Source: Stomorhina lunata (lineage: Eukaryota; Arthropoda; Insecta; Diptera; Rhiniidae). Taken from it: a DNA stretch of 64,000 bases. The notes beneath the pieces are model-generated. The model made no database searches. It was not told where the DNA came from and worked only from the letters and a program-made list of their open reading frames with translations. Position numbers and translations under genes: made by a program. Shown one piece after another: positions 1 through 64,000 of the stretch (positions within the stretch are counted from its first letter, which is position 1; the number at the start of each line of letters is the position of its first letter). Location of the stretch: positions 115,739,248 through 115,803,247 of the forward strand of contig OW121741.1 of assembly GCA_933228675.1 (NCBI GenBank), written 5' to 3'.

Positions 1-234
1 GTACGACAAAGAAAAAAAAAATTAGGGTACATTAAAGAAATTTCTTCACTTGTTAACAGAAAACACATTTTTTTATTACAAAATATTTTTTAGTAACGAA
101 ATATTGGAAAACTTACATAAGTTTCGTTCGTGTGTGGTTTTCCACACATATGTAGTTTCCATATAATTTGCACTACAGACTGTATTTTATGTAGTCGAAT
201 ATAAATATTTTAGTACTGTTTTGAACTGCATAAA

Positions 235-986
235 ATGGAATACAAATCTCATGCATTGGCCGGTGCTACAAAGTCTACTTTGGAGCTTCTCGACCATCTA
301 GAGAGGGTGAAGTTGCTTATCGGTGACAGTATTGTAGCCAACTCTATTGTCTCATTGGAGCATCGACGTAATGTGAGTTGAGTTACACTTTTCTATCGCT
401 GTCATAATGGTGTGTGATCAAACTTGTTTCTGAAAAGCGTCCATTTCTTCGTAGTACACGAAATTTAAAAAGGACTTATCCCATTATAGAGAGAACTCGT
501 TTCTTAGCTGCACAGCACGAATGTGGAGTATTTATATTATACATTATTCTTTCGATCCTCCTTTCCAAAATCCTTTTTTCTAGTTCTATAACAATGCGTA
601 TATAGGAGTCATCCTCTGAGTGTTGGTCCAATACAAAAAAAAAAATGGTTGTCCCAAAACCTAACAATTACAGTTACTATAAGTAAAAAGAGAAAAATAG
701 CACCAAAATTATTAGAATACAAAACTTTTCTCCTGTACCAATCAACTTTTATATTTACAAAAAGTACAAGTCTTGCATATGCTAAAAAATTTCTAAAAAT
801 TATTAAATTTTAAACAAAACCAAAGGTTTGTTATGTAATAGCTTTATTGATCTTCTGCTTTACAACTTAATTTTATAGGTGGAGTGGTTACAGTCAAAAA
901 GACGTTACCATGCTATGGTTCGAAAAGAAAAACAAATCGATGGTCCGTTGTTATTTTCTCAAAAATTATCGATACTTCAGCTTTAA
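235..986 (+). CDS. Candidate two-exon gene, 81-aa protein of unknown function
   Basis: I do not recognise this protein. An ATG at 235, in a fly-like start context (AAAATGG), opens a 46-codon frame that reaches a good donor (AAT|GTGAGT, intron from 373). An acceptor TTTTATAG ends at 878. Joining 235-372 to 879-986 keeps the frame and gives 81 residues, stop at 984-986. The first exon is helical and leucine-rich (LELLDHLERVKLL), with codon use and GC clearly above the surrounding DNA. The second is basic and hydrophilic (VEWLQSKRRYH). No signal peptide or membrane segment is visible. Downstream, 990-1240 contains further coding-like sequence in shifting frames (for example TWQHENTYQELNQRC near 1050-1088), so this may be the start of a longer gene or a decayed one. 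Splicing is inferred only from the sequence. Confidence 0.35.
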
Positions 987-1802
987 ATGCGTAAATTATA
1001 TTTTACGTCGAGTTTTTTTGCGGGAGTTGGAAAACATCTCAAGGACTTACATGGCAACATGAAAATACGTACCAAGAACTCAATCAGCGGTGTCTATACT
1101 TTATAGATGAATCAATCGGCCAATAACCCATCATCAAGGTTATCTAATCCACGAACCATCTACAACTCAGCAGAGTTTCAGAGCAATATTTCGAAATTCC
1201 TAAAAAAAACTATTCCTCCTATAATCAATCGATTTTTTGTGCAAAATGTATTGAACATATATAAATTAATGTTAAATTCATCGATATTTAAAATTACTAT
1301 GGCATTTGTACTCATAAATGACAACTTTTATTGAAAAATAACTATGTTCATTTAGCAAAATACACGAAGATTTCATATGTATGAGAAACCACACACAAAT
1401 GTTAAGAATTTTTAGAAAGGTTTTTTGCGTATACTTAATATATAATCTGAGCCAAATACCAAATATCTATTAAAAGTAATGTAAGCTTAAACCATGACAA
1501 ATTCGACTATACTTACTAATAGAATTAGTCCCGAAATCATGTGTTGTACTGTGTTATTGTAAAACGCAGTGCATATCACTACTAAATGTAATATCAATGA
1601 TAATGCCGTATTAGTAATAACATCAGTATTTCTGTGACCATAAGTACTATAACGACATCTACGTACTTACTCAAGAAAATTAACTTTTACGTAGCTAAAT
1701 ATGGATTGAAAACACCATGCTTCAACTGGTCAGCTCGTTTTTGTATTTTGATAGCATCATAAAAGATATCAGTATAACAAAAAGGGATATACTAAACTGA
1801 AT
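987..1802. other. Intergenic, with coding-like debris at its left end
   Basis: Roughly 990-1240 has higher GC than the surroundings and short coding-looking stretches in two frames, including an ATG frame from 1107 that begins NQSANNPSSRL directly after TATAG. No single frame stays open, so it may be remnants of further exons of the candidate gene just upstream. From about 1250 to 1802 I see only AT-rich sequence. Confidence 0.3.
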
Positions 1803-1806
1803 TTAA

Positions 1807-1823
1807 CCCTTATGTCTACAACC
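1807..1823 (+). repeat. Left terminal inverted repeat of piggyBac-like element 1
   Basis: CCCTTATGTCTACAACC directly follows TTAA. It pairs with the right terminus at 4268-4284, with two mismatches over 17 bases. Confidence 0.75.
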
Positions 1824-2011
1824 ACCTACCCGGGTATGTTTTTCATTTTCAATTTGATACATTTTGGTAACCATATGAGCTATCGACTTGAAATTTTAAA
1901 TATGCTCCTAAAATATAGTTTTATAATGTTAAAAAAAAATTTATTTATTTTATTTTTTTGGAAAAAATCTACGATCAGATTTTGAGAATTACCCCTTTAC
2001 CATACAACCGA

Positions 2012-2025
2012 CATACCCGGGTATG
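2012..2025. promoter_or_regulatory. Subterminal palindrome CATACCCGGGTATG, left copy
   Basis: A perfect 14-bp dyad about 200 bp inside the left end of piggyBac-like element 1. A one-base variant (CCTACCCGGGTATG) lies at 1825-1838. Both are preceded by ACAACC. A transposase-binding role is an inference. Confidence 0.45.
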
Positions 2026-2331
2026 CACGAAACAAATCAAAAAATTTTTGGAGTGAAAATGAAAAAATATGCACAAAATGCTCACTACATATGTCATTTA
2101 CATACATATCATTAAAAAAAACATCTCTTTATAAAAAGAGTAGAGATATCTACAAAAATGTTTAGTAGTTTTTTTTTCATTTTTTTTTTTTTTTTTTGAG
2201 CATCTTTTGCAAGCAGTTTTTGTAGATTTCCTTTTATTATACATATAGAAATTTCGTGTTTGCACCTTCTTCTATAACACATACTGAATCATGATTTGAT
2301 TTTACTGTTTACCCTAATGAAAAATGTTTCA

Positions 2332-3013
2332 TTATTTCAGGATCTTATGGACGTATCTGAATTTTTTCATTGCTAATGGTTCACTAAGTTTTTGAAGTAA
2401 AATTCTTTTACTGTTTGTAGATAATTTAAGACCATCTTTACATTTTTTGTAATCTAGCATCATAACTAGCTTTCATTTTGCACCTTCAACTTCAATGTTG
2501 TAATGAGATGTGGATAAAAGCTCAACGGATGTGTTTTTTTTTAGAAATATATAATCACATACTAATGTTGTTACGAAATCCAAAGACTAAAGATTCTACT
2601 TCTTTTTTTTTTGGATAATAAAATTTAGCCGGAACAAATGCCTTTTGTTAACGGTACCCAAGAAAGACAAGTGTGAAATTTTATTTCAACAAATTGTCTC
2701 ACAGGATGTTTCTTACACCTTTAACGACTCGTTCACCCTGCTTTTTCCTTTTCTGCAGAATGTACCAACTCAGTATTTATCTGTCCCCTAGTGGATAACA
2801 TGAAAGAGAATCACAAGCTTACCAGACCTTTATTCTATATTTTGTCAGCTTCGAAGGAATATATTGCATAAATAAAGTTCTACCACAGTGGAGACAGTGT
2901 CCATCAACAGTGATCTTAGCTCCTGCTATATAGTTGTTTTGTAGGTTTCTGTTTACCACCTGGAATACGGCTGTTGATTTATCACATTCCTTGCGATATT
3001 CCCGTCGATTCAT
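2332..3013 (-). pseudogene. piggyBac transposase remnant (C-terminal two thirds, broken)
   Basis: The minus strand from 3013 to about 2822 keeps one open segment with piggyBac-family hallmarks: an NYIAGAKITVDG stretch followed by CGRTLFMQYIPSK and KYRIKVW. In the family the corresponding text is a VDE motif, then RGR..F.QY.PSKPAKYGIK.W. The acidic residue after VD is replaced by G here. Further down, near 2725-2630, a second family block survives across frame changes and stops (GERVVKGVRNIL, then LVFLGTVNKRH), matching the conserved region around the next catalytic aspartate and the LVGTVRKN motif. The last stretch, NSKRILLQKLSEPLA, ends at a stop at 2332-2334. Several frameshifts and stops make it inactive. 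The cysteine-rich C-terminal finger of many family members is not visible. Confidence 0.75.
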
Positions 3014-3342
3014 AATGCAAGGGATGTCAGTTTAACATAAGTCAATTGCATGGACGAAATTTGAACGTCGGACGTCAGCTTGTAAAAGTATTCCGAGAGG
3101 AATACTAGTAAAAGTATTCCGATGCATCAAATGGCTTTCTTTTATATGAAATAGGATGCAAGGGCTTTATTTAATTGATATAAATACAAAAAAGTTTTTC
3201 AACCCAGCAAAACTTTGGTAATGGCAAGTACTCTGATAACTGGTTACCTTGTAACGACTACAACATACCATCCGAATAAATAATAAGTTATTACAGAAGT
3301 ACTTATTTGTAATTAAGATGGTAATTTAAACTGAATGGCCCC

Positions 3343-3357
3343 GGTTCAAATCCCACC
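3343..3357 (+). other. tRNA-like box B (GGTTCAAATCCCACC)
   Basis: The 15 bases match the T-arm and box B consensus GGTTCRANYCC of tRNA genes. No box A or cloverleaf can be built upstream, so this looks like a fragment of a tRNA-derived repeat. Confidence 0.4.
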
Positions 3358-3875
3358 AAGGGCAACAATTTTTTTTAGTTTTTTTTTATTAAAAGAGTCT
3401 TTTTAAATGATTTTTGAATTTTAAGAACTTAAATATTATCTTCTGTAAAATTTTTAAAACTAACTCACGTTAATGAAAAAATACCATCATGAGTAAATTT
3501 TGATTATGTAGAAAGACCAAGTAGAGGAACATTTTTCAAAGCTTGGCCTATAAAATTGGAGAATATTCGCACAAGATCGAAATCCATGGAATTCAAAAAT
3601 ATGCTCGGACTTTGACCTTAACAGGTTGTAACATTTAAGTAAGTAAGAGTCAATCTTATGTAAAAACTTATACAAAAAAGAAGATTTAAATTGTTTAAGT
3701 TTTAAAATAATTTTAAAAAAGTTTTAAAATAATTACAAAAAATCGTATAAAAATATTTTTCCAAAAATTACAACAAAGCAAAAAAATCAGGGAAAAACAA
3801 AGTTATTTTCACATGATTTTTAATCTAAAAATAAAAATTGTTTATATTAATTATAAACTGCTAAGTTTTCAACAT

Positions 3876-3947
3876 ATGAAGTAGCTCAGTGGAAGAGTCT
3901 CTGCCTAGCAGTCGGAGGGTCTGGGTTCGAGCCCCCATGGGATCATA
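3876..3947 (+). pseudogene. tRNA-Ala(AGC)-like sequence, probably SINE-type or tRNA pseudogene
   Basis: Box A (TAGCTCAGTGG) and box B (GGTTCGAGCCC) are present at tRNA spacing. A D-stem (GCTC/GAGT) and a seven-base anticodon loop CTAGCAG with T33 and anticodon AGC can be drawn. The anticodon stem, T-stem and especially the acceptor stem contain mismatches: the seven bases before box A do not pair with the 3' side. Degenerate stems and the location inside a transposon argue against a working tRNA gene. It could still recruit Pol III. Confidence 0.5.
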
Positions 3948-4225
3948 AAAAAAATGTTGTATTTCGTTTAAAAATATATGTTTTAATTAATACAACAACA
4001 AAAAAGTTGTTGCTGTTGTTGTTGTTGCTTTCAAATTGCTTACCCAAGTCATTACTTTTTGCAATTGGTAAGTACTTGCCTCCAATGACATACCCATGTT
4101 AATGTAATGACTTAAACAGCGAATGAGTAAGTAGTTCGTGTTCAATAGTTTAACTGTTTAACTCATTATTTGGTAATGAAAAGTTTTACTGGGAATCTAT
4201 ACAAATTCCCATGTAAACTGTATGA

Positions 4226-4239
4226 CATACCCGGGTATG
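4226..4239. promoter_or_regulatory. Subterminal palindrome CATACCCGGGTATG, right copy
   Basis: Same 14-bp palindrome as at 2012-2025, here 45 bp inside the right end and in mirrored context (followed by CTGGTTGT, the complement of the ACAACC flank). Confidence 0.45.
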
Positions 4240-4267
4240 CTGGTTGTATATATAACATAATTTTTTT

Positions 4268-4284
4268 GGTTGTAAACATAAAGG
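4268..4284 (-). repeat. Right terminal inverted repeat of piggyBac-like element 1
   Basis: GGTTGTAAACATAAAGG directly precedes TTAA. It is the inverted partner of the left terminus at 1807-1823. Confidence 0.75.
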
Positions 4285-4288
4285 TTAA

Positions 4289-4776
4289 AAGGGTGTGGCA
4301 CACTAAGTCCACACTCTTATTATTCAAATGCGAATTTTTAACTCAATCGTTAAGTTAGTCATCCCATTCTGATGCCAAATATGAAACGTTGCTCAAACTG
4401 ATTAGGAATTTAATTAAATTTATGTAATTTCCTGCAGCTGATCTTATATAGGATCTATGATCAAAAGTAAACTAATTGTAACTAAATTCCCCTTAATCGA
4501 TTTTTTAAAGAATTTTATATATAAAATGTAGTACGAAATTTAAGCACAAAACATCAATTATATTTATATTACTTGAATATGAGGTATGGTCTAATTTCAA
4601 CAGTGATTTGGCTACTATATGTAAATAGACAGCAGTTTTGCTGAAATTTATTCAAATACTTACAACTTTTTTAATGTTTAGAGCCAAAATCTCAATCAGT
4701 CGTTCCAAGTGGAAAACTCTGAGTAAGGTACCAAGAAAAATATAAATGCCGCTCTGTCTGCTTTTTGGATGAGCAT
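4289..4776. other. Intergenic spacer
   Basis: Plain AT-rich sequence between piggyBac-like element 1 and the hAT-type MITE. I see no gene or repeat structure. Confidence 0.4.
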
Positions 4777-5156
4777 TAGGGTTATCAATTTTTTTCATCC
4801 CACCACGTGATGAGCAATTTAGTACTGATAGTAAACAAAATTTTTTTAGACCATTTTGACCACAAATCTTTCCGCACCAAATGCATTTTCTAAAACTCCA
4901 TAAATCGCTTCTTAAAAATGGAAAGATCTTGTGATATTCATAAAATAATTAGAAAAATTAAATATTTTTTTATTAAATGGGAACTTTTTATACTTAGGAG
5001 AAAAATTTAAATTCACAATTTCATCGCGTTTGGTGCGGAAACTTTTTTAACGATCGCGAAAAAGTAATTCATCATTTCTTAATATTTTTTATTGTCTACG
5101 TGGCTATGCGATGGGGAATTTGATATTCTCAAAAATTGCAAAAAGTTATAACCCTA
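4777..5156. mobile_element. hAT-type MITE (380 bp) with 8-bp target duplication
   Basis: The 8-bp word ATGAGCAT occurs at 4769-4776 and again at 5157-5164. The sequence between begins TAGGGTTAT and ends ATAACCCTA, a perfect 9-bp terminal inverted repeat. An 8-bp duplication with TAGGG-type ends is characteristic of hAT transposons. A second internal inverted pair, TTTCCGCACCAAA with its complement (about 4869-4883 and 5029-5043), lies further in. No coding capacity. Confidence 0.7.
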
Positions 5157-5164
5157 ATGAGCAT

Positions 5165-7016
5165 AGTAAAAAAGTCATCTTAAAATCAGAATTTTTTTCC
5201 TTAGATTTTGTTTGATATTTTTTAGCGAAACCGATTTTGATTTCAAAACCCAAGGCTTTTAAGTCATTAGAAATATTTAAGCCAAATTGTATTGCCCTAG
5301 CACCTGTTGTTCATATCTTAAAGTATTTTAACAGACATTGTCAATCACCTTACAGTTCATTCATTTTTTGTTTAAAATATATCTCTGGGTTTACAAAAAT
5401 AATGTTTGTTATACGACTTCTTTGTTTCTAAATTTTGTTCAAAGGTGGGTTATATACGGAAATGACATTTTTTGTAATTAAAACTGAAAATTATGGTTTG
5501 ACAATGTTCCGCAACTTTGTTCAGAAGTATTTGGTTTAACTTTTTTCTGAAAATACCAACATAAAAAAAGATGCAAATAAAATATATTTGATATATTTGT
5601 TAGAAACATGTCAATACTGTCACTTTGAAGAAATTTTTTGCAACATTTTATGAAACACAAAAATAGATACTTTCAAAAACATTAAAACTTTTAACTTTCA
5701 AACCGTCTGCTATGAAATTTTGACAAAAGAAAAGGAATCTAGAGGCAAGTAATTAACAGTACAACGAATCAAACACTTTTGTAAACTTTTAATATGCTAA
5801 GTGCCTTTAAAGGAATTTGAGTTCATATGTGATTAAAAATTTATCTCTTACACCACTTGGAACATTTTAACCGCAAATGATTCCATCAGCAATTTCAAAC
5901 AATTTTTTACTTGCATAAATTTAAGTTAAAAAATTGATGTATTTTTTGGGTAGAAAAAATCAGGACTTGCAAAAAGTTATGATAAAAAATTTGAAAAAGT
6001 CTAATATAAAATACATTTATATCATAAGATTTAAGCAAGAAATATTCACCATGCTCTTGGCTATAATATTGCCAAACATAGTTATGCGATATTTTTAATT
6101 GCTGACAAGCCATTTGGTAAAAACTGATGATACCTTTTTAGGCATCATGCTATTATAATATTGGGAAACATTTATGCAGTGTTATTTGAAGTCAAATAAA
6201 CCGGTTGCGTATGATTGATATGATATTTCCTATGTAGTAAACAAATATCACTTATACGCCTAAGGTTCTCTATATAAAATTACTTTTTGTTGGTTGCAAA
6301 GATTTATTTATATTTCTTAAAAATTCTTTGTTAGCAAAAAACCAAAATTAAATTTTTTCTAATAATTTGCTATAACGCCAAAAATAATTCTACTTAAAAA
6401 TTCGCTTTAATTTAAAAGTTTATTTGTGTGACAATTTCACTTGTTATTTAACTAATTCTAATTCATTTTTCCACCCTTTTGTTCACTATAACCACACGGG
6501 AAAAAAAGGAAAATTTGCCACAAAAAATAATTTACATATTGTTTTATTTTATTTTAACAATTGTTTCTTCTAAATTCATTCATTTATTCATTGTTCTTTT
6601 AATTATGCAAATATTTGAATGAAAAAAAATTGTATACGAGAGTATATAAACATACAAAAGAATTGTAATGAAATCTATGCAAATTGGGGAAATAGTGAAA
6701 GTTTTAAATAATAAATTGAATCATTTAAAATAAAAAACTAAAGTTTAAATATTTCAACAACAAAATTCACATGTTGTTATAAAGGAAATATTTTTAGTCT
6801 TTAACATTTCAAAACAAATTTTAGATCTTTAAAAAAAAGTTGGCCTTACAGTTGGGCTGAAAAGCTTTGTTTTTGAAAAATTAAAGATTATTATTCAATA
6901 TAGTTGCCTTTGTGAGTTGTGCGCGATTTTAAATTTATACAAATTATACCATATTTTAAACATATATTTTTTATATATTGACCGACTCTGCAGTTTGCTG
7001 ACTTAGATTTTTATAT
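5165..7016. other. Intergenic, AT-rich, no gene seen
   Basis: Short open frames here (for example 5237-5431 and 5907-6113 on the minus strand) have AT-driven composition and no recognisable motif. I see no repeat array or transposon ends. Confidence 0.4.
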
Positions 7017-7020
7017 TTAA

Positions 7021-7033
7021 ACCTCCGTCATGC
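7021..7033 (+). repeat. Left TIR of piggyBac-like element 2
   Basis: ACCTCCGTCATGC follows TTAA and matches the inverted right end at 7844-7856 at 12 of 13 bases. Confidence 0.7.
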
Positions 7034-7213
7034 ACATGTTTTAATAGTCACATACGTAGCGCATGTATCTGGCTAGATACACTATGTATTTGAGTACATT
7101 AATGTACAAAAAATATATATTTGTTTGATAATATTATAATGTTATATTGTCAGCAAGCCAAGCAGATAAATTTTAATTAATTTCGATTCAAAAATCGGTA
7201 ATTATATATTGTA

Positions 7214-7531
7214 TTATATTATTGTGGGAATAACCAGCAGCCAAAAGAGTACCTTCATCCAATTCCAACATCCAATTCCAATTAGATTAGCTATATTCCA
7301 GTTCTCGACTACAGATTTTCCATGGCGATTCGTTTCAGAAATTGTGTATAATGATAGTTTTATGCATGAAATGTATTGAAATATACCAGTTCTAATATTT
7401 GACTCATTTTTATACCAAAAAGTACCATCCTTACTAAGGAAAGGATCTTCAGTAGCACAATAGTCACTATCAAACACTTCATTTGGTTCGATATACCAAA
7501 TAATTTTCGATATCTTAGGCATAGTCATCAT
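7214..7531 (-). pseudogene. piggyBac transposase N-terminal fragment (105 codons)
   Basis: An open minus-strand frame reads PNEVFDSDYCATEDPF, then LSKDGTFWYKN and RTGIFQYI. The acidic run followed by (G/S)KDGT.W and an R-rich segment resembles the start of piggyBac transposases, just before the main catalytic domain. None of the catalytic aspartate blocks follow: the frame ends in IGCWNWMKVLFWLLV, which is unrelated. The assignment rests on the KDGT.W motif plus the TTAA-bounded inverted repeats around it. It is too short to be an active enzyme. Confidence 0.5.
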
Positions 7532-7843
7532 TTTGCATATAATTTATACTATGCTACAATAATCATAGTGCAAATATAGTGCAGTTTCAGTTGATTTGAG
7601 TAAACAAACGCAAAGAACATTAAGAAATGCAAACAAAATACATAATTTTTCATACAAACTACTAGTGTATCTGGCCAGATACATACGCTACGTATGTGAT
7701 GTGTTGATGAAAAAACCCACGCAAATTGTTTTTGTTGTTTTTTTTATAATCTATTTTTTTCACAGAACGATAGCTAACAATAATTGTAGAGGGTACCTAG
7801 AGACTCAGTGTTAAATTCTTAAATGATCTGGCCAGATACATGC

Positions 7844-7856
7844 GCATGACGGAGGG
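7844..7856 (-). repeat. Right TIR of piggyBac-like element 2
   Basis: GCATGACGGAGGG precedes TTAA. It is the inverted partner of 7021-7033. Confidence 0.7.
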
Positions 7857-7860
7857 TTAA

Positions 7861-9029
7861 AAACTTTAATTAATTTTAAAATCTTTTATATTTAATATAA
7901 AATTTGTAGCTTTCATAAATAAGTTTTTCAGCAAACTGATTTAAATTTTATATATTTGTCTCAAAAAAAAAATAAGCTGACATATGATAGCATATGCCAA
8001 GTTCCTTAAACTTTATCTAGGTAAAAATGAAAGACTAACACACTATGACCATAAGTTTTAGTTTGGAAAATCCAACTGTGTGTGATGTCAAACTTTTGAT
8101 TCTCTGCAATATGTTGGTAAATGAATGAAGATGTACACAAATACATATGTATGCAGTTTTGTATTACCTAGAAATGTCTAACAAAATGGAACTATATTTT
8201 TGACACAGCAGGCTATCGCCTCCCTCAACCATAAAATACTTTATAGTTCAAGCATGGAAACTTTTGTAAGTTTTTTTTATATATTTTTTTAATATATACA
8301 AAATAATTTTTATTATTTTTTATTAAGACAAAAAAAAATTGAAGAAAACAAAAAACTACTAAGCTAGTGCTACTAGTAATAACTATAACTGCAGCATCAT
8401 CGTTTTTCTTTTTAAAATCTGTTTATTCACATTCATGTATTTTTTATATATTATTATGTATATGTGTACGAATTTTCCCTTGTTCAAAGTAGGCGTTTAT
8501 AAAAAAAGATAAGTTTTTTTCAATTTGAAGTTTTTTTTTTTTTTGCAAAAAATCCGTTTCCTTTTTCTGGTTGTCAGTTACTTCTTAAAATGTTTTATTT
8601 AGTTTATCTTGCCTCATTATTTTGCTTGTTTCCCTTTTTAAAGAGTTAAGTATAAAGTTTTCAGTTTGAAGTCTAAAAATTTTTATAACTGAATATAACT
8701 TTATTTCATTCAATTATCAAATGCTTTAAGCAGTTTTTAAATCAGTAAAATATAATAATTTAAAAAAAAAACTAAGACGGATTTGGTTGAATCAGCTTAA
8801 GATTTTGTGTAACATTTGCTAAAGCCAGATAAACGAAAATAAGATATTTTGCAATTGTATAAAAATTATAAATTGTATTTTATCTTTTAAAAAAATTCAT
8901 AAAATTTAACAAGCATATACTCTAATTATAACCAAAAATTTATATTTTGGGAAATTTTTCGATTTTAAATCATATGAAAAAAACTAAGTAAATTTGAATA
9001 TATTTTAACAAACTAATCTTTTAAGGGTA
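7861..9029. other. Intergenic, AT-rich, no gene seen
   Basis: Only A/T homopolymer runs and low-complexity sequence are seen between piggyBac-like element 2 and the dispersed repeat that starts near 9030. Confidence 0.4.
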
Positions 9030-10560
9030 ATGTAGAGGACTTTGGTTACCAAGCAATGGTTCTGATTAGTTTTAACGTGGTAAACTTGGTTTTTTCATTT
9101 CAACTGTGGTCACTGGCCTCCTCTGGGAACTACATTAAGACCCGTTAATGTAGTGAGCTAACATGTCCGCGAGTTCTTCCATAAGAATGATAATGTCGCA
9201 CAGTGGTATTTCTTCATGCATCGAAGTGCAAATAATAGATGAAATGACCCTACAACGATGAAATTTTGCATATTTGTATATAGATAAGAAAAATTTAAAA
9301 AATTTTATTTAAATCCCTTAGGGATTTCACCTATTTTTCCTCTCAATGTACAAGCGACAGTTCTAATCAGAATTTGGTGAAATTCAAAACACATCTATTA
9401 ATGTACAAGTTGCAATTCTCAACAGAATTTAATGAAGTTAAACATTAGAAAAGATCTCTAGAAATATTGATTGAAATTATACAACTTCTTGGGGTACCTG
9501 CCTATACAATTAACAATAACCTCTTTTGGTTTTTTTCTTTACTTTTGGACGACAATTGGTGAAGGGTATTCAAGATTCGGTATAGCCAAATATACCACTC
9601 TCAATTGTATTCACCTATTTTGCTTTTTGATGTACAATCCGCAATTATTTACATAATTTGAAAAAATTTATCACACGTCTATGAGTTGGCCCAGTTTTGG
9701 TTACAATTAGTTGACTCCTTGGGTGCCTGACTTGGACTCTACTTTTTAACAAGTTAATTTTCAATGTGTAAGCCGCTATTCTCATCAGAATTTGAAAAAA
9801 GTCGGCAAGCAAATGTTAACTGATCCAAGAAAGATTTATACTAATTTAGGCTGAGAACCCTTGATACTTTGAGGTACCTGCCGTGGACCCCATTTTTCAC
9901 TTATTATTGTTCTCAATGTATAAGCCAGAATTCTGAACAGAATTTGAAAAAAATTGGCACACGTCTATTAGTTTATCCAACAAAAAGCTCAACCTGCTTT
10001 GGACCCCCATTTGTTACTTATTTTTCTTCTTTATATAAGCCGCAGTTCTTAACAGATGATGAAATTCGGCGCACATCTATTGGTTGACCCAAAAAAGAGC
10101 TCTACTTATTTTGGTTGAAATACGTCGACTCCTACAGGACTTACACTTAAATTCAACTTGATTAAATAGTTACGCCTAAATGACTGCAACACTTTTTGCT
10201 TAAATTATGCGTAACAATTTTTGTGACTTGTTTTCATAAAATTTTGAACTTTTTTCTACGATCGGTAAATTTTGGTGAAATTTTTTCGCTCAATTAAAAG
10301 AAGAGACTTTCGCCATTCACATGGCTAGGGTGAGAGCAACGAGCCAAACCGAGCCAACTTAGTTTTTGTCCAAAGAAAAACGAAAATACTGAATTTTGTA
10401 GAGCATTTTTGATTTCATGATATCTCCTAAACTATATAGGAGATTAAGTTATTTTGTTCTGAAGACTAAATTTTTTAAATTTACATGAAAATTAAAGCGC
10501 CCTCTAGCGGAAAAAAACGAATCCAAATTTAATTCCCTTTTCAAAACTGGCTCAAGCATT
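9030..10560 (+). repeat. Dispersed repeat with internal degenerate tandem units (copy 1)
   Basis: Higher in GC than its flanks. From 9040 to about 9180 it matches the reverse complement of 19895-20070 (for example GGTTCTGATT and TTAATGTAGTGAGCTAAC). Near 10060-10150 it matches the reverse complement of 19560-19650 (GGGTCAACTAATAGACATGTGC on that strand). Between about 9340 and 10060 a unit recurs four or five times: a coding-free block centred on TGTAYAAGCCGCAATTCT, followed by CAGAATTTG and a CACACRTCTATTAG-like word, spaced 115-290 bp. No terminal repeats or coding frame found. Superfamily unknown. Confidence 0.6.
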
Positions 10561-10759
10561 TAACTCGGTTCACCCATTCTATTTTTATAGAACTTTTTAT
10601 AATAGTATTATGTTACAAGTGAACCTCCGTATTCCTTCGAATCTTTAAAATCGATTTTCTTAAAAAACTGACGTGCTACAGCAAAACGTCGAGACACCTT
10701 TTTCTTTATTTTAAGCCTATTTTCATATTCTGTCAACATTTCTCATGTGTACCAACCAC

Positions 10760-11060
10760 TGTCGTACTGTGTAATAGAAGAAGATAAGAACTTGCCTCGG
10801 AAAACAAAAGTCTTTGTGGCACTAAGAGTGTGGCTAAACATCTTCTGGGTGGCACCATAAATAATAGACCGATTTTGAAGAATCGTAATGGCCATTCCAC
10901 TATCAAAAAAATTATCTGTGCTAAATTTCATCAAATTATCTTCAGAATTCCGATCTGTACTTTGATTACATTGTTTACGTGGGGATCCAGTCAGCCGACC
11001 AATAGGACGGACGGACTGACATCCCCAAATCGACTCAGAATGTGATTCTAAGTCTATTTA
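10760..11060 (-). repeat. Dispersed repeat fragment with GGAC motif (family of 49705-50410)
   Basis: The reverse complement reads AATTCTGAAGATAATTTGAT, then AAATTTAGCACAGAT and CTTCAAAATCGGT. The same text occurs in direct orientation at 49785-49890, both preceded by a short GTCC/GGCT run. The end near 11030-11060 carries a GACTCAGAAT/ATTCTAAGTC dyad and AGGTGGGTCT, a pattern I recall from dispersed repeats of flies (memory, not checked). Confidence 0.6.
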
Positions 11061-12295
11061 TACTAAAAGGTGGGTCTAAGACAGGAATTTCTATGCGTTA
11101 CAAACATCAGTTCAAAATTAAAATACCCTTTTCACTTATGATATCGATAACAACGAACAAAATATCAAACATGTGGTCATAACTTACGGTTTATGCTATA
11201 ATTTTAAGAAATTATAGCCTAAATGACGTTTTTAGTGATAGCAAAAATACATAGAATATTTTTTGGGACAATTCGAAGAAAAAAAAATAAAAAAACTTAA
11301 CCTTTTTATATATATCCTTTACAGTCAGGGAGAAGTCCTGTAATAAAATATTTTTTCCACCTTATGAAATCCGTACCAAGATTTTAAGTAATAATAATTT
11401 TCTTAGGTAATTAAAAATCATTTCATAATATTTTACACTAGAACTTAACTTTGCTTATAACAAATATTAACTATTAATGCCTGCAACAGCTTTGATAATA
11501 TAAACCAAGAAAGCAGATATATTGGTAACTTCAAAAAGTTTTGTTTGAATTCTATTACCAACATTCACCCAAACCACATAAGCGATGAAAAACAAAAGAA
11601 GCATAAACTGCTTAAGGAGCTTTTGAAACAAGAACAATCAAAATATGTGCAAAATTGCAGCAAATAGGATAAATTATGGCAATACAAAATTATTGATGCA
11701 TATCAAGAGTGCTTTTTGAAGTTAAACAATGAAACAATGCGGTGAAAACCAATAAGATAAGACAAAATGCTTAATGTTAATAGAGTTATTTCATATGTGT
11801 CACAAATACTTAATCTTTATAAGTAGAACCAGAAACAGCAAATTCATATTTTCCTGTATTTAAAAGAAATGCTTACCAGTTTTGCCTATAATTACCCCAC
11901 TGTGCAGCAATTAATTTAGAACAAAATCTATATCTTAGTATATAATGTTTTGTTCATTTACTATTTTACCCCAAAATAAGCATAAGAATTTGTACAAAAA
12001 GCTATTAGTTCATACACTATTTAACTTTTTAATTGATATAATAAATAAATTGTTTATTTGACTGCCTTCTTACTGACAGTCCTATGTCTGTCTGTCTTTA
12101 AGTCACTCATGTGTTTCATAAAATATTCGCTTTTTGTTTTAGTTTCATTTTAGTTTCTGTGCCTTTTTTTTGTGGCACATTTGAAAAGTGTGAATACAAA
12201 ATGAATAATTATTTGAAAATCTGGCTTTTGAAATATAACAGACAACTTCAAAGTAAAATATAGGAACTAAGTAAAGAAATAAAATGAATACTTAT
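11061..12295. other. Intergenic, AT-rich, no gene seen
   Basis: No open frame, TIR or array that I can support. An isolated CTGTCTGTCTGT near 12085 is a short simple repeat. Confidence 0.4.
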
Positions 12296-14050
12296 TTTTA
12301 GAAGAAATACAAAATTTTTCCAAAGTTTTCTATAAAATAGTAAAATTTTGCAAATTTTTCTAATTTACCTATAGAAGTTGTGAAATTTCGCAAAATTTTC
12401 TATAAAAATTTGAAAATTTTGCAAAATTTTCTATAGAAATAGGAAAATTTTTCAAAATTTTCTATAGAAATAGGAAAATTTTTCAAAATTTTCTATAGAA
12501 ATAGGAAAATTTTGCAAAATTTTCTATAGAAATAGGAAAATTTTGCAAAATTTTCTATAGAAATAGAAAAATTTTGCAAAATTTTCTATAAAAATAGGAA
12601 AATTTTGCAAAATTTTCTATAGAAATAGGAAAATTTTGCAAAATTTTGTATAGAAATAGGAAATTTTTGCAAAATTTTCTATAGAAATAGGAAAATTTTG
12701 CAAAATTTTCTATAGAAATAGGAAAATTTTGCAAAATTTTCTATAGAAATAGGAAAATTTTGCAAAATTTTCTATAGAAATAGGAAAATTTTGCAAAATT
12801 TTCTATAGAAATAGGAAAATTTTCTATAGAAATAGGAAAATTTTGCAAAATTTTCTATAGAAATAGGAAAACTTTGCAAAATTATCTATAGAAATAGGAA
12901 AACTTTGCAAAATTTTCTATAGAAATAGGAAAATTTTGCCAAATTTTCTATAGAAATAGGAAAATTTTGCAAAATTTTCTATATAAATAGGAAAATTTTC
13001 TATAGAAATAGGAAAATTTTGCAAAATTTTCTATAGAAATAGGAAAATTTTTCAAAATTTTCTATAGAAATAGGAAAATTTTGCAAAATTTTCTATAGAA
13101 ATAGGAAAATTTTGCAAAATTTTCTATAGAAATAGGAAAATTTTGCAAAATTTTCTATAGAAATAGGAAAATTTTGCAAAATTTTCTATAGAAATAGGAA
13201 AATTTTGCAAAATTTTCTATAGAAATAGGAAAATTTTGCAAAATTTTCTATAGAAATAGGAAAATTTTTCAAAATTTTCTATAGAAATAGGAAAATTTTG
13301 CAAAATTTTCTATAGAAATAGGAAAATTTTGCAAAATTTTCTATAGAAATAGGAAAATTTTGCAAAATTTTCTATAGAAATAGGAAAATTTTGCAAAATT
13401 TTCTATAGAAATAGGAAAATTTTGCAAAATTTTCTATAGAAATAGGAAAATTTTGCAAAATTTTCTATAGAAATAGGAAAATTTTGCAAAATTTTCTATA
13501 GAAATAGGAAAATTTTGCAAAATTTTCTATAGAAATAGGAAAATTTTGCAAAATTTTCTATAGAAATAGGAAAATTTTGCAAAATTTTCTATAGAAATAG
13601 GAAAATTTTGCAAAATTTTCTATAGAAATTCGAAAATTTTGCAAAATTTTCTATAGAAATTCGAAAATTTTGCAAAATTTTCTATAGAAATAGTAAAATT
13701 TTAGAATATTTTCTATAGAAATAGTCTAATTTTGCAAAATTTTCTATAAAAATAGTAAAACTTTGCAAAATTTTCTATAGAAATATTAAAATTTTGCAAA
13801 ATTTTCTATAGAAATAGTAAAACTTTGAAAAATTTTCTAGAGGAATAGTAAAATTTTGCAAAATTTTTTATAGAAATAGTAAAATTTTGCAAACTTTTCT
13901 ATAGAAATAGTAAAATTTTGCAAATTTTTGTAAAGAAATGCTAAAAATTTTCTTTAGAAACAGTAAAATTTTGCAAATTTTTCTGAAGAAATGACAAAAC
14001 TTTGCAAAATTTTCTATAGAAACAATAAAATTTTGCAAATATTTTTAATA
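12296..14050 (+). repeat. Satellite array A, 31-bp unit
   Basis: Tandem repeat of a 31-base unit built from GAAATAGGAAAATTTTGC and AAAATTTTCTATA. The core, about 12430-13640, is nearly homogeneous, and both edges are degenerate. Each unit has two palindromes, AATTTTGCAAAATT and TTTCTATAGAAA. Some units are shortened to about 21 bases (near 12820 and 12995) by loss of the GC-containing half. Confidence 0.95.
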
Positions 14051-14111
14051 CCATATTTAAAACCCCTATTCAAAAATTTTTAAATAAATTTACCAAAATA
14101 TATACATATAA

Positions 14112-14161
<50 letters not shown>
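14112..14161. repeat. (TA)n microsatellite
   Basis: An uninterrupted run of about 25 TA dinucleotides. Confidence 0.95.
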
Positions 14162-14167
<6 letters not shown>

Positions 14168-14321
14168 TTGCTAACACATACAAAGAAAGTTCTTTATGCA
14201 TTTTTCACTTACCAACGAAAGTTTTTCCCACAGAAAAAAAAACTTTATCTCATTAGAGCACAACTCGCTATATCTTATAAGATCAAAATAATACATACAT
14301 TTTTCAAAGTGTTTTGTCTTC

Positions 14322-14389
14322 ATGTTTAAACGAAATACTTTACAATTCTTTAAAAATGTTTAAACGAAATACTTTACAATTCTTTAAAA
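14322..14389 (+). repeat. Perfect 34-bp tandem duplication
   Basis: ATGTTTAAACGAAATACTTT plus its 14-base continuation occurs twice back to back with no mismatch, indicating a recent duplication. Confidence 0.9.
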
Positions 14390-15239
14390 ATTTCTTTAAC
14401 TTAAATATATGTTACTAAATGCAAAGACAAACTTTCAAATGGAAAATTAAAATAATGTATGCAATATCACACTTGCACAGACAATGTTACACTTATGTAA
14501 ACAACAACAGAACAATAAAAAACAGAATTTCGAACAATCCAATTAAAGTGTTTAATTCTGCTGAGTGAAGTTTCCTTATGAGTAAATCCATGAACAATTT
14601 TCTATAAAAAAAATACCATTAGAAAAATTTCCCATATAAAAATAATCAGAAAATTTTGATATGAAAACTTTCTATTGAAACTTTTCATATGAAAAATTTT
14701 ATACAAAAATTTGTTAATGAAAAATTTTCAAAAATTTAACTTTTCTTTCGAAATGTGTTTAAATGATGCTTAACATTCCCTAATATCTTCCACAAATATC
14801 CAGCTACTTATTCAAGAATTATTTACTACTTTTGGCGATAAAATCTGCTCGTTTCTTTTACTGACTGAAATGGAAAATTTTTACACGAGGACCAATTCGC
14901 TTGTGTCAATATGGAAAAAGCACGACTTAAATCTTACGGATTACGATGTTGTATTTAATTGCAAAACATTTAAGATTGACAATAAACAACACGCAAAAGT
15001 TTGTTTTTTTCTTCGTTTATTTGTCTTAACGCTCACACTTGGTACATTTACATTGAGTTTTCTTACTTCCTTTTGTTAATTTTTAATAAAAAGTAAGAAA
15101 AGAAGAATTTGTTTATTATAAAAAAAAAGAAATGGAATAAGTTCAATTAAAAGCTTAAAGATATTTGTGTATTAGGCAGGAACTTTTTTTTTTTAAACTG
15201 TGAACTCTTAAACCTTTTTCGAGTTTCTTAATAAGTAAC

Positions 15240-16945
15240 TACTTATAGGAAATTTTTCAAAAATTTTCCATTTTTATAGAAATTTTTTCAAAAAATTTAC
15301 TATTCTTATGTAAATATTTAAAAAAATTACTATTTTTATATGAAACTTTTAAAGAATTTACTATTTTTATAGGAAATTCTTTAAAACTTTACTATTTTTA
15401 TAGGAAATTTTGAAAAAAAAATACTACTTTTATAGGAAATTTTTTTTTTTAATTTACTATTTTTATAGGAATTTTTAAAAAAATATACAATTTTTATAAG
15501 AAGTTTTTAAAAATTTACTATTTTTATTTAAAATTGTTCAAAGATTTACTATTTTTATAAGAAATTTTTAAAAAATTTACTATTTATATAGGAAATTTTT
15601 AAAAATTTACCATTTTCATAAGAAATTTTTCAAAAATTCTATTTTTATAGGAATTTTTTCAAAAATTTACTATTTTTATAGGAAAATTTTAAAAATTAAC
15701 TATTTTTATAAGAAATTTTTCAAAAATTTACTATTTTTTAGGAACTTTTTAAAAAATTTACTATTTTTTTTAGGAAATTTTTCAAAAATTTACTATTTTT
15801 ATAGAAAATTTTTCAAAAGTTCAAAGACATACTATTTTTATAGGAAATTTTTCAAAAATTACTATTTTTATAGGAAATTTTTCAAAAGTTTACTATTTTT
15901 ATAGGAAATTTTTCAAAAATTACTATTTTTATAGGAAATTTTTCAAAAAGTTACTATTTGCATACGAAATTTTTCAAAAGTTTACTATTGTTATAGGAAA
16001 TTTTTCAAAAATTTACTATTTTTATAGAAAATTTTTCAAAAATTTACTATTTTTATAGGAAATTTTTCAAAAATTTACTATTTTTATAGGAAATTTTTCA
16101 AAAATTTGCTATTTTTATAAGAAATTTTTCAAAAATTTACTATCTTTATAGGAAATTTTTCAAAAATTTACTATCTTTATAGAAAATTTTTCAAAAATTT
16201 ACTATTTTTATAGGAAATTTTTCAAAAATTTACTATTTTTATAGGAAATTTTTCAAAAATTTACTATTTTTATAGGAAATTTTTCAAAAATTTACTATTT
16301 TTATAGGAAATTTTTCAAAAATTTACTATTTTTATAAGAAATTTTTAAAAAATTTACTTTCTTTATAGGAAATTTTTCAAAAATTTACTATTTTTATAGG
16401 AAATTTTTCAAAAATTTACTATTTTTATAGGAAATTTTTCAAAAATTTACTATTTTTATAGGAAATTTTTCAAAAATTTACTATTTTTATAGGAAATTTT
16501 TCAAAAATTTACTATTTTTATAGGAAATTTTTCAAAAATTTACTATTTTTATAGGAAATTTTTCAAAAATTTACTATTTTTATGGAAAATTTTTTAAAAA
16601 TTTACTATTTTTATAGGAAATTTTTCAAAAATATACTATTTTTATAGGAAATTTTTCAAAAATTTACTATTTTTATAGGAAATTTTTTAAAAATTCAATA
16701 TTTTGAGAGGAAATTTTTCAAAAATTTACTATTTTTATAGTAAATTTTTCAAAAATTTATTTTTTTTATAGAAATTTTTTGAAAAATTTACTATTTTTAT
16801 AGGAAATTTTTCAAAAATTTACTATTTGTATAGAAAATTTTTGAAAAATTTACTATTTTTATAGAAAATTTTTCAAATATTCACTATTTTGATAAGAAAT
16901 TTTTCAAAAATTTACTATTTTTATCAAATTTTTAGAAAATTCCAG
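15240..16945 (-). repeat. Satellite array B, 31-bp unit, related to array A
   Basis: The unit is TTACTATTTTTATAGGAAAT plus TTTTCAAAAAT. By hand alignment its reverse complement matches the array G/A unit at about 25-26 of 31 positions, against about 22 in direct orientation, so it probably lies inverted to array A. Both edges are degenerate. Confidence 0.95.
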
Positions 16946-19369
16946 TGACACCCTAATATCTTTATATTTCCCATCGATTTTTTTTATCTTTTGTATAAAT
17001 AACGATTATATTCAATTCCGTATAACTCCTTTTATATATGAGATAAAGTTTTTCTACTTTTGTGGTGTTAAAGCATTAAAGTTTATTTTAATATTCTTTT
17101 TCATTTGTTTATTCCTTTATGAACTTTAATGGTAAATATGGTGAAGTAAAATGTAAATTTACATATTTATATAAATTCACGTATACACATACATATATAT
17201 TGTAGTTATGTAGACAAGTTGCCAAAAGACAAAACTAATTAAAAAAGATATTGGGCCACACATATGCGTTTTATGTATTAAAAGCCTTAAATAAAATTAT
17301 TTATTTCTTTAAATACTCCCGGTTGTTAAAGCCTTAATTTTTGTGTGAAATAAGCGTGAGTCAAGAAAACCATAAAAATAACAGAAAATGTTAAAACTAC
17401 AACTAAAAGTTTAACACATTCATTCGTGGAAATACCTGCATGTGTATGTCTATAATCATGTAAGTTTTAAAGAAAGGACAGACAGATAAACACAGGCAAA
17501 CAGATAGTTTTACCGCCAAACCAGTAGTTAACACCATAAAGACATTAAGTATTAACACACTTATTTTAGCCATAATATTCGTGTTAAGTTACATAACTTT
17601 AACCATTATTACCTTGTCATCCTGTTGGAGTGTATTTTATGGAAATGGCTTATTAAGTGTCTGTGGCAGAAATATTATTGGAAAATGAACCAGAGAAGAG
17701 ATCTTTGCATACATAAATAGTTAATCTAGATGATAATGTGACAGCTGGTATGATAGGTGACACATTAACTTTTAAATAGATATTAAAAAATCTGACATTT
17801 ATTAAAGTCAATGTTCTTATTCATAGGTTTATAAAGTATTTATGAAGCATTTCCGGAAAAAATAAATAATGTCACTCATATTAGAAACTGAAGGATATAC
17901 TTAAAATTTAAGTTTTAAACGAAATGTGTTTAATGCTTTTAATTTCAAGAAATGATAAAGAAAAAAATGTTGTGTTTGACAGTTAAGGGAATAGCATTAG
18001 GACAAGTAGAGTGCTCATGATTAAACGCTCCAAGAACACGAAAAATCGCAAAAGTCGGATGGCAAGGATACGGCGGCAGAGATTTTGGTATTCTTCTTAT
18101 GTTATCCAACAGCCATCGGTATTATTTCATCCGATTTATGGTCAAAGTAACGGTAAATTGGTCATTTTGGACACAAATTTTAACTGCAGAAGAAGTTTTG
18201 GATATTTAAATGATATACTTTAAACTAATAAATAATTTCGATCATGTCTCACAGACTTTATGATTTATTCAAGATGGCAGACAGAAAACTTTTAATCAAT
18301 GACAGCAAATAATCCTTATCAATCCTTACAAGTGTACAAGCTTTTAAAACATATACACATCCAAAGAGATCTAATGAGATTTTCACATAATAATGTTGAC
18401 ACAGGAATTGATGTTGTATATTTTATTGCAAATGAACAAATAGTTATGAGAACTTATATGTATGTATCTGTTTTTTACTAGTTTCTATTGAAAATCTTCT
18501 TATACTCAGAGTTTTTTTAAATAATAAAGAAATCATAAAGAAAATGTTTATAGGGTAGCGATAAACATTATTGAATAAATTTTACAAATTAAAATAATTC
18601 CTACAAGGAATTTTTAATCATACTTAAAGAACTAAAAAAACATGATATTTTTTAACACTATTTGTTTAAGCTGCTGCAAAATAAATTAATTTTTCAAAAT
18701 GAAAAAAATTAATTTGCAAAATGAAACAAAGTCGACCATAATCACAGAAAAAAATTAAGTTTACTAAGAGCTTAGTTTATATTTCAACAAAAACAGAATA
18801 AGCAAAATAAAGAAAGCAATACTTTTCAATTTGCCAAAATCTTTGCTTGAAAAATGTTTACATGTATTTATCGTTACCAGCACTTATATTATACAAAATA
18901 TTACATACTAATGCTTACAAAATTTTGAAAGCTAAAGAATATTCTTTTTAAGAATGCAACTAATGCATTCATAGGCCAATCTTTGAAAGATTTTCCTCCA
19001 CTTGGTCTTTTCGTGGAAGTTTCGGAAGTTCTCTTCTAACAGAAGGGGGAGCGTATTTTGTTTAATTTATTTTTTTTTATTGTAATTGTTTTTTTAGGAG
19101 TTGCCCGACGTATTTCGTTGACGGTATTTCTGCTACAAAAATGCAATTTTTTGACCACCGCTGTTAAAAAATCTAATGATGCAGTTCTATAGAGAAGAGG
19201 GTATATATTAAGGATATATTATGTGTTATATAAAAGTAATTGAAATGTGTTTAGTGTTCCAAACGAAACGAAAATTGATAAAATTTTTCATCAGACGCAA
19301 TAGATCATGCATCGAATACAGTTTAACAACATAAATCTTGATGTTAATTTAATTTAGATACAGAACCTT
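16946..19369. other. Intergenic, no supported gene
   Basis: Frames at 18011-18223 and 18299-18481 are the only longer ones. The first lies in a patch of higher GC (18030-18130) that could be old coding debris, but I recognise no domain. The patch at 18980-19160 is also slightly GC-richer and unexplained. Confidence 0.35.
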
Positions 19370-20075
19370 GGTTTTAGTTTGCAGATAAAAATAACTTAAG
19401 CTCGTGTATAGTTTAGGAGATATCAGGAAATCAAAAATTTTGAATTTTCGGAAAAAAGTCACATAAATTGTTAGGAATAATTGAAGCAAAATGTATTGCA
19501 GTCATTTAGGAGTAACATTTTAATCAAATTGCATTTAAGTGTTAGTCCAAGATATGTACCCGTAGGAGTCGAGGGATTTTAACCAAAATTAGTAGAGCTC
19601 TTTTCTGGGTCAACTAATAGACATGTGCTATATTTGAACAAATTTTGTTAGGAATTGTGGCTTATATAACGAGAAGAAAAATAAGTGGACAAATCAGGTC
19701 CCCCAAGGGCTGGACTATTTTAAACGAAAATTAGTATAGCTCTTTGTTGTATAAACTATTAGACGTTTGCCGATTTCCGTCAAATTTTGTTGAGAATTCC
19801 GGCTTATACATAGCTCTTATATATAGCTCTTTTTTGAATAAGTTAATATTCGTGTCTTAATCCTAACCCATATTTTAATCGTTTTTATGGGAGAACTTGC
19901 GGCAAATATTAGCTCACTACATTAACGAATGTTAACGTAGATCCCCGGGTGATACTACGATGAGTTCAGTGTCCATAGTTGAAATGAGGGATAACCAAGA
20001 TAAGTTTTGGTTTACCAAGTTATGACCAATCAGAACCGTTGTTTGGTATCCTTGTTTTGCTTCAAGTCATCACTT
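19370..20075 (-). repeat. Dispersed repeat, inverted second copy of the 9030-10560 family
   Basis: Reverse-complement similarity to copy 1 is seen at both edges and in the middle (see 9030-10560). It is about half as long, with fewer internal units. Confidence 0.6.
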
Positions 20076-20139
20076 AGGGCCTTTTTTATTATATTATATA
20101 AAATATATTTATATTATTTTATATAAAAATAGAGGAGTT

Positions 20140-20510
20140 TTTGTCGATCAGACAATCTTCCCATAGACAACCATCCCATAGAGATATCTTCCCATACAAA
20201 TGTAGTTGTATTTTAACAATATTCTGCGAAAATATTGCCTATGGTAGCCTTAATCAGTGTGCCTAATTTTGTAGAAATCGGCCCATATTTGACCATACCT
20301 CCTATACAAGACACTTTCTTAAAAGTCGTTTAAATACCCATAAAATCTAAAACACGGTCTTAAATCTGAAGCATTTTATTACTAAAACTTTGCACAGATA
20401 AATATTTTCTAAATATGAACCAATAACTGCAATTTTTTGACAATCAATTGATCCCAGCTCCCATATCAAGCTCTTAGCTGGAAATGATATTAAAACATCA
20501 AAACTACCAC
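20140..20510 (+). repeat. Dispersed repeat related to 49960-50280
   Basis: Shares ACAAATRT, GCCTATGG/GCCTATGC, AATCGGYCCAYATTT and CCATACCTCC/CCATAGCTCC in the same order as 49960-50280. This is the TTTGACCATAGCTCC-type family of fly dispersed repeats. Confidence 0.5.
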
Positions 20511-22321
20511 ATTTAAAATACCACATGGCATATTTATGTATGTTTCTAAGATTTAAGGAACTTGTTATATTTTGGTCCTTATATGACCTTAATAGTGAAT
20601 TGTATCATATAGTCGGGCTTGATTTGTTTTTTCATTTTTACTTGTTTTTTTATTTAAAATTGAAATTGATAAATACATTATACTTACAAATATTATATTT
20701 GCTTTATAGTTGGTATTAAATAAAGGCTCTCGATATGCAAAAGAACAATACAAAAGAAAATGTATTTTTAGTCTCAAAATAGACCTAAGTCTAACGATTA
20801 TATTTTCCTTGGAGCTAATTTCTGTTCAAAGATATTAGTTCTCTTGATATCTTCGAACTTTTCACAATTGTTCCTATTAAACATTTTTCTAACGTATAGT
20901 TTTTTTGATAGAAATCATGGAAATTTCCTTACTTTACAATTCTTTACTTTATATTTGCTTAAAACAATAAATTTTTTGTCATATGTAAAAATTTTAGCTG
21001 AAAACCAATCTACTTAGAATTATTAAAATATCTTTATAAATTTATATTTTTACGTATATTTAAAGAAATTTGCTTTTTGAGAGGACAATCTTTATACAGG
21101 ATCTTAGAAAAACATTTGTAAATTTTGTTTGTTTAATAGATTTATTTAAGACTTAACTTTTCTTTCATGCTTTTTTACTTAATTTCTACCGTACAAATAT
21201 TTCTTTTTTTTCACTTCCGATTTTATTTTGCTCATCACTCACAAAATATTCAATCAATTCATATGAATCTTGAAAATAATCTCAAACGTCTTATTTCTTT
21301 TACTTCTCAATTATTCTATTACTTTGTTTTTTTTTTTCTTATTTTTAAGAAAACAATTCCCCTGAAATCAGAGCATAAGCCGAAAGAAAGGGATTTTATG
21401 ATAATAGGTTCCAGCTAAACAACTTCGAAAAAGGGTTAAGTAGACCAAAACAAAGAAAACCTGAAAGAGATGAAAAACATTTACGTGTATTTGTCGAACT
21501 TAACAAACCATTCGACACAAAAGAACATTTTCAATTTGTTTTTTTTTTTTTTTGGTTTAAAAATAAGTAATTTTGAAGCTACAGGATACACAATTTCATG
21601 TAATTCCATGTCACTAAGGTATTTATTTGTCTTTGGTAAATAATGGAACCAAAAATAAAATATTTAGAAAGAGAAATGAAATAACATACAAATACAAGCA
21701 GACAAGAAAAGGATTTAAATGTGTCACAGTAATTTCAATTAAATAGAGTAAATCCTATGACATGTGTTTTTAAGTAAAGTGAAGTAATAAATGTATATGC
21801 GAGCATTTCTGTATGTGTATTTTTTATACACAAACTTCTTTGGAAAATTGATGTATGTTTTGCTGTTTTTAAAGAACATAATATTTTTCTTATAAAAAAC
21901 TGTATTGAATATCATCTTAAGACATACTTGATCTCATTTCTTTTTATTTCTTTTATCAGTCATATTAACATTGAATTTATTGAAATTACCAAAATTTAGC
22001 TAATGTTATTAAAAAAATATTTTGCCTACATGACAAATTTAAATCTATTTAGCTTCTCATTTGTGTACTTTATATAAGTAATATAAATATATTTTATCAA
22101 TTTGTAATTTTTGCTGCTTTCATCAGATTTGCGGAAAAATTACTTTAGTTTATATAAATTGTCATTTAGTTATATCTATAACAATACTTTCAACTCATTT
22201 TACTTTGAATTTCTAGACTTTTATAAAGACAAGTTCAGTTTCATATTATGATACAATATATCAAACCTTTCTATATTTATCACTATTTTGACAATATCAA
22301 TTTTAGTCTCATATTTTGAGA
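20511..22321. other. Intergenic, AT-rich, no gene seen
   Basis: Frames at 20525-20719 and 21167-21418 are low-complexity hydrophobic strings from T-rich sequence. No transposon ends or arrays. Confidence 0.4.
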
Positions 22322-24500
22322 ATTCTTGTGGACAACTTTTCGATACCAAAATGTTTCTATAGAAAATTTTTTAATAAAAAAATATTTCTGTAGAAAATTT
22401 TTCAATAAAAAATTTTTGGTAAAAAATGTTTCTATAAATTTTTTTTTTATAAAAAACGTACCTAAAAATAATGGTTCGATAAAAAACGTTTCTATAGAAA
22501 ATTTTCATAAAGGCAATTTTCACATAGAAAATTTATCTTTGGAAAATTTTTCCATTAAATTTTTCTATAAAAAAGGTTTCCATAGAAATTTTTTTGATAA
22601 AAAATTATTCGAAAAAATATTTCCAATAAAAATAAGAATTTTTTTGATAAAAATTTTCCTCAGTAAATTTTTCTCAATAAATTTTTCTATAGAAAATTTT
22701 TCGATAAAAAAATTTCAGTAGAAAATTCTCCGATAAAAAATCTTTCCATAGCCTTTTTTTATAACAATGATTTTCTATGAAAAACTATTCTATACAAAAT
22801 GTTTCTATTTAAAATTTTCTATAGAAAAACTTTTATAAAAAAATTTATCTATAGAAAAATTTTCGAAAAAAAAATTTTACTTTAGAAAATTTTTCGATAT
22901 AAAAATTCTTCTATAGAAAAATTTTCGATATAAAAATTTTTCTATAGAAAATTTTCGATAAAAAAATTTTTCGATAAAAAAATTTTTCTATAGAAAAATT
23001 TTCGATAAAAAAATTTTTCTATAGAAAAATTTTCGATAAGAAAATTTTTCTATAGAAAAGTTTTCGATAAAAAAATTTTTCTATAGAAAAGTTTTCGATA
23101 AAAAAATTTTTCTATAGAAAAATTTTCGATAAAAAAATTTTTCTATTGAAAAATTTTCGATAAAAAAATTTTTCTATAGAAAAATTTTCGATAAAAAAAT
23201 TTTTCTATAGAAAAATTTTCGATAAAAAAAATTTTCGATAAAAAAAATTTTCTATAGAAAAATTTTCGATAAAAAAATTTTTCTATAGAAAAAATTTCGA
23301 TAAAAAAATGTTTCTATAGAAAAATTTTCGATAAAAAAATGTTTCTATAGAAAAATTTTCGATAAAAAAATGTTTCTATAGAAAAATTTTCAATAAAAAA
23401 ATGTTTCTATAGAAAAATTTTCGATAAAAAAATTTTTCTATAGAAAAATTTTCGATAAAAAAATTTTTCTAAAGAAAAATTTTCGATAAAAAAATTTTTC
23501 TAAAGAAAAATTTTCGATAAAAAAATTTTTCTATAGAAAAATTTTCGATAAAAAAATTTTTCTATAGAAAAATTTTCGATAAAAAAATTTTTCTATAGAA
23601 AAATTTTCGATAAAAAAATTTTTCTATAGAAAAATTTTCGATAAAAAAATTTTTCTATAGAAAAATTTTCGATAAAAAAATTTTTCTATAGAAAAATTTT
23701 CAATAAAAAAATTTTTCTATAGAAAAATTTTCGTTAAAAAAAAATTTTCTATAGAAAAATTTTTTTTATCGAAAATTTTTTCATACAATTTTTTTGATAC
23801 ATATTTTTCTATAGAAAATTTTTTTATAAAAATTTTTCGAAAATATTTCTGTTAAAAATGTTTATATAAAAAAATGCCTGTATAAATTATTTTTTTTTAA
23901 TAGAAAATTGTTTTATCAACAATTCTTCTATACAAATTTTTTAATAAAATTGGTTCTTTTAAACATTTTTCTTAAAAAAGTTATTCTATAGAAAATTCCT
24001 CAATATTTTTTTTTATATTTTCTTTTCAAAATTTTTCTATACAAAACTTTTCGATAAAATTTTTTCATAGAAATGTTTCAATATAAAAATTTCTGTGGAA
24101 AATAAACATTTTTCTATAGAAATTTTCTCGATAAATATTTTTATATAGAAAATTTCTTAACAAATATTTTTCTATAGAAAATATCTCTCTATGGAAAGGT
24201 TTCTATAAAAAAAAATTTCGATAAAAAAATTTTCTTGTTCAAAATATTTCTTTTGAAAAATTTTTATTAAACAAATTTTTCGTTACAGAATTTGTTTTAA
24301 TATACAAATTTTTCGATAAAATAATTTTTGTAGAAGGAACTTTTTCGACTAAGTAACTTGTTTATATGAGATTGTTCTATAGAAAATTTTCGGAAAAACA
24401 ATTTTGGAAAAAAAAATATAAAGAAAACGTTTTGACAAAAAAAAACTTTTTTCTATAGATATCTTTTTTATGAAATAAAAGTTTCTGTGGAAAATATTTA
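22322..24500 (+). repeat. Satellite array C, 31-bp unit
   Basis: The unit is CTATAGAAAAATTTTCGATA plus AAAAAAATTTT. The homogeneous core is about 22910-23760, with strongly degenerate flanks on both sides. It keeps the CTATAG and AAAATTTT words of the other arrays but has CGAT in place of the GCAAAA half. Confidence 0.95.
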
Positions 24501-26039
24501 AGTAAGACAAAATTGCACATTGAAATATAGTTTAAATATTCATGCCTATTAATGCAGAGCTTATGGTTTTACTCGTAGAGTTCATTGTAGAGTTCGAGAG
24601 GTAGAAAGAAAAAATTGGTTTTTGATTTGTTAAAAAATTTTATCACTTTAAAATGGACGAACTTCAGCTTTCTTGGAATTGTCATTGCCTACATTGGTTA
24701 TTTTGCAAGTCCTTAATGCTTAAATGGCCTTGACGATTTTCTATTCCATATCATAATATGTAGTATTTATATTGCAATGACAATTTCGAAATGAAGTAGA
24801 TGGAATTCTACTGCCAATATTTACCTGTTAGTAGTTTTGAAATAATTAACTATATAAAATACATTACTGAAATCTGCACAATCTTTTTAAAAGTATGTTA
24901 ATGCATTTCGTTTCAAAAGTCATCTTTAAACTCAAAAATAAAAGCCTTATACTTATAAGTTAATTAAAACCCTCACAACAAACACTTTTTTTAAATTTAA
25001 CAAAAAAGAAACCATTTCTCAGTAAATAATTAAAGTAATACACTTTAAGTCTTTACTCTTTCCATTAAATTTCTCTAGGCTTTTGTATAACAATTAAAGT
25101 GAATGACCCAACAAGGGATTTATTACATTAGCCTCCTTAACTTAACACATAAAACGTCAACATCCAAACTACAAAGCAGAAAGAAACGAGTGACAGCTAA
25201 AACAAAATATCAACCACGCCTCTTAAAAATGTCTCGGCACAAGGCAAGACAGTGTTAATGTAAATTGTGTAGTAATAATACAACCAAACCCACCCATAAT
25301 GTCACACGTGTATACTTAAATCATTACTTCCGGTTAAAAAACAACAGATTATATATGCACAAGCCTTCATTTAAGGCTTTTGCAGAACTCAAACTTGTTT
25401 TCCTTTTTCCAGATTTTCTTCAACATCATTTCTCATCTTTGTTTTTGATTCATTTTTTTATTATTCTTCTATTTTTGTCATAAGAATGGGTGTAACATTT
25501 GAAAGAAATGAAGAAAATTATTGCTTTTGTTGGGGAATTTGTTATGTATGTGTAAGTAAAGAGTAAAACAAAAATGACAACAAAAGAAATGTCGAAAATG
25601 TGGGACAAGAAAGTCAAGACATCTTTAGTTTGTGGTATAAAAAATAAATAAAACATCATCATCAAAAAACAGAAACTAAGAAGAGGAAGTAGAAAGGACC
25701 TCAGTAATATTACAATTTATTGTTTAAGAATACTCTTGTATAAGTGTGTGTTTGTGTTTGTTTAAATATAGGTAGCTATGTTTGTATTCATAAGTATGTG
25801 TGCATAAAAGATGTAGTAAAACAATGAAACAGAAAAAAAAAGGAATCCATAAAGTGTTAAAGCATAAAACATAATCCTAAAGTAAGCAAAAGACTTGTGC
25901 TTACATGTCATCCGGCAGACGACCAGACATTTATGCAACTGAGACGAAAAGGATGTTTAATAAAATGGTTAGATTTTTCTATGATATAATGACTAAAAGG
26001 TACTATTTGTGCCTACAGTGTAGTATTACGTTTTTTTTA
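24501..26039. other. Intergenic, no gene seen
   Basis: Ordinary AT-rich spacer between satellite arrays C and D. Open frames at 25265-25483 and 25450-25665 are unsupported. Confidence 0.4.
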
Positions 26040-28660
26040 TAGATATAAAGAAGTTTTACTATCGAAATTTTAACATAAAATACGTAAATTTTAGTAAATT
26101 TTATTTTTTTTTTCGATAATTGACAAAATTTCAATTTTTTCTTTAAAAATATTAAAATTTATATAATTTTCCTATAAAAATATTAAGCTTTAAAAAATTT
26201 CCTATTAAAAATATATAAACTTTCCTACAAAAATTTGAAAATTTTCCTACTAAATCTTAAAAAATGTTTAAAAATTTTCTTACAAAAATATGAAAACTTT
26301 TCTACCAAAAATATTTTTACAAAAATTTTCTTACAAAAATTTCAAAATTTTGGTATAAAAAGGTTAACAGCTTTTATTAAAAAAAATTTTAAGTTTTCCT
26401 AAAAAACTTTACAATAAAAATTTTAAAATTTTTCTATAAAAATTGAAAACACGAAATTTAAAAAGCTAAAATTATAAAAATATTTAAATTTTCCTACAAA
26501 GTGTGAACATTTTTCTATAAATATTTGGAAAAATTTGGAAAATTTTCAATTAAAATTTAAAATTTTTCTACAAAAATTAAAAATTTTCCTATACAAAAAT
26601 TTTTCTTTAGAAACACTAAAATTTTGTACAAGAATTTTGAAAACTTTCCTAAGAAATATGAAAACATTCCCTAAGAGAAATATAAAATTTATAAAAAGAT
26701 CTTAAAGAACTTTTCTGTAGAAATATACAAATATTCCTATAGAAATTTTAAACTTTTCCTAAGAAATATGAAAATTTTGAAAATTTCCTTGAAATTTTTC
26801 CCATACAAATATAAAAATTGAAAAAAAAATTCTGTAAAATATAAAAATTTTCCAACAGAAATACAAATTTGGAAAGTTTTGCTATAAAAGTATAAAATTA
26901 TTGAAAATTTTAAATATGAAATATGAAAATTTTAAAAATTTTTGTGTAGAAAATTGAAAATTTTGCTAAAGAAATCTTTCTATAGAAATATAAGTTTGTT
27001 GAAAATCTTCCTTTAGAAAATTTTGAAAATGTTGCTATAGAAATATGAAATTTTCCTATGGAAATATGAAAATTTAAAAAAAGTTCTTATAGAAATATGA
27101 AAATTTTTCTACAAAAATATGAAAATTTTTCTACAAAAATATGAAAATTTTTCTACAAAAATATGAAAATTTGAAAGTTTTCCTATAGAAATTTAAAAAT
27201 TTTCCTATTGAAATATGGAAATTTGGAAATTTTTCTTATAGAAATATGAACATTGAAATTTTAAAAATTATCCTATAGAAATATAAAAATTTTTAAAATT
27301 TTCTTATAGAAACTTTCCTATAGTAATATAAACATTTTTATATAGAAATATGAAATTTTAAAAATTTTCTTTTAGAAATAAGAAAATTTTAAAAATTTTC
27401 CTAAAGAAATATGAAAATTTTGAAATCTTCGTAGAGAAATATGAAAATTTCTAAAATTTTTATATCAAAGTATGAAAATTTCAGAAATTTTCCTATTAAA
27501 ATTTTAAACAAAAAATTTTCTGCAAAAATATGAAAATAGTGAAAATTTTCCTATAGAAGTATAAAAATTTTCCTATAGAAAAAAAAAAAAAAAAATTAAA
27601 ATATGAAAGCTTTAAAAATGTTCCCGTAGAAATATGAAAATTTTGAAAATTCTCCTAATGAAATAAGACAATTTTAAAAAATTTTCCTATACAAACATGA
27701 ACATTTTAAAAATTTTCCTATAGAAACATGAAAATTTTAAACATTTTCCTATAAAAATATAAAAATTTAGAAAAATTTCCTATAGATTTCTATTGGAAAA
27801 TAATTTTGTAAATTTGAAAATGTTAGTATAGAGATATGAATTCTTAGTAGAGAAATATTCTTAGTAGAGAAATATGAAAATTTTGAAAATTTTCATATAG
27901 AAATATAAAAATTTTAAGTTTTCCTTTATAAATATGAAAATTTAAAAATTTCTTTAAAAAAAATAATAAAATTTCTAAAGTTTTCCCATAGAAAAAATAA
28001 AAATTTTTCTATAAAATTACGAAAATTTTCCTATGAAAAAATATTATATTAAAAATTTTCCTTAAGAAATATGAAATTTTCTGATAAAAATATTTTAATT
28101 TTATTATAGAAAAAAACTTCTATATAAATAAAAAAATTTTGAAAATTTTCCTATAGAAATATGATAAATTGTTCTACAAAAATATGAAAATTTTAAAAAA
28201 ATTTTCAAATTTTAGAAATAGGAAAATTTTCCTACAGAAATTTCTAAATTTTTCACATTTTTTAGTAAAAATATTAAATTTTTTTTCAATTTTCCTAAAA
28301 AAAATCCTATAGAAATTTGAAAATTTTTAAAAATTATTTAAAGAATGCTTTAAAATTTATTTTGAAAAGTTTACATTACTATTGAAATAAAAAGATTATA
28401 AAAATGTTTCTTTTAATATATGAAAATGTTCCTATGGAAAAATTAATATTTTTAATTTGAAAATTTTCCTAAAGAAAATTTTTTCTACAGTATTTAAAAA
28501 TTTTCCTAAATAAATAGGAAAATTTTTCTATAGAATTAAAAAAAAAAAAACTTCCAATGGAAATTCAAAAAGTTTCCTATAGAAATTTTCTTATTGAAAT
28601 ATGAAAATTTTCTTAGATAAACCTTTTAAAGTATTTCTATAAAAATAGTAAAATTTATTT
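26040..28660 (+). repeat. Satellite array D, highly degenerate ~31-bp unit
   Basis: Units resemble CTATAGAAATATGAAAATTT plus TGAAAATTTTC in the same orientation as array A, but almost every copy differs, with many insertions and deletions. No homogeneous core remains, so this looks like the oldest array. Confidence 0.9.
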
Positions 28661-30430
28661 TAATAGAATAATTGACATCTTGGAAATGTCACAAAAAACA
28701 AATTAAGAATTTCCCCCTTATTTTTATTTTCCAACTCTAGTCTACATCTTTTAGCAATTTCTGTACAAAAAGAAGTACAGCTTAAAAAATACGAAACAAT
28801 TAACAATAGCTTTAGCAGCAGCAAAAACAATGAAAATGACTAGAAAGACACAAATACTGAACAAGTGATAAACGATGTGTGATGATGTCCTTGTATAGAA
28901 ATCCAAATATATAGTTACTTTCTTTTTTAACTGAAACAACAAAATATTTACAACAAAAGTAAAAAAAGGAAAATATAAGAAAAATGAGTTTCAGTCAAAG
29001 AACAAAACACTAAAGAAAAAGTATATAATTACAGGAAATAATAATAGAAACTAAATGTGTACATATGTATTACTTTTGGCTTTTGTATGAAAATTTATGT
29101 AAAGAATATCGTTAAAGTTAGAGTCGCCTTATTTATCAGGTTGGTTAAAAAAGATAGAAAAAAGGCTACTAAAATATTATGAAAACACGAGTTTTTTTAT
29201 TTATTAAAGTGGCTAATTGCAAGAACTGCTTTAAAATCATTTTTAGTTATAATTTATAATACAATATTTTAATTAATTTTAAATCACATTTTTTTAGTAA
29301 TTTTTTAATAATTTAAATCAATTTATGTGTTTATATTCAAATAAATCTATTGATATATCAACCGCCGTAAAGCCACAACTATGAACAAATTATTTTTGAT
29401 TTCTGTCATATACCACATGATTTGTATTTATACACATATTAGTTGTATAATCCGAGAGTAAACATGAACAAACAAAATGTTTACATTATACACAAATATT
29501 ATACTAGTATATACATACAAATATTATACTAGGCTTATTTAATAAGTATTTACTTTTTATAATTTTCCCCATAAAATAGCGAGAAATCGATTTTTAATCT
29601 TTCTATGAGTCGACAAATAGCAGTTGAAAATTGATAATGACATTTCTATTGCAATTTGTCAAATTGGTACGCTATTTATTTTATTTCCTACGGGATTTGC
29701 ATAATAGAAACAATTTTTTTTCAATAAAATTAGCAATTTTTATTGCATTTAATACTTGTTTATATTTCCCATTTAAGAACATCTTTTAAAGATTATTTTA
29801 ATACTAGGAAAATGTCGAAAACTGTAAACACTTTCTTTGCAGTCAACAGAAAGAAAAGGTTACGTTTTTAGATAAGTCCTTATCAGCCGGTCGTAGGTTT
29901 AAAAAAAAAACGTATTACATTTGCTATAAAATAAGTTAATTTTAAATTTATATAACTCTTTTTTCAAACAAACCTAAGGCCTATATTAAAAAACACAGAA
30001 CATGATTTATTTGAAGTTTTGAAGCTGAAATAAATCAATAGATATATGTGTTAAAAAAAATATATATATATAAATATTTGTTAAATAGGATTTTAATAGT
30101 TTTTTTTTAATTCAACCATTTTTCAAACAATTTACACTTTTTTATTAGTATAATGTTGCGTATGAGTGATTTGCAAATAACTCATACGATCAAGTAGTCA
30201 TATAATGAAAAGTGTTGCATAAGTTAGGGGATAGAAATAAGTGTTTATTAATATAAATGGTGATGTTTAATCATATTTTTTTAGATTCAATTAAATTTTT
30301 TAAAGCAAACATTACTCTGACTCCGGGTCAGGAAATTCAATCGATCAGAAGTGGTTTGGTTAAAGTTGGTTAAAGTTATGAGAGGGAGTCAATTTTGAGT
30401 CAATTCAACGAATTTTCTCTAAGGGTGTAA
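28661..30430. other. Intergenic, AT-rich, no gene seen
   Basis: A 16-base word, ACAAATATTATACTAG, occurs twice near 29492 and 29517. Nothing else notable. Confidence 0.4.
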
Positions 30431-30439
30431 CATAATTGT

Positions 30440-30473
30440 ACTTGCTAAAGTACAAAACTGTACTTTAGCAAGT
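30440..30473. repeat. Perfect 15-bp stem-loop
   Basis: ACTTGCTAAAGTACA (30440-30454), loop AAAC, then its exact complement (30459-30473). Confidence 0.85.
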
Positions 30474-30643
30474 TATGCATTGAAAGAAACGGCACTGCTA
30501 TGGCAGTTGGCACAATAATTTTGTGGGTGCCTAATCTATGCGAGAATATTCTGATTAGTGAAACTGATTCTATCCGTAAACATTTTGCCACAAAACCAAA
30601 TATAGACATAAACGAAATGTTATACAAAACTGGAAAAAAAGCT

Positions 30644-31555
30644 TAGGTGTGAACTATCGCATTACAAAATTAACTTGCTGGTGGTGCAAGAAGTAAGATG
30701 ATTATGGCAAGGGGAGGTACGAAGTATTATAACTCTAATCTCGATGAGCATAGTGGAGGTGTGGGTTTCCTGAAATAAACAAAAAATTAGTTAGCAAAGG
30801 CCATAAAGGCATGATGTCTTATTAGTGTGGGGCTAATAGCAATCAAACTCAAGACGAAAGCTCGTAATTTCATAATTATCAATGTCTGTGCTCCATAGAC
30901 GCCAAAGTGTACAAACACTTTTTTATCGCTTCAGTCATATCGAACTTTTTGCTATTTTACATTTCAGAAGTGATACTTGAGCGCTAAGGAAGAAATTTTC
31001 AAATCGTTATATTACAAGTCATGAAAAATGGATATAGTACGGTAATTCCAAGTGCAAAAGGTAATATTTTAAGCCTGACCAACCAACGAAATCCATGCCG
31101 ACACGGTAATGTTCTGTTTATCGTGGGATCAGCAGACTGCTTTGTACTATGAGCAGCTAAATTTGGGTGAGACAATCACAGGAAATCAGTACCAAAACAA
31201 TTAATACGTTTCAAGATAGCAATCTATGAAAAATGACCAGAATATTCGAGTAGGCACAATCTTTAGTCATAATCTTCCATCAGTTTCATGTCGCAAGCTC
31301 GGTAAGGGACTATTTTGAAGTTGTCGATATTTTCGTCCTTTTTATCATTTATCTCGATCGATTTTAAAGGCCTTTACTTCAGAACAGGGTATCAGAAATC
31401 TGCTTGGTTGTTTCTTTAGCTCAAAACCAGAACAAGGGCTAAATCGCTGCATTCAATGAAGATCAAAATGCTTTATATTTTGGAAACTTTTGTATAACAT
31501 ACTTTAAGGATAATCCAAATAATATAAAACATACATAAAAGGTTCACAACATTGC
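30644..31555 (+). mobile_element. Decayed mariner element (approximate extent)
   Basis: A mariner-like end, TTAGGTGTGAAC, begins at 30644, and a weak inverted partner (GGTTCACAAC) lies near 31541. Both ends are too diverged to fix the boundaries. At about 0.9 kb it is shorter than a normal 1.3-kb mariner, consistent with loss of the N-terminal coding part. Confidence 0.4.
30985..31490 (+). pseudogene. mariner transposase remnant (catalytic region)
   Basis: Following frame changes on the plus strand, mariner-family blocks appear in the right order: RYITSHEKWI (31005; family HRIVTGDEKWI), KPDQPTK (about 31070-31095), WDQ (31124), LYYEQLNLGETITGNQY (31142-31192; family YYELL.PGETITGDRY), PEYSSRHN then HN (about 31235-31273; family HDNARPH), HVASSVRDYFE (31288-31320) and FTSEQGIRNLL (31378-31410). 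At least four stops or frameshifts are present. The first catalytic aspartate (GDEKW) is histidine here, and the HDN aspartate block is also damaged. The enzyme is dead. The N-terminal helix-turn-helix half is not recognisable. Confidence 0.8.
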
Positions 31556-31691
31556 AACTAATTTGTCAAAACTTCAGTGATAGTAAGAAAATTTTATTTA
31601 AAATAAATGATTTGACAAACAAACGAATATGTTTAGATATCAAATTTTATTCAACTTTTTGCAAAATAAATTATTTTAAAAATCCCTATCC

Positions 31692-31737
31692 ATTTTAGCA
31701 AATATTTTGTAATATACTACAAAATATTTGCTAAAAT
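31692..31737. repeat. Perfect 20-bp stem-loop
   Basis: ATTTTAGCAAATATTTTGTA (31692-31711), loop ATATAC, then its exact complement (31718-31737). It lies about 200 bp downstream of the mariner remnant. Confidence 0.85.
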
Positions 31738-31980
31738 ATTTAAGTTTATGATCGATATCAAATTCGGCGCTTTGTCCCATAATCTAAATTTTACCAGAGA
31801 AATGGAAAAATGAAGTGGCTAAGGACAGAGAATACTTTGACAAATGTATTAAAACTTATCAAGGTTACTATCGAAACTAACAGCTATTTTGATTCTAAAA
31901 ATAAGTCGCGCCATAAAAATAATATTTAAAATTGTAAGACTGTTATAATCTTTAATCTCTCTTGAAGACAATTATTTTAA

Positions 31981-33386
31981 CCCTAGAAGACTAACATCCA
32001 TAAATTTGACGTTTAGTGTTTTTTGTTGTTGTTACACGAACATCTAGTGACCTAATAACATTAGGTTATAAATTCAACAAGTGCTTTTTCCAATAGTTTT
32101 GAGCTGTGGCATAAATATGAACAAAGCATAACATAGTACAACACCAAAATCTTGAACCAGTTGAAACCCCCAAAATCTGAAAGCTTAGAAAAACCCTAGC
32201 TGGGTTTTGAATTATTATTAGCTTAGTTTTTTCTATAATTTTTGAAGTTTTCAAAAAAACATGTACTGATACCTAAGTCTATATCTTGTTAATTATTCAA
32301 AGTATTACTCTTCTTCCTTCAGAAGATTATTACCTCTTATTTAAATCTAAAAGTTTTTTCTTGAGATAAAATCAGAAAAACAACATCTTAGTCAAAACAG
32401 CAAAGCTTTCAAAAATAATGTAAAATTTCGATAGAGATTTTAATTGTTATTGATAGAATATACATATAAGCATACCGACGGCCGGAAGGATGGACGGATG
32501 GACGGACGGATGGACGGACGGATGGACGGACTGATGGATGGACGGACGGATGGACGGACGGACGGACGGACGGATGGACGGACGGACGGATGGACGGACG
32601 TAGGGATGGACGGACGGACGGACGTATGGACGGACGGACGGAGGGATTGAGGGACGGTCGTTGTTTATATGGTACAAATGTCTCTGCGATGTTGTTTTTT
32701 TGATTTTATATTAAGGCAGAATTTTTAGATCTAATTAAGAGGTAAAAGTTTGCTAAAACAAGAAATATTTCGAATTTTTTCGAACTTTTTTTGAAAATTG
32801 TAGTAAACTTCAAAAATTAATTAAATAATTCAAAACCCAACTAGGATTTTTTTCTTCCATCATAAGATTTCAGAATTTGGGGGTCTTAATTGGTTCAATA
32901 TTTTAAAGCTAAAAAATGTGCTGTTGTGTTACTAGTCATTGAAGTACTCTTAGGGCTATAATATGAAAAGGCTGTACGTAAAACATACTTGAATTTAGTT
33001 TAAAGAGCAAAATTTTCCATTGACCATCTAAATTATCATTTAATACCTGGAATTGAACAAAAAAACTGCAAAAATAAACCTAGTGGCAAAGATTACTGTA
33101 GCTATTACAGAAGTAGAAAAGTGTAATTTTAGGAAGGAACGGCTTCTTTAGAATAATCTTTCACTTCATAGTAACAGCGTTTAATACAATTCAATAAACA
33201 CTATATTTATTCGACTTGGTATTTTTGAATGATTTAAATAAGAGTTTGCCTTATTATGAGTTATTTAATAATTTTAAATCCAAAATTTTAGCGCAATAAT
33301 TGAAGAAATTTGGAAAGATGCCATAGTCATTTATTCATCGTGGTATTCGTTTTAATTTACTTTTAAATAGTGTCATCTTTCTAGGG
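31981..33386. mobile_element. piggyBac-like element 3, non-autonomous fold-back (1.4 kb)
   Basis: TTAA at 31977-31980 and 33387-33390 flank ends that begin CCCTAGAAGA (left) and CCCTAGAAAGATGACAC (reverse complement of the right). The right end closely matches the canonical piggyBac terminus CCCTAGAAAGATA. The arms remain inverted copies well inside: 32160-32220 pairs with about 32820-32890 (AATTCAAAACCCARCTAGG and TTTGGGGGT on the right strand). The centre is a tetranucleotide satellite. No transposase is encoded. Confidence 0.75.
32477..32660 (+). repeat. GGAC/GGAT tetranucleotide satellite
   Basis: About 45 units of GGAC or GGAT with occasional substitutions, at the centre of piggyBac-like element 3. 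The long open frames on both strands here (runs of DGRM or RPSV) are a by-product of the repeat. Confidence 0.95.
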
Positions 33387-33390
33387 TTAA

Positions 33391-34749
33391 ATAGTAAAAT
33401 CAATCAAAGTTTTTATTTTTGGTTATATAAGGCTAAAACTTTTCAGTCTATTTGTTATTTTGCAAAATTTTAAATATCCAAAATTCATGACAATTTCACT
33501 AATTGATATTGTGACACTTTATAAATATTTTATTTAATAAACTAGAAATTTTATTGGTTACGAATTTTATTCAAAACTATATTTTTATAACAAATCTTTT
33601 GGCGTAGTAATGTTCGAACAAATTTTATTTTAATTAAAATTTAAAATAATAAAACATATATAATCAGAATTTTTATGTTATAATTACAATGAAGTTTGTT
33701 TGTTATGTATAAATGATGATTTTCAATAAATGTAAATAATTTACAAAAAAAAAATCTAAATAAAACCATCAATGCAATAAAACCATCACTATGAGTGATA
33801 TTTGCATTTAAAATGTGTAAATGACTATTACACACCTAGAGAATTTTTTTACTAATGATTTCATATAAAAGAAGGTAGTTGTGTATTTAAAATACATACA
33901 AATGAGTTTATAATTGCTTAATAAATAATATAAAATACAAATTTATTAGAAATCATACAAACAAATAATATAGTAATTTTTAAAGCCTATTTTAAGCACC
34001 TCTAATATATTTAAAAGTAACTTATTTGCTCTTTAATGATAAATGAGTAAAAAAATTATCAAAGGCTTATTGTAGAAATTTCGTATGAAAACTTTGTACT
34101 ATAAACTGGTTACGACTTCGCATATGAGTAAGGGGCTAATAATGTTACAATTTAAAGCTAATTGCTATCAATTTTCTAGGACTTTTCATAATTTCGCAAA
34201 ACTTTGTTCCTATTCTTGTATCTTGAAAGTAAACTAAAATCTTCCCTACTCTTACAAAACCTATAAACATATTCATTCATAATATGTATTATACGTTTTC
34301 TATCATAAATTTGAATCACGTGCTTAGAAATATAAAAGTGAATTTAATGTTAATTTTTGCTATGCTTTACATTCAAACCTTCTAACTGAATTGGAATCTC
34401 ATATTTTTTAAATATCACCTACGTTTTTCTTATAAAAGATACAAGTGCGTATTTCTGTAGTAGTAATAATTTTGATTCATTTTGTGCGTAAATCTTATTA
34501 GGTCTACAGCTGCAGACACACTTATATATAAGAATAAATTGGAATTTGAAATCATTTACAATTCATAGGTTTGTTACTGCGAACACGATAATAGAAATAT
34601 TATTTGTATTATTAGGGTAGCTTAAAAAATGGTAATAGAATATATAGAAAGCAGTCAAGGAAATTTAATAGAATATTCGACTAGATACGAGGCCATAAAC
34701 ATCCATCATGACAACACTCAACCACATGTTACAACACTGCTTTTATATT
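33391..34749. other. Intergenic, AT-rich, no gene seen
   Basis: Spacer between piggyBac-like element 3 and satellite array E. No motif or repeat that I can support. Confidence 0.4.
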
Positions 34750-37740
34750 TTTTATATAAAAAAATCTTTCGGTTTTAAATTTTTTATAAAACAATTTTTG
34801 TGCAAAAATTTTTCCAAAAAAAAAAAAATTGTTGTTAAAATTTTTATGAAAAAAATTTAAGTGTTAAAATTTTTTTAGAAAAATTTTTGGTGTAAAATTT
34901 TTTATAGAAAAAATTTTGAGTGCTAAAGTATTTATAGAAAAATTTTTGGGTGTAAAAATGTTTATAGAAAAATTTTCGGTTTGTGTTTTTTTTTTTTTTA
35001 ATTTCGGTGTTAAAATTTTTTTAGAAAAATTTTTGGGTGTAAAAATTTTTATAGAAAAATTTTTGAGTACTAAAATATTTATAGAAAATCTTTTGGGTGT
35101 AAAAATTTTTATAGAAAAATTTTTCGTTTTTTAATTTTTTTTTTTTTAATTAAAAAAAGTTTGCGGTCTATAAAATTTTTATAGAAAAATTTTGGTTCTC
35201 CAAAATTTTTATAGAAAAATTTTCGGTGTATAAAGTTTTTATATACAAATTTTCGGCATTCAAAATTTTTAAAGAAAAATTATAGATCTATAAAATTTTT
35301 ATAAAAAAATATTCTTTCTATAAAATTTCTATAGAAAAATTTTCGGTGTTAAAATTTTTATAGAAACATTTTTGATGTAAAAATTTTTATAGAAAAATTT
35401 TCAGTGTAAAAAATTTTTATAGAAAATTTTCAGTGTAAAAAATTTTTATAGAAAATTTTCAGTGTAAAAAATTTTTATAGAAAATTTTCAGTGTAAAAAT
35501 ACAAAATTTTCAGTGGAAAAATTGTAAGAAAAATCTTCGGTCTTAAAATTTTTATACAAAAATTTTCGGTGTTAAAATTTTTATACAAAAATTTTCGGTG
35601 TTAAAATTTTTATAAAAAAATTTTTGGTGTTAAAATTTTTATAGAAAAATTTTCGGTGTTAATATTTGTATTGAAAAATTTTCAAAAAAAAAAATTTATA
35701 GAAAAATTTTAGATCTTAAAATTTTTGTAGAAAGATTTTTGGTCTTAAAAATTTTATAGAAAAATATTCAGTCTAAAAATTTTTATTGAAAAATTTTCGG
35801 TGCTAAAATTTTTATTGAAAAATTTTAGGTTTTAAAATTTTTATAGAATAATTTTTGGTCTAAAAATTTTATAGAAAAATAATCGGTGTTAAAATGTTTT
35901 TTAGAAAAATTTTTGGTCTTCGAAACATTTATAGAAAAATTTTCGGTCTTAAAATTATTATAGAAAAAAATTCGGTCTTAAAATGTTTAAAGAAAAATGT
36001 TCGGTCTTAAAATTTTTATAGAAACAATTTCGGTCTTAAAAATTTTAAAGAAAAATTTTAGGTCTTAAAATTTTAAAAGACAAATTTTCGGTGGCAAAAT
36101 TTTTATAGAAAAATTGTCGGGTGTTAAAATTTTTATAGATAAATTATCGGTGTTAAAATTTTTATAGAGAAATTTTTGCTTTAACATTTTTATAGAAATA
36201 ATTCGTTGTTAAAATTTTTAGGAAAATATTTTTGGTATTAAAATTTTTGGGAAAATATTTTTCGTGTTAAAATTTGTATAGAAAAATTTTCGGTATTAAA
36301 TTTTTTATAGAAAAACTTTGGGTGTTAAAATTTTTATAGAAAAATTTTCGGTATTAAATTTTTTATAGAAAAACTTTCGGTGTTAAAATTTTTATAGAAA
36401 AATTTTCGGTCTTAAAATTTTAATAGAAAAATTTCCGGTCTTAAAATTTTTATAGAAAAATTTTCGGTCTAAAAATTTTTATAGAAAAATTTTCGGTCTA
36501 AAAATTTTTATAGAAAAATTTTCGGTCTAAAAATTTTTATAGAAAAATTTTCGGTCTAAAAATTTTTATAGAAAAATTTTCGTTCTAAAAATTTTTATAG
36601 AAAAATTTTCGGTCTAAAAATTTTTATTGAAAAATTTTCGGTCTTAAAATTTTTATAGAAAAATTTTCGGTCTTAAAATTTTTATAGAAAAATTTTTGGT
36701 CTTAAAATTTTTATAGAAAAATGTTCGGTCTTAAAATTTTTATAGAAAAATTTTCGGTCTTAAAATTTTTATAGAAAAATTTTCGGTCTTAAAATTTTTA
36801 TAGAAAGATTTTCGGTCTTAAAATTTTTATAGAAAAATTTTCGGTGTTAAAATTTATATAGAAAGATTTTCAGTATTAAAATTTTTATAGAAAAATTTTC
36901 AACTTAAAATTTTTAAAGAAAAATTTTCGGTCTAAAAATTTTTATAGAAAAATTTTCGGTCTAAAAATTTTTATAGAAAAATTTTCGGTCTAAAAATTTT
37001 TATAGAAAAATTTTCGGTCTTAAAATTTTTATAGAAAAATTTTCGGTCTTAAAATTTTTATAGAAAAATTTTCGGTCTTAAAATTTGTATAGACAAATTT
37101 TCGGTCTTACAAACTTTATACAAAAATTTTCGGTCTTAAAATTTTTAAAGAAAAATTTTGGTTTTAAAATTTTTATAGAAAAATATTTGGTCTTAAAAAT
37201 GTTATAGAAAAATTTTCGGTCTTAAAATTTTTATTGAAAAATTTTCGGTTTTAAAATTTTTATAGAATAATTTTCGGTCTAAAAATTTTTATCGAAAAAT
37301 TTTTGGTGTTAAAATTTTTTTTAAAAAAATTTTTGGTCTTTAAAACTTTTATAGAAAAATTTTCGGTCTTAAATTTATTACAGCAAAAATTTCGGTTTTA
37401 AAATGTTTAATGAAAAATTTTCTGTATTAAAATTTTTCTAGAAAAATTTTGGGTGTTAAAATTTTTATAGAAAAATTTTGGTTGTTAAGATTTTTGTAGC
37501 AGAATTTTCGGTTTAAAAATATTTATAACAAAATGTTGGTGTTAATATTTTAATACAAACATTTTAGCTTTTAAAGTATTTATAGACAATTTTTCGGTTT
37601 TAAAATTTGTATAGTGTTAAAATTTTTATAGAAAAATTTTCGGTGTTAATATGTTAAAATTTTTAGTACAAAAATTTTTTATGTAAATTTTTTTTAAATA
37701 TTTTATGGCTAAAAATTTATATTATTAAGACTTTTTAAAC
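34750..37740 (+). repeat. Satellite array E, ~29-bp unit (GGTCTT/GGTGTT type)
   Basis: The unit is GGTCTTAAAATTTTTATAG plus AAAAATTTTC, 29 bases. GGTCTT and GGTGTT variants alternate in blocks. The core 36360-37080 is the most uniform. Open frames inside (for example 34916-35134) arise from the repeat period and are not genes. Array F is the same family in the opposite orientation. Confidence 0.95.
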
Positions 37741-38075
37741 TCTAGCCCAATTTTACCATCAAACATTCTAAAATCATAAATTCATTAATTGGTAACTTAA
37801 GTCATACTACGAGTAAACTTTAATTTTACTTAAGACTGAAAACGCTGCCAATTTTTGATTTTGCTCTACAGAAATGGGCACTACTCTAATATCTGCATGC
37901 GTACCATTAATATATTTATAAATGTATTTACGATGTTTCAAAATTCACATGCCTTGTTATCGCTTCTAGATTTTCTTATATGTATATTTGTAGCCTCTAT
38001 TGAAAAACATAATTCATTTTTATTACATTGGCGCCTTATCGAGCTTGAATTGCGTTATAAATAATCTCAGAATGA

Positions 38076-38079
38076 ATAT
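38076..38079. repeat. Target-site duplication ATAT, left
   Basis: ATAT immediately outside the left TIR. The same four bases follow the right TIR at 41838-41841. Confidence 0.6.
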
Positions 38080-38100
38080 GGGTCAATTTCAAAAAAAACG
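38080..38100 (+). repeat. Left 21-bp TIR of the Sola-like transposon
   Basis: GGGTCAATTTC followed by eight A and CG. Identical, inverted, to 41817-41837. Confidence 0.9.
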
Positions 38101-38479
38101 CAATTTTTGTGTCCCCGCACTTTAAACTACTATTTTAGGTAAAAAAACAAAAAACAAAAAAAAAACAAAAATGTGAGATTGAACAGCAAGGAATATGTAA
38201 CAAAAAACGTAATTCTTAAGTTTGTATGTTAGTTTTTCTGTTTTTTCAGAATAGTGTTTTGATTCTTCCTCTGACTACTTCCATACAAAAACATGTGTCC
38301 CCCGTTAGAATTTTTAGTAAACAAAATAAAATAAAATCAAGGAAAAAATAAATATGAAACATTTAATAACTGTTTTCGAATAGTTGCCTTTCTTTCTTAT
38401 GTTTTGATTTGTTATAGTTGTCAAAACTTAATTAGTAAGAATTTGGCGTTGCAAACAAAAGTTGTCCCCACAATTTGCG

Positions 38480-38490
38480 TTGAGCGTCAC
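38480..38490 (+). promoter_or_regulatory. Subterminal motif TTGAGCGTCAC, left end
   Basis: One exact copy 400 bp inside the left end. Two diverged copies, TGAGCATCAC, lie in intron 1 at 38673-38682 and 38829-38838. A transposase-binding role is inferred from symmetry with the right end. Confidence 0.5.
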
Positions 38491-38647
38491 TTTTTTATAA
38501 ATCAAGTAATATTACGCGTTTTCAATTTCCATTTAAATAAAGTAAATAACGGAAGGAAAGAACAAAGTTTAGTTATTGCAAAAGTGAAGAAACGAAAAAA
38601 AAAATCTGTTAAAAAAAGTGTGCATATACGTAGTTTTTGTAAACGCC

Positions 38648-41089
38648 ATGGTAAGGGCATGATCAAATTTCATGAGCATCACGCTAATTTTTTTAAAAGT
38701 GAATATATTAAACGTAAAAAATTGATGCTGACAACCATTGTTTACATGATTTCAACTCATTTTTTTATGACTTGTGAGTTTGAGAAATAAATTGCCTACG
38801 ATAAGAACCAAAATAGGCAAAAATTTCATGAGCATCACTTTTGATTTATATTGCTTCGTAGCTTAAAATGCTTAATTTTGATTTTATTTTTTAATTTTCA
38901 AGAGTAAAACAACAAAATTAACGGCGGCTGAAAGGGCACGGAGATATAGAGAAAAAATAAAGCTCGATAAAGCACGTAATGACGAGTATAAAAGAAAGAA
39001 GAAAGAAAGGTATAATCGTGGTATATTTGAGATAAATTTTAATTGTTAATGACTGATTCTGTTTTCAAATAGCAACGCGAAACGGATGAAAAGAGGTGAC
39101 ATGCCGAAAAAAATGCTTCTGCGTGAGCGAGTTAAAAATAGAGACTATGTACGTGCGAGGAAGTTGAAAAAAGCTGCCGAGCGTCAAAATACCGATACTT
39201 TAAGTAGTGCAATTACTCAAGCCCATGGATTACCGCAATTTATAAGCAATGAAGAGGAAGATTTACCAGCAATACCAACTAAATTAAATGTGAACACTTC
39301 TGAAAACAAAAGAGTAAAAAGGTGTAATAAGCAGCTAAAAAACAAAAATCGCGAATTACAATTACTAGTTGACCGTTTAAAGGACAAACTTAAAGACGCT
39401 GAAAAGAAGAAACAAAAGTACAAAAAAAAATTACAAAGATTTAAAAAAAATACTAAAGATACAAAAAGCTTAAGTTCGATTGTTAGAGATTCAAAGGAAA
39501 CTTTCAGTCTTTTAAAACAAAAGTATACTCAGAAAAAAAACATTTGCCCAGATATGGCTTCTAAAATATTAAAGCGTTATAGATTAAAAAAAATGTTGGC
39601 CAATGGAAAAAAAAAATTGCCGGAACCACTGTCCAGAAAAAACACAACCGTAACGGATTTTTTTATGAGGGACGACGTTAGTAGAGCTTGCGCTGGAAAG
39701 AAAGAAACCGTTACACGCGGTAAAATAAAAAAGCAAAAACGATATCTGTCTGATACGATGAAAAATCTGTACAAAATATTTAAATCCGAGAACAGTAAAA
39801 TTAATATGTCCTACATATCTTTTACGCGGCAAAAACCTTTTTTTATAAAAAGTCCTTCTGTTTCTGACAGAAATACCTGTGCTTGTATGGATCACGCTAA
39901 TATTGATTTAAAGGCCTCCAAGCTATTTCTACAAAAAGCTCTTGTTGAAAGAAATCCTGCTCAGTTAGTTAAAAAAATTATGTGCGATAGTGAGTCGGCT
40001 TTATGCGCTTGGGGTCTTTGCAAAACTTGCAAGTCGAAAAAAAATGTTATAGGCTCAACTAACAGTTCAGATGAATGCAAATGGTTTCAATGGGAGTCTG
40101 TTACGGAGAAAAGATTGAATAAGAAGAATATTTCCCAGGATAAATATGATGTTAAGGTCATGAAAAAGGTTGAAAAAGTTTCAACAGTCGCTAAGTTGGT
40201 GAGTGAGTTTCATAAAGACATGCTGAAGTTTAAAAAACATAACTTTAATGTTCGAAATCAGTACCGTGCATATCGTTTTTGCAAGGATAATTTGAGCGAA
40301 ACAGAAGTTTTGATTCACATAGACTTCTCCGAAAACTACATGTGCAAACTTTCAGAAGAAGTGCAATCGTTTCACTTTGGAGCTTCGCGAAATCAAGCAT
40401 CTCTCCATACCGGCTTAATTTATTTAAAGAAATTTGAAAAGCCCGTGAGCTTCTGCACGATTTCTTCGGATTTAAATCATGGACCGGGTGCTATTTGGGC
40501 TCATTTAGATCCAATAATTGATTATTTGAAAGATTGTGCTCCAGAAATATCGACCATACACTTCTTTTCGGATGGGCCATCTTCTCAGTATAAGCAAAAA
40601 AACAATTTTTTCTATTTCTGCAATCGAATATTTGAAAAAAAATTTAGATGCGCAACATGGTCATTTTTTGAGAAATCTCATGGAAAAGGTGCAGCAGATG
40701 GAGTTGGTGCTGTCGTGAAGCGAACCGCAGATTCGCTTGTTGCTCACGGAGCAGACATAGTAGGTGCAGAAGAATTGTACCACACGCTTCTAGGCAAAAT
40801 TGATGTGAAATTGTTTTACGTTAGTCCAAATCAAATTTTTAACATCAACAAAACATTGCCCAAAAATTTAAAGACAGTTCAAGGCACGAGAGATATTCAC
40901 CAAATAATTACAAAATCCAGAGGTGAATTGATTTACAGATCTCTCTCGTGCTTTTGCAACTTAAACCTCTGGGAGACCGGAAATTTATGCAACTGCCACA
41001 AACTTAATTTGAAAGTGGTAAAAATGAATGAGAATGAAAAAAAACAAAGCCGCTTATCATATCATGAAGTTTATTCAGATTCAGAATAA
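38648..41089 (+). CDS. Three-exon transposase-like protein, 708 aa, candidate DDD enzyme
   Basis: Exon 1 is the ATG itself (38648-38650, context GCCATGG) followed at once by donor GTAAGG. Exon 2 is 38903-39009 and exon 3 39073-41089. The introns (38651-38902 and 39010-39072) start GT, end AG and keep the frame. In the 708-residue product, 2-75 holds two basic, DNA-binding-like blocks (AERARRYREK, then RERVKNRDYVRARK). A charged coiled coil lies at about 115-165. A cysteine cluster at about 306-356 (CAC..H, then C....C..C) could bind zinc. Next come three acidic motifs typical of an RNase H-fold transposase: HIDFSENY (D454), FFSDGPSSQYK (D537) and SHGKGAADGVG (D579). A second cysteine-histidine cluster, CFC and CNCH, is at 663-679. 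No stop interrupts it. The catalytic role is inferred. I place it with uncharacterised animal proteins sharing these three motifs, possibly Sola transposases. Confidence 0.75.
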
Positions 41090-41248
41090 TGAAATGAAAA
41101 TTTATAAATTAAGTTATTCTTTTCCTCAAATATTTAATTACTACTTTAATATTGAATTACTTCCTTTTTTCCATTTTTGTTATAGAAATCAAAGAATATG
41201 TTTAGTTTTGAATGAAAATTTTTGTTTTTTTATTTACTTTTTGTAAAA

Positions 41249-41254
41249 AATAAA
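41249..41254 (+). terminator. Polyadenylation signal AATAAA
   Basis: AATAAA 160 bp after the transposase stop codon, followed by a T-rich stretch. This is the expected position for 3'-end processing. Confidence 0.55.
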
Positions 41255-41312
41255 GTTTTTTTCGTTAAACATAAAATTTTGCATTATTTCTTGTTTACAT
41301 GTAAAAAAATCT

Positions 41313-41343
41313 CTTGATCGTCACAAAATATCTTGAGCGTCAC
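41313..41343 (+). promoter_or_regulatory. Subterminal motif pair, right end
   Basis: CTTGATCGTCAC (41313-41324) and CTTGAGCGTCAC (41332-41343) lie 19 bases apart. An inverted copy, GTGACGCTCAAG, is at 41647-41658. Confidence 0.5.
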
Positions 41344-41816
41344 ACGTAGTTTTTTTCCTTAGTATGCTTATAATTGCAGTTTTATTTAAATACCGCGTTA
41401 CAAGTCTATTACTTTACAAGTAACCTATAAGTTCAAGTCTGTTTTTTTATCAAAAATTTACAAATTTTTATATTAACATTTTAAAATAACTAGTCGCTTA
41501 AAAAAAAATTAAAAATCAAGGTGAATCATGATAATCGAAGTTGTGATTTTTGCAAAAGTCCATCTTGAGTAACAAATGAACATCGTAGTAAGCTTGAATT
41601 CCAAATATTTTTGCATTTTTAGTGATTTTTGATACATATTTGGTGTGTGACGCTCAAGATAGAAATCATAGAAAACCTTAAAAAAATGAAAAAATATTAA
41701 ATTTTTTGAGAGCCTAAAAGTACCACCGGATTCTTCATCAATTTCTATATAAATTGGTCACTCTTACAGGCGAATTGAAAAAACTTTAAAAATAAGCAAA
41801 AAAAACTCGTTGTGTA

Positions 41817-41837
41817 CGTTTTTTTTGAAATTGACCC
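41817..41837 (-). repeat. Right 21-bp TIR of the Sola-like transposon
   Basis: CG, eight T, then GAAATTGACCC: the exact reverse complement of the left TIR, followed by ATAT at 41838-41841. Confidence 0.9.
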
Positions 41838-41841
41838 ATAT

Positions 41842-43139
41842 ATATTTTTCATTATACAAACGAGTATTCGATGTCTTCTTTTGTTTTTGTATGAATTTTT
41901 CATATATGTTTTTATTTTTCTATACTTAACATTAAAATGTGTGAGTGTTTGTATCTGACTGCATTAAGTGCTTAATACATGATGGCGTATGAGTGTTATT
42001 TAGATACATCGTATGTTTACATTTGAATTGAAACAAAACTAAAGCCTATCTTAGGGGTTGCAATATGATATTATACTATTGAAATATTAAGAATAAAAAT
42101 ACTCTAAAAAAACATGAAAATATTAAGTTTTTGAATATTAAAAACAATTCTATAAATTATAGAAGAAAATCACTGTTTTGAAAAGTTTTTTTTTTGTTCT
42201 GTCTATTAAAAAATATCGATAATCTAAATCCTGATAAAATTTCAAATAAAAAACTTCAACAAACCGCAAAAACTTGAAGTTTTAAGACACTATTCTCTTA
42301 TTAACCACAAAAACACCAATTTAATATTTTATTCAAAAATGTTAAGAAAAACTTTCAAAATTTCAAACCACAATAATATGGTTCTCCAAAACGAACATAA
42401 AAATTAATATAATTTTTTCAATCTTTATATATTTTCAGTTCACAAAATCTCCAAACCATAAAGTGAGTATGACATGCATATAACCAAAATAAAATTAAAA
42501 ATATCAACAAAAAATTAAAGCGTAAATAACAATATTTGTATGGTACGTACACGCAATAAAAAAGAAATTACCAAACTTTTAATACAAACAAATCTAATAT
42601 GGAATTTTCCAAACAAAAAAATAAATAAATTACCTTACTTGCTTTCAAATCTATAGGCATAATTACAACAACTTGACTTTAATATACCATTTATGTCTGT
42701 TTCAATATGAAAATAAAAAACTTGTTTTTATAATGTCTACAAACTTTCAAATAAATTGTATATGTATAAACCAGCATTGTCCTTTTTAGGGCCACCAGGA
42801 TAATATAATCATTACATAAAAGAAGTTGTAAATATCACCCCAACAAAAAAAAACTGTGTAAAAAGAATAAATAAACAAACGTACAAAACGGCGACATTGA
42901 ACCTAAAGGTCAATGGAAGTGAGACTTTGTTATTTTAAGTAAAAAGATAATATATACAAAATATTCTCTATATTAAAAACACGTCTGTAGTATTATAAAA
43001 GTTATTGAAAAACATTTGGCTTTAAATGCGAAATACCTTTCTAGTATAATTTTCAAGGCTAAAAATCTACATACTTTGTAATATTTGAATAACATAAAAT
43101 TATAAATATTCTCCTTAAAGCTTTAAATAGAAAAAAAAC
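41842..43139. other. Intergenic, AT-rich, no gene seen
   Basis: Flank to the right of the Sola-like transposon, before satellite array F. No structure that I can support. Confidence 0.4.
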
Positions 43140-45830
43140 CATTCCTACAAAAAAATAGTAGGGGAAAATGTTTGAAATTTTCCTATAGAAATAACAAAAT
43201 TTAGAAAATTTTTTATAAAAACAGAAAAATTTTTGAAAGTTTTTTACTGAAATAATTAAATTTTGGAATGTTTTATTTCATAACTTTAAAATATGAAAAG
43301 TTTGCTAAATAAAGAGTAAAATTTCTTAAATATTTCTAACTAAAAAGTTAAATTTTGGAAATTATCTTAAAGAAATTGCAAAAGTTTTCTCAAAGAAATA
43401 GTAAATTTTTCGAAATTTTACCAAAAAGTAGAAAATTTTCAGAAATTTGTCCAAAGAAAATTTGGAAAATTTCTTAAAGAAATAGTAAAATTTCGGAAAT
43501 TTTCCTAAAGAAATAATAAATTATCGAAAATTTTCCTAAAAAAAAAGAGTAAAATTTTGAAAGTTTTTCTAAAAAAATAAATAATAATTTTTTTATAAAA
43601 ACGAATATTTTGCAAATCAAAAATTAAAAAAACAAAAAAAAATTTACAATGAAAATTTTCCATAAAAAAAAATTTACACCGAAAATTTTCTATCAAAAAT
43701 TTTATAACGAAAATTTTCTATAAAAAATTTTGGACTAAAAATTTCCTATAAATAATTTTACCCAAAACTTGTCTATAAAAAATTTTACACCAAAAATTTT
43801 CTATAAAAATTTTACACCAAAAATTTTTCTATAAAATTTTTTTCACAGAAAATTTTACATCGAAAATATTGTATAAGAAATTTTACACAGAAAAATTTTT
43901 TTAAAAAATTTTACACCAAAAATTTTCTATAAAAATATTTACATCAAAAATTTTCTACTAAAAAATTTTGCATTGAAAATTCTATAAAAAAATTTGAAAT
44001 AAAAAATTTCTATAAAAAAAATTTACACCAAAAATTTAGTTTTCTGAAAAAAAAATTTTACCGAAAATTTTTTATCAAAATTTTTTATCGAAAATTTTCT
44101 ATAAAAAAAAATTACAATAAAAATTTCCTATAAAAAATTTTACACCGAAAACTTTTTATAAAAAATTTTACACTCAAAATTTTCCATTAAAAATTTTACA
44201 CCGAAAATTTTCTATAAAAAATTTTACACCGAAAATTTTCTATAAAAAATTTAACACTGAAAATTTTCTAAAAAAAATTTACACCGAAAATTTTCTTTAA
44301 AAATTTTACACAAAAAATTTCTAGAAAAAAATTGTACACCAAAAATTATTTTTTTTAATTTTTTGTCCGAAAATTTTATAACAAAAATTTTGTATTAAAA
44401 ATTTGACATCGAAAATATTCTATAAAAAGTTTTACACAGAAAAATTTTTTTAAAAAATTTTACACCGAAAATTTTCTATAAAAAATTTTACACCAAAAAT
44501 TTTCTTTTAAAAAATTTTACACCGAAAATTTTCTATAAAAAAATTTACAGAGAAATATTTGAATAAAAAAATTTTGCATCAAAAATTCTATAAAAAAATA
44601 TTTGACGTCCAAAATTACTATAAAAAAATTTTACAACAAAAATTTTCAATCAAAATTTTTACAAAAATTGTATACTAATAATTTTCTAAACAAAATTTTT
44701 TACTGAACATTTTCTATCAAAATTTTTTACAGAAAATTTTCTATCAAAATTTTTTACAGAAAATTTTCTATCAAAATTTTTTCACCGATATTTTCTATAA
44801 AAAGTTTTACACCGAAAATTGTTTATACAAATTTTAAACCGAAAATTTTTTATAAAAATTTTACAAGGAAAATTTTTTATAAAAAAATTTATATCGAAAA
44901 TTTTTTATCAAAAATTTTACACCAAAAACTTTCTATGAAAAATTTTACACCGAAAAATTTCTATAAACACATTTACAGCAAAAATTTTCTATAAAAAATT
45001 TTGAAACAAAAATTTCTATCAAAAAAATTTCACATCGAAAATTTCTATAAAAAAAAAATTTACACCAAAAATTTTCTATAAAAAATTTTGCATTGCAAAT
45101 TTTTTATCAAAAATTTTAAACCCAAAATTTTCCATAAAAATTTTTAAACCGAAAATTTTCTAAAAAAAAAAATTTACCGAAAATTTGCTAAAAAAAATTT
45201 TTCACTGAAAATTTTCCATAAAAATTTTGCACAGAAAATCTTCTATAAAAAATTTTATACCGAAAATTTTCTATAAAAAATTTTTCATAGAAAATTTTCC
45301 ATAAAAAATTTTACACCAAAAATTTTGTACAATGAGTTATAAACCAAAACTTTTCTATTACAAATTTTAGAGGAAATATTTTTTATAAAATATTTCACAC
45401 TGAAAATTTCTTATAAACAATTTTACACTGAAAATTATAGATAAAAAATTTTTAGACGGAGTGTTTCTATCAAAAATTTTACACCGAAAATTTTTTATAA
45501 AAAATTTTAACACCAAACATTTTCTTTAAAAATGTTACACAAAAAAATTTCTATAAAAATTTTTGCACCGAAAATTTTCTATAAAAAATTTTCCATAAAA
45601 AATTTTCTATAAAAAATTTTCCATAAAAAATTTTCTATAAAAAATGTTCCACCAAAAATTTTCTATAAAAAATTTGAACACCGAAAATTTTCTATAAAAA
45701 TTTTTCACCAAAAATTTTCTATTAAAACTTTTTTCACCAAAAATTTTCTATCAAATATGTTTTACCGAAAATTTTTTACAAAAAATTTTAAACCAAAAAT
45801 TTCTATAACCGAAAACTTTCAAATTTGTTT
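43140..45830 (-). repeat. Satellite array F, ~28-bp unit, inverted relative to array E
   Basis: The unit is ACACCGAAAATTTTC plus TATAAAAAATTTT. Its reverse complement, with CGGTGT followed by AAAATTTTTTATAG, is the array E unit. The asymmetric CGGTGT/ACACCG word makes the inverted orientation clear. More degenerate than array E, with GAAATAGTAAAA-type units at the left edge (43150-43560). Confidence 0.95.
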
Positions 45831-47039
45831 TTTTCTTTTTTGGAGTTTTAAGATTAGTTAGTTGATGTAGGATGACACTGTAGTTGTAGAATGATTCAGT
45901 AGTCTTAGGATACATACCTACGATAAGTACATACAATGAGTTTGTGCAATATTTTAATAAATTTTCGTGTTTTTCCGAAAGTTTTATTTGACATTATTTT
46001 ATTCGGAACACTCTTACACATATTTTAATCATACTTAATTTTGTATATATTTGACTATTTTTGCAAATGAAGTTATACAGTCGGTTTTATATTATCCCTT
46101 CTGTATGTGAAGTGTTTATGCTGATTTTTTATATTCCCCCCATGACAATCATTCGCTTTAGGTCAGATCTGAAGTGTAAATGACTTTTTGATATTGAAAT
46201 ACATAATAGATTTCACATGGTGTCATCTGTTTCTGACAACTAGAGAAAAGCAAATGTATTAAAAATCAATGATGTTTAAAAAATAATCAATGGATTTTAA
46301 TTGCATTTTTTAGTTGAATTCAAAATTTAACCAAAAATATTAAAGAAAATATTTTGGTGTTTTTTAAAAAGAAATTTTTAAATTTCTGGCTGACATAAAA
46401 ATATTAAAAATTTGTAACGTTTTTCTTAAGATTTCCTAATTTTAATGTTTTTCGTCTTATTTTGCATAATTAAACTTCTTAAAGGATTTTAATTTACAAA
46501 ATATTTAATGCCATTTTGTAGGAAAAGGTATTACCGCAAATACAGCCACATGCTTTTAGTCCCTAATAGGCCTAACCATACATTTATGCCAGCACTTATT
46601 GACCAATTATAACATGAAAAAGCTCTCAACACTTATGGTATTTGTAATTTTCTAACCCTCCAGAATATTAAATTTATTCATGTTTTCTTCCTTCCTCACC
46701 TTTTCTTCTTAAATACTTTCATCATATTAATATTGTTCCAGTTATACATACATATTTAGAAAATTTGCTCCCAGTTTTAGATCATATTCCAAAAGGCCAT
46801 TTTTATTCTGTATTTACTTTTGTTTTTGTTTTAACAAGCTCGCTTTTATACAACTGACCTAAAAGAATTATTGCCTTATTAAACTTTAACGAGTTCCTAC
46901 TGTTTAGAAAAATAACTCGACCTAATTTAGTTATGAAAAGGGAACTTTTCAGAGTTATATAGAAGGGAAATATGTATTAAGCATTTTAATAATTTATTTA
47001 AAAGGAATTTTTTATGATATATTGCAGAATGATAATAAT
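45831..47039. other. Intergenic, no gene seen
   Basis: Ordinary AT-rich sequence between satellite arrays F and G. Confidence 0.4.
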
Positions 47040-48475
47040 TTTATAAGTAGAAATAGTAAAATTTTGGAAATTTTTTATAGAAATAAACAATTTTGCAAAT
47101 TTTTCAATAAAAGTAGCAAATAAAGAGTAAATTTTAAAAAAAATTCTATACAAATACTAAAATTTAAAAAAAAAAAAAATTCTATACAAATACTAACCTT
47201 TTTAAAAATTTCTTATAGAAGTAGTAAAATTTTGCAAAATTTTCTATAGAAATAGTAAAAATTTGCAAAATTTTCTATAGTAATAGAAAAATTTTGCAAA
47301 ATTTTCTATAGAAATACAAAAATCTTACAAAATTTTCTAAAGAAATAAAAATTTTGCAAAATTTTCTATAGAAATAGTAAAACTTTGCAAAATTTTCTAT
47401 AAAAATAGTAAAACTTTGCAAAATTTTCTATAAAAATAGTAAAACTTTGCAAAATTTTCTATAGAAATAGTAAAATTGTGCAAAATTTTCTATAGAAATA
47501 TAAAAATTTTACAAAATTTTCTATAGAAATAGTAAAATTTTCGAAAATTTTCTATTAAAATAGTAACACTTTGGAAAATTTTCTATAGAAATAGTAAAAT
47601 TTTGGAAAATTTTCTATAGAAATAGTAAAATTTTGGAAAATTTTCTATAGAAATAGTAAAATTTTCGAAAATTTTCTACAGAAATAGTAAAATTTTCGAA
47701 AATTTTCTATAGAAATTGGAAAATTTTGCAAAATTTTCTATAGAAATAGTAAAATTTTCGAAAATTTTCTATAGAAATAGTAAAATTTTGGAAAATTTTC
47801 TATAGAAATAGTAAAATTTTGGAAAATTTTCTTTAGAAATAGTAAAATTTTGGAAAATTTTCTATGGAAATAGTAAAATTTTGTAAAATTTTCTATAAAA
47901 ATAGTAAAATTTTGCAAAGTTTTCTATAAAAAAATAAAAAAAAAAATAATATAAAAAAATAAAAATAGTAAAATTTTGAAAAATTTTCTATAAAAAATAG
48001 TAAAATTTTGCAAAATTTTCTATAAAAAATAGTAAAATTTTCGAAAATTTTCTATAGAAATAGTAAAATTTTGGAAAATCTTCTATAGAAATAGTAAAAT
48101 TTTGGAAAATTTTCTATGGAAATAGTAAAATTTTGCAAAGTTTTCTATAAAAAATAGTAAAATTTTGCAAAGTTTTCTATAAAAAATAGTAAAATTTTGC
48201 AAAGTTTTCTATAAAAATAGTAAAATTTTGCAAAATTTTCTATAGAAATAGTAAAATTTTGCAAAATTTTACTATTTTAATAGAAAATTTTGCAAAATTT
48301 TATTATTGTTATAGAAAATTATATTGAAATAGTCAAATAGAAATGGTAAAACTTTGCAAAAATTTCTATAGAAATAGTAAAATTTACAAAATTTTCTATA
48401 GAAATAAAAAAAATTTTGCTTAATATTCCATATAAATAGTAAAATTTTACTAAATTTTCCATAGAATTGTAAAAT
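47040..48475 (+). repeat. Satellite array G, 31-bp unit, same family as array A
   Basis: The unit is GAAATAGTAAAATTTTGC plus AAAATTTTCTATA, with GCAAAA, GGAAAA and CGAAAA variants. It differs from array A mainly by AGT for AGG. Near 48260-48310 the orientation flips for one or two units (TTACTATTTTAATAG). Confidence 0.95.
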
Positions 48476-49421
48476 ATATATATATGATTACTAATTATTG
48501 GAATACTTTTAAGCTGCTGTGTCATTTCAACTCATATCATTCGAAAATCTCAAACACGTGTATATATTTAGTTACCTTGGACAACACATTTAAAAATAAA
48601 TATTTATTAATTCTTAATTATTTGTTGATATTTCTACTTTATGTTCTTTCACTAAAAATTTGTTATCAAAGTATCTTTATTTCACATCAATCTAAAACCC
48701 AAATCTTTAATAAACATTAATGTGTGGGACAATTACTATATCTTTAAAAGTTTTCATGGTTCATAAAATGTGCCCATAGCAACCGAATATATCATTATTT
48801 GAATTTTTCCTTGACATGTCCTTTTAAGTATTTTCTGTATATTTCTGTTTATTTTTTTTTAAGGAAATTACAATATATTTTAAGATTCTTTATTTAAAAG
48901 GCTTTTGTTCTATAACCCTTATCAGTCATGATAAGGGTAAAGGACATCTATTACATACAGACGGAGAAAAGCAAAGCATTTTCGTAAACAATAAATCGGA
49001 GTAACATGTTTTATTAATTGCGTGTGTAATGGTGCGATGAATGTATGAATACTTATATATGTATACGAAAAGGTATTAAATCCAAAGGTTTCTTTTTTTA
49101 TTTTAGAATTTAAATAAAAGTTATTCAATAATTTGGAAAATAAATTAAAAATCCTAAATCAATCGAGAATTAGATTTTTGCTATATGTATGTATTTTTTT
49201 GTGAGGAAGTGAGGAAGAAGGTGAGGCAAAATTGTTAGTTTATTTCAATAGAATAGTTAAAAATATATGGTTGCAAAATATTTTGAAGATTTTACTTTTT
49301 CTTTTAAAGTTTTCTATTTAAATATAATATTTTTTTTTATTTTTTTGAAATAATTTTAAAAAATTTTTGATCTTATAAAACTCATGAAATTTGTTTAATA
49401 GACAAATTCTTCTTTCATGTT
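48476..49421. other. Intergenic, no gene seen
   Basis: AT-rich spacer. Open frames at 48484-48720 and 48922-49128 have no recognisable motif. Confidence 0.4.
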
Positions 49422-49447
49422 GCACAGTGGTTTGAAACCAAAAAAAA
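49422..49447 (+). repeat. Left 26-bp TIR of the 49.4-51.4 kb element
   Basis: A perfect inverted match to 51352-51377. Confidence 0.9.
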
Positions 49448-49704
49448 GTGGTAATAAATTTGTATCTTCTAAACTGTAAGTCTGACTGTATCATTAAGTA
49501 TGGGAGAATTGTTAAGGGGAATTCAAGCTTTTCTAACTTTACTTTACTCTTACAATAACTGTTTTGGGTTTTAAGTTATTTCACTTCAAAAACAAATAAA
49601 AAATAATTTTTTTCATAGACTTTTTTTAATTTTTGACCCATTGTGCATTCCATATTAAACTCATAATCTAAACAAGAAAATAAACTTTATAACTGCAAAA
49701 ATTT

Positions 49705-50420
49705 AGAATCACTTTCTGTCCGTCCGTCCGTCTGGCTGGCTGGCTGGCTGGACCCCCATGTAAACCTTGTGATCAAACTACAGGTCACAATTCTGAAGAT
49801 AATTTGATTAAATTTGGCACAGATCACTTTTTTGATAGTATGACCATGCCTATTGAAATTCTTCAAAATCAGTCAATTATTTACGGTACCTTTGATAATG
49901 GGACCATAGCTATTGAAATTCGTCAAAATCGGTAAATTATTTATAGTACCTCCCATAGATCCCACTTCACGGAATTGATATATTGGCCACAAATATCAAT
50001 ATTTTTTCATGAAATTTAACAAAAAATACTGCCTATGCAAACGAAAATCATTGTACAAATTTCATTAAAATCGGTCCACATTTTACCATAGCTCCCGTAC
50101 AAACTTTTCTTTAAAAACGCACTAAATGAGACAAAAATCAGTAAAACGATCGTAACTCTAAAGATAATGCCAATTTTAAGTTTATTTTTGGCACACATAA
50201 GTTTTGTAACAACTGTAATCAATTTGCCAAATTTCGAGATAATCGGTCCACATTTGACCCTAGCTCTCATATAAGTCCAAATGACGGAAACAGGTTAAAT
50301 ATATAGGTTTTGAGAAAATGTTTGTATGATGACAAAATTTAGCAAATCTTTGTCTTTATACAGAAAAAAGAACATCGTATGATTGGGCTTAACCGACTAT
50401 AGCACTTTCTTACTTGTTTT
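49705..50420 (+). repeat. Dispersed repeat with GTCC/GGCT start and poly-T end
   Basis: Starts with (GTCC)n(GGCT)n at 49717-49753 and ends CTTTCTTACTTG plus a T run near 50420. Inside, two related blocks (TGACCATGCCTATTGAAATT and GGACCATAGCTATTGAAATT) are followed by units with AATCGGTCCACATTT. Its first part matches the inverted copy at 10760-11060 and its second part matches 20140-20510. Confidence 0.65.
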
Positions 50421-51351
50421 TTTTTTTTTTGTAGATTTTTCCCTCAAGTGTTCCACAAAAAACAAAAAGTGCTTTTTTGCAAAATTTGTCTTGAAGTTTG
50501 ACTTTTAATTTCTGAAAACTTGTACTAGATACATAAATAAGTTTTTGCAGTTACAAGGTTCATTTTACTGTTAATGCAAAACATTTTCAAAAATTTCGAA
50601 AGCGGAAACACAATTGAATTTTTTTTGCAATTAACATTTTGGTAAATAAAAATTTGCCATTTTCTATAAAACTAAATTTTTTGGATTCGTTTATGTATAG
50701 GCGGTACCTTTTGCTTTTGAAATCTAAAGAATAATATATATATATTTATAACTGCATTTCAAAAAATTTCAAGATCGGTTTGACTGTTTTTGTTATACAC
50801 TTGAAAACACAAAAATTTTCTTAAAAATTAGACAAATTTCGTTCAATTTTTTCGATCAACGAAAAATAGTTGATTTTGGAAATTTCCCAGCATTAAACGG
50901 TTTAAGGTATTTAAAAACGGTTTCGAATATTTTCTTCCGTGAACTTTTGTTGTTAGTCGTTATTTTTTAAAAAATTATGGGTTTAATATTAAATGCACGA
51001 TGGATCAAAAAATAAAAAAAGTCTAAAAAAAATTATTTTTTTGTTATTGAAATGAAATAACTTAAAACTCGTAACAACTATTATAGTAAAGTGAACATAT
51101 TTTTTCTTTGTTTCTTTAAGCGAACTCCAAAATATAAAAAACAAACTATATTGGACAATATTTAAAAGAGCTACACGGTCCAACAGTTTTTTTTTTATTT
51201 CTGAGGTGGTCTACTTTGACGGCCATTGATTCACCCTGTATAAACACAGGGTACTTACTATTACAAAATTTAGAAAGCTTTTGTCCTCCTTAACAATAAC
51301 ATACTAATGCAATCATACTTACAGCTTAGAAGATACATTTATATTACCACA

Positions 51352-51377
51352 TTTTTTTTGGTTTCAAACCACTGTGC
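51352..51377 (-). repeat. Right 26-bp TIR of the 49.4-51.4 kb element
   Basis: Eight T, then GGTTTCAAACCACTGTGC: inverted partner of 49422-49447. Confidence 0.9.
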
Positions 51378-53130
51378 GTTGCTAGATAGAGATCTCATAG
51401 TAATTCTTTTTATAACAAATAATTTGATTTTGGTTTAAATAATTCATTCAATATAATCATTAGCTTTGGGGAAAAACATGAACTTTTCTATCCCATTTCA
51501 AGCTATTACATATTATAACTCGATTTCAGCTGCATAAGGTACTAGCAACAGGTTTTTAGGCCATAACATTTTGGATCCTAGCTAAAATTTCACTCAAATA
51601 TGTAGAATATATGAAATATTTATAAATACTAAATTATTATTATACATTTTCCTCCTTTATTCCCCCCTAAAACTCATTAAATGCACATAGTAAAGGGTCA
51701 GTCTCTGAGGAAACAGAGATTTGTTACAAACAAAAATCCTAATGCCAGGAGTATAATATACAAATGATAAATATGTTATAATATCTAGGAAACCCAAATA
51801 TAATAATCAATATTAATATAACCTTTTTTTTTGTTGGCCATAAACATAATGTCCATCGTTAGTCTGCCTGCACACGTTATAGCCGGCACAAATTATTAAC
51901 GATGGCAAATCCCTTAAGAATAACATGAAAACGTTTTATGAGAATTTCGAAGCCAGAAAAAAAAACTCATAAAAAAATTGTTAAAACAAAAGGCTAAATG
52001 AATTCAATTTTAATAACGTATAATAAAAAAGTATTTAATATTTTATACAATAAATACAAAAAGATTGTCTGAGTTGTAATGGAAAAAAAAGGAAAAAATA
52101 AAATTTTCTAAAATAGCAGAAAATAGAGAAATAAAATGGAAAAATAAAATAGGAAAATAAAAATATAAGAATAAAAGAAAATTTCAAAAAAAAAGCTTAA
52201 GTACAACTTAAGCCAAAGGTCATAACAAAATATTTAGTATTGATTACCGAACGGAAGGAAAGTGTTGCAAACGATTACAATGAAATAGTATAGAAAAACA
52301 TAAACAAAAAAGGGAATAAACTAGAATCCCTGGAAGCTAAAGTAATAAACAGTCTTCTATACAAAACAAAAAAAAATAGCAAATAAAAAGGACATTAAGT
52401 TATATATATACGTAGCTTTGTTTGTGTCTGTTCTCCAAACACACACATATACCCTCACAACTAAATACCACTTGTGTATCATAATACTTGAATATCTTTT
52501 ATGCCTGTATACGTTTAACGATACCAGGAAATGTAGCATAAAATACAATTTTCTATGATAAAACCTTAAGCGCAAAAAAATAGATGTAAAATATTTCTTT
52601 GCAAAAAAAAATATATAAATCCCTTTTACGACATTTACTTCTGTCACCAGACTAATAAAAATATTTTCTAAATAATCAAAAAATATAAAATGTTTATATT
52701 CTTTAAACCTTTAAATATCAGACACATGCATACTTATATATTTACATATGAAATAAAAAACCACTTAGGGAATAAAGCTAAGAGACATATAAAATTTGTA
52801 ACCACATTTAAAATAATATGAAAAATTTTGCCTTGCCATAAAAAAGGTTATTGAACTTTATGGTAATGAAAGGATATTTACTTATTTATTTTACGTTTTC
52901 ATAAACTGTAGATTTATGATTGTATTTAAAATAAATGAATAATGGTCAGTCGTGGCTAAGTATAAATGAAATGTAGATTAGTAAATAACAGCTAAAGGAT
53001 AAAATAGATACTTATCTTTGTAATTCATCTATGGGGAGAAAAGGAAAATTTGTAGCATTTTCAAATATGTAGTAAAATTTGGGTGTGGAGTCTCAACCTT
53101 TTTCAGAGCTCATTTCAAAATGTTGTACAC
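51378..53130. other. Intergenic, AT-rich, no gene seen
   Basis: 52080-52200 is an A-rich low-complexity stretch (AAAATA-type). The open frame at 52357-52647 on the minus strand is unsupported. Confidence 0.4.
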
Positions 53131-53138
53131 TTGAGCAT

Positions 53139-53810
53139 AGGGGCGCATTTGCCACCACTAATTTTCTTGAAAACTAACTTATCTTTTTTGATGCTGTAAT
53201 CGATTTTATATTCATTTATCACTGATATTCTATATCTTAAATTTTGACTGCTGTAGCTTTCATATTTAAAACATCAGGCGTGATTTGTTGTTTTAGCAGA
53301 TCCTGAAAAAATATTTTGCTACAAGTATTTTTGTAATATTTTCCTTAGTTTTTTGTTATCCTAAGAAATTATTCATTAGTTTAATAAGCAATATAGTATT
53401 GAGAACAAATATTATAAGTTTTTATCAACAAATCTATTTCTCTACCTGGGGCACATTTGCCATACCTATATAACAATGCAACTCGTCGATATTTTTTTGA
53501 GCCCGACATTTGTAATATCCCTAAAAAGGATATAGTATTTTGGTTGCAAGGCCTAATCCATCTTTACATTTTTTTTTTATGTTGATATGTTAACAGAGGC
53601 CCCATAGTTTAAATTTTGATCTCTGAAATTTTTACTGTTTTGTTTAATTTATCCACGTGAAATGAACTTGAATTAATTTTTTGGTTTGTTTGTTTTGTAT
53701 GTTAAAGCTTTATAGATGTAAAAATTTACTTTTTTACAACAATTTTTTTTACTTCTTTTTTGTACCCAACTTATTGGCAAATGTGCCCCATTGATGGGAC
53801 ACATTGGCCA
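53139..53810. repeat. Region with repeated GGGGCRCATTTGCC motif
   Basis: The motif occurs at about 53140 and 53448, inverted at 53776-53789 (GGCAAATGTGCCCC), and diverged at about 53796 (GGGACACATTGGCC). This suggests the debris of a repeat with inverted ends. No boundaries found. Confidence 0.35.
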
Positions 53811-54249
53811 CTTTTAGTTAATTTGCTATTTTTCAAATTTGATACATAAAGAAAAGCCGTAGGCAATCTAAACCAACACAGTATAAAGCTAAGATATATA
53901 GGTACCTACGAAGAACAAAAAAATTGTGATAACTCTCACTGTAAGAAACCTAGAGCACTTTAAAAAAAAAGTGGAAAATGCTCCCCCTTCTACCCTATAT
54001 TCATTTGTTATACTTTTTCTCATTTTTTTTTAATGATAATAATAATTACATTATTGGAATCAGAGGGAAGATGTGGTGGTGGCCACTTTGGGTTACTTCC
54101 TTAGACAGCACATGTGTCAATGCATGGAAATTGTATGATTGCTGAAAAAAAACAATAAGAAATACATGCCAAAAATTGATTACAAAAATTCGGTAACAAA
54201 AATACTGTTGATGTCCGAAGCTATCTCATCAAATAAAGAAAAAGAAAGT

Positions 54250-54297
54250 GACGATGACTTCATAAAGTAAAGTGGATTACTTTATGAAGTCATTGTC
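54250..54297. repeat. 20-bp near-perfect stem-loop
   Basis: GACGATGACTTCATAAAGTA (54250-54269) pairs with 54278-54297, with one G-T wobble and an 8-base loop, just upstream of the piggyBac finger relic. Confidence 0.8.
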
Positions 54298-54334
54298 TAA
54301 ATTAAGATACATGCATATCCATATTGGGAGCTTT

Positions 54335-54427
54335 CGCTGGTGCCAAATATGCAAGAACTATACTGCCTGTACTTGTGCTAAGTGCAACGTAAATTTGTAT
54401 TTAGGTAATTGCTTCAAGATCTACTAA
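54335..54427 (+). pseudogene. piggyBac transposase C-terminal zinc-finger relic
   Basis: Thirty codons read RWCQICKN, YTACTCAKCNV and NLYLGNCFKIY before a stop at 54425-54427. The pattern C..C, then C.C..CN, then CF at the very C-terminus is that of the cysteine-rich finger ending many piggyBac transposases (CQVC...TRYYC.KCNVPLC...CF). The rest of the enzyme is not recognisable in the sequence just upstream. The relic is small, so the assignment rests on cysteine spacing and end position. Confidence 0.6.
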
Positions 54428-54549
54428 ACAAATTTTAACTAATTTGCTTGTATTAGTTACATAAAAGCTGTAGCTGTACAATGCAAGCGTTGCTGCACCT
54501 GCAATGAAGAAAAGATGTTACATAAATATCCAATTATTAATAATTTATT

Positions 54550-54740
54550 TTGTAGTATCAACTCATGATCAAATGCATAGTGTACGATTCAATTTATTTA
54601 ATTCATTTTAAGATATGCCATCTCGTGCCACTTAAAATTTAGAAACCTTCGTCGGCTCATACACAGCAACTTTGCTAAAGATCATTACATAATTAAATGC
54701 GTAGTTTACGATTTAATTAATAAAAAACAAATAAGAGTGT
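54550..54740 (+). repeat. Tandem-array fragment, left part of a split array
   Basis: Contains GAAACCTTCGTCGGCTCATA and ATGATCAAATGCATAG/ATTAAATGCGTAG words, spaced about 130 bases apart. The same units resume at 56432-56690, after the dispersed repeat between them. Confidence 0.6.
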
Positions 54741-56431
54741 TATATTCGGCTGTGCCGAATCTTATATACCCACCATCAAGTTGTGTTAAATTCAGAAACA
54801 GGATGCAGCTAATTCAAAATCTGGACCAAAACTGAAAAAATCGCTAAGCTAATGCCGTAGCTTTATAGTTCAACATTTAAAAATATTTTAGTGGTTTCCC
54901 CAGTATTTACTTTGACAAAAATTCGGTCTCATACCCGGGAATAGTTTTACAGTAATAAGTTGTTAAATACTTTTCGTTGTGCTTAATATGTAGTTAGGCT
55001 AAACACGTTAATAGTAATACGGCAGGTCCATATATTTCGTTAGGAGTTCCTAATGCATTCATCATATATAAAATCTGGACTGAACATTGATTGATGCCTA
55101 TCTAATTTCATAGGTACAATCTTAATATAATGAATGTACCTCCAAATCTTTTTGATTGTAGATATAAAAACGGGATGTTATATATATAAGAATTATAGCC
55201 AAATGTTGACCGATTGTTACAAAATTTTACACACTGGCTGGTATATATAGAGCTTATTCTTGCATTTAGTGGCCATAGCTACCATAGTTTCTAATTTAAT
55301 AGCTTTAAAGTGGCCTTTGCTAAAATTTTTGGTTTCCGTGAGTGTTTTTTATATGAAATCTAAAGTCAAATATGGACTGATTCCTATAAAATTTGATAAA
55401 CTGATCAAAAATTGCATAAAACTTCCCTAGCTATTACAATTGTATTCAATTTATCAGCATTAATGTGTTTCCCGGGGCGGGGTTGTATGGGAGCTCTAAC
55501 TAAATTTGAACCGATTTTGTCCATTTTCAAAATACATCTTTTTCAAGACATCCAAAATACTTTCGTAAAATTTTGTTCCTCTAGCTCTTTTCGTTAAGGC
55601 GCTATCGTGCTTTTATCTGATGGACAAACGGACATAAACAACCTTTTCTTTATGTATTTTTGTGTTTCCATAAGTTTTTAGTATGGGAGCTATGGTCAAA
55701 TGGTGACCGATTGTGACAAAAAACACACTGGCTGGCATTGACATAAGACATTCTTGTGCTTAATTTAGTTTTAGTAGCTTTTGTGTTTTCGAAAGTTTTT
55801 TATATGGGAGCTAGGTCAAATGGTGACCGATTGCGACAAAATTTTGCACACTGGCTGGCATTGATATAAGACTTTCTTATGCAAAATTTAGTGGTTATAT
55901 CTAGTATACTTTAAGATTTATTTATTTAAGTGTATTTTAGGTGAAATTTAGGCTGTTTTCGTAAGTTTTTTGTATGAGAGCTATGGCTAACTGTGAACCC
56001 ATTTTGATGAAATTTTATACGCTGCCTAGGGCTAATGTAGAACTTCTATATACTAAATTTTATCAGCATAGCTGCTATAATTTGTCATTTATTAACAAAT
56101 AAGCGATTAGCCTAGACGAGGTTATACGGGAGCTATGGTCAAATGTGAATCGATTTTGCCCAATTTCAATATCAACATTTTCTCAGAGATAAAGAATATT
56201 CTTACTAAGTTTCAGTGAGCTAGCTCCTTTCGTTTAGGCGTTATCGTGATTTCAACAGACAAACAGACAGACGGACAGACAGACGGACATCGCTCAATCG
56301 TCTAAGAATTTCATAAGGATTCAGAATATATATCGTTTTTGGTTTTTGAGCCAATATTAAGGAAATTACAAACGGAATGACAATCTCAATATACCCACCA
56401 TTCTATTTGAAGGTGGGTATAAAAACACAGT
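54741..56431 (+). repeat. Dispersed repeat with internal ~120-bp units, inserted in a tandem array
   Basis: It starts with a TTCGGCTGTGCCGAA hairpin (54745-54759) and TATACCCACC. It ends with a 10-bp stem, TATACCCACC/GGTGGGTATA (56390-56399 and 56412-56421). Several internal units read GGGAGCTATGGTCAAAT, GGTGACCGATTGTGACAAAA and ACACTGGCTGGCATTGA, near 55196, 55690, 55810 and 55980. Near 56255-56290 a GACAGACGGACAGACAGACG run precedes CGCTCAATCGTCTAAGAAT. I recall similar sequence as abundant in blowflies and house flies (memory only). No coding frame. Confidence 0.7.
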
Positions 56432-56690
56432 GGCGCCATCTATCGATAATTAAAAGCACCAACTTATAAACCTTTGTCGGCTCATGCAGAACAACTTTGA
56501 TAAAGATAATACACATGATCAAATGCACAGTTCACCATTTAATATATTTTGAGTAATTTTTAGAGGCGCCGCCTGTCCGAAATTGATCATGCTAACTTTG
56601 AAACCTTCGTCGGCTCATGCGCAACAACTAAAGATCATAGCATGATAAAATGCTTAGTTTATTATTCAATAAAAGACATAAAGACAAATA
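56432..56690 (+). repeat. Tandem-array fragment, right part of a split array
   Basis: Two units, about 130 bases each, contain GGCGCCATCTATCG/GGCGCCGCCTGTCCG and CTTYGTCGGCTCATGC, then CATGATCAAATGC. They match 54550-54740. Confidence 0.6.
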
Positions 56691-59019
56691 TTTTTTTATA
56701 TACATAACACTGTACATTAATTACTCCAATTATACCAGTCGTCGAGATCTCGACCAACAGTTTCCAGGATGACCTGCTCAAAAACTGGCAACTCACAGCC
56801 ACACAATAGAAATATAAATATACGATTATATTAACAGATATCACGGTATCAAGTTTCATTAAAATCAGTTTCTTTTTTACAATAGTCCTCATATACGACT
56901 CTTTAACACAAACTTTTACAAACATGTTTTACAAATGTTGAGCCTATTTAGCTTTGGTATACGATAATTAGGATAATATTAGGGCTCAATCATTAGTATT
57001 TCTTTATAAAGTCAAACACCTCTTTCCAAAGTTATGATAAAGTTTGTGGTGCAACTTCTTTAAAAACACTGCAAAAGAGTATTAAATTATTAGAACAAAT
57101 ATAACAATATTATTCTAATTATTACAATTTTTAAGTATCTTACAACTTTTCATTACACTAACTTCCGGTGTTTATAAGTACCTGAAAATTTTCTTCCTAA
57201 ACTATAATATACACATTCTTCACTTAAGATAACTAAAACAAATAAGTTTATTTTCATTTGATTTCCTTAAACACATTATCCAAATGGCTTATAATCTTAA
57301 CAATATTACAACCCGAACAATCCGGACAATATTGCCAAAATGCTTCCTTTATCTTAACAATATATAATACATACAGTTTGCTGTTATCATAATCATGTTG
57401 ATTATCAGACAAAAAGACGTATAGACAGTAGTAAGATGCCTCATACTCACTGTAAAGTGAAGGAAACAATGGTTTGCAATATGCTTTCATCAAAATATTT
57501 AGCCACAATTTTATAGCTTCGAGATAATATCAAATATGTACAAAGATAAGATACAAATACATACATATATGTATGTAAATGTATAATAATATGGGTTTTT
57601 GTACAAGATGTTATTAAGTTAAATCTTAAGAAGTTTTGTTATTGTAGCCAAGATTTTATATTTGTATTAAAAAGAGAGTAAAACAAACTTTAGTACCCTT
57701 AAGATAATATTGAGCTTTTTAAGAATTTTCATATTATGTCAATGCCCTGCAGTAAATGCCGTCAGAGAAACAATACTGTTTTGTTATTGACAATGTCTCC
57801 TGTACTACTTGCCTATTTTGCCCCATCCAATGTTATCTACTTTTGACAGTTAACATTTAGAGTTTCTACGAAATCTACCAGTAGACATTACCACTATTTA
57901 CTTAGTGTTGACTTTGTAGTTCTTTTGGTCCAAATGCAGACATTGGGATCAAATCGGGGCCTATTGATATACATATATGTTGACACATTTGTTGACAATG
58001 TCACCTGATATATACTAGAATAGTAGTCTCTATATATTCACTATTTCAGTACTGAACTAAAATTGGGGACATTTTAATTGATATCACACAAAGTGTTAAC
58101 ATGGAGACACATGATCCCAGTTTTACTACAGGGTGTTCTTAGTTTCAAGTGGGTTAGTGTCCAAATATTTAGCTATGTACGAGTTTGGTTTATACTATTA
58201 ATATTATATTTACTTAAATATCAATAATTTTGTAGACTTATTTCCTGTATTTTTTTCTGTATTTGTATTAACTTTAAGTTAAACTCAAGTATTTTATAGT
58301 TTTATTTTTATTACTAAAATCTTCCTTTTTTTATTAGCCGCTTAGTTTATGATTTTATTGGGTTTATTTATTTCTACTTTTCTATTTGGAAATATTTTTC
58401 TTTCATTTGTTTATTTTTGCTTTTCTTTTTTTTTTGTAAACAATGCACTAGGGAAATTAATTTTGTTAGAGTATTTCGTTTTTCTAGGATTGAAACTTGA
58501 TGTGTACATATATGGCTCTTATAAGTTAATATTTGATTTCTTCAAAGATTTTTGTTAAAAATTTTTAATATTATTAGTTTTCCAAGTAGTTTTGCGGCAA
58601 CGGTAAAGTTAAGTTTATAACTAAAGGCTAATAAAATATAAGAGTTATAAGAGTTTTTTAATTTTTTGAATAAATTAATAAGAAGTTTAAAATTCTTTTA
58701 ATTTATAATCATATTGCATGGCTAAGTAAACAATAATGGTTTATCTAATAAATCTATTTAAGAAGTTTGTATATGTACAAAAAACTCATCCTTAAGATAG
58801 GCAATACTTTTCACTTTAAATAGTGTATTCATTACCAATGCAATTGATACACATGGCGTATGATTAATATGGTTTAGCAAAGTAAAATTTACTCAGTAAA
58901 TATATAAAACATATTTACAAACAACATATGAAAATAAATTCTATTAATTTAACATTCAAATAATAAATTGTTAAAAATCCTAAAACGAATAATAATGGTC
59001 AAAATAGCTTTTACAATCT
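56691..59019. other. Intergenic, no gene seen
   Basis: 57740-58170 is less AT-biased and repeats words such as GACAATGTC and GGGGACATT, but I find no ends or frame. Open frames at 56662-56925 and 57254-57508 (both minus) and 58349-58558 carry no recognisable motif. Confidence 0.35.
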
Positions 59020-59342
59020 GGGGCCAAATTACCGCATTCGATATCGATCGAAAACTCAGACTTTTAAGCGAATATTGTGAAGTGTACTTTAGGGATGTTG
59101 AAAGTCACTTCGATGCAAAAAGTTTATTGAAATTTAGTATCCATTTTGATTCGTTTTTAAAATCATATAGTTCAATTAAAAGTCTTTTACTATTGTTCAT
59201 CTTTTCGGCAAATAAATTCAAAAAAAAAATATAGTAAACTGTGCATCTTTTAAATAATTTTGATTTTCCTTAAAGTATGATATACAAATGTTTTGAAAAT
59301 ATCTAAGATTTCGATCGATATCGAATGCAGTAGTTTGACCCC
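59020..59342. mobile_element. Fold-back element with 34-bp inverted ends (323 bp)
   Basis: 59020-59053 (GGGGCCAAATTACC then GCATTCGATATCGATCGAAA) and 59309-59342 are inverted copies with three transitions in 34 bases. Weaker arm similarity continues inward (TACTTTAGGG/TACTTTAAGG). No clear target duplication. The minor open frame inside is incidental. Confidence 0.65.
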
Positions 59343-59869
59343 TGGTCACAGAATTCATACTGATTTATTTTGCCAAAATATCGCAAGTTGTAAAAATTCG
59401 ATCAACAGTAAGACGAAATTGGGAAATTCTTCTATGTAATTTGGACCTTGTACATTGTTTACTCGACACTAATATTTTATTATTATTAAATATGAATTCA
59501 ATACAAAATGAAGATACAGATCAAAATGTCATTGAGTTGGTTTAAGGAAACTTTTTTTAAATACATTATAAAAAAGTATTTTATTTATATTAAAACCAAA
59601 AATGTAGAATGTGTTGTAAGTAGATCAATAAGTGTGTGTTTTTCGAATAAAATGGCATTTTGTAGGTTAAATGGAACTCGTTTTAAATATAAGATATATT
59701 TGGCTCATTGCATTTTACCCTAAACCATCGACATGAAGGGGGTTTTTGAAGAACAGATCAATAAGTCTGGTCGTTTTTTATAAAAAACACAGGTTTTTAT
59801 TCAAAAATTTTATTTATTTTTGACCATAGTCTACTTATAGCTCCAATTTATACGTCCCTTCTTAAAATA
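59343..59869. other. Intergenic, no gene seen
   Basis: The small frame at 59508-59723 is unsupported. Confidence 0.35.
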
Positions 59870-60014
59870 TTAGGTGTACAAGTTCGTTTCTACAGTTTTG
59901 CAATAGATAGCTATAGTTGTAAATCCCAAAAGATGGGAGGTAGTAGTGGCCAGCGGTGGACAATACTTTGAATCGTAATTGTTGAACAAATTTGTTACAA
60001 AGTTGTACACCTAA
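59870..60014. mobile_element. mariner-type MITE (145 bp)
   Basis: It begins TTAGGTGTACAA and ends TTGTACACCTAA, a perfect 12-bp inverted repeat. TA dinucleotides sit outside both ends, the mariner target. AGGTGTACAAGT is shared with known mariner termini of the Mos1 type. No coding capacity. Confidence 0.65.
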
Positions 60015-60299
60015 TATAATTTGTTAAGGTTGATGCAGCCATCTTGCGGAAGCCATAACCATGGGAAACCATAACCAAGTGATTTTTCATAGTTGAAGCC
60101 ACTGAGTTGAAACACTATTAGAATGTTCAGCATTTTTCTTTCTTGTACAAAAACCAGAATACACATCTTTATTTGGATGTGATAACCTCAACTGATTGTC
60201 AAAACGTTCGAGCATATTCCGTTTCGTTCGACAGGTACAGAGTCTCTATAACACCACACACCAATTTCAATAACAACATTTGAATAGATATTAAGAATA

Positions 60300-60404
60300 T
60301 TTTTGATAAGTTTCAGTGGCCCAGCTCGTTTTGTTCAGGCCCTATTGCGCCTTCAGACAGAAGGACAGACAGAAAAACAGACAAATAGACAAACAGATAG
60401 ATAG

Positions 60405-60470
<66 letters not shown>

Positions 60471-60520
60471 GGTCATCGCTCAATCGTCTTAGAATTTCAT
60501 AAGGTTTCAGAATAATAATA
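60300..60520 (+). repeat. Dispersed-repeat tail with expanded (ACAG)n
   Basis: Begins TTTCAGTGGCCCAGCTCGTTT and ends CGCTCAATCGTCTTAGAATT, the same order as 56205-56320. The GACA run between them has grown to about 110 bases (60357-60470). Confidence 0.75.
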
Positions 60521-62399
60521 AATAACAATTAAATCTAAGCGATCTCTCAGAATACCAGATATAAATTGAGGGAAGTTATTGCCTGTATATCCGTCAATTT
60601 TTAGCTAAATAAATGTCTTTTGACTAATTAGGTGATTTTGTTTACTTTGGTTTACTTTAGAAAGGCAATCAAATCAATATTTCTGTGCAATACAAAAGCC
60701 TACTCACTACTACCACTGTGTAGGGTATAACCATTAACAAAGACACAGTTCGACTGCTTTTGCAGTAGTGATCTCAAAAGGATATAACAAATATTTTTGT
60801 TCTTCAAACAGATATTAAATTCTAGCAACAAAGTTCTTCATAAGATAAAATAAGTCTTCAAAGAAAGCTTAAAAGTTTAAAAAATCCATTTATTTTCAAT
60901 CTTCAATAAATCATTTAAATACACAGAAGTTAAGTAAAAGAATAATTTAAATTTTTAATAAAGCTACCAATTTCCTTTATGCCACCCCTTAATGTCGAAC
61001 AAGTAGCACATAACAATTATTCCACAAACAAAGACAATATGGATAAACTTAAAGGCAGACAGCCAAACCATATTGGGTTACATTACATTTCTTATCTCGC
61101 TTTTCTTGAAAATGTCCGAACATCCTTAACAATCAGATAAATTGAGTTTGTACATGAAATAACAGTACAATATACATATATTTACAATATAAAGAAACAG
61201 AAATGGTCTCCATTTAACTTTGCATTTGTATATGTATCTGTACTATTTCCTTTTTTTTTTTGTTTCCTTATACACAGTAACAATTAATTTGAATGTGTTT
61301 TGTCCTCTTAAAACTGAAATAAAAAAGAAAATTAAATTAAACCTACAGACATATAAATACATATAATACAATGTATGAAATTGTTACGTATTTTCTCTTT
61401 ATTCACATGAAACTACAATTACAATATAACACTCATACATATACGTAAGTGTACGAATATAAATAGTACATGTATACAATATTTAAATGAATTTCAACTT
61501 TCCTTACAACATGTTTGAATGTGTGTAAAACAATTTATGTATTTGCTTATATGGTTGGGCGTATTTTAATAAATGTTCGAGTATGAACAGAGATATTCTT
61601 TCTGTTCGTAACAAAAGTGAATATGAGTGTATCTTGTTTTAATTAATATCGTAAACTTTGTGATGTTCCAAAAGTGTGTTTTATTTTTATTTTCTTCTTT
61701 TACTTTCTTTATTTATTTTATTTTATTTCCCTCCTGTTTCACTTATACAATAAAAGTGCTTTAGACAAGAATATCATAAAGCGAAAGGGGCTAAGGAAAA
61801 ATGAATACAAAAGTGATGTGAGCTTTTGGGCGCATATGTATCTCTTGTTCGCTAATGGAGTTATATGCGGTTTTGAGAATTCTTTTTTTTTTGTTAAAAA
61901 ATGGAAAATGTCATAGGCACTCTTTCGGTGGTGAGGTAAAAATTAAATTCATAGGTATCTGCGAAAGTAAAATTCAAACAAATGGAGTATGCTTTTAAGA
62001 ATTTTAACCATGGACAAAAATGGAAAAAAATAATTAACCTATAATTAACTTGTTCCTCTGGGAACTCTAAATGTCTGAATCAGGACAAGAAAAATAACAT
62101 TTTTATACTTTCTTTTCAAAAGATAATGTTTATCAAATTGTTGAAAACACATTTTCTTCCAAAATTTTGTGTCCAAGTGATGAAGCAAAAGAACGAACGT
62201 TAATTTCTTTATAACTAACTAAACTGAATAAATACTTAAATTATGATTAAAAAATAATTTGTATAAAAACATGTCTCTATATAAAAAACCTTTTGAATAG
62301 TACAAGTACTTGGTTTATAAAAAAATTATTATATAAGGTCAATAAGCGTTTGTCTTCCTGAATCAAACTCAAATATTATTTTTTTTCAACATTCTTCTG
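60521..62399. other. Intergenic, no gene seen
   Basis: AT-rich sequence with no supported frame. The frame at 61674-61916 is a T-rich hydrophobic string. The 3' untranslated part and tail of the retrotransposon to the right probably lie near 62340-62399. Confidence 0.35.
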
Positions 62400-64000
62400 T
62401 TATCCTTGACTCCCAGTGGAGCATAGGGCCTCAACCATCCTTTTATATCGAACTTTATTGCAAGATGTTAGGCATACATCATTCCACGAATAGTTTGCTG
62501 CTTGTTACTCCGCATCAATTGACCTTCTCCACGTTCTAGCAGGTGCACCAACACGACGGCCGCTTCCTTGTGAATTCCAACGAAGCGCTTATCGAGCAAT
62601 GTTGGTATTGGCCTTCGAAGTGTGTAGCCTATCCATCGCCATTTTCATTGACATACCTCTATAGAAGAAGGGATTTGGTTTGTAGCGTTTAGTAGATCTT
62701 CATTTCTTATGCGGTTTGGCCACCATAAATTAAGGATTTGCCGCAAGCATTTGCTTTCAAAGGTTTGTAGGCGCTTATCGATGGCATTTGTGCGTTTCCA
62801 AATTTTGCAGCCGTAATACAAGATGAACTTGACATTCGAGTTATATATTCGTAACTTAGTTGTTGTTGATATTTGCCGAGATTTCCATATACAATAGTTC
62901 GGAGATTGCCGTATGCAGATTTTGCCTTAATAATATGTCATTCAATATCCTCATCGGCGCTACCTTTTGTAGATACCAAACTGCCAAGATAATTAAAGGT
63001 ACCTACACATCCAATACCCTCGTTATACACATTGATGTGTGGCGACGGGTTTGCGCCATAGCCTCCAGGCATAATCTTTGTCTTGGAAATATTGATTTCC
63101 AGTCCAGCTGCCCGAGATTCAACAGTAATAGCGCTAGTGTTTTCTTGAAGGTGAGCTGGTCTTTGGCTTAGAAGATATACGCCATTGGCGTATTCCAAGT
63201 CCCCGAGTTGCTTAAATGGTGTCCATTGGATACCACGTCTACCATTCAGTGCCGTGCGCATTATATTGTCGATGACAAGGATAAAAAGTATAGGTGATAA
63301 TATACATCCTTGTCTTACTCCAGTAGTAACTTCGAGCGGATTAGACAATTTACCTTTATGTAGAAACCGGCATTTTCGTTGGCATGTTACGGTTTTCTAA
63401 AACTCTCCATAGATAGCACCTGTTCACACTGTCGAAGGCCTTCATAAATTTGATAAACGCTAGATAAATGGGGGTGAGGAATTCATTACATTGCTCCAGT
63501 ACTATTCTTACTTTGTTGATTAGATTAACACAAGATCTATTCTCTCGGAATCCAAACTGATTTTCGCGGAGTGTTTCAGAAACAGCGTCAGACATTCTAT
63601 TGAAAATTACTCGACTTAGTATTTTGCTCGGTATTGGAAGAAGTGTTATTCTCCTGTAGTTATTGCAGTCTTTAGAGTCACCTTTTTTTTATTTTGACTA
63701 GTATACCTTCTTTCCAGGAGGCTGGCAGAGCTTCCTCCTCTAATATTTTATGTACAAATGGGTGACACAGTCTCGCCGATCCTTTAACGTCACATAAAAG
63801 CATCTCCGCTGATATATTGTCATTGCCCGGGGCCTTGTTATGCTTAAGGCTTTTAATGGCATTCTTCACTTCTTGTATTGTTGGTGGGCTCTCTGAAATT
63901 CCACTGAATAAACAGTCATGGTTGGTTTCATTTTTCACTTCCGTCAGCGCCTCTAATCCAATGGGATTGTTTAATGTTGACTGGAAGTGTTCCGTCCATC
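62400..64000 (-). pseudogene. Non-LTR retrotransposon ORF, reverse transcriptase and C-terminus, inactivated
   Basis: The minus strand enters from the right edge. In order it carries: EALTEVKNETNHD, PTIQEVKNAIKSLKHNKAPG and ISAEML (start of the RT domain); NNYRRITLLPIPSKILSRV; QFGFRENRSCVNLI; AFIKFMKAFDSVNR; TTGVRQGCILSPILF; a LEYANGVYLLSQR block; GLEINISKTKIM; FNYLGSLVSTKGSADEDIE; then WRWIGYTLRRP, ALRWNSQGSGRRVG and VEALCSTGSQG before a stop at 62400-62402. It needs at least four frame changes. The first catalytic aspartate is lysine (IKF at about 63450) and the YADD box reads YANG (63181-63192), so it cannot work. The C-terminal WRWIGHTLRR...GRP pattern resembles RTE/BovB-like elements; the clade is tentative. 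The endonuclease would lie beyond the edge. Confidence 0.85.

Follow-up and report, generated by a model that had tools for sequence, protein, structure and literature searches.

An apparently intact, probably Sola-type DNA transposon with a predicted spliced gene for a conserved transposase

The window analysed here is a single stretch of 64,000 bases with a GC content of 25.7%, rich in repeats and probably of insect origin. A 3,758-bp element occupies positions 38080-41837. Its gene, terminal inverted repeats (TIRs) and subterminal motifs form one compact 3.76-kb unit, with 568 bp lying 5' of the ATG and 748 bp lying 3' of the stop codon (Table 1). The perfect 21-bp TIRs of the original prediction are confirmed, as both ends (GGGTCAATTTCAAAAAAAACG) are identical at 21 of 21 bases and mismatched from base 22; the nearest matches to the 21-mer in the rest of the window are three sites with five mismatches each, the limit set for the search. 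ATAT is indeed present on both flanks, and a 4-bp duplication of the target site is plausible. The duplication can hardly be called clean, as had been claimed, since ATAT is its own reverse complement: flanks and TIRs together read as a perfect 25-bp inverted repeat, and a duplication of 4 bp (ATAT), one of 2 bp (TA or AT) around a slightly longer element, and no duplication at all are indistinguishable on this copy. No empty-site paralogue of the element was found within the 64-kb window.

Table 1. Features of the element and its immediate flanks (positions in the window).
Feature	Position	Strand	Remarks
ATAT left flank	38076..38079	.	Putative target-site duplication; palindromic, ambiguous
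5' terminal inverted repeat	38080..38100	+	21 bp, same as the 3' one
TGTCCCC	38110..38116	+	First of three exact 5'-end copies; others at 38296 and 38463
TGAGCGTCAC, putative transposase site	38481..38490	+	Before ATG
TATA-box-like hexamer	38496..38501	+	5' of ATG; consensus match only
Exon 1, coding part	38648..38650	+	Start codon ATG only, then donor GTAAGG
Intron 1 (inferred)	38651..38902	+	252 bp, GT-AG
One-mismatch copies of TGAGCGTCAC	38673 and 38829	+	In inferred intron 1
Exon 2	38903..39009	+	Conserved basic N-terminal motif LTAAERxRRYREK
Intron 2 (inferred)	39010..39072	+	63 bp, GT-AG, two in-frame stops
Exon 3	39073..41089	+	Predicted long-helix coiled coil, Cys/His cluster, RNase H-like catalytic core, C-terminal CxC pairs, stop
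Catalytic core with D424, D507, D549 (P0001 numbering)	40265..40867	+	
AATAAA polyadenylation-type signal	41249..41254	+	3' of stop
Two subterminal motifs	41315..41343	+	TGATCGTCAC at 41315, TGAGCGTCAC at 41334; after stop
TGAGCGTCAC, inverted	41647..41656	-	After stop
3' terminal inverted repeat	41817..41837	-	21 bp
ATAT right flank	41838..41841	.	

The predicted join of three exons yields a protein of 708 amino acids in a single frame, with the stop included in exon 3, in agreement with the earlier claim that the frame is free of stops once two introns, both GT-AG, are removed. Exon 3 lies inside an open frame of 678 codons that exceeds chance; the next longest stop-to-stop frame in this AT-rich window has 152 codons, and only four reach at least 130. 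An in-frame stop at 38879 closes the frame of exon 2 upstream, and no ATG follows it before the exon; an upstream start exon is therefore needed. In this regard, 45 combinations of ATG, donor and acceptor are open, 20 of which (with 15 distinct donors) are in frame with the exon 2 motif. The predicted best start on offer among these 20 is an exon contributing only the ATG directly before GTAAGG, as originally proposed, with a donor score of 5.36 against -0.17 for the runner-up on an approximate matrix drawn up from general knowledge. Exon 2 alone, a query of only 36 residues, gave no match in tblastn and was consequently tested by alignment scores against shuffles: its peptide reaches a mean of 67.2 against the N-termini of 53 homologues, compared with 33.7 +/- 1.8 for 500 shuffles.

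Intron 2 would give two consecutive stops if read through, and its junction is most likely 39009/39073, judging from the alignments around it. The planthopper protein P0007 (Nilaparvata lugens) aligns without gaps over the exon 2/3 junction, P0011 and P0014 show a one-residue gap exactly there, and the alignment of P0008 starts just downstream. Exon 2 extended past the donor scores 73.8, versus 67.2 with the spliced end. A different splice model, with the start supplied by another upstream exon or with another donor/acceptor pair for intron 2, appears rather unlikely to us. ATG-only exons are unusual, and the presence of an exon 2-type motif at or near the N-terminus of 59 of the 120 homologues examined implies that such an exon is not general in the family; none of the other donors that reach the motif in frame, however, has a positive score. 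Ten donor/acceptor pairs for intron 2 are in frame, and 39020/39096, which retains ERYNR, a stretch similar to homologues, has a slightly better donor than the weak one of 39009/39073 (-0.06 versus -1.15 on the same approximate matrix). Acceptor 39073, on the other hand, is pyrimidine-rich, whereas acceptor 39096 would delete NAKRMK, which is present in similar form in P0002, P0007, P0008 and P0009, and for this reason 39009/39073 was kept.

The encoded protein is a conserved transposase. Homologues number 370 at E<=1e-3, from 7,989 scored candidates, and the analysis is based on 120 listed proteins of these at least 370, which together with the window's protein make up an alignment, A1, of 121 rows. 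The named ones among the 120 come from hemipterans, moths and butterflies, beetles, a spider and fish, and are labelled uncharacterized or hypothetical. Such proteins, for example Nilaparvata lugens LOC111052160 (P0007) and those of Cacopsylla and Parasteatoda, share their general architecture and conserved residues with the window's protein. Among columns occupied in 80% or more of the 120 homologues, 70 reach at least 95% conservation. None of the 70 is lost in the window's protein, and leave-one-out retention for the homologues themselves ranges from 0.89 up, with a median of about 0.985. The Cys/His cluster, whose six cysteines occur in 120/120 homologues and whose H281 occurs in 99%, probably binds zinc. 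A tree built from 50 proteins joins the window's protein first to P0002 (100/99) and then to P0003 (100/99), in a group that also includes P0007 and the psyllid protein P0012. After the core, 18-24 residues remain in these first three proteins and 33-377 in the other 57 compared (60 of the 121 rows, some of whose records may be truncated), so that the clade looks like a compact form. In the window, tblastn found no C-terminal remnant after the stop and no second transposase fragment outside the gene region. The long C-termini of P0066 and P0069 resemble, by eye, a protease domain of OTU type joined to the transposase; Pfam returned no OTU family for either at E<=0.01.

Profile searches place none of the members tried in a modelled transposase group. 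Pfam includes models for transposases such as those of the Tc1/mariner, hAT and piggyBac superfamilies, and the window's protein matched none of them: nothing was returned at E<=0.01, and at E<=1 only DUF745 appeared, at 0.079 and under its cut-off. For 47 members of A1, searches at E<=0.01 returned four families, with one member each and no transposase family among them, and four proteins tried against NCBIfam gave no match. Relatives with flanking DNA were sought in viral_contigs (25 pattern matches) and genome_contigs (52 pattern matches), and none was confirmed; these collections consist of viral, bacterial and archaeal contigs, and the negative result has little bearing on animals.

As the full-length model had no PDB match at or below 1e-3, the core was folded separately, and its predicted model has an RNase H-like fold with a putative catalytic acidic triad. 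D424 is conserved in 120/120 homologues, D507 in 119/120 and D549 in 120/120; in the model they sit on strand 1, on strand 4 and in the helix after strand 5, with a spacing of D-82-D-41-D. E540, directly after strand 5, is kept in 119/120, and we infer that D549 rather than this glutamate would be the third ligand. The likeness to retroviral integrases and RNase H-like transposases consists of the predicted core fold and the order of the three acidic residues, at a sequence identity of 5-13% over 50 rows. The window's protein differs from them in having aspartate, not glutamate, as the third acidic residue, and in the spacing of the triad. Searches of the PDB by sequence gave weak matches only, with no transposases, and the viral structure library gave none at or below 1e-3, its weak rows being a mixture that included RNases H and terminases.

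The end regions of the element were also searched for repeated motifs, over 1,571 bases (38080-38902, with intron 1 included, and 41090-41837). Among 10-mers containing five or more G or C, TGAGCGTCAC is the commonest, with six matches at no more than one mismatch, and no 10-mer of this kind exceeded four in 500 random controls of the same dinucleotide make-up; all six matches in the window fall inside the element. Three lie on the plus strand before exon 2, and two on the plus and one on the minus strand after the stop, so that the layout is no simple mirror image. The 5' end carries three exact copies of TGTCCCC, where 2000 Markov sequences gave a mean of 0.0185 and a maximum of 2; two more lie in the remaining window with both strands counted. 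Both repeats are candidate subterminal transposase sites.

Taken together, our findings point to an autonomous-type DNA transposon of the cut-and-paste kind, intact in structure and with a 708-residue transposase, for which Sola (Sola2-like) is the best fit; we give this reading a probability of about 0.87. It upholds the original prediction of an apparently intact, autonomous-type element with a spliced gene. We propose that a spliced mRNA would be translated into a transposase with a basic N-terminal motif, a coiled coil, the Cys/His cluster, the D-D-D core and two C-terminal CxC motifs. This protein may bind the TIRs and the repeated subterminal motif TGAGCGTCAC, and would cut both GGGTCAA... 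ends, the three aspartates holding the metal ions. Insertion would then take place at an AT-rich site, with a duplication that is probably 4 bp, ATAT.

The Sola superfamily, including Sola2, was reportedly described by Bao et al. in 2009. Sola transposons are described as having a DDD transposase, 4-bp duplications, a length that is mostly 2-9 kb, and TIRs ranging from 11 to 1124 bp (PMC10741241), and Sola2 chimeras of an amoeba have imperfect 21-bp TIRs and AT-rich 4-bp duplications, including ATAT (PMC3627910). The element shares the DDD-type transposase, the size (3,758 bp) and the short TIRs (21 bp), and its AT-rich flanks would allow a duplication of 4 bp. It works like, and probably is, a Sola-type element, agreeing with the published descriptions on the testable points and conflicting with none. 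Membership of the described Sola2 group would be a closer filing of this explanation rather than its opposite, and we consider it fairly probable: size, TIR length and triad match the published features (PMC10741241, PMC3627910), whereas features so general are not unique to Sola and the palindromic ATAT leaves the duplication length ambiguous, permitting also the TA of Tc1/mariner with a slightly longer end. It seems distinctly unlikely that the family is instead a transposase lineage outside Sola2 or any description, without a Pfam model and spread across insects, spiders and fish, in which the window's clade is a compact form without the C-terminal region, begins at an exon that supplies the ATG alone, and has among its members an intact copy that may still be mobile. 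The suggestion that the element is possibly undescribed was not borne out, as its features agree by description with the described Sola group; what is new is a further family member of a kind of transposon already known.

The element may have been recently active, as the original prediction suggested, a view that draws on the identity of the short TIRs and the undamaged gene. Nevertheless, the chance that this intact-looking copy is no longer mobile, being silenced or crippled in its regulation or ends, is only somewhat below even: the window has no other copy of the element end, and satellite arrays nearby (e.g. 34751-37614) would suggest repeat-rich, perhaps silent chromatin, while the identical TIRs and the retention of all conserved columns indicate little decay since insertion. 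A domesticated host gene lying between inverted repeats by chance would also have an intact frame, but it is highly improbable given that gene, repeats and subterminal motifs make up a single compact unit.

Biochemical work and the making of gene-delivery tools can start from apparently intact copies of less-studied transposon groups, and here a compact transposase comes together with defined ends and candidate binding sites. In addition, members of the family number at least 370, yet neither Pfam (47 members tried) nor NCBIfam (four tried) gave a convincing match. This helps to explain the annotation of its named members as uncharacterized or hypothetical; a profile built from A1 would label them.

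With respect to the neighbourhood, the claim that all neighbouring elements are dead was checked in part, and it holds for the one other coding trace that was followed up: at about 62609-63583 on the minus strand lies a fragment of a reverse transcriptase that is split between two frames, as in a decayed retroelement, and for which 12 relatives were found. Separate AT-rich satellite arrays lie at 12369-14045, 15243-16924, 22348-24329, 34751-37614, 43682-45808 and 47180-48475, the fourth of which ends about 460 bp before the element. Several have units near 29-31 bp or multiples thereof, and some units have words in common, for example AAAATTTT and CTATAGAAA, as if the arrays were related. Finally, a possible hint to the host comes from a GACGGACG-type tract at 32477-32657 and a stretch at 55658-56420 with GGGAGCTATGGTCAAA and CAGACGGACAG, which would resemble non-coding DNA of higher flies.
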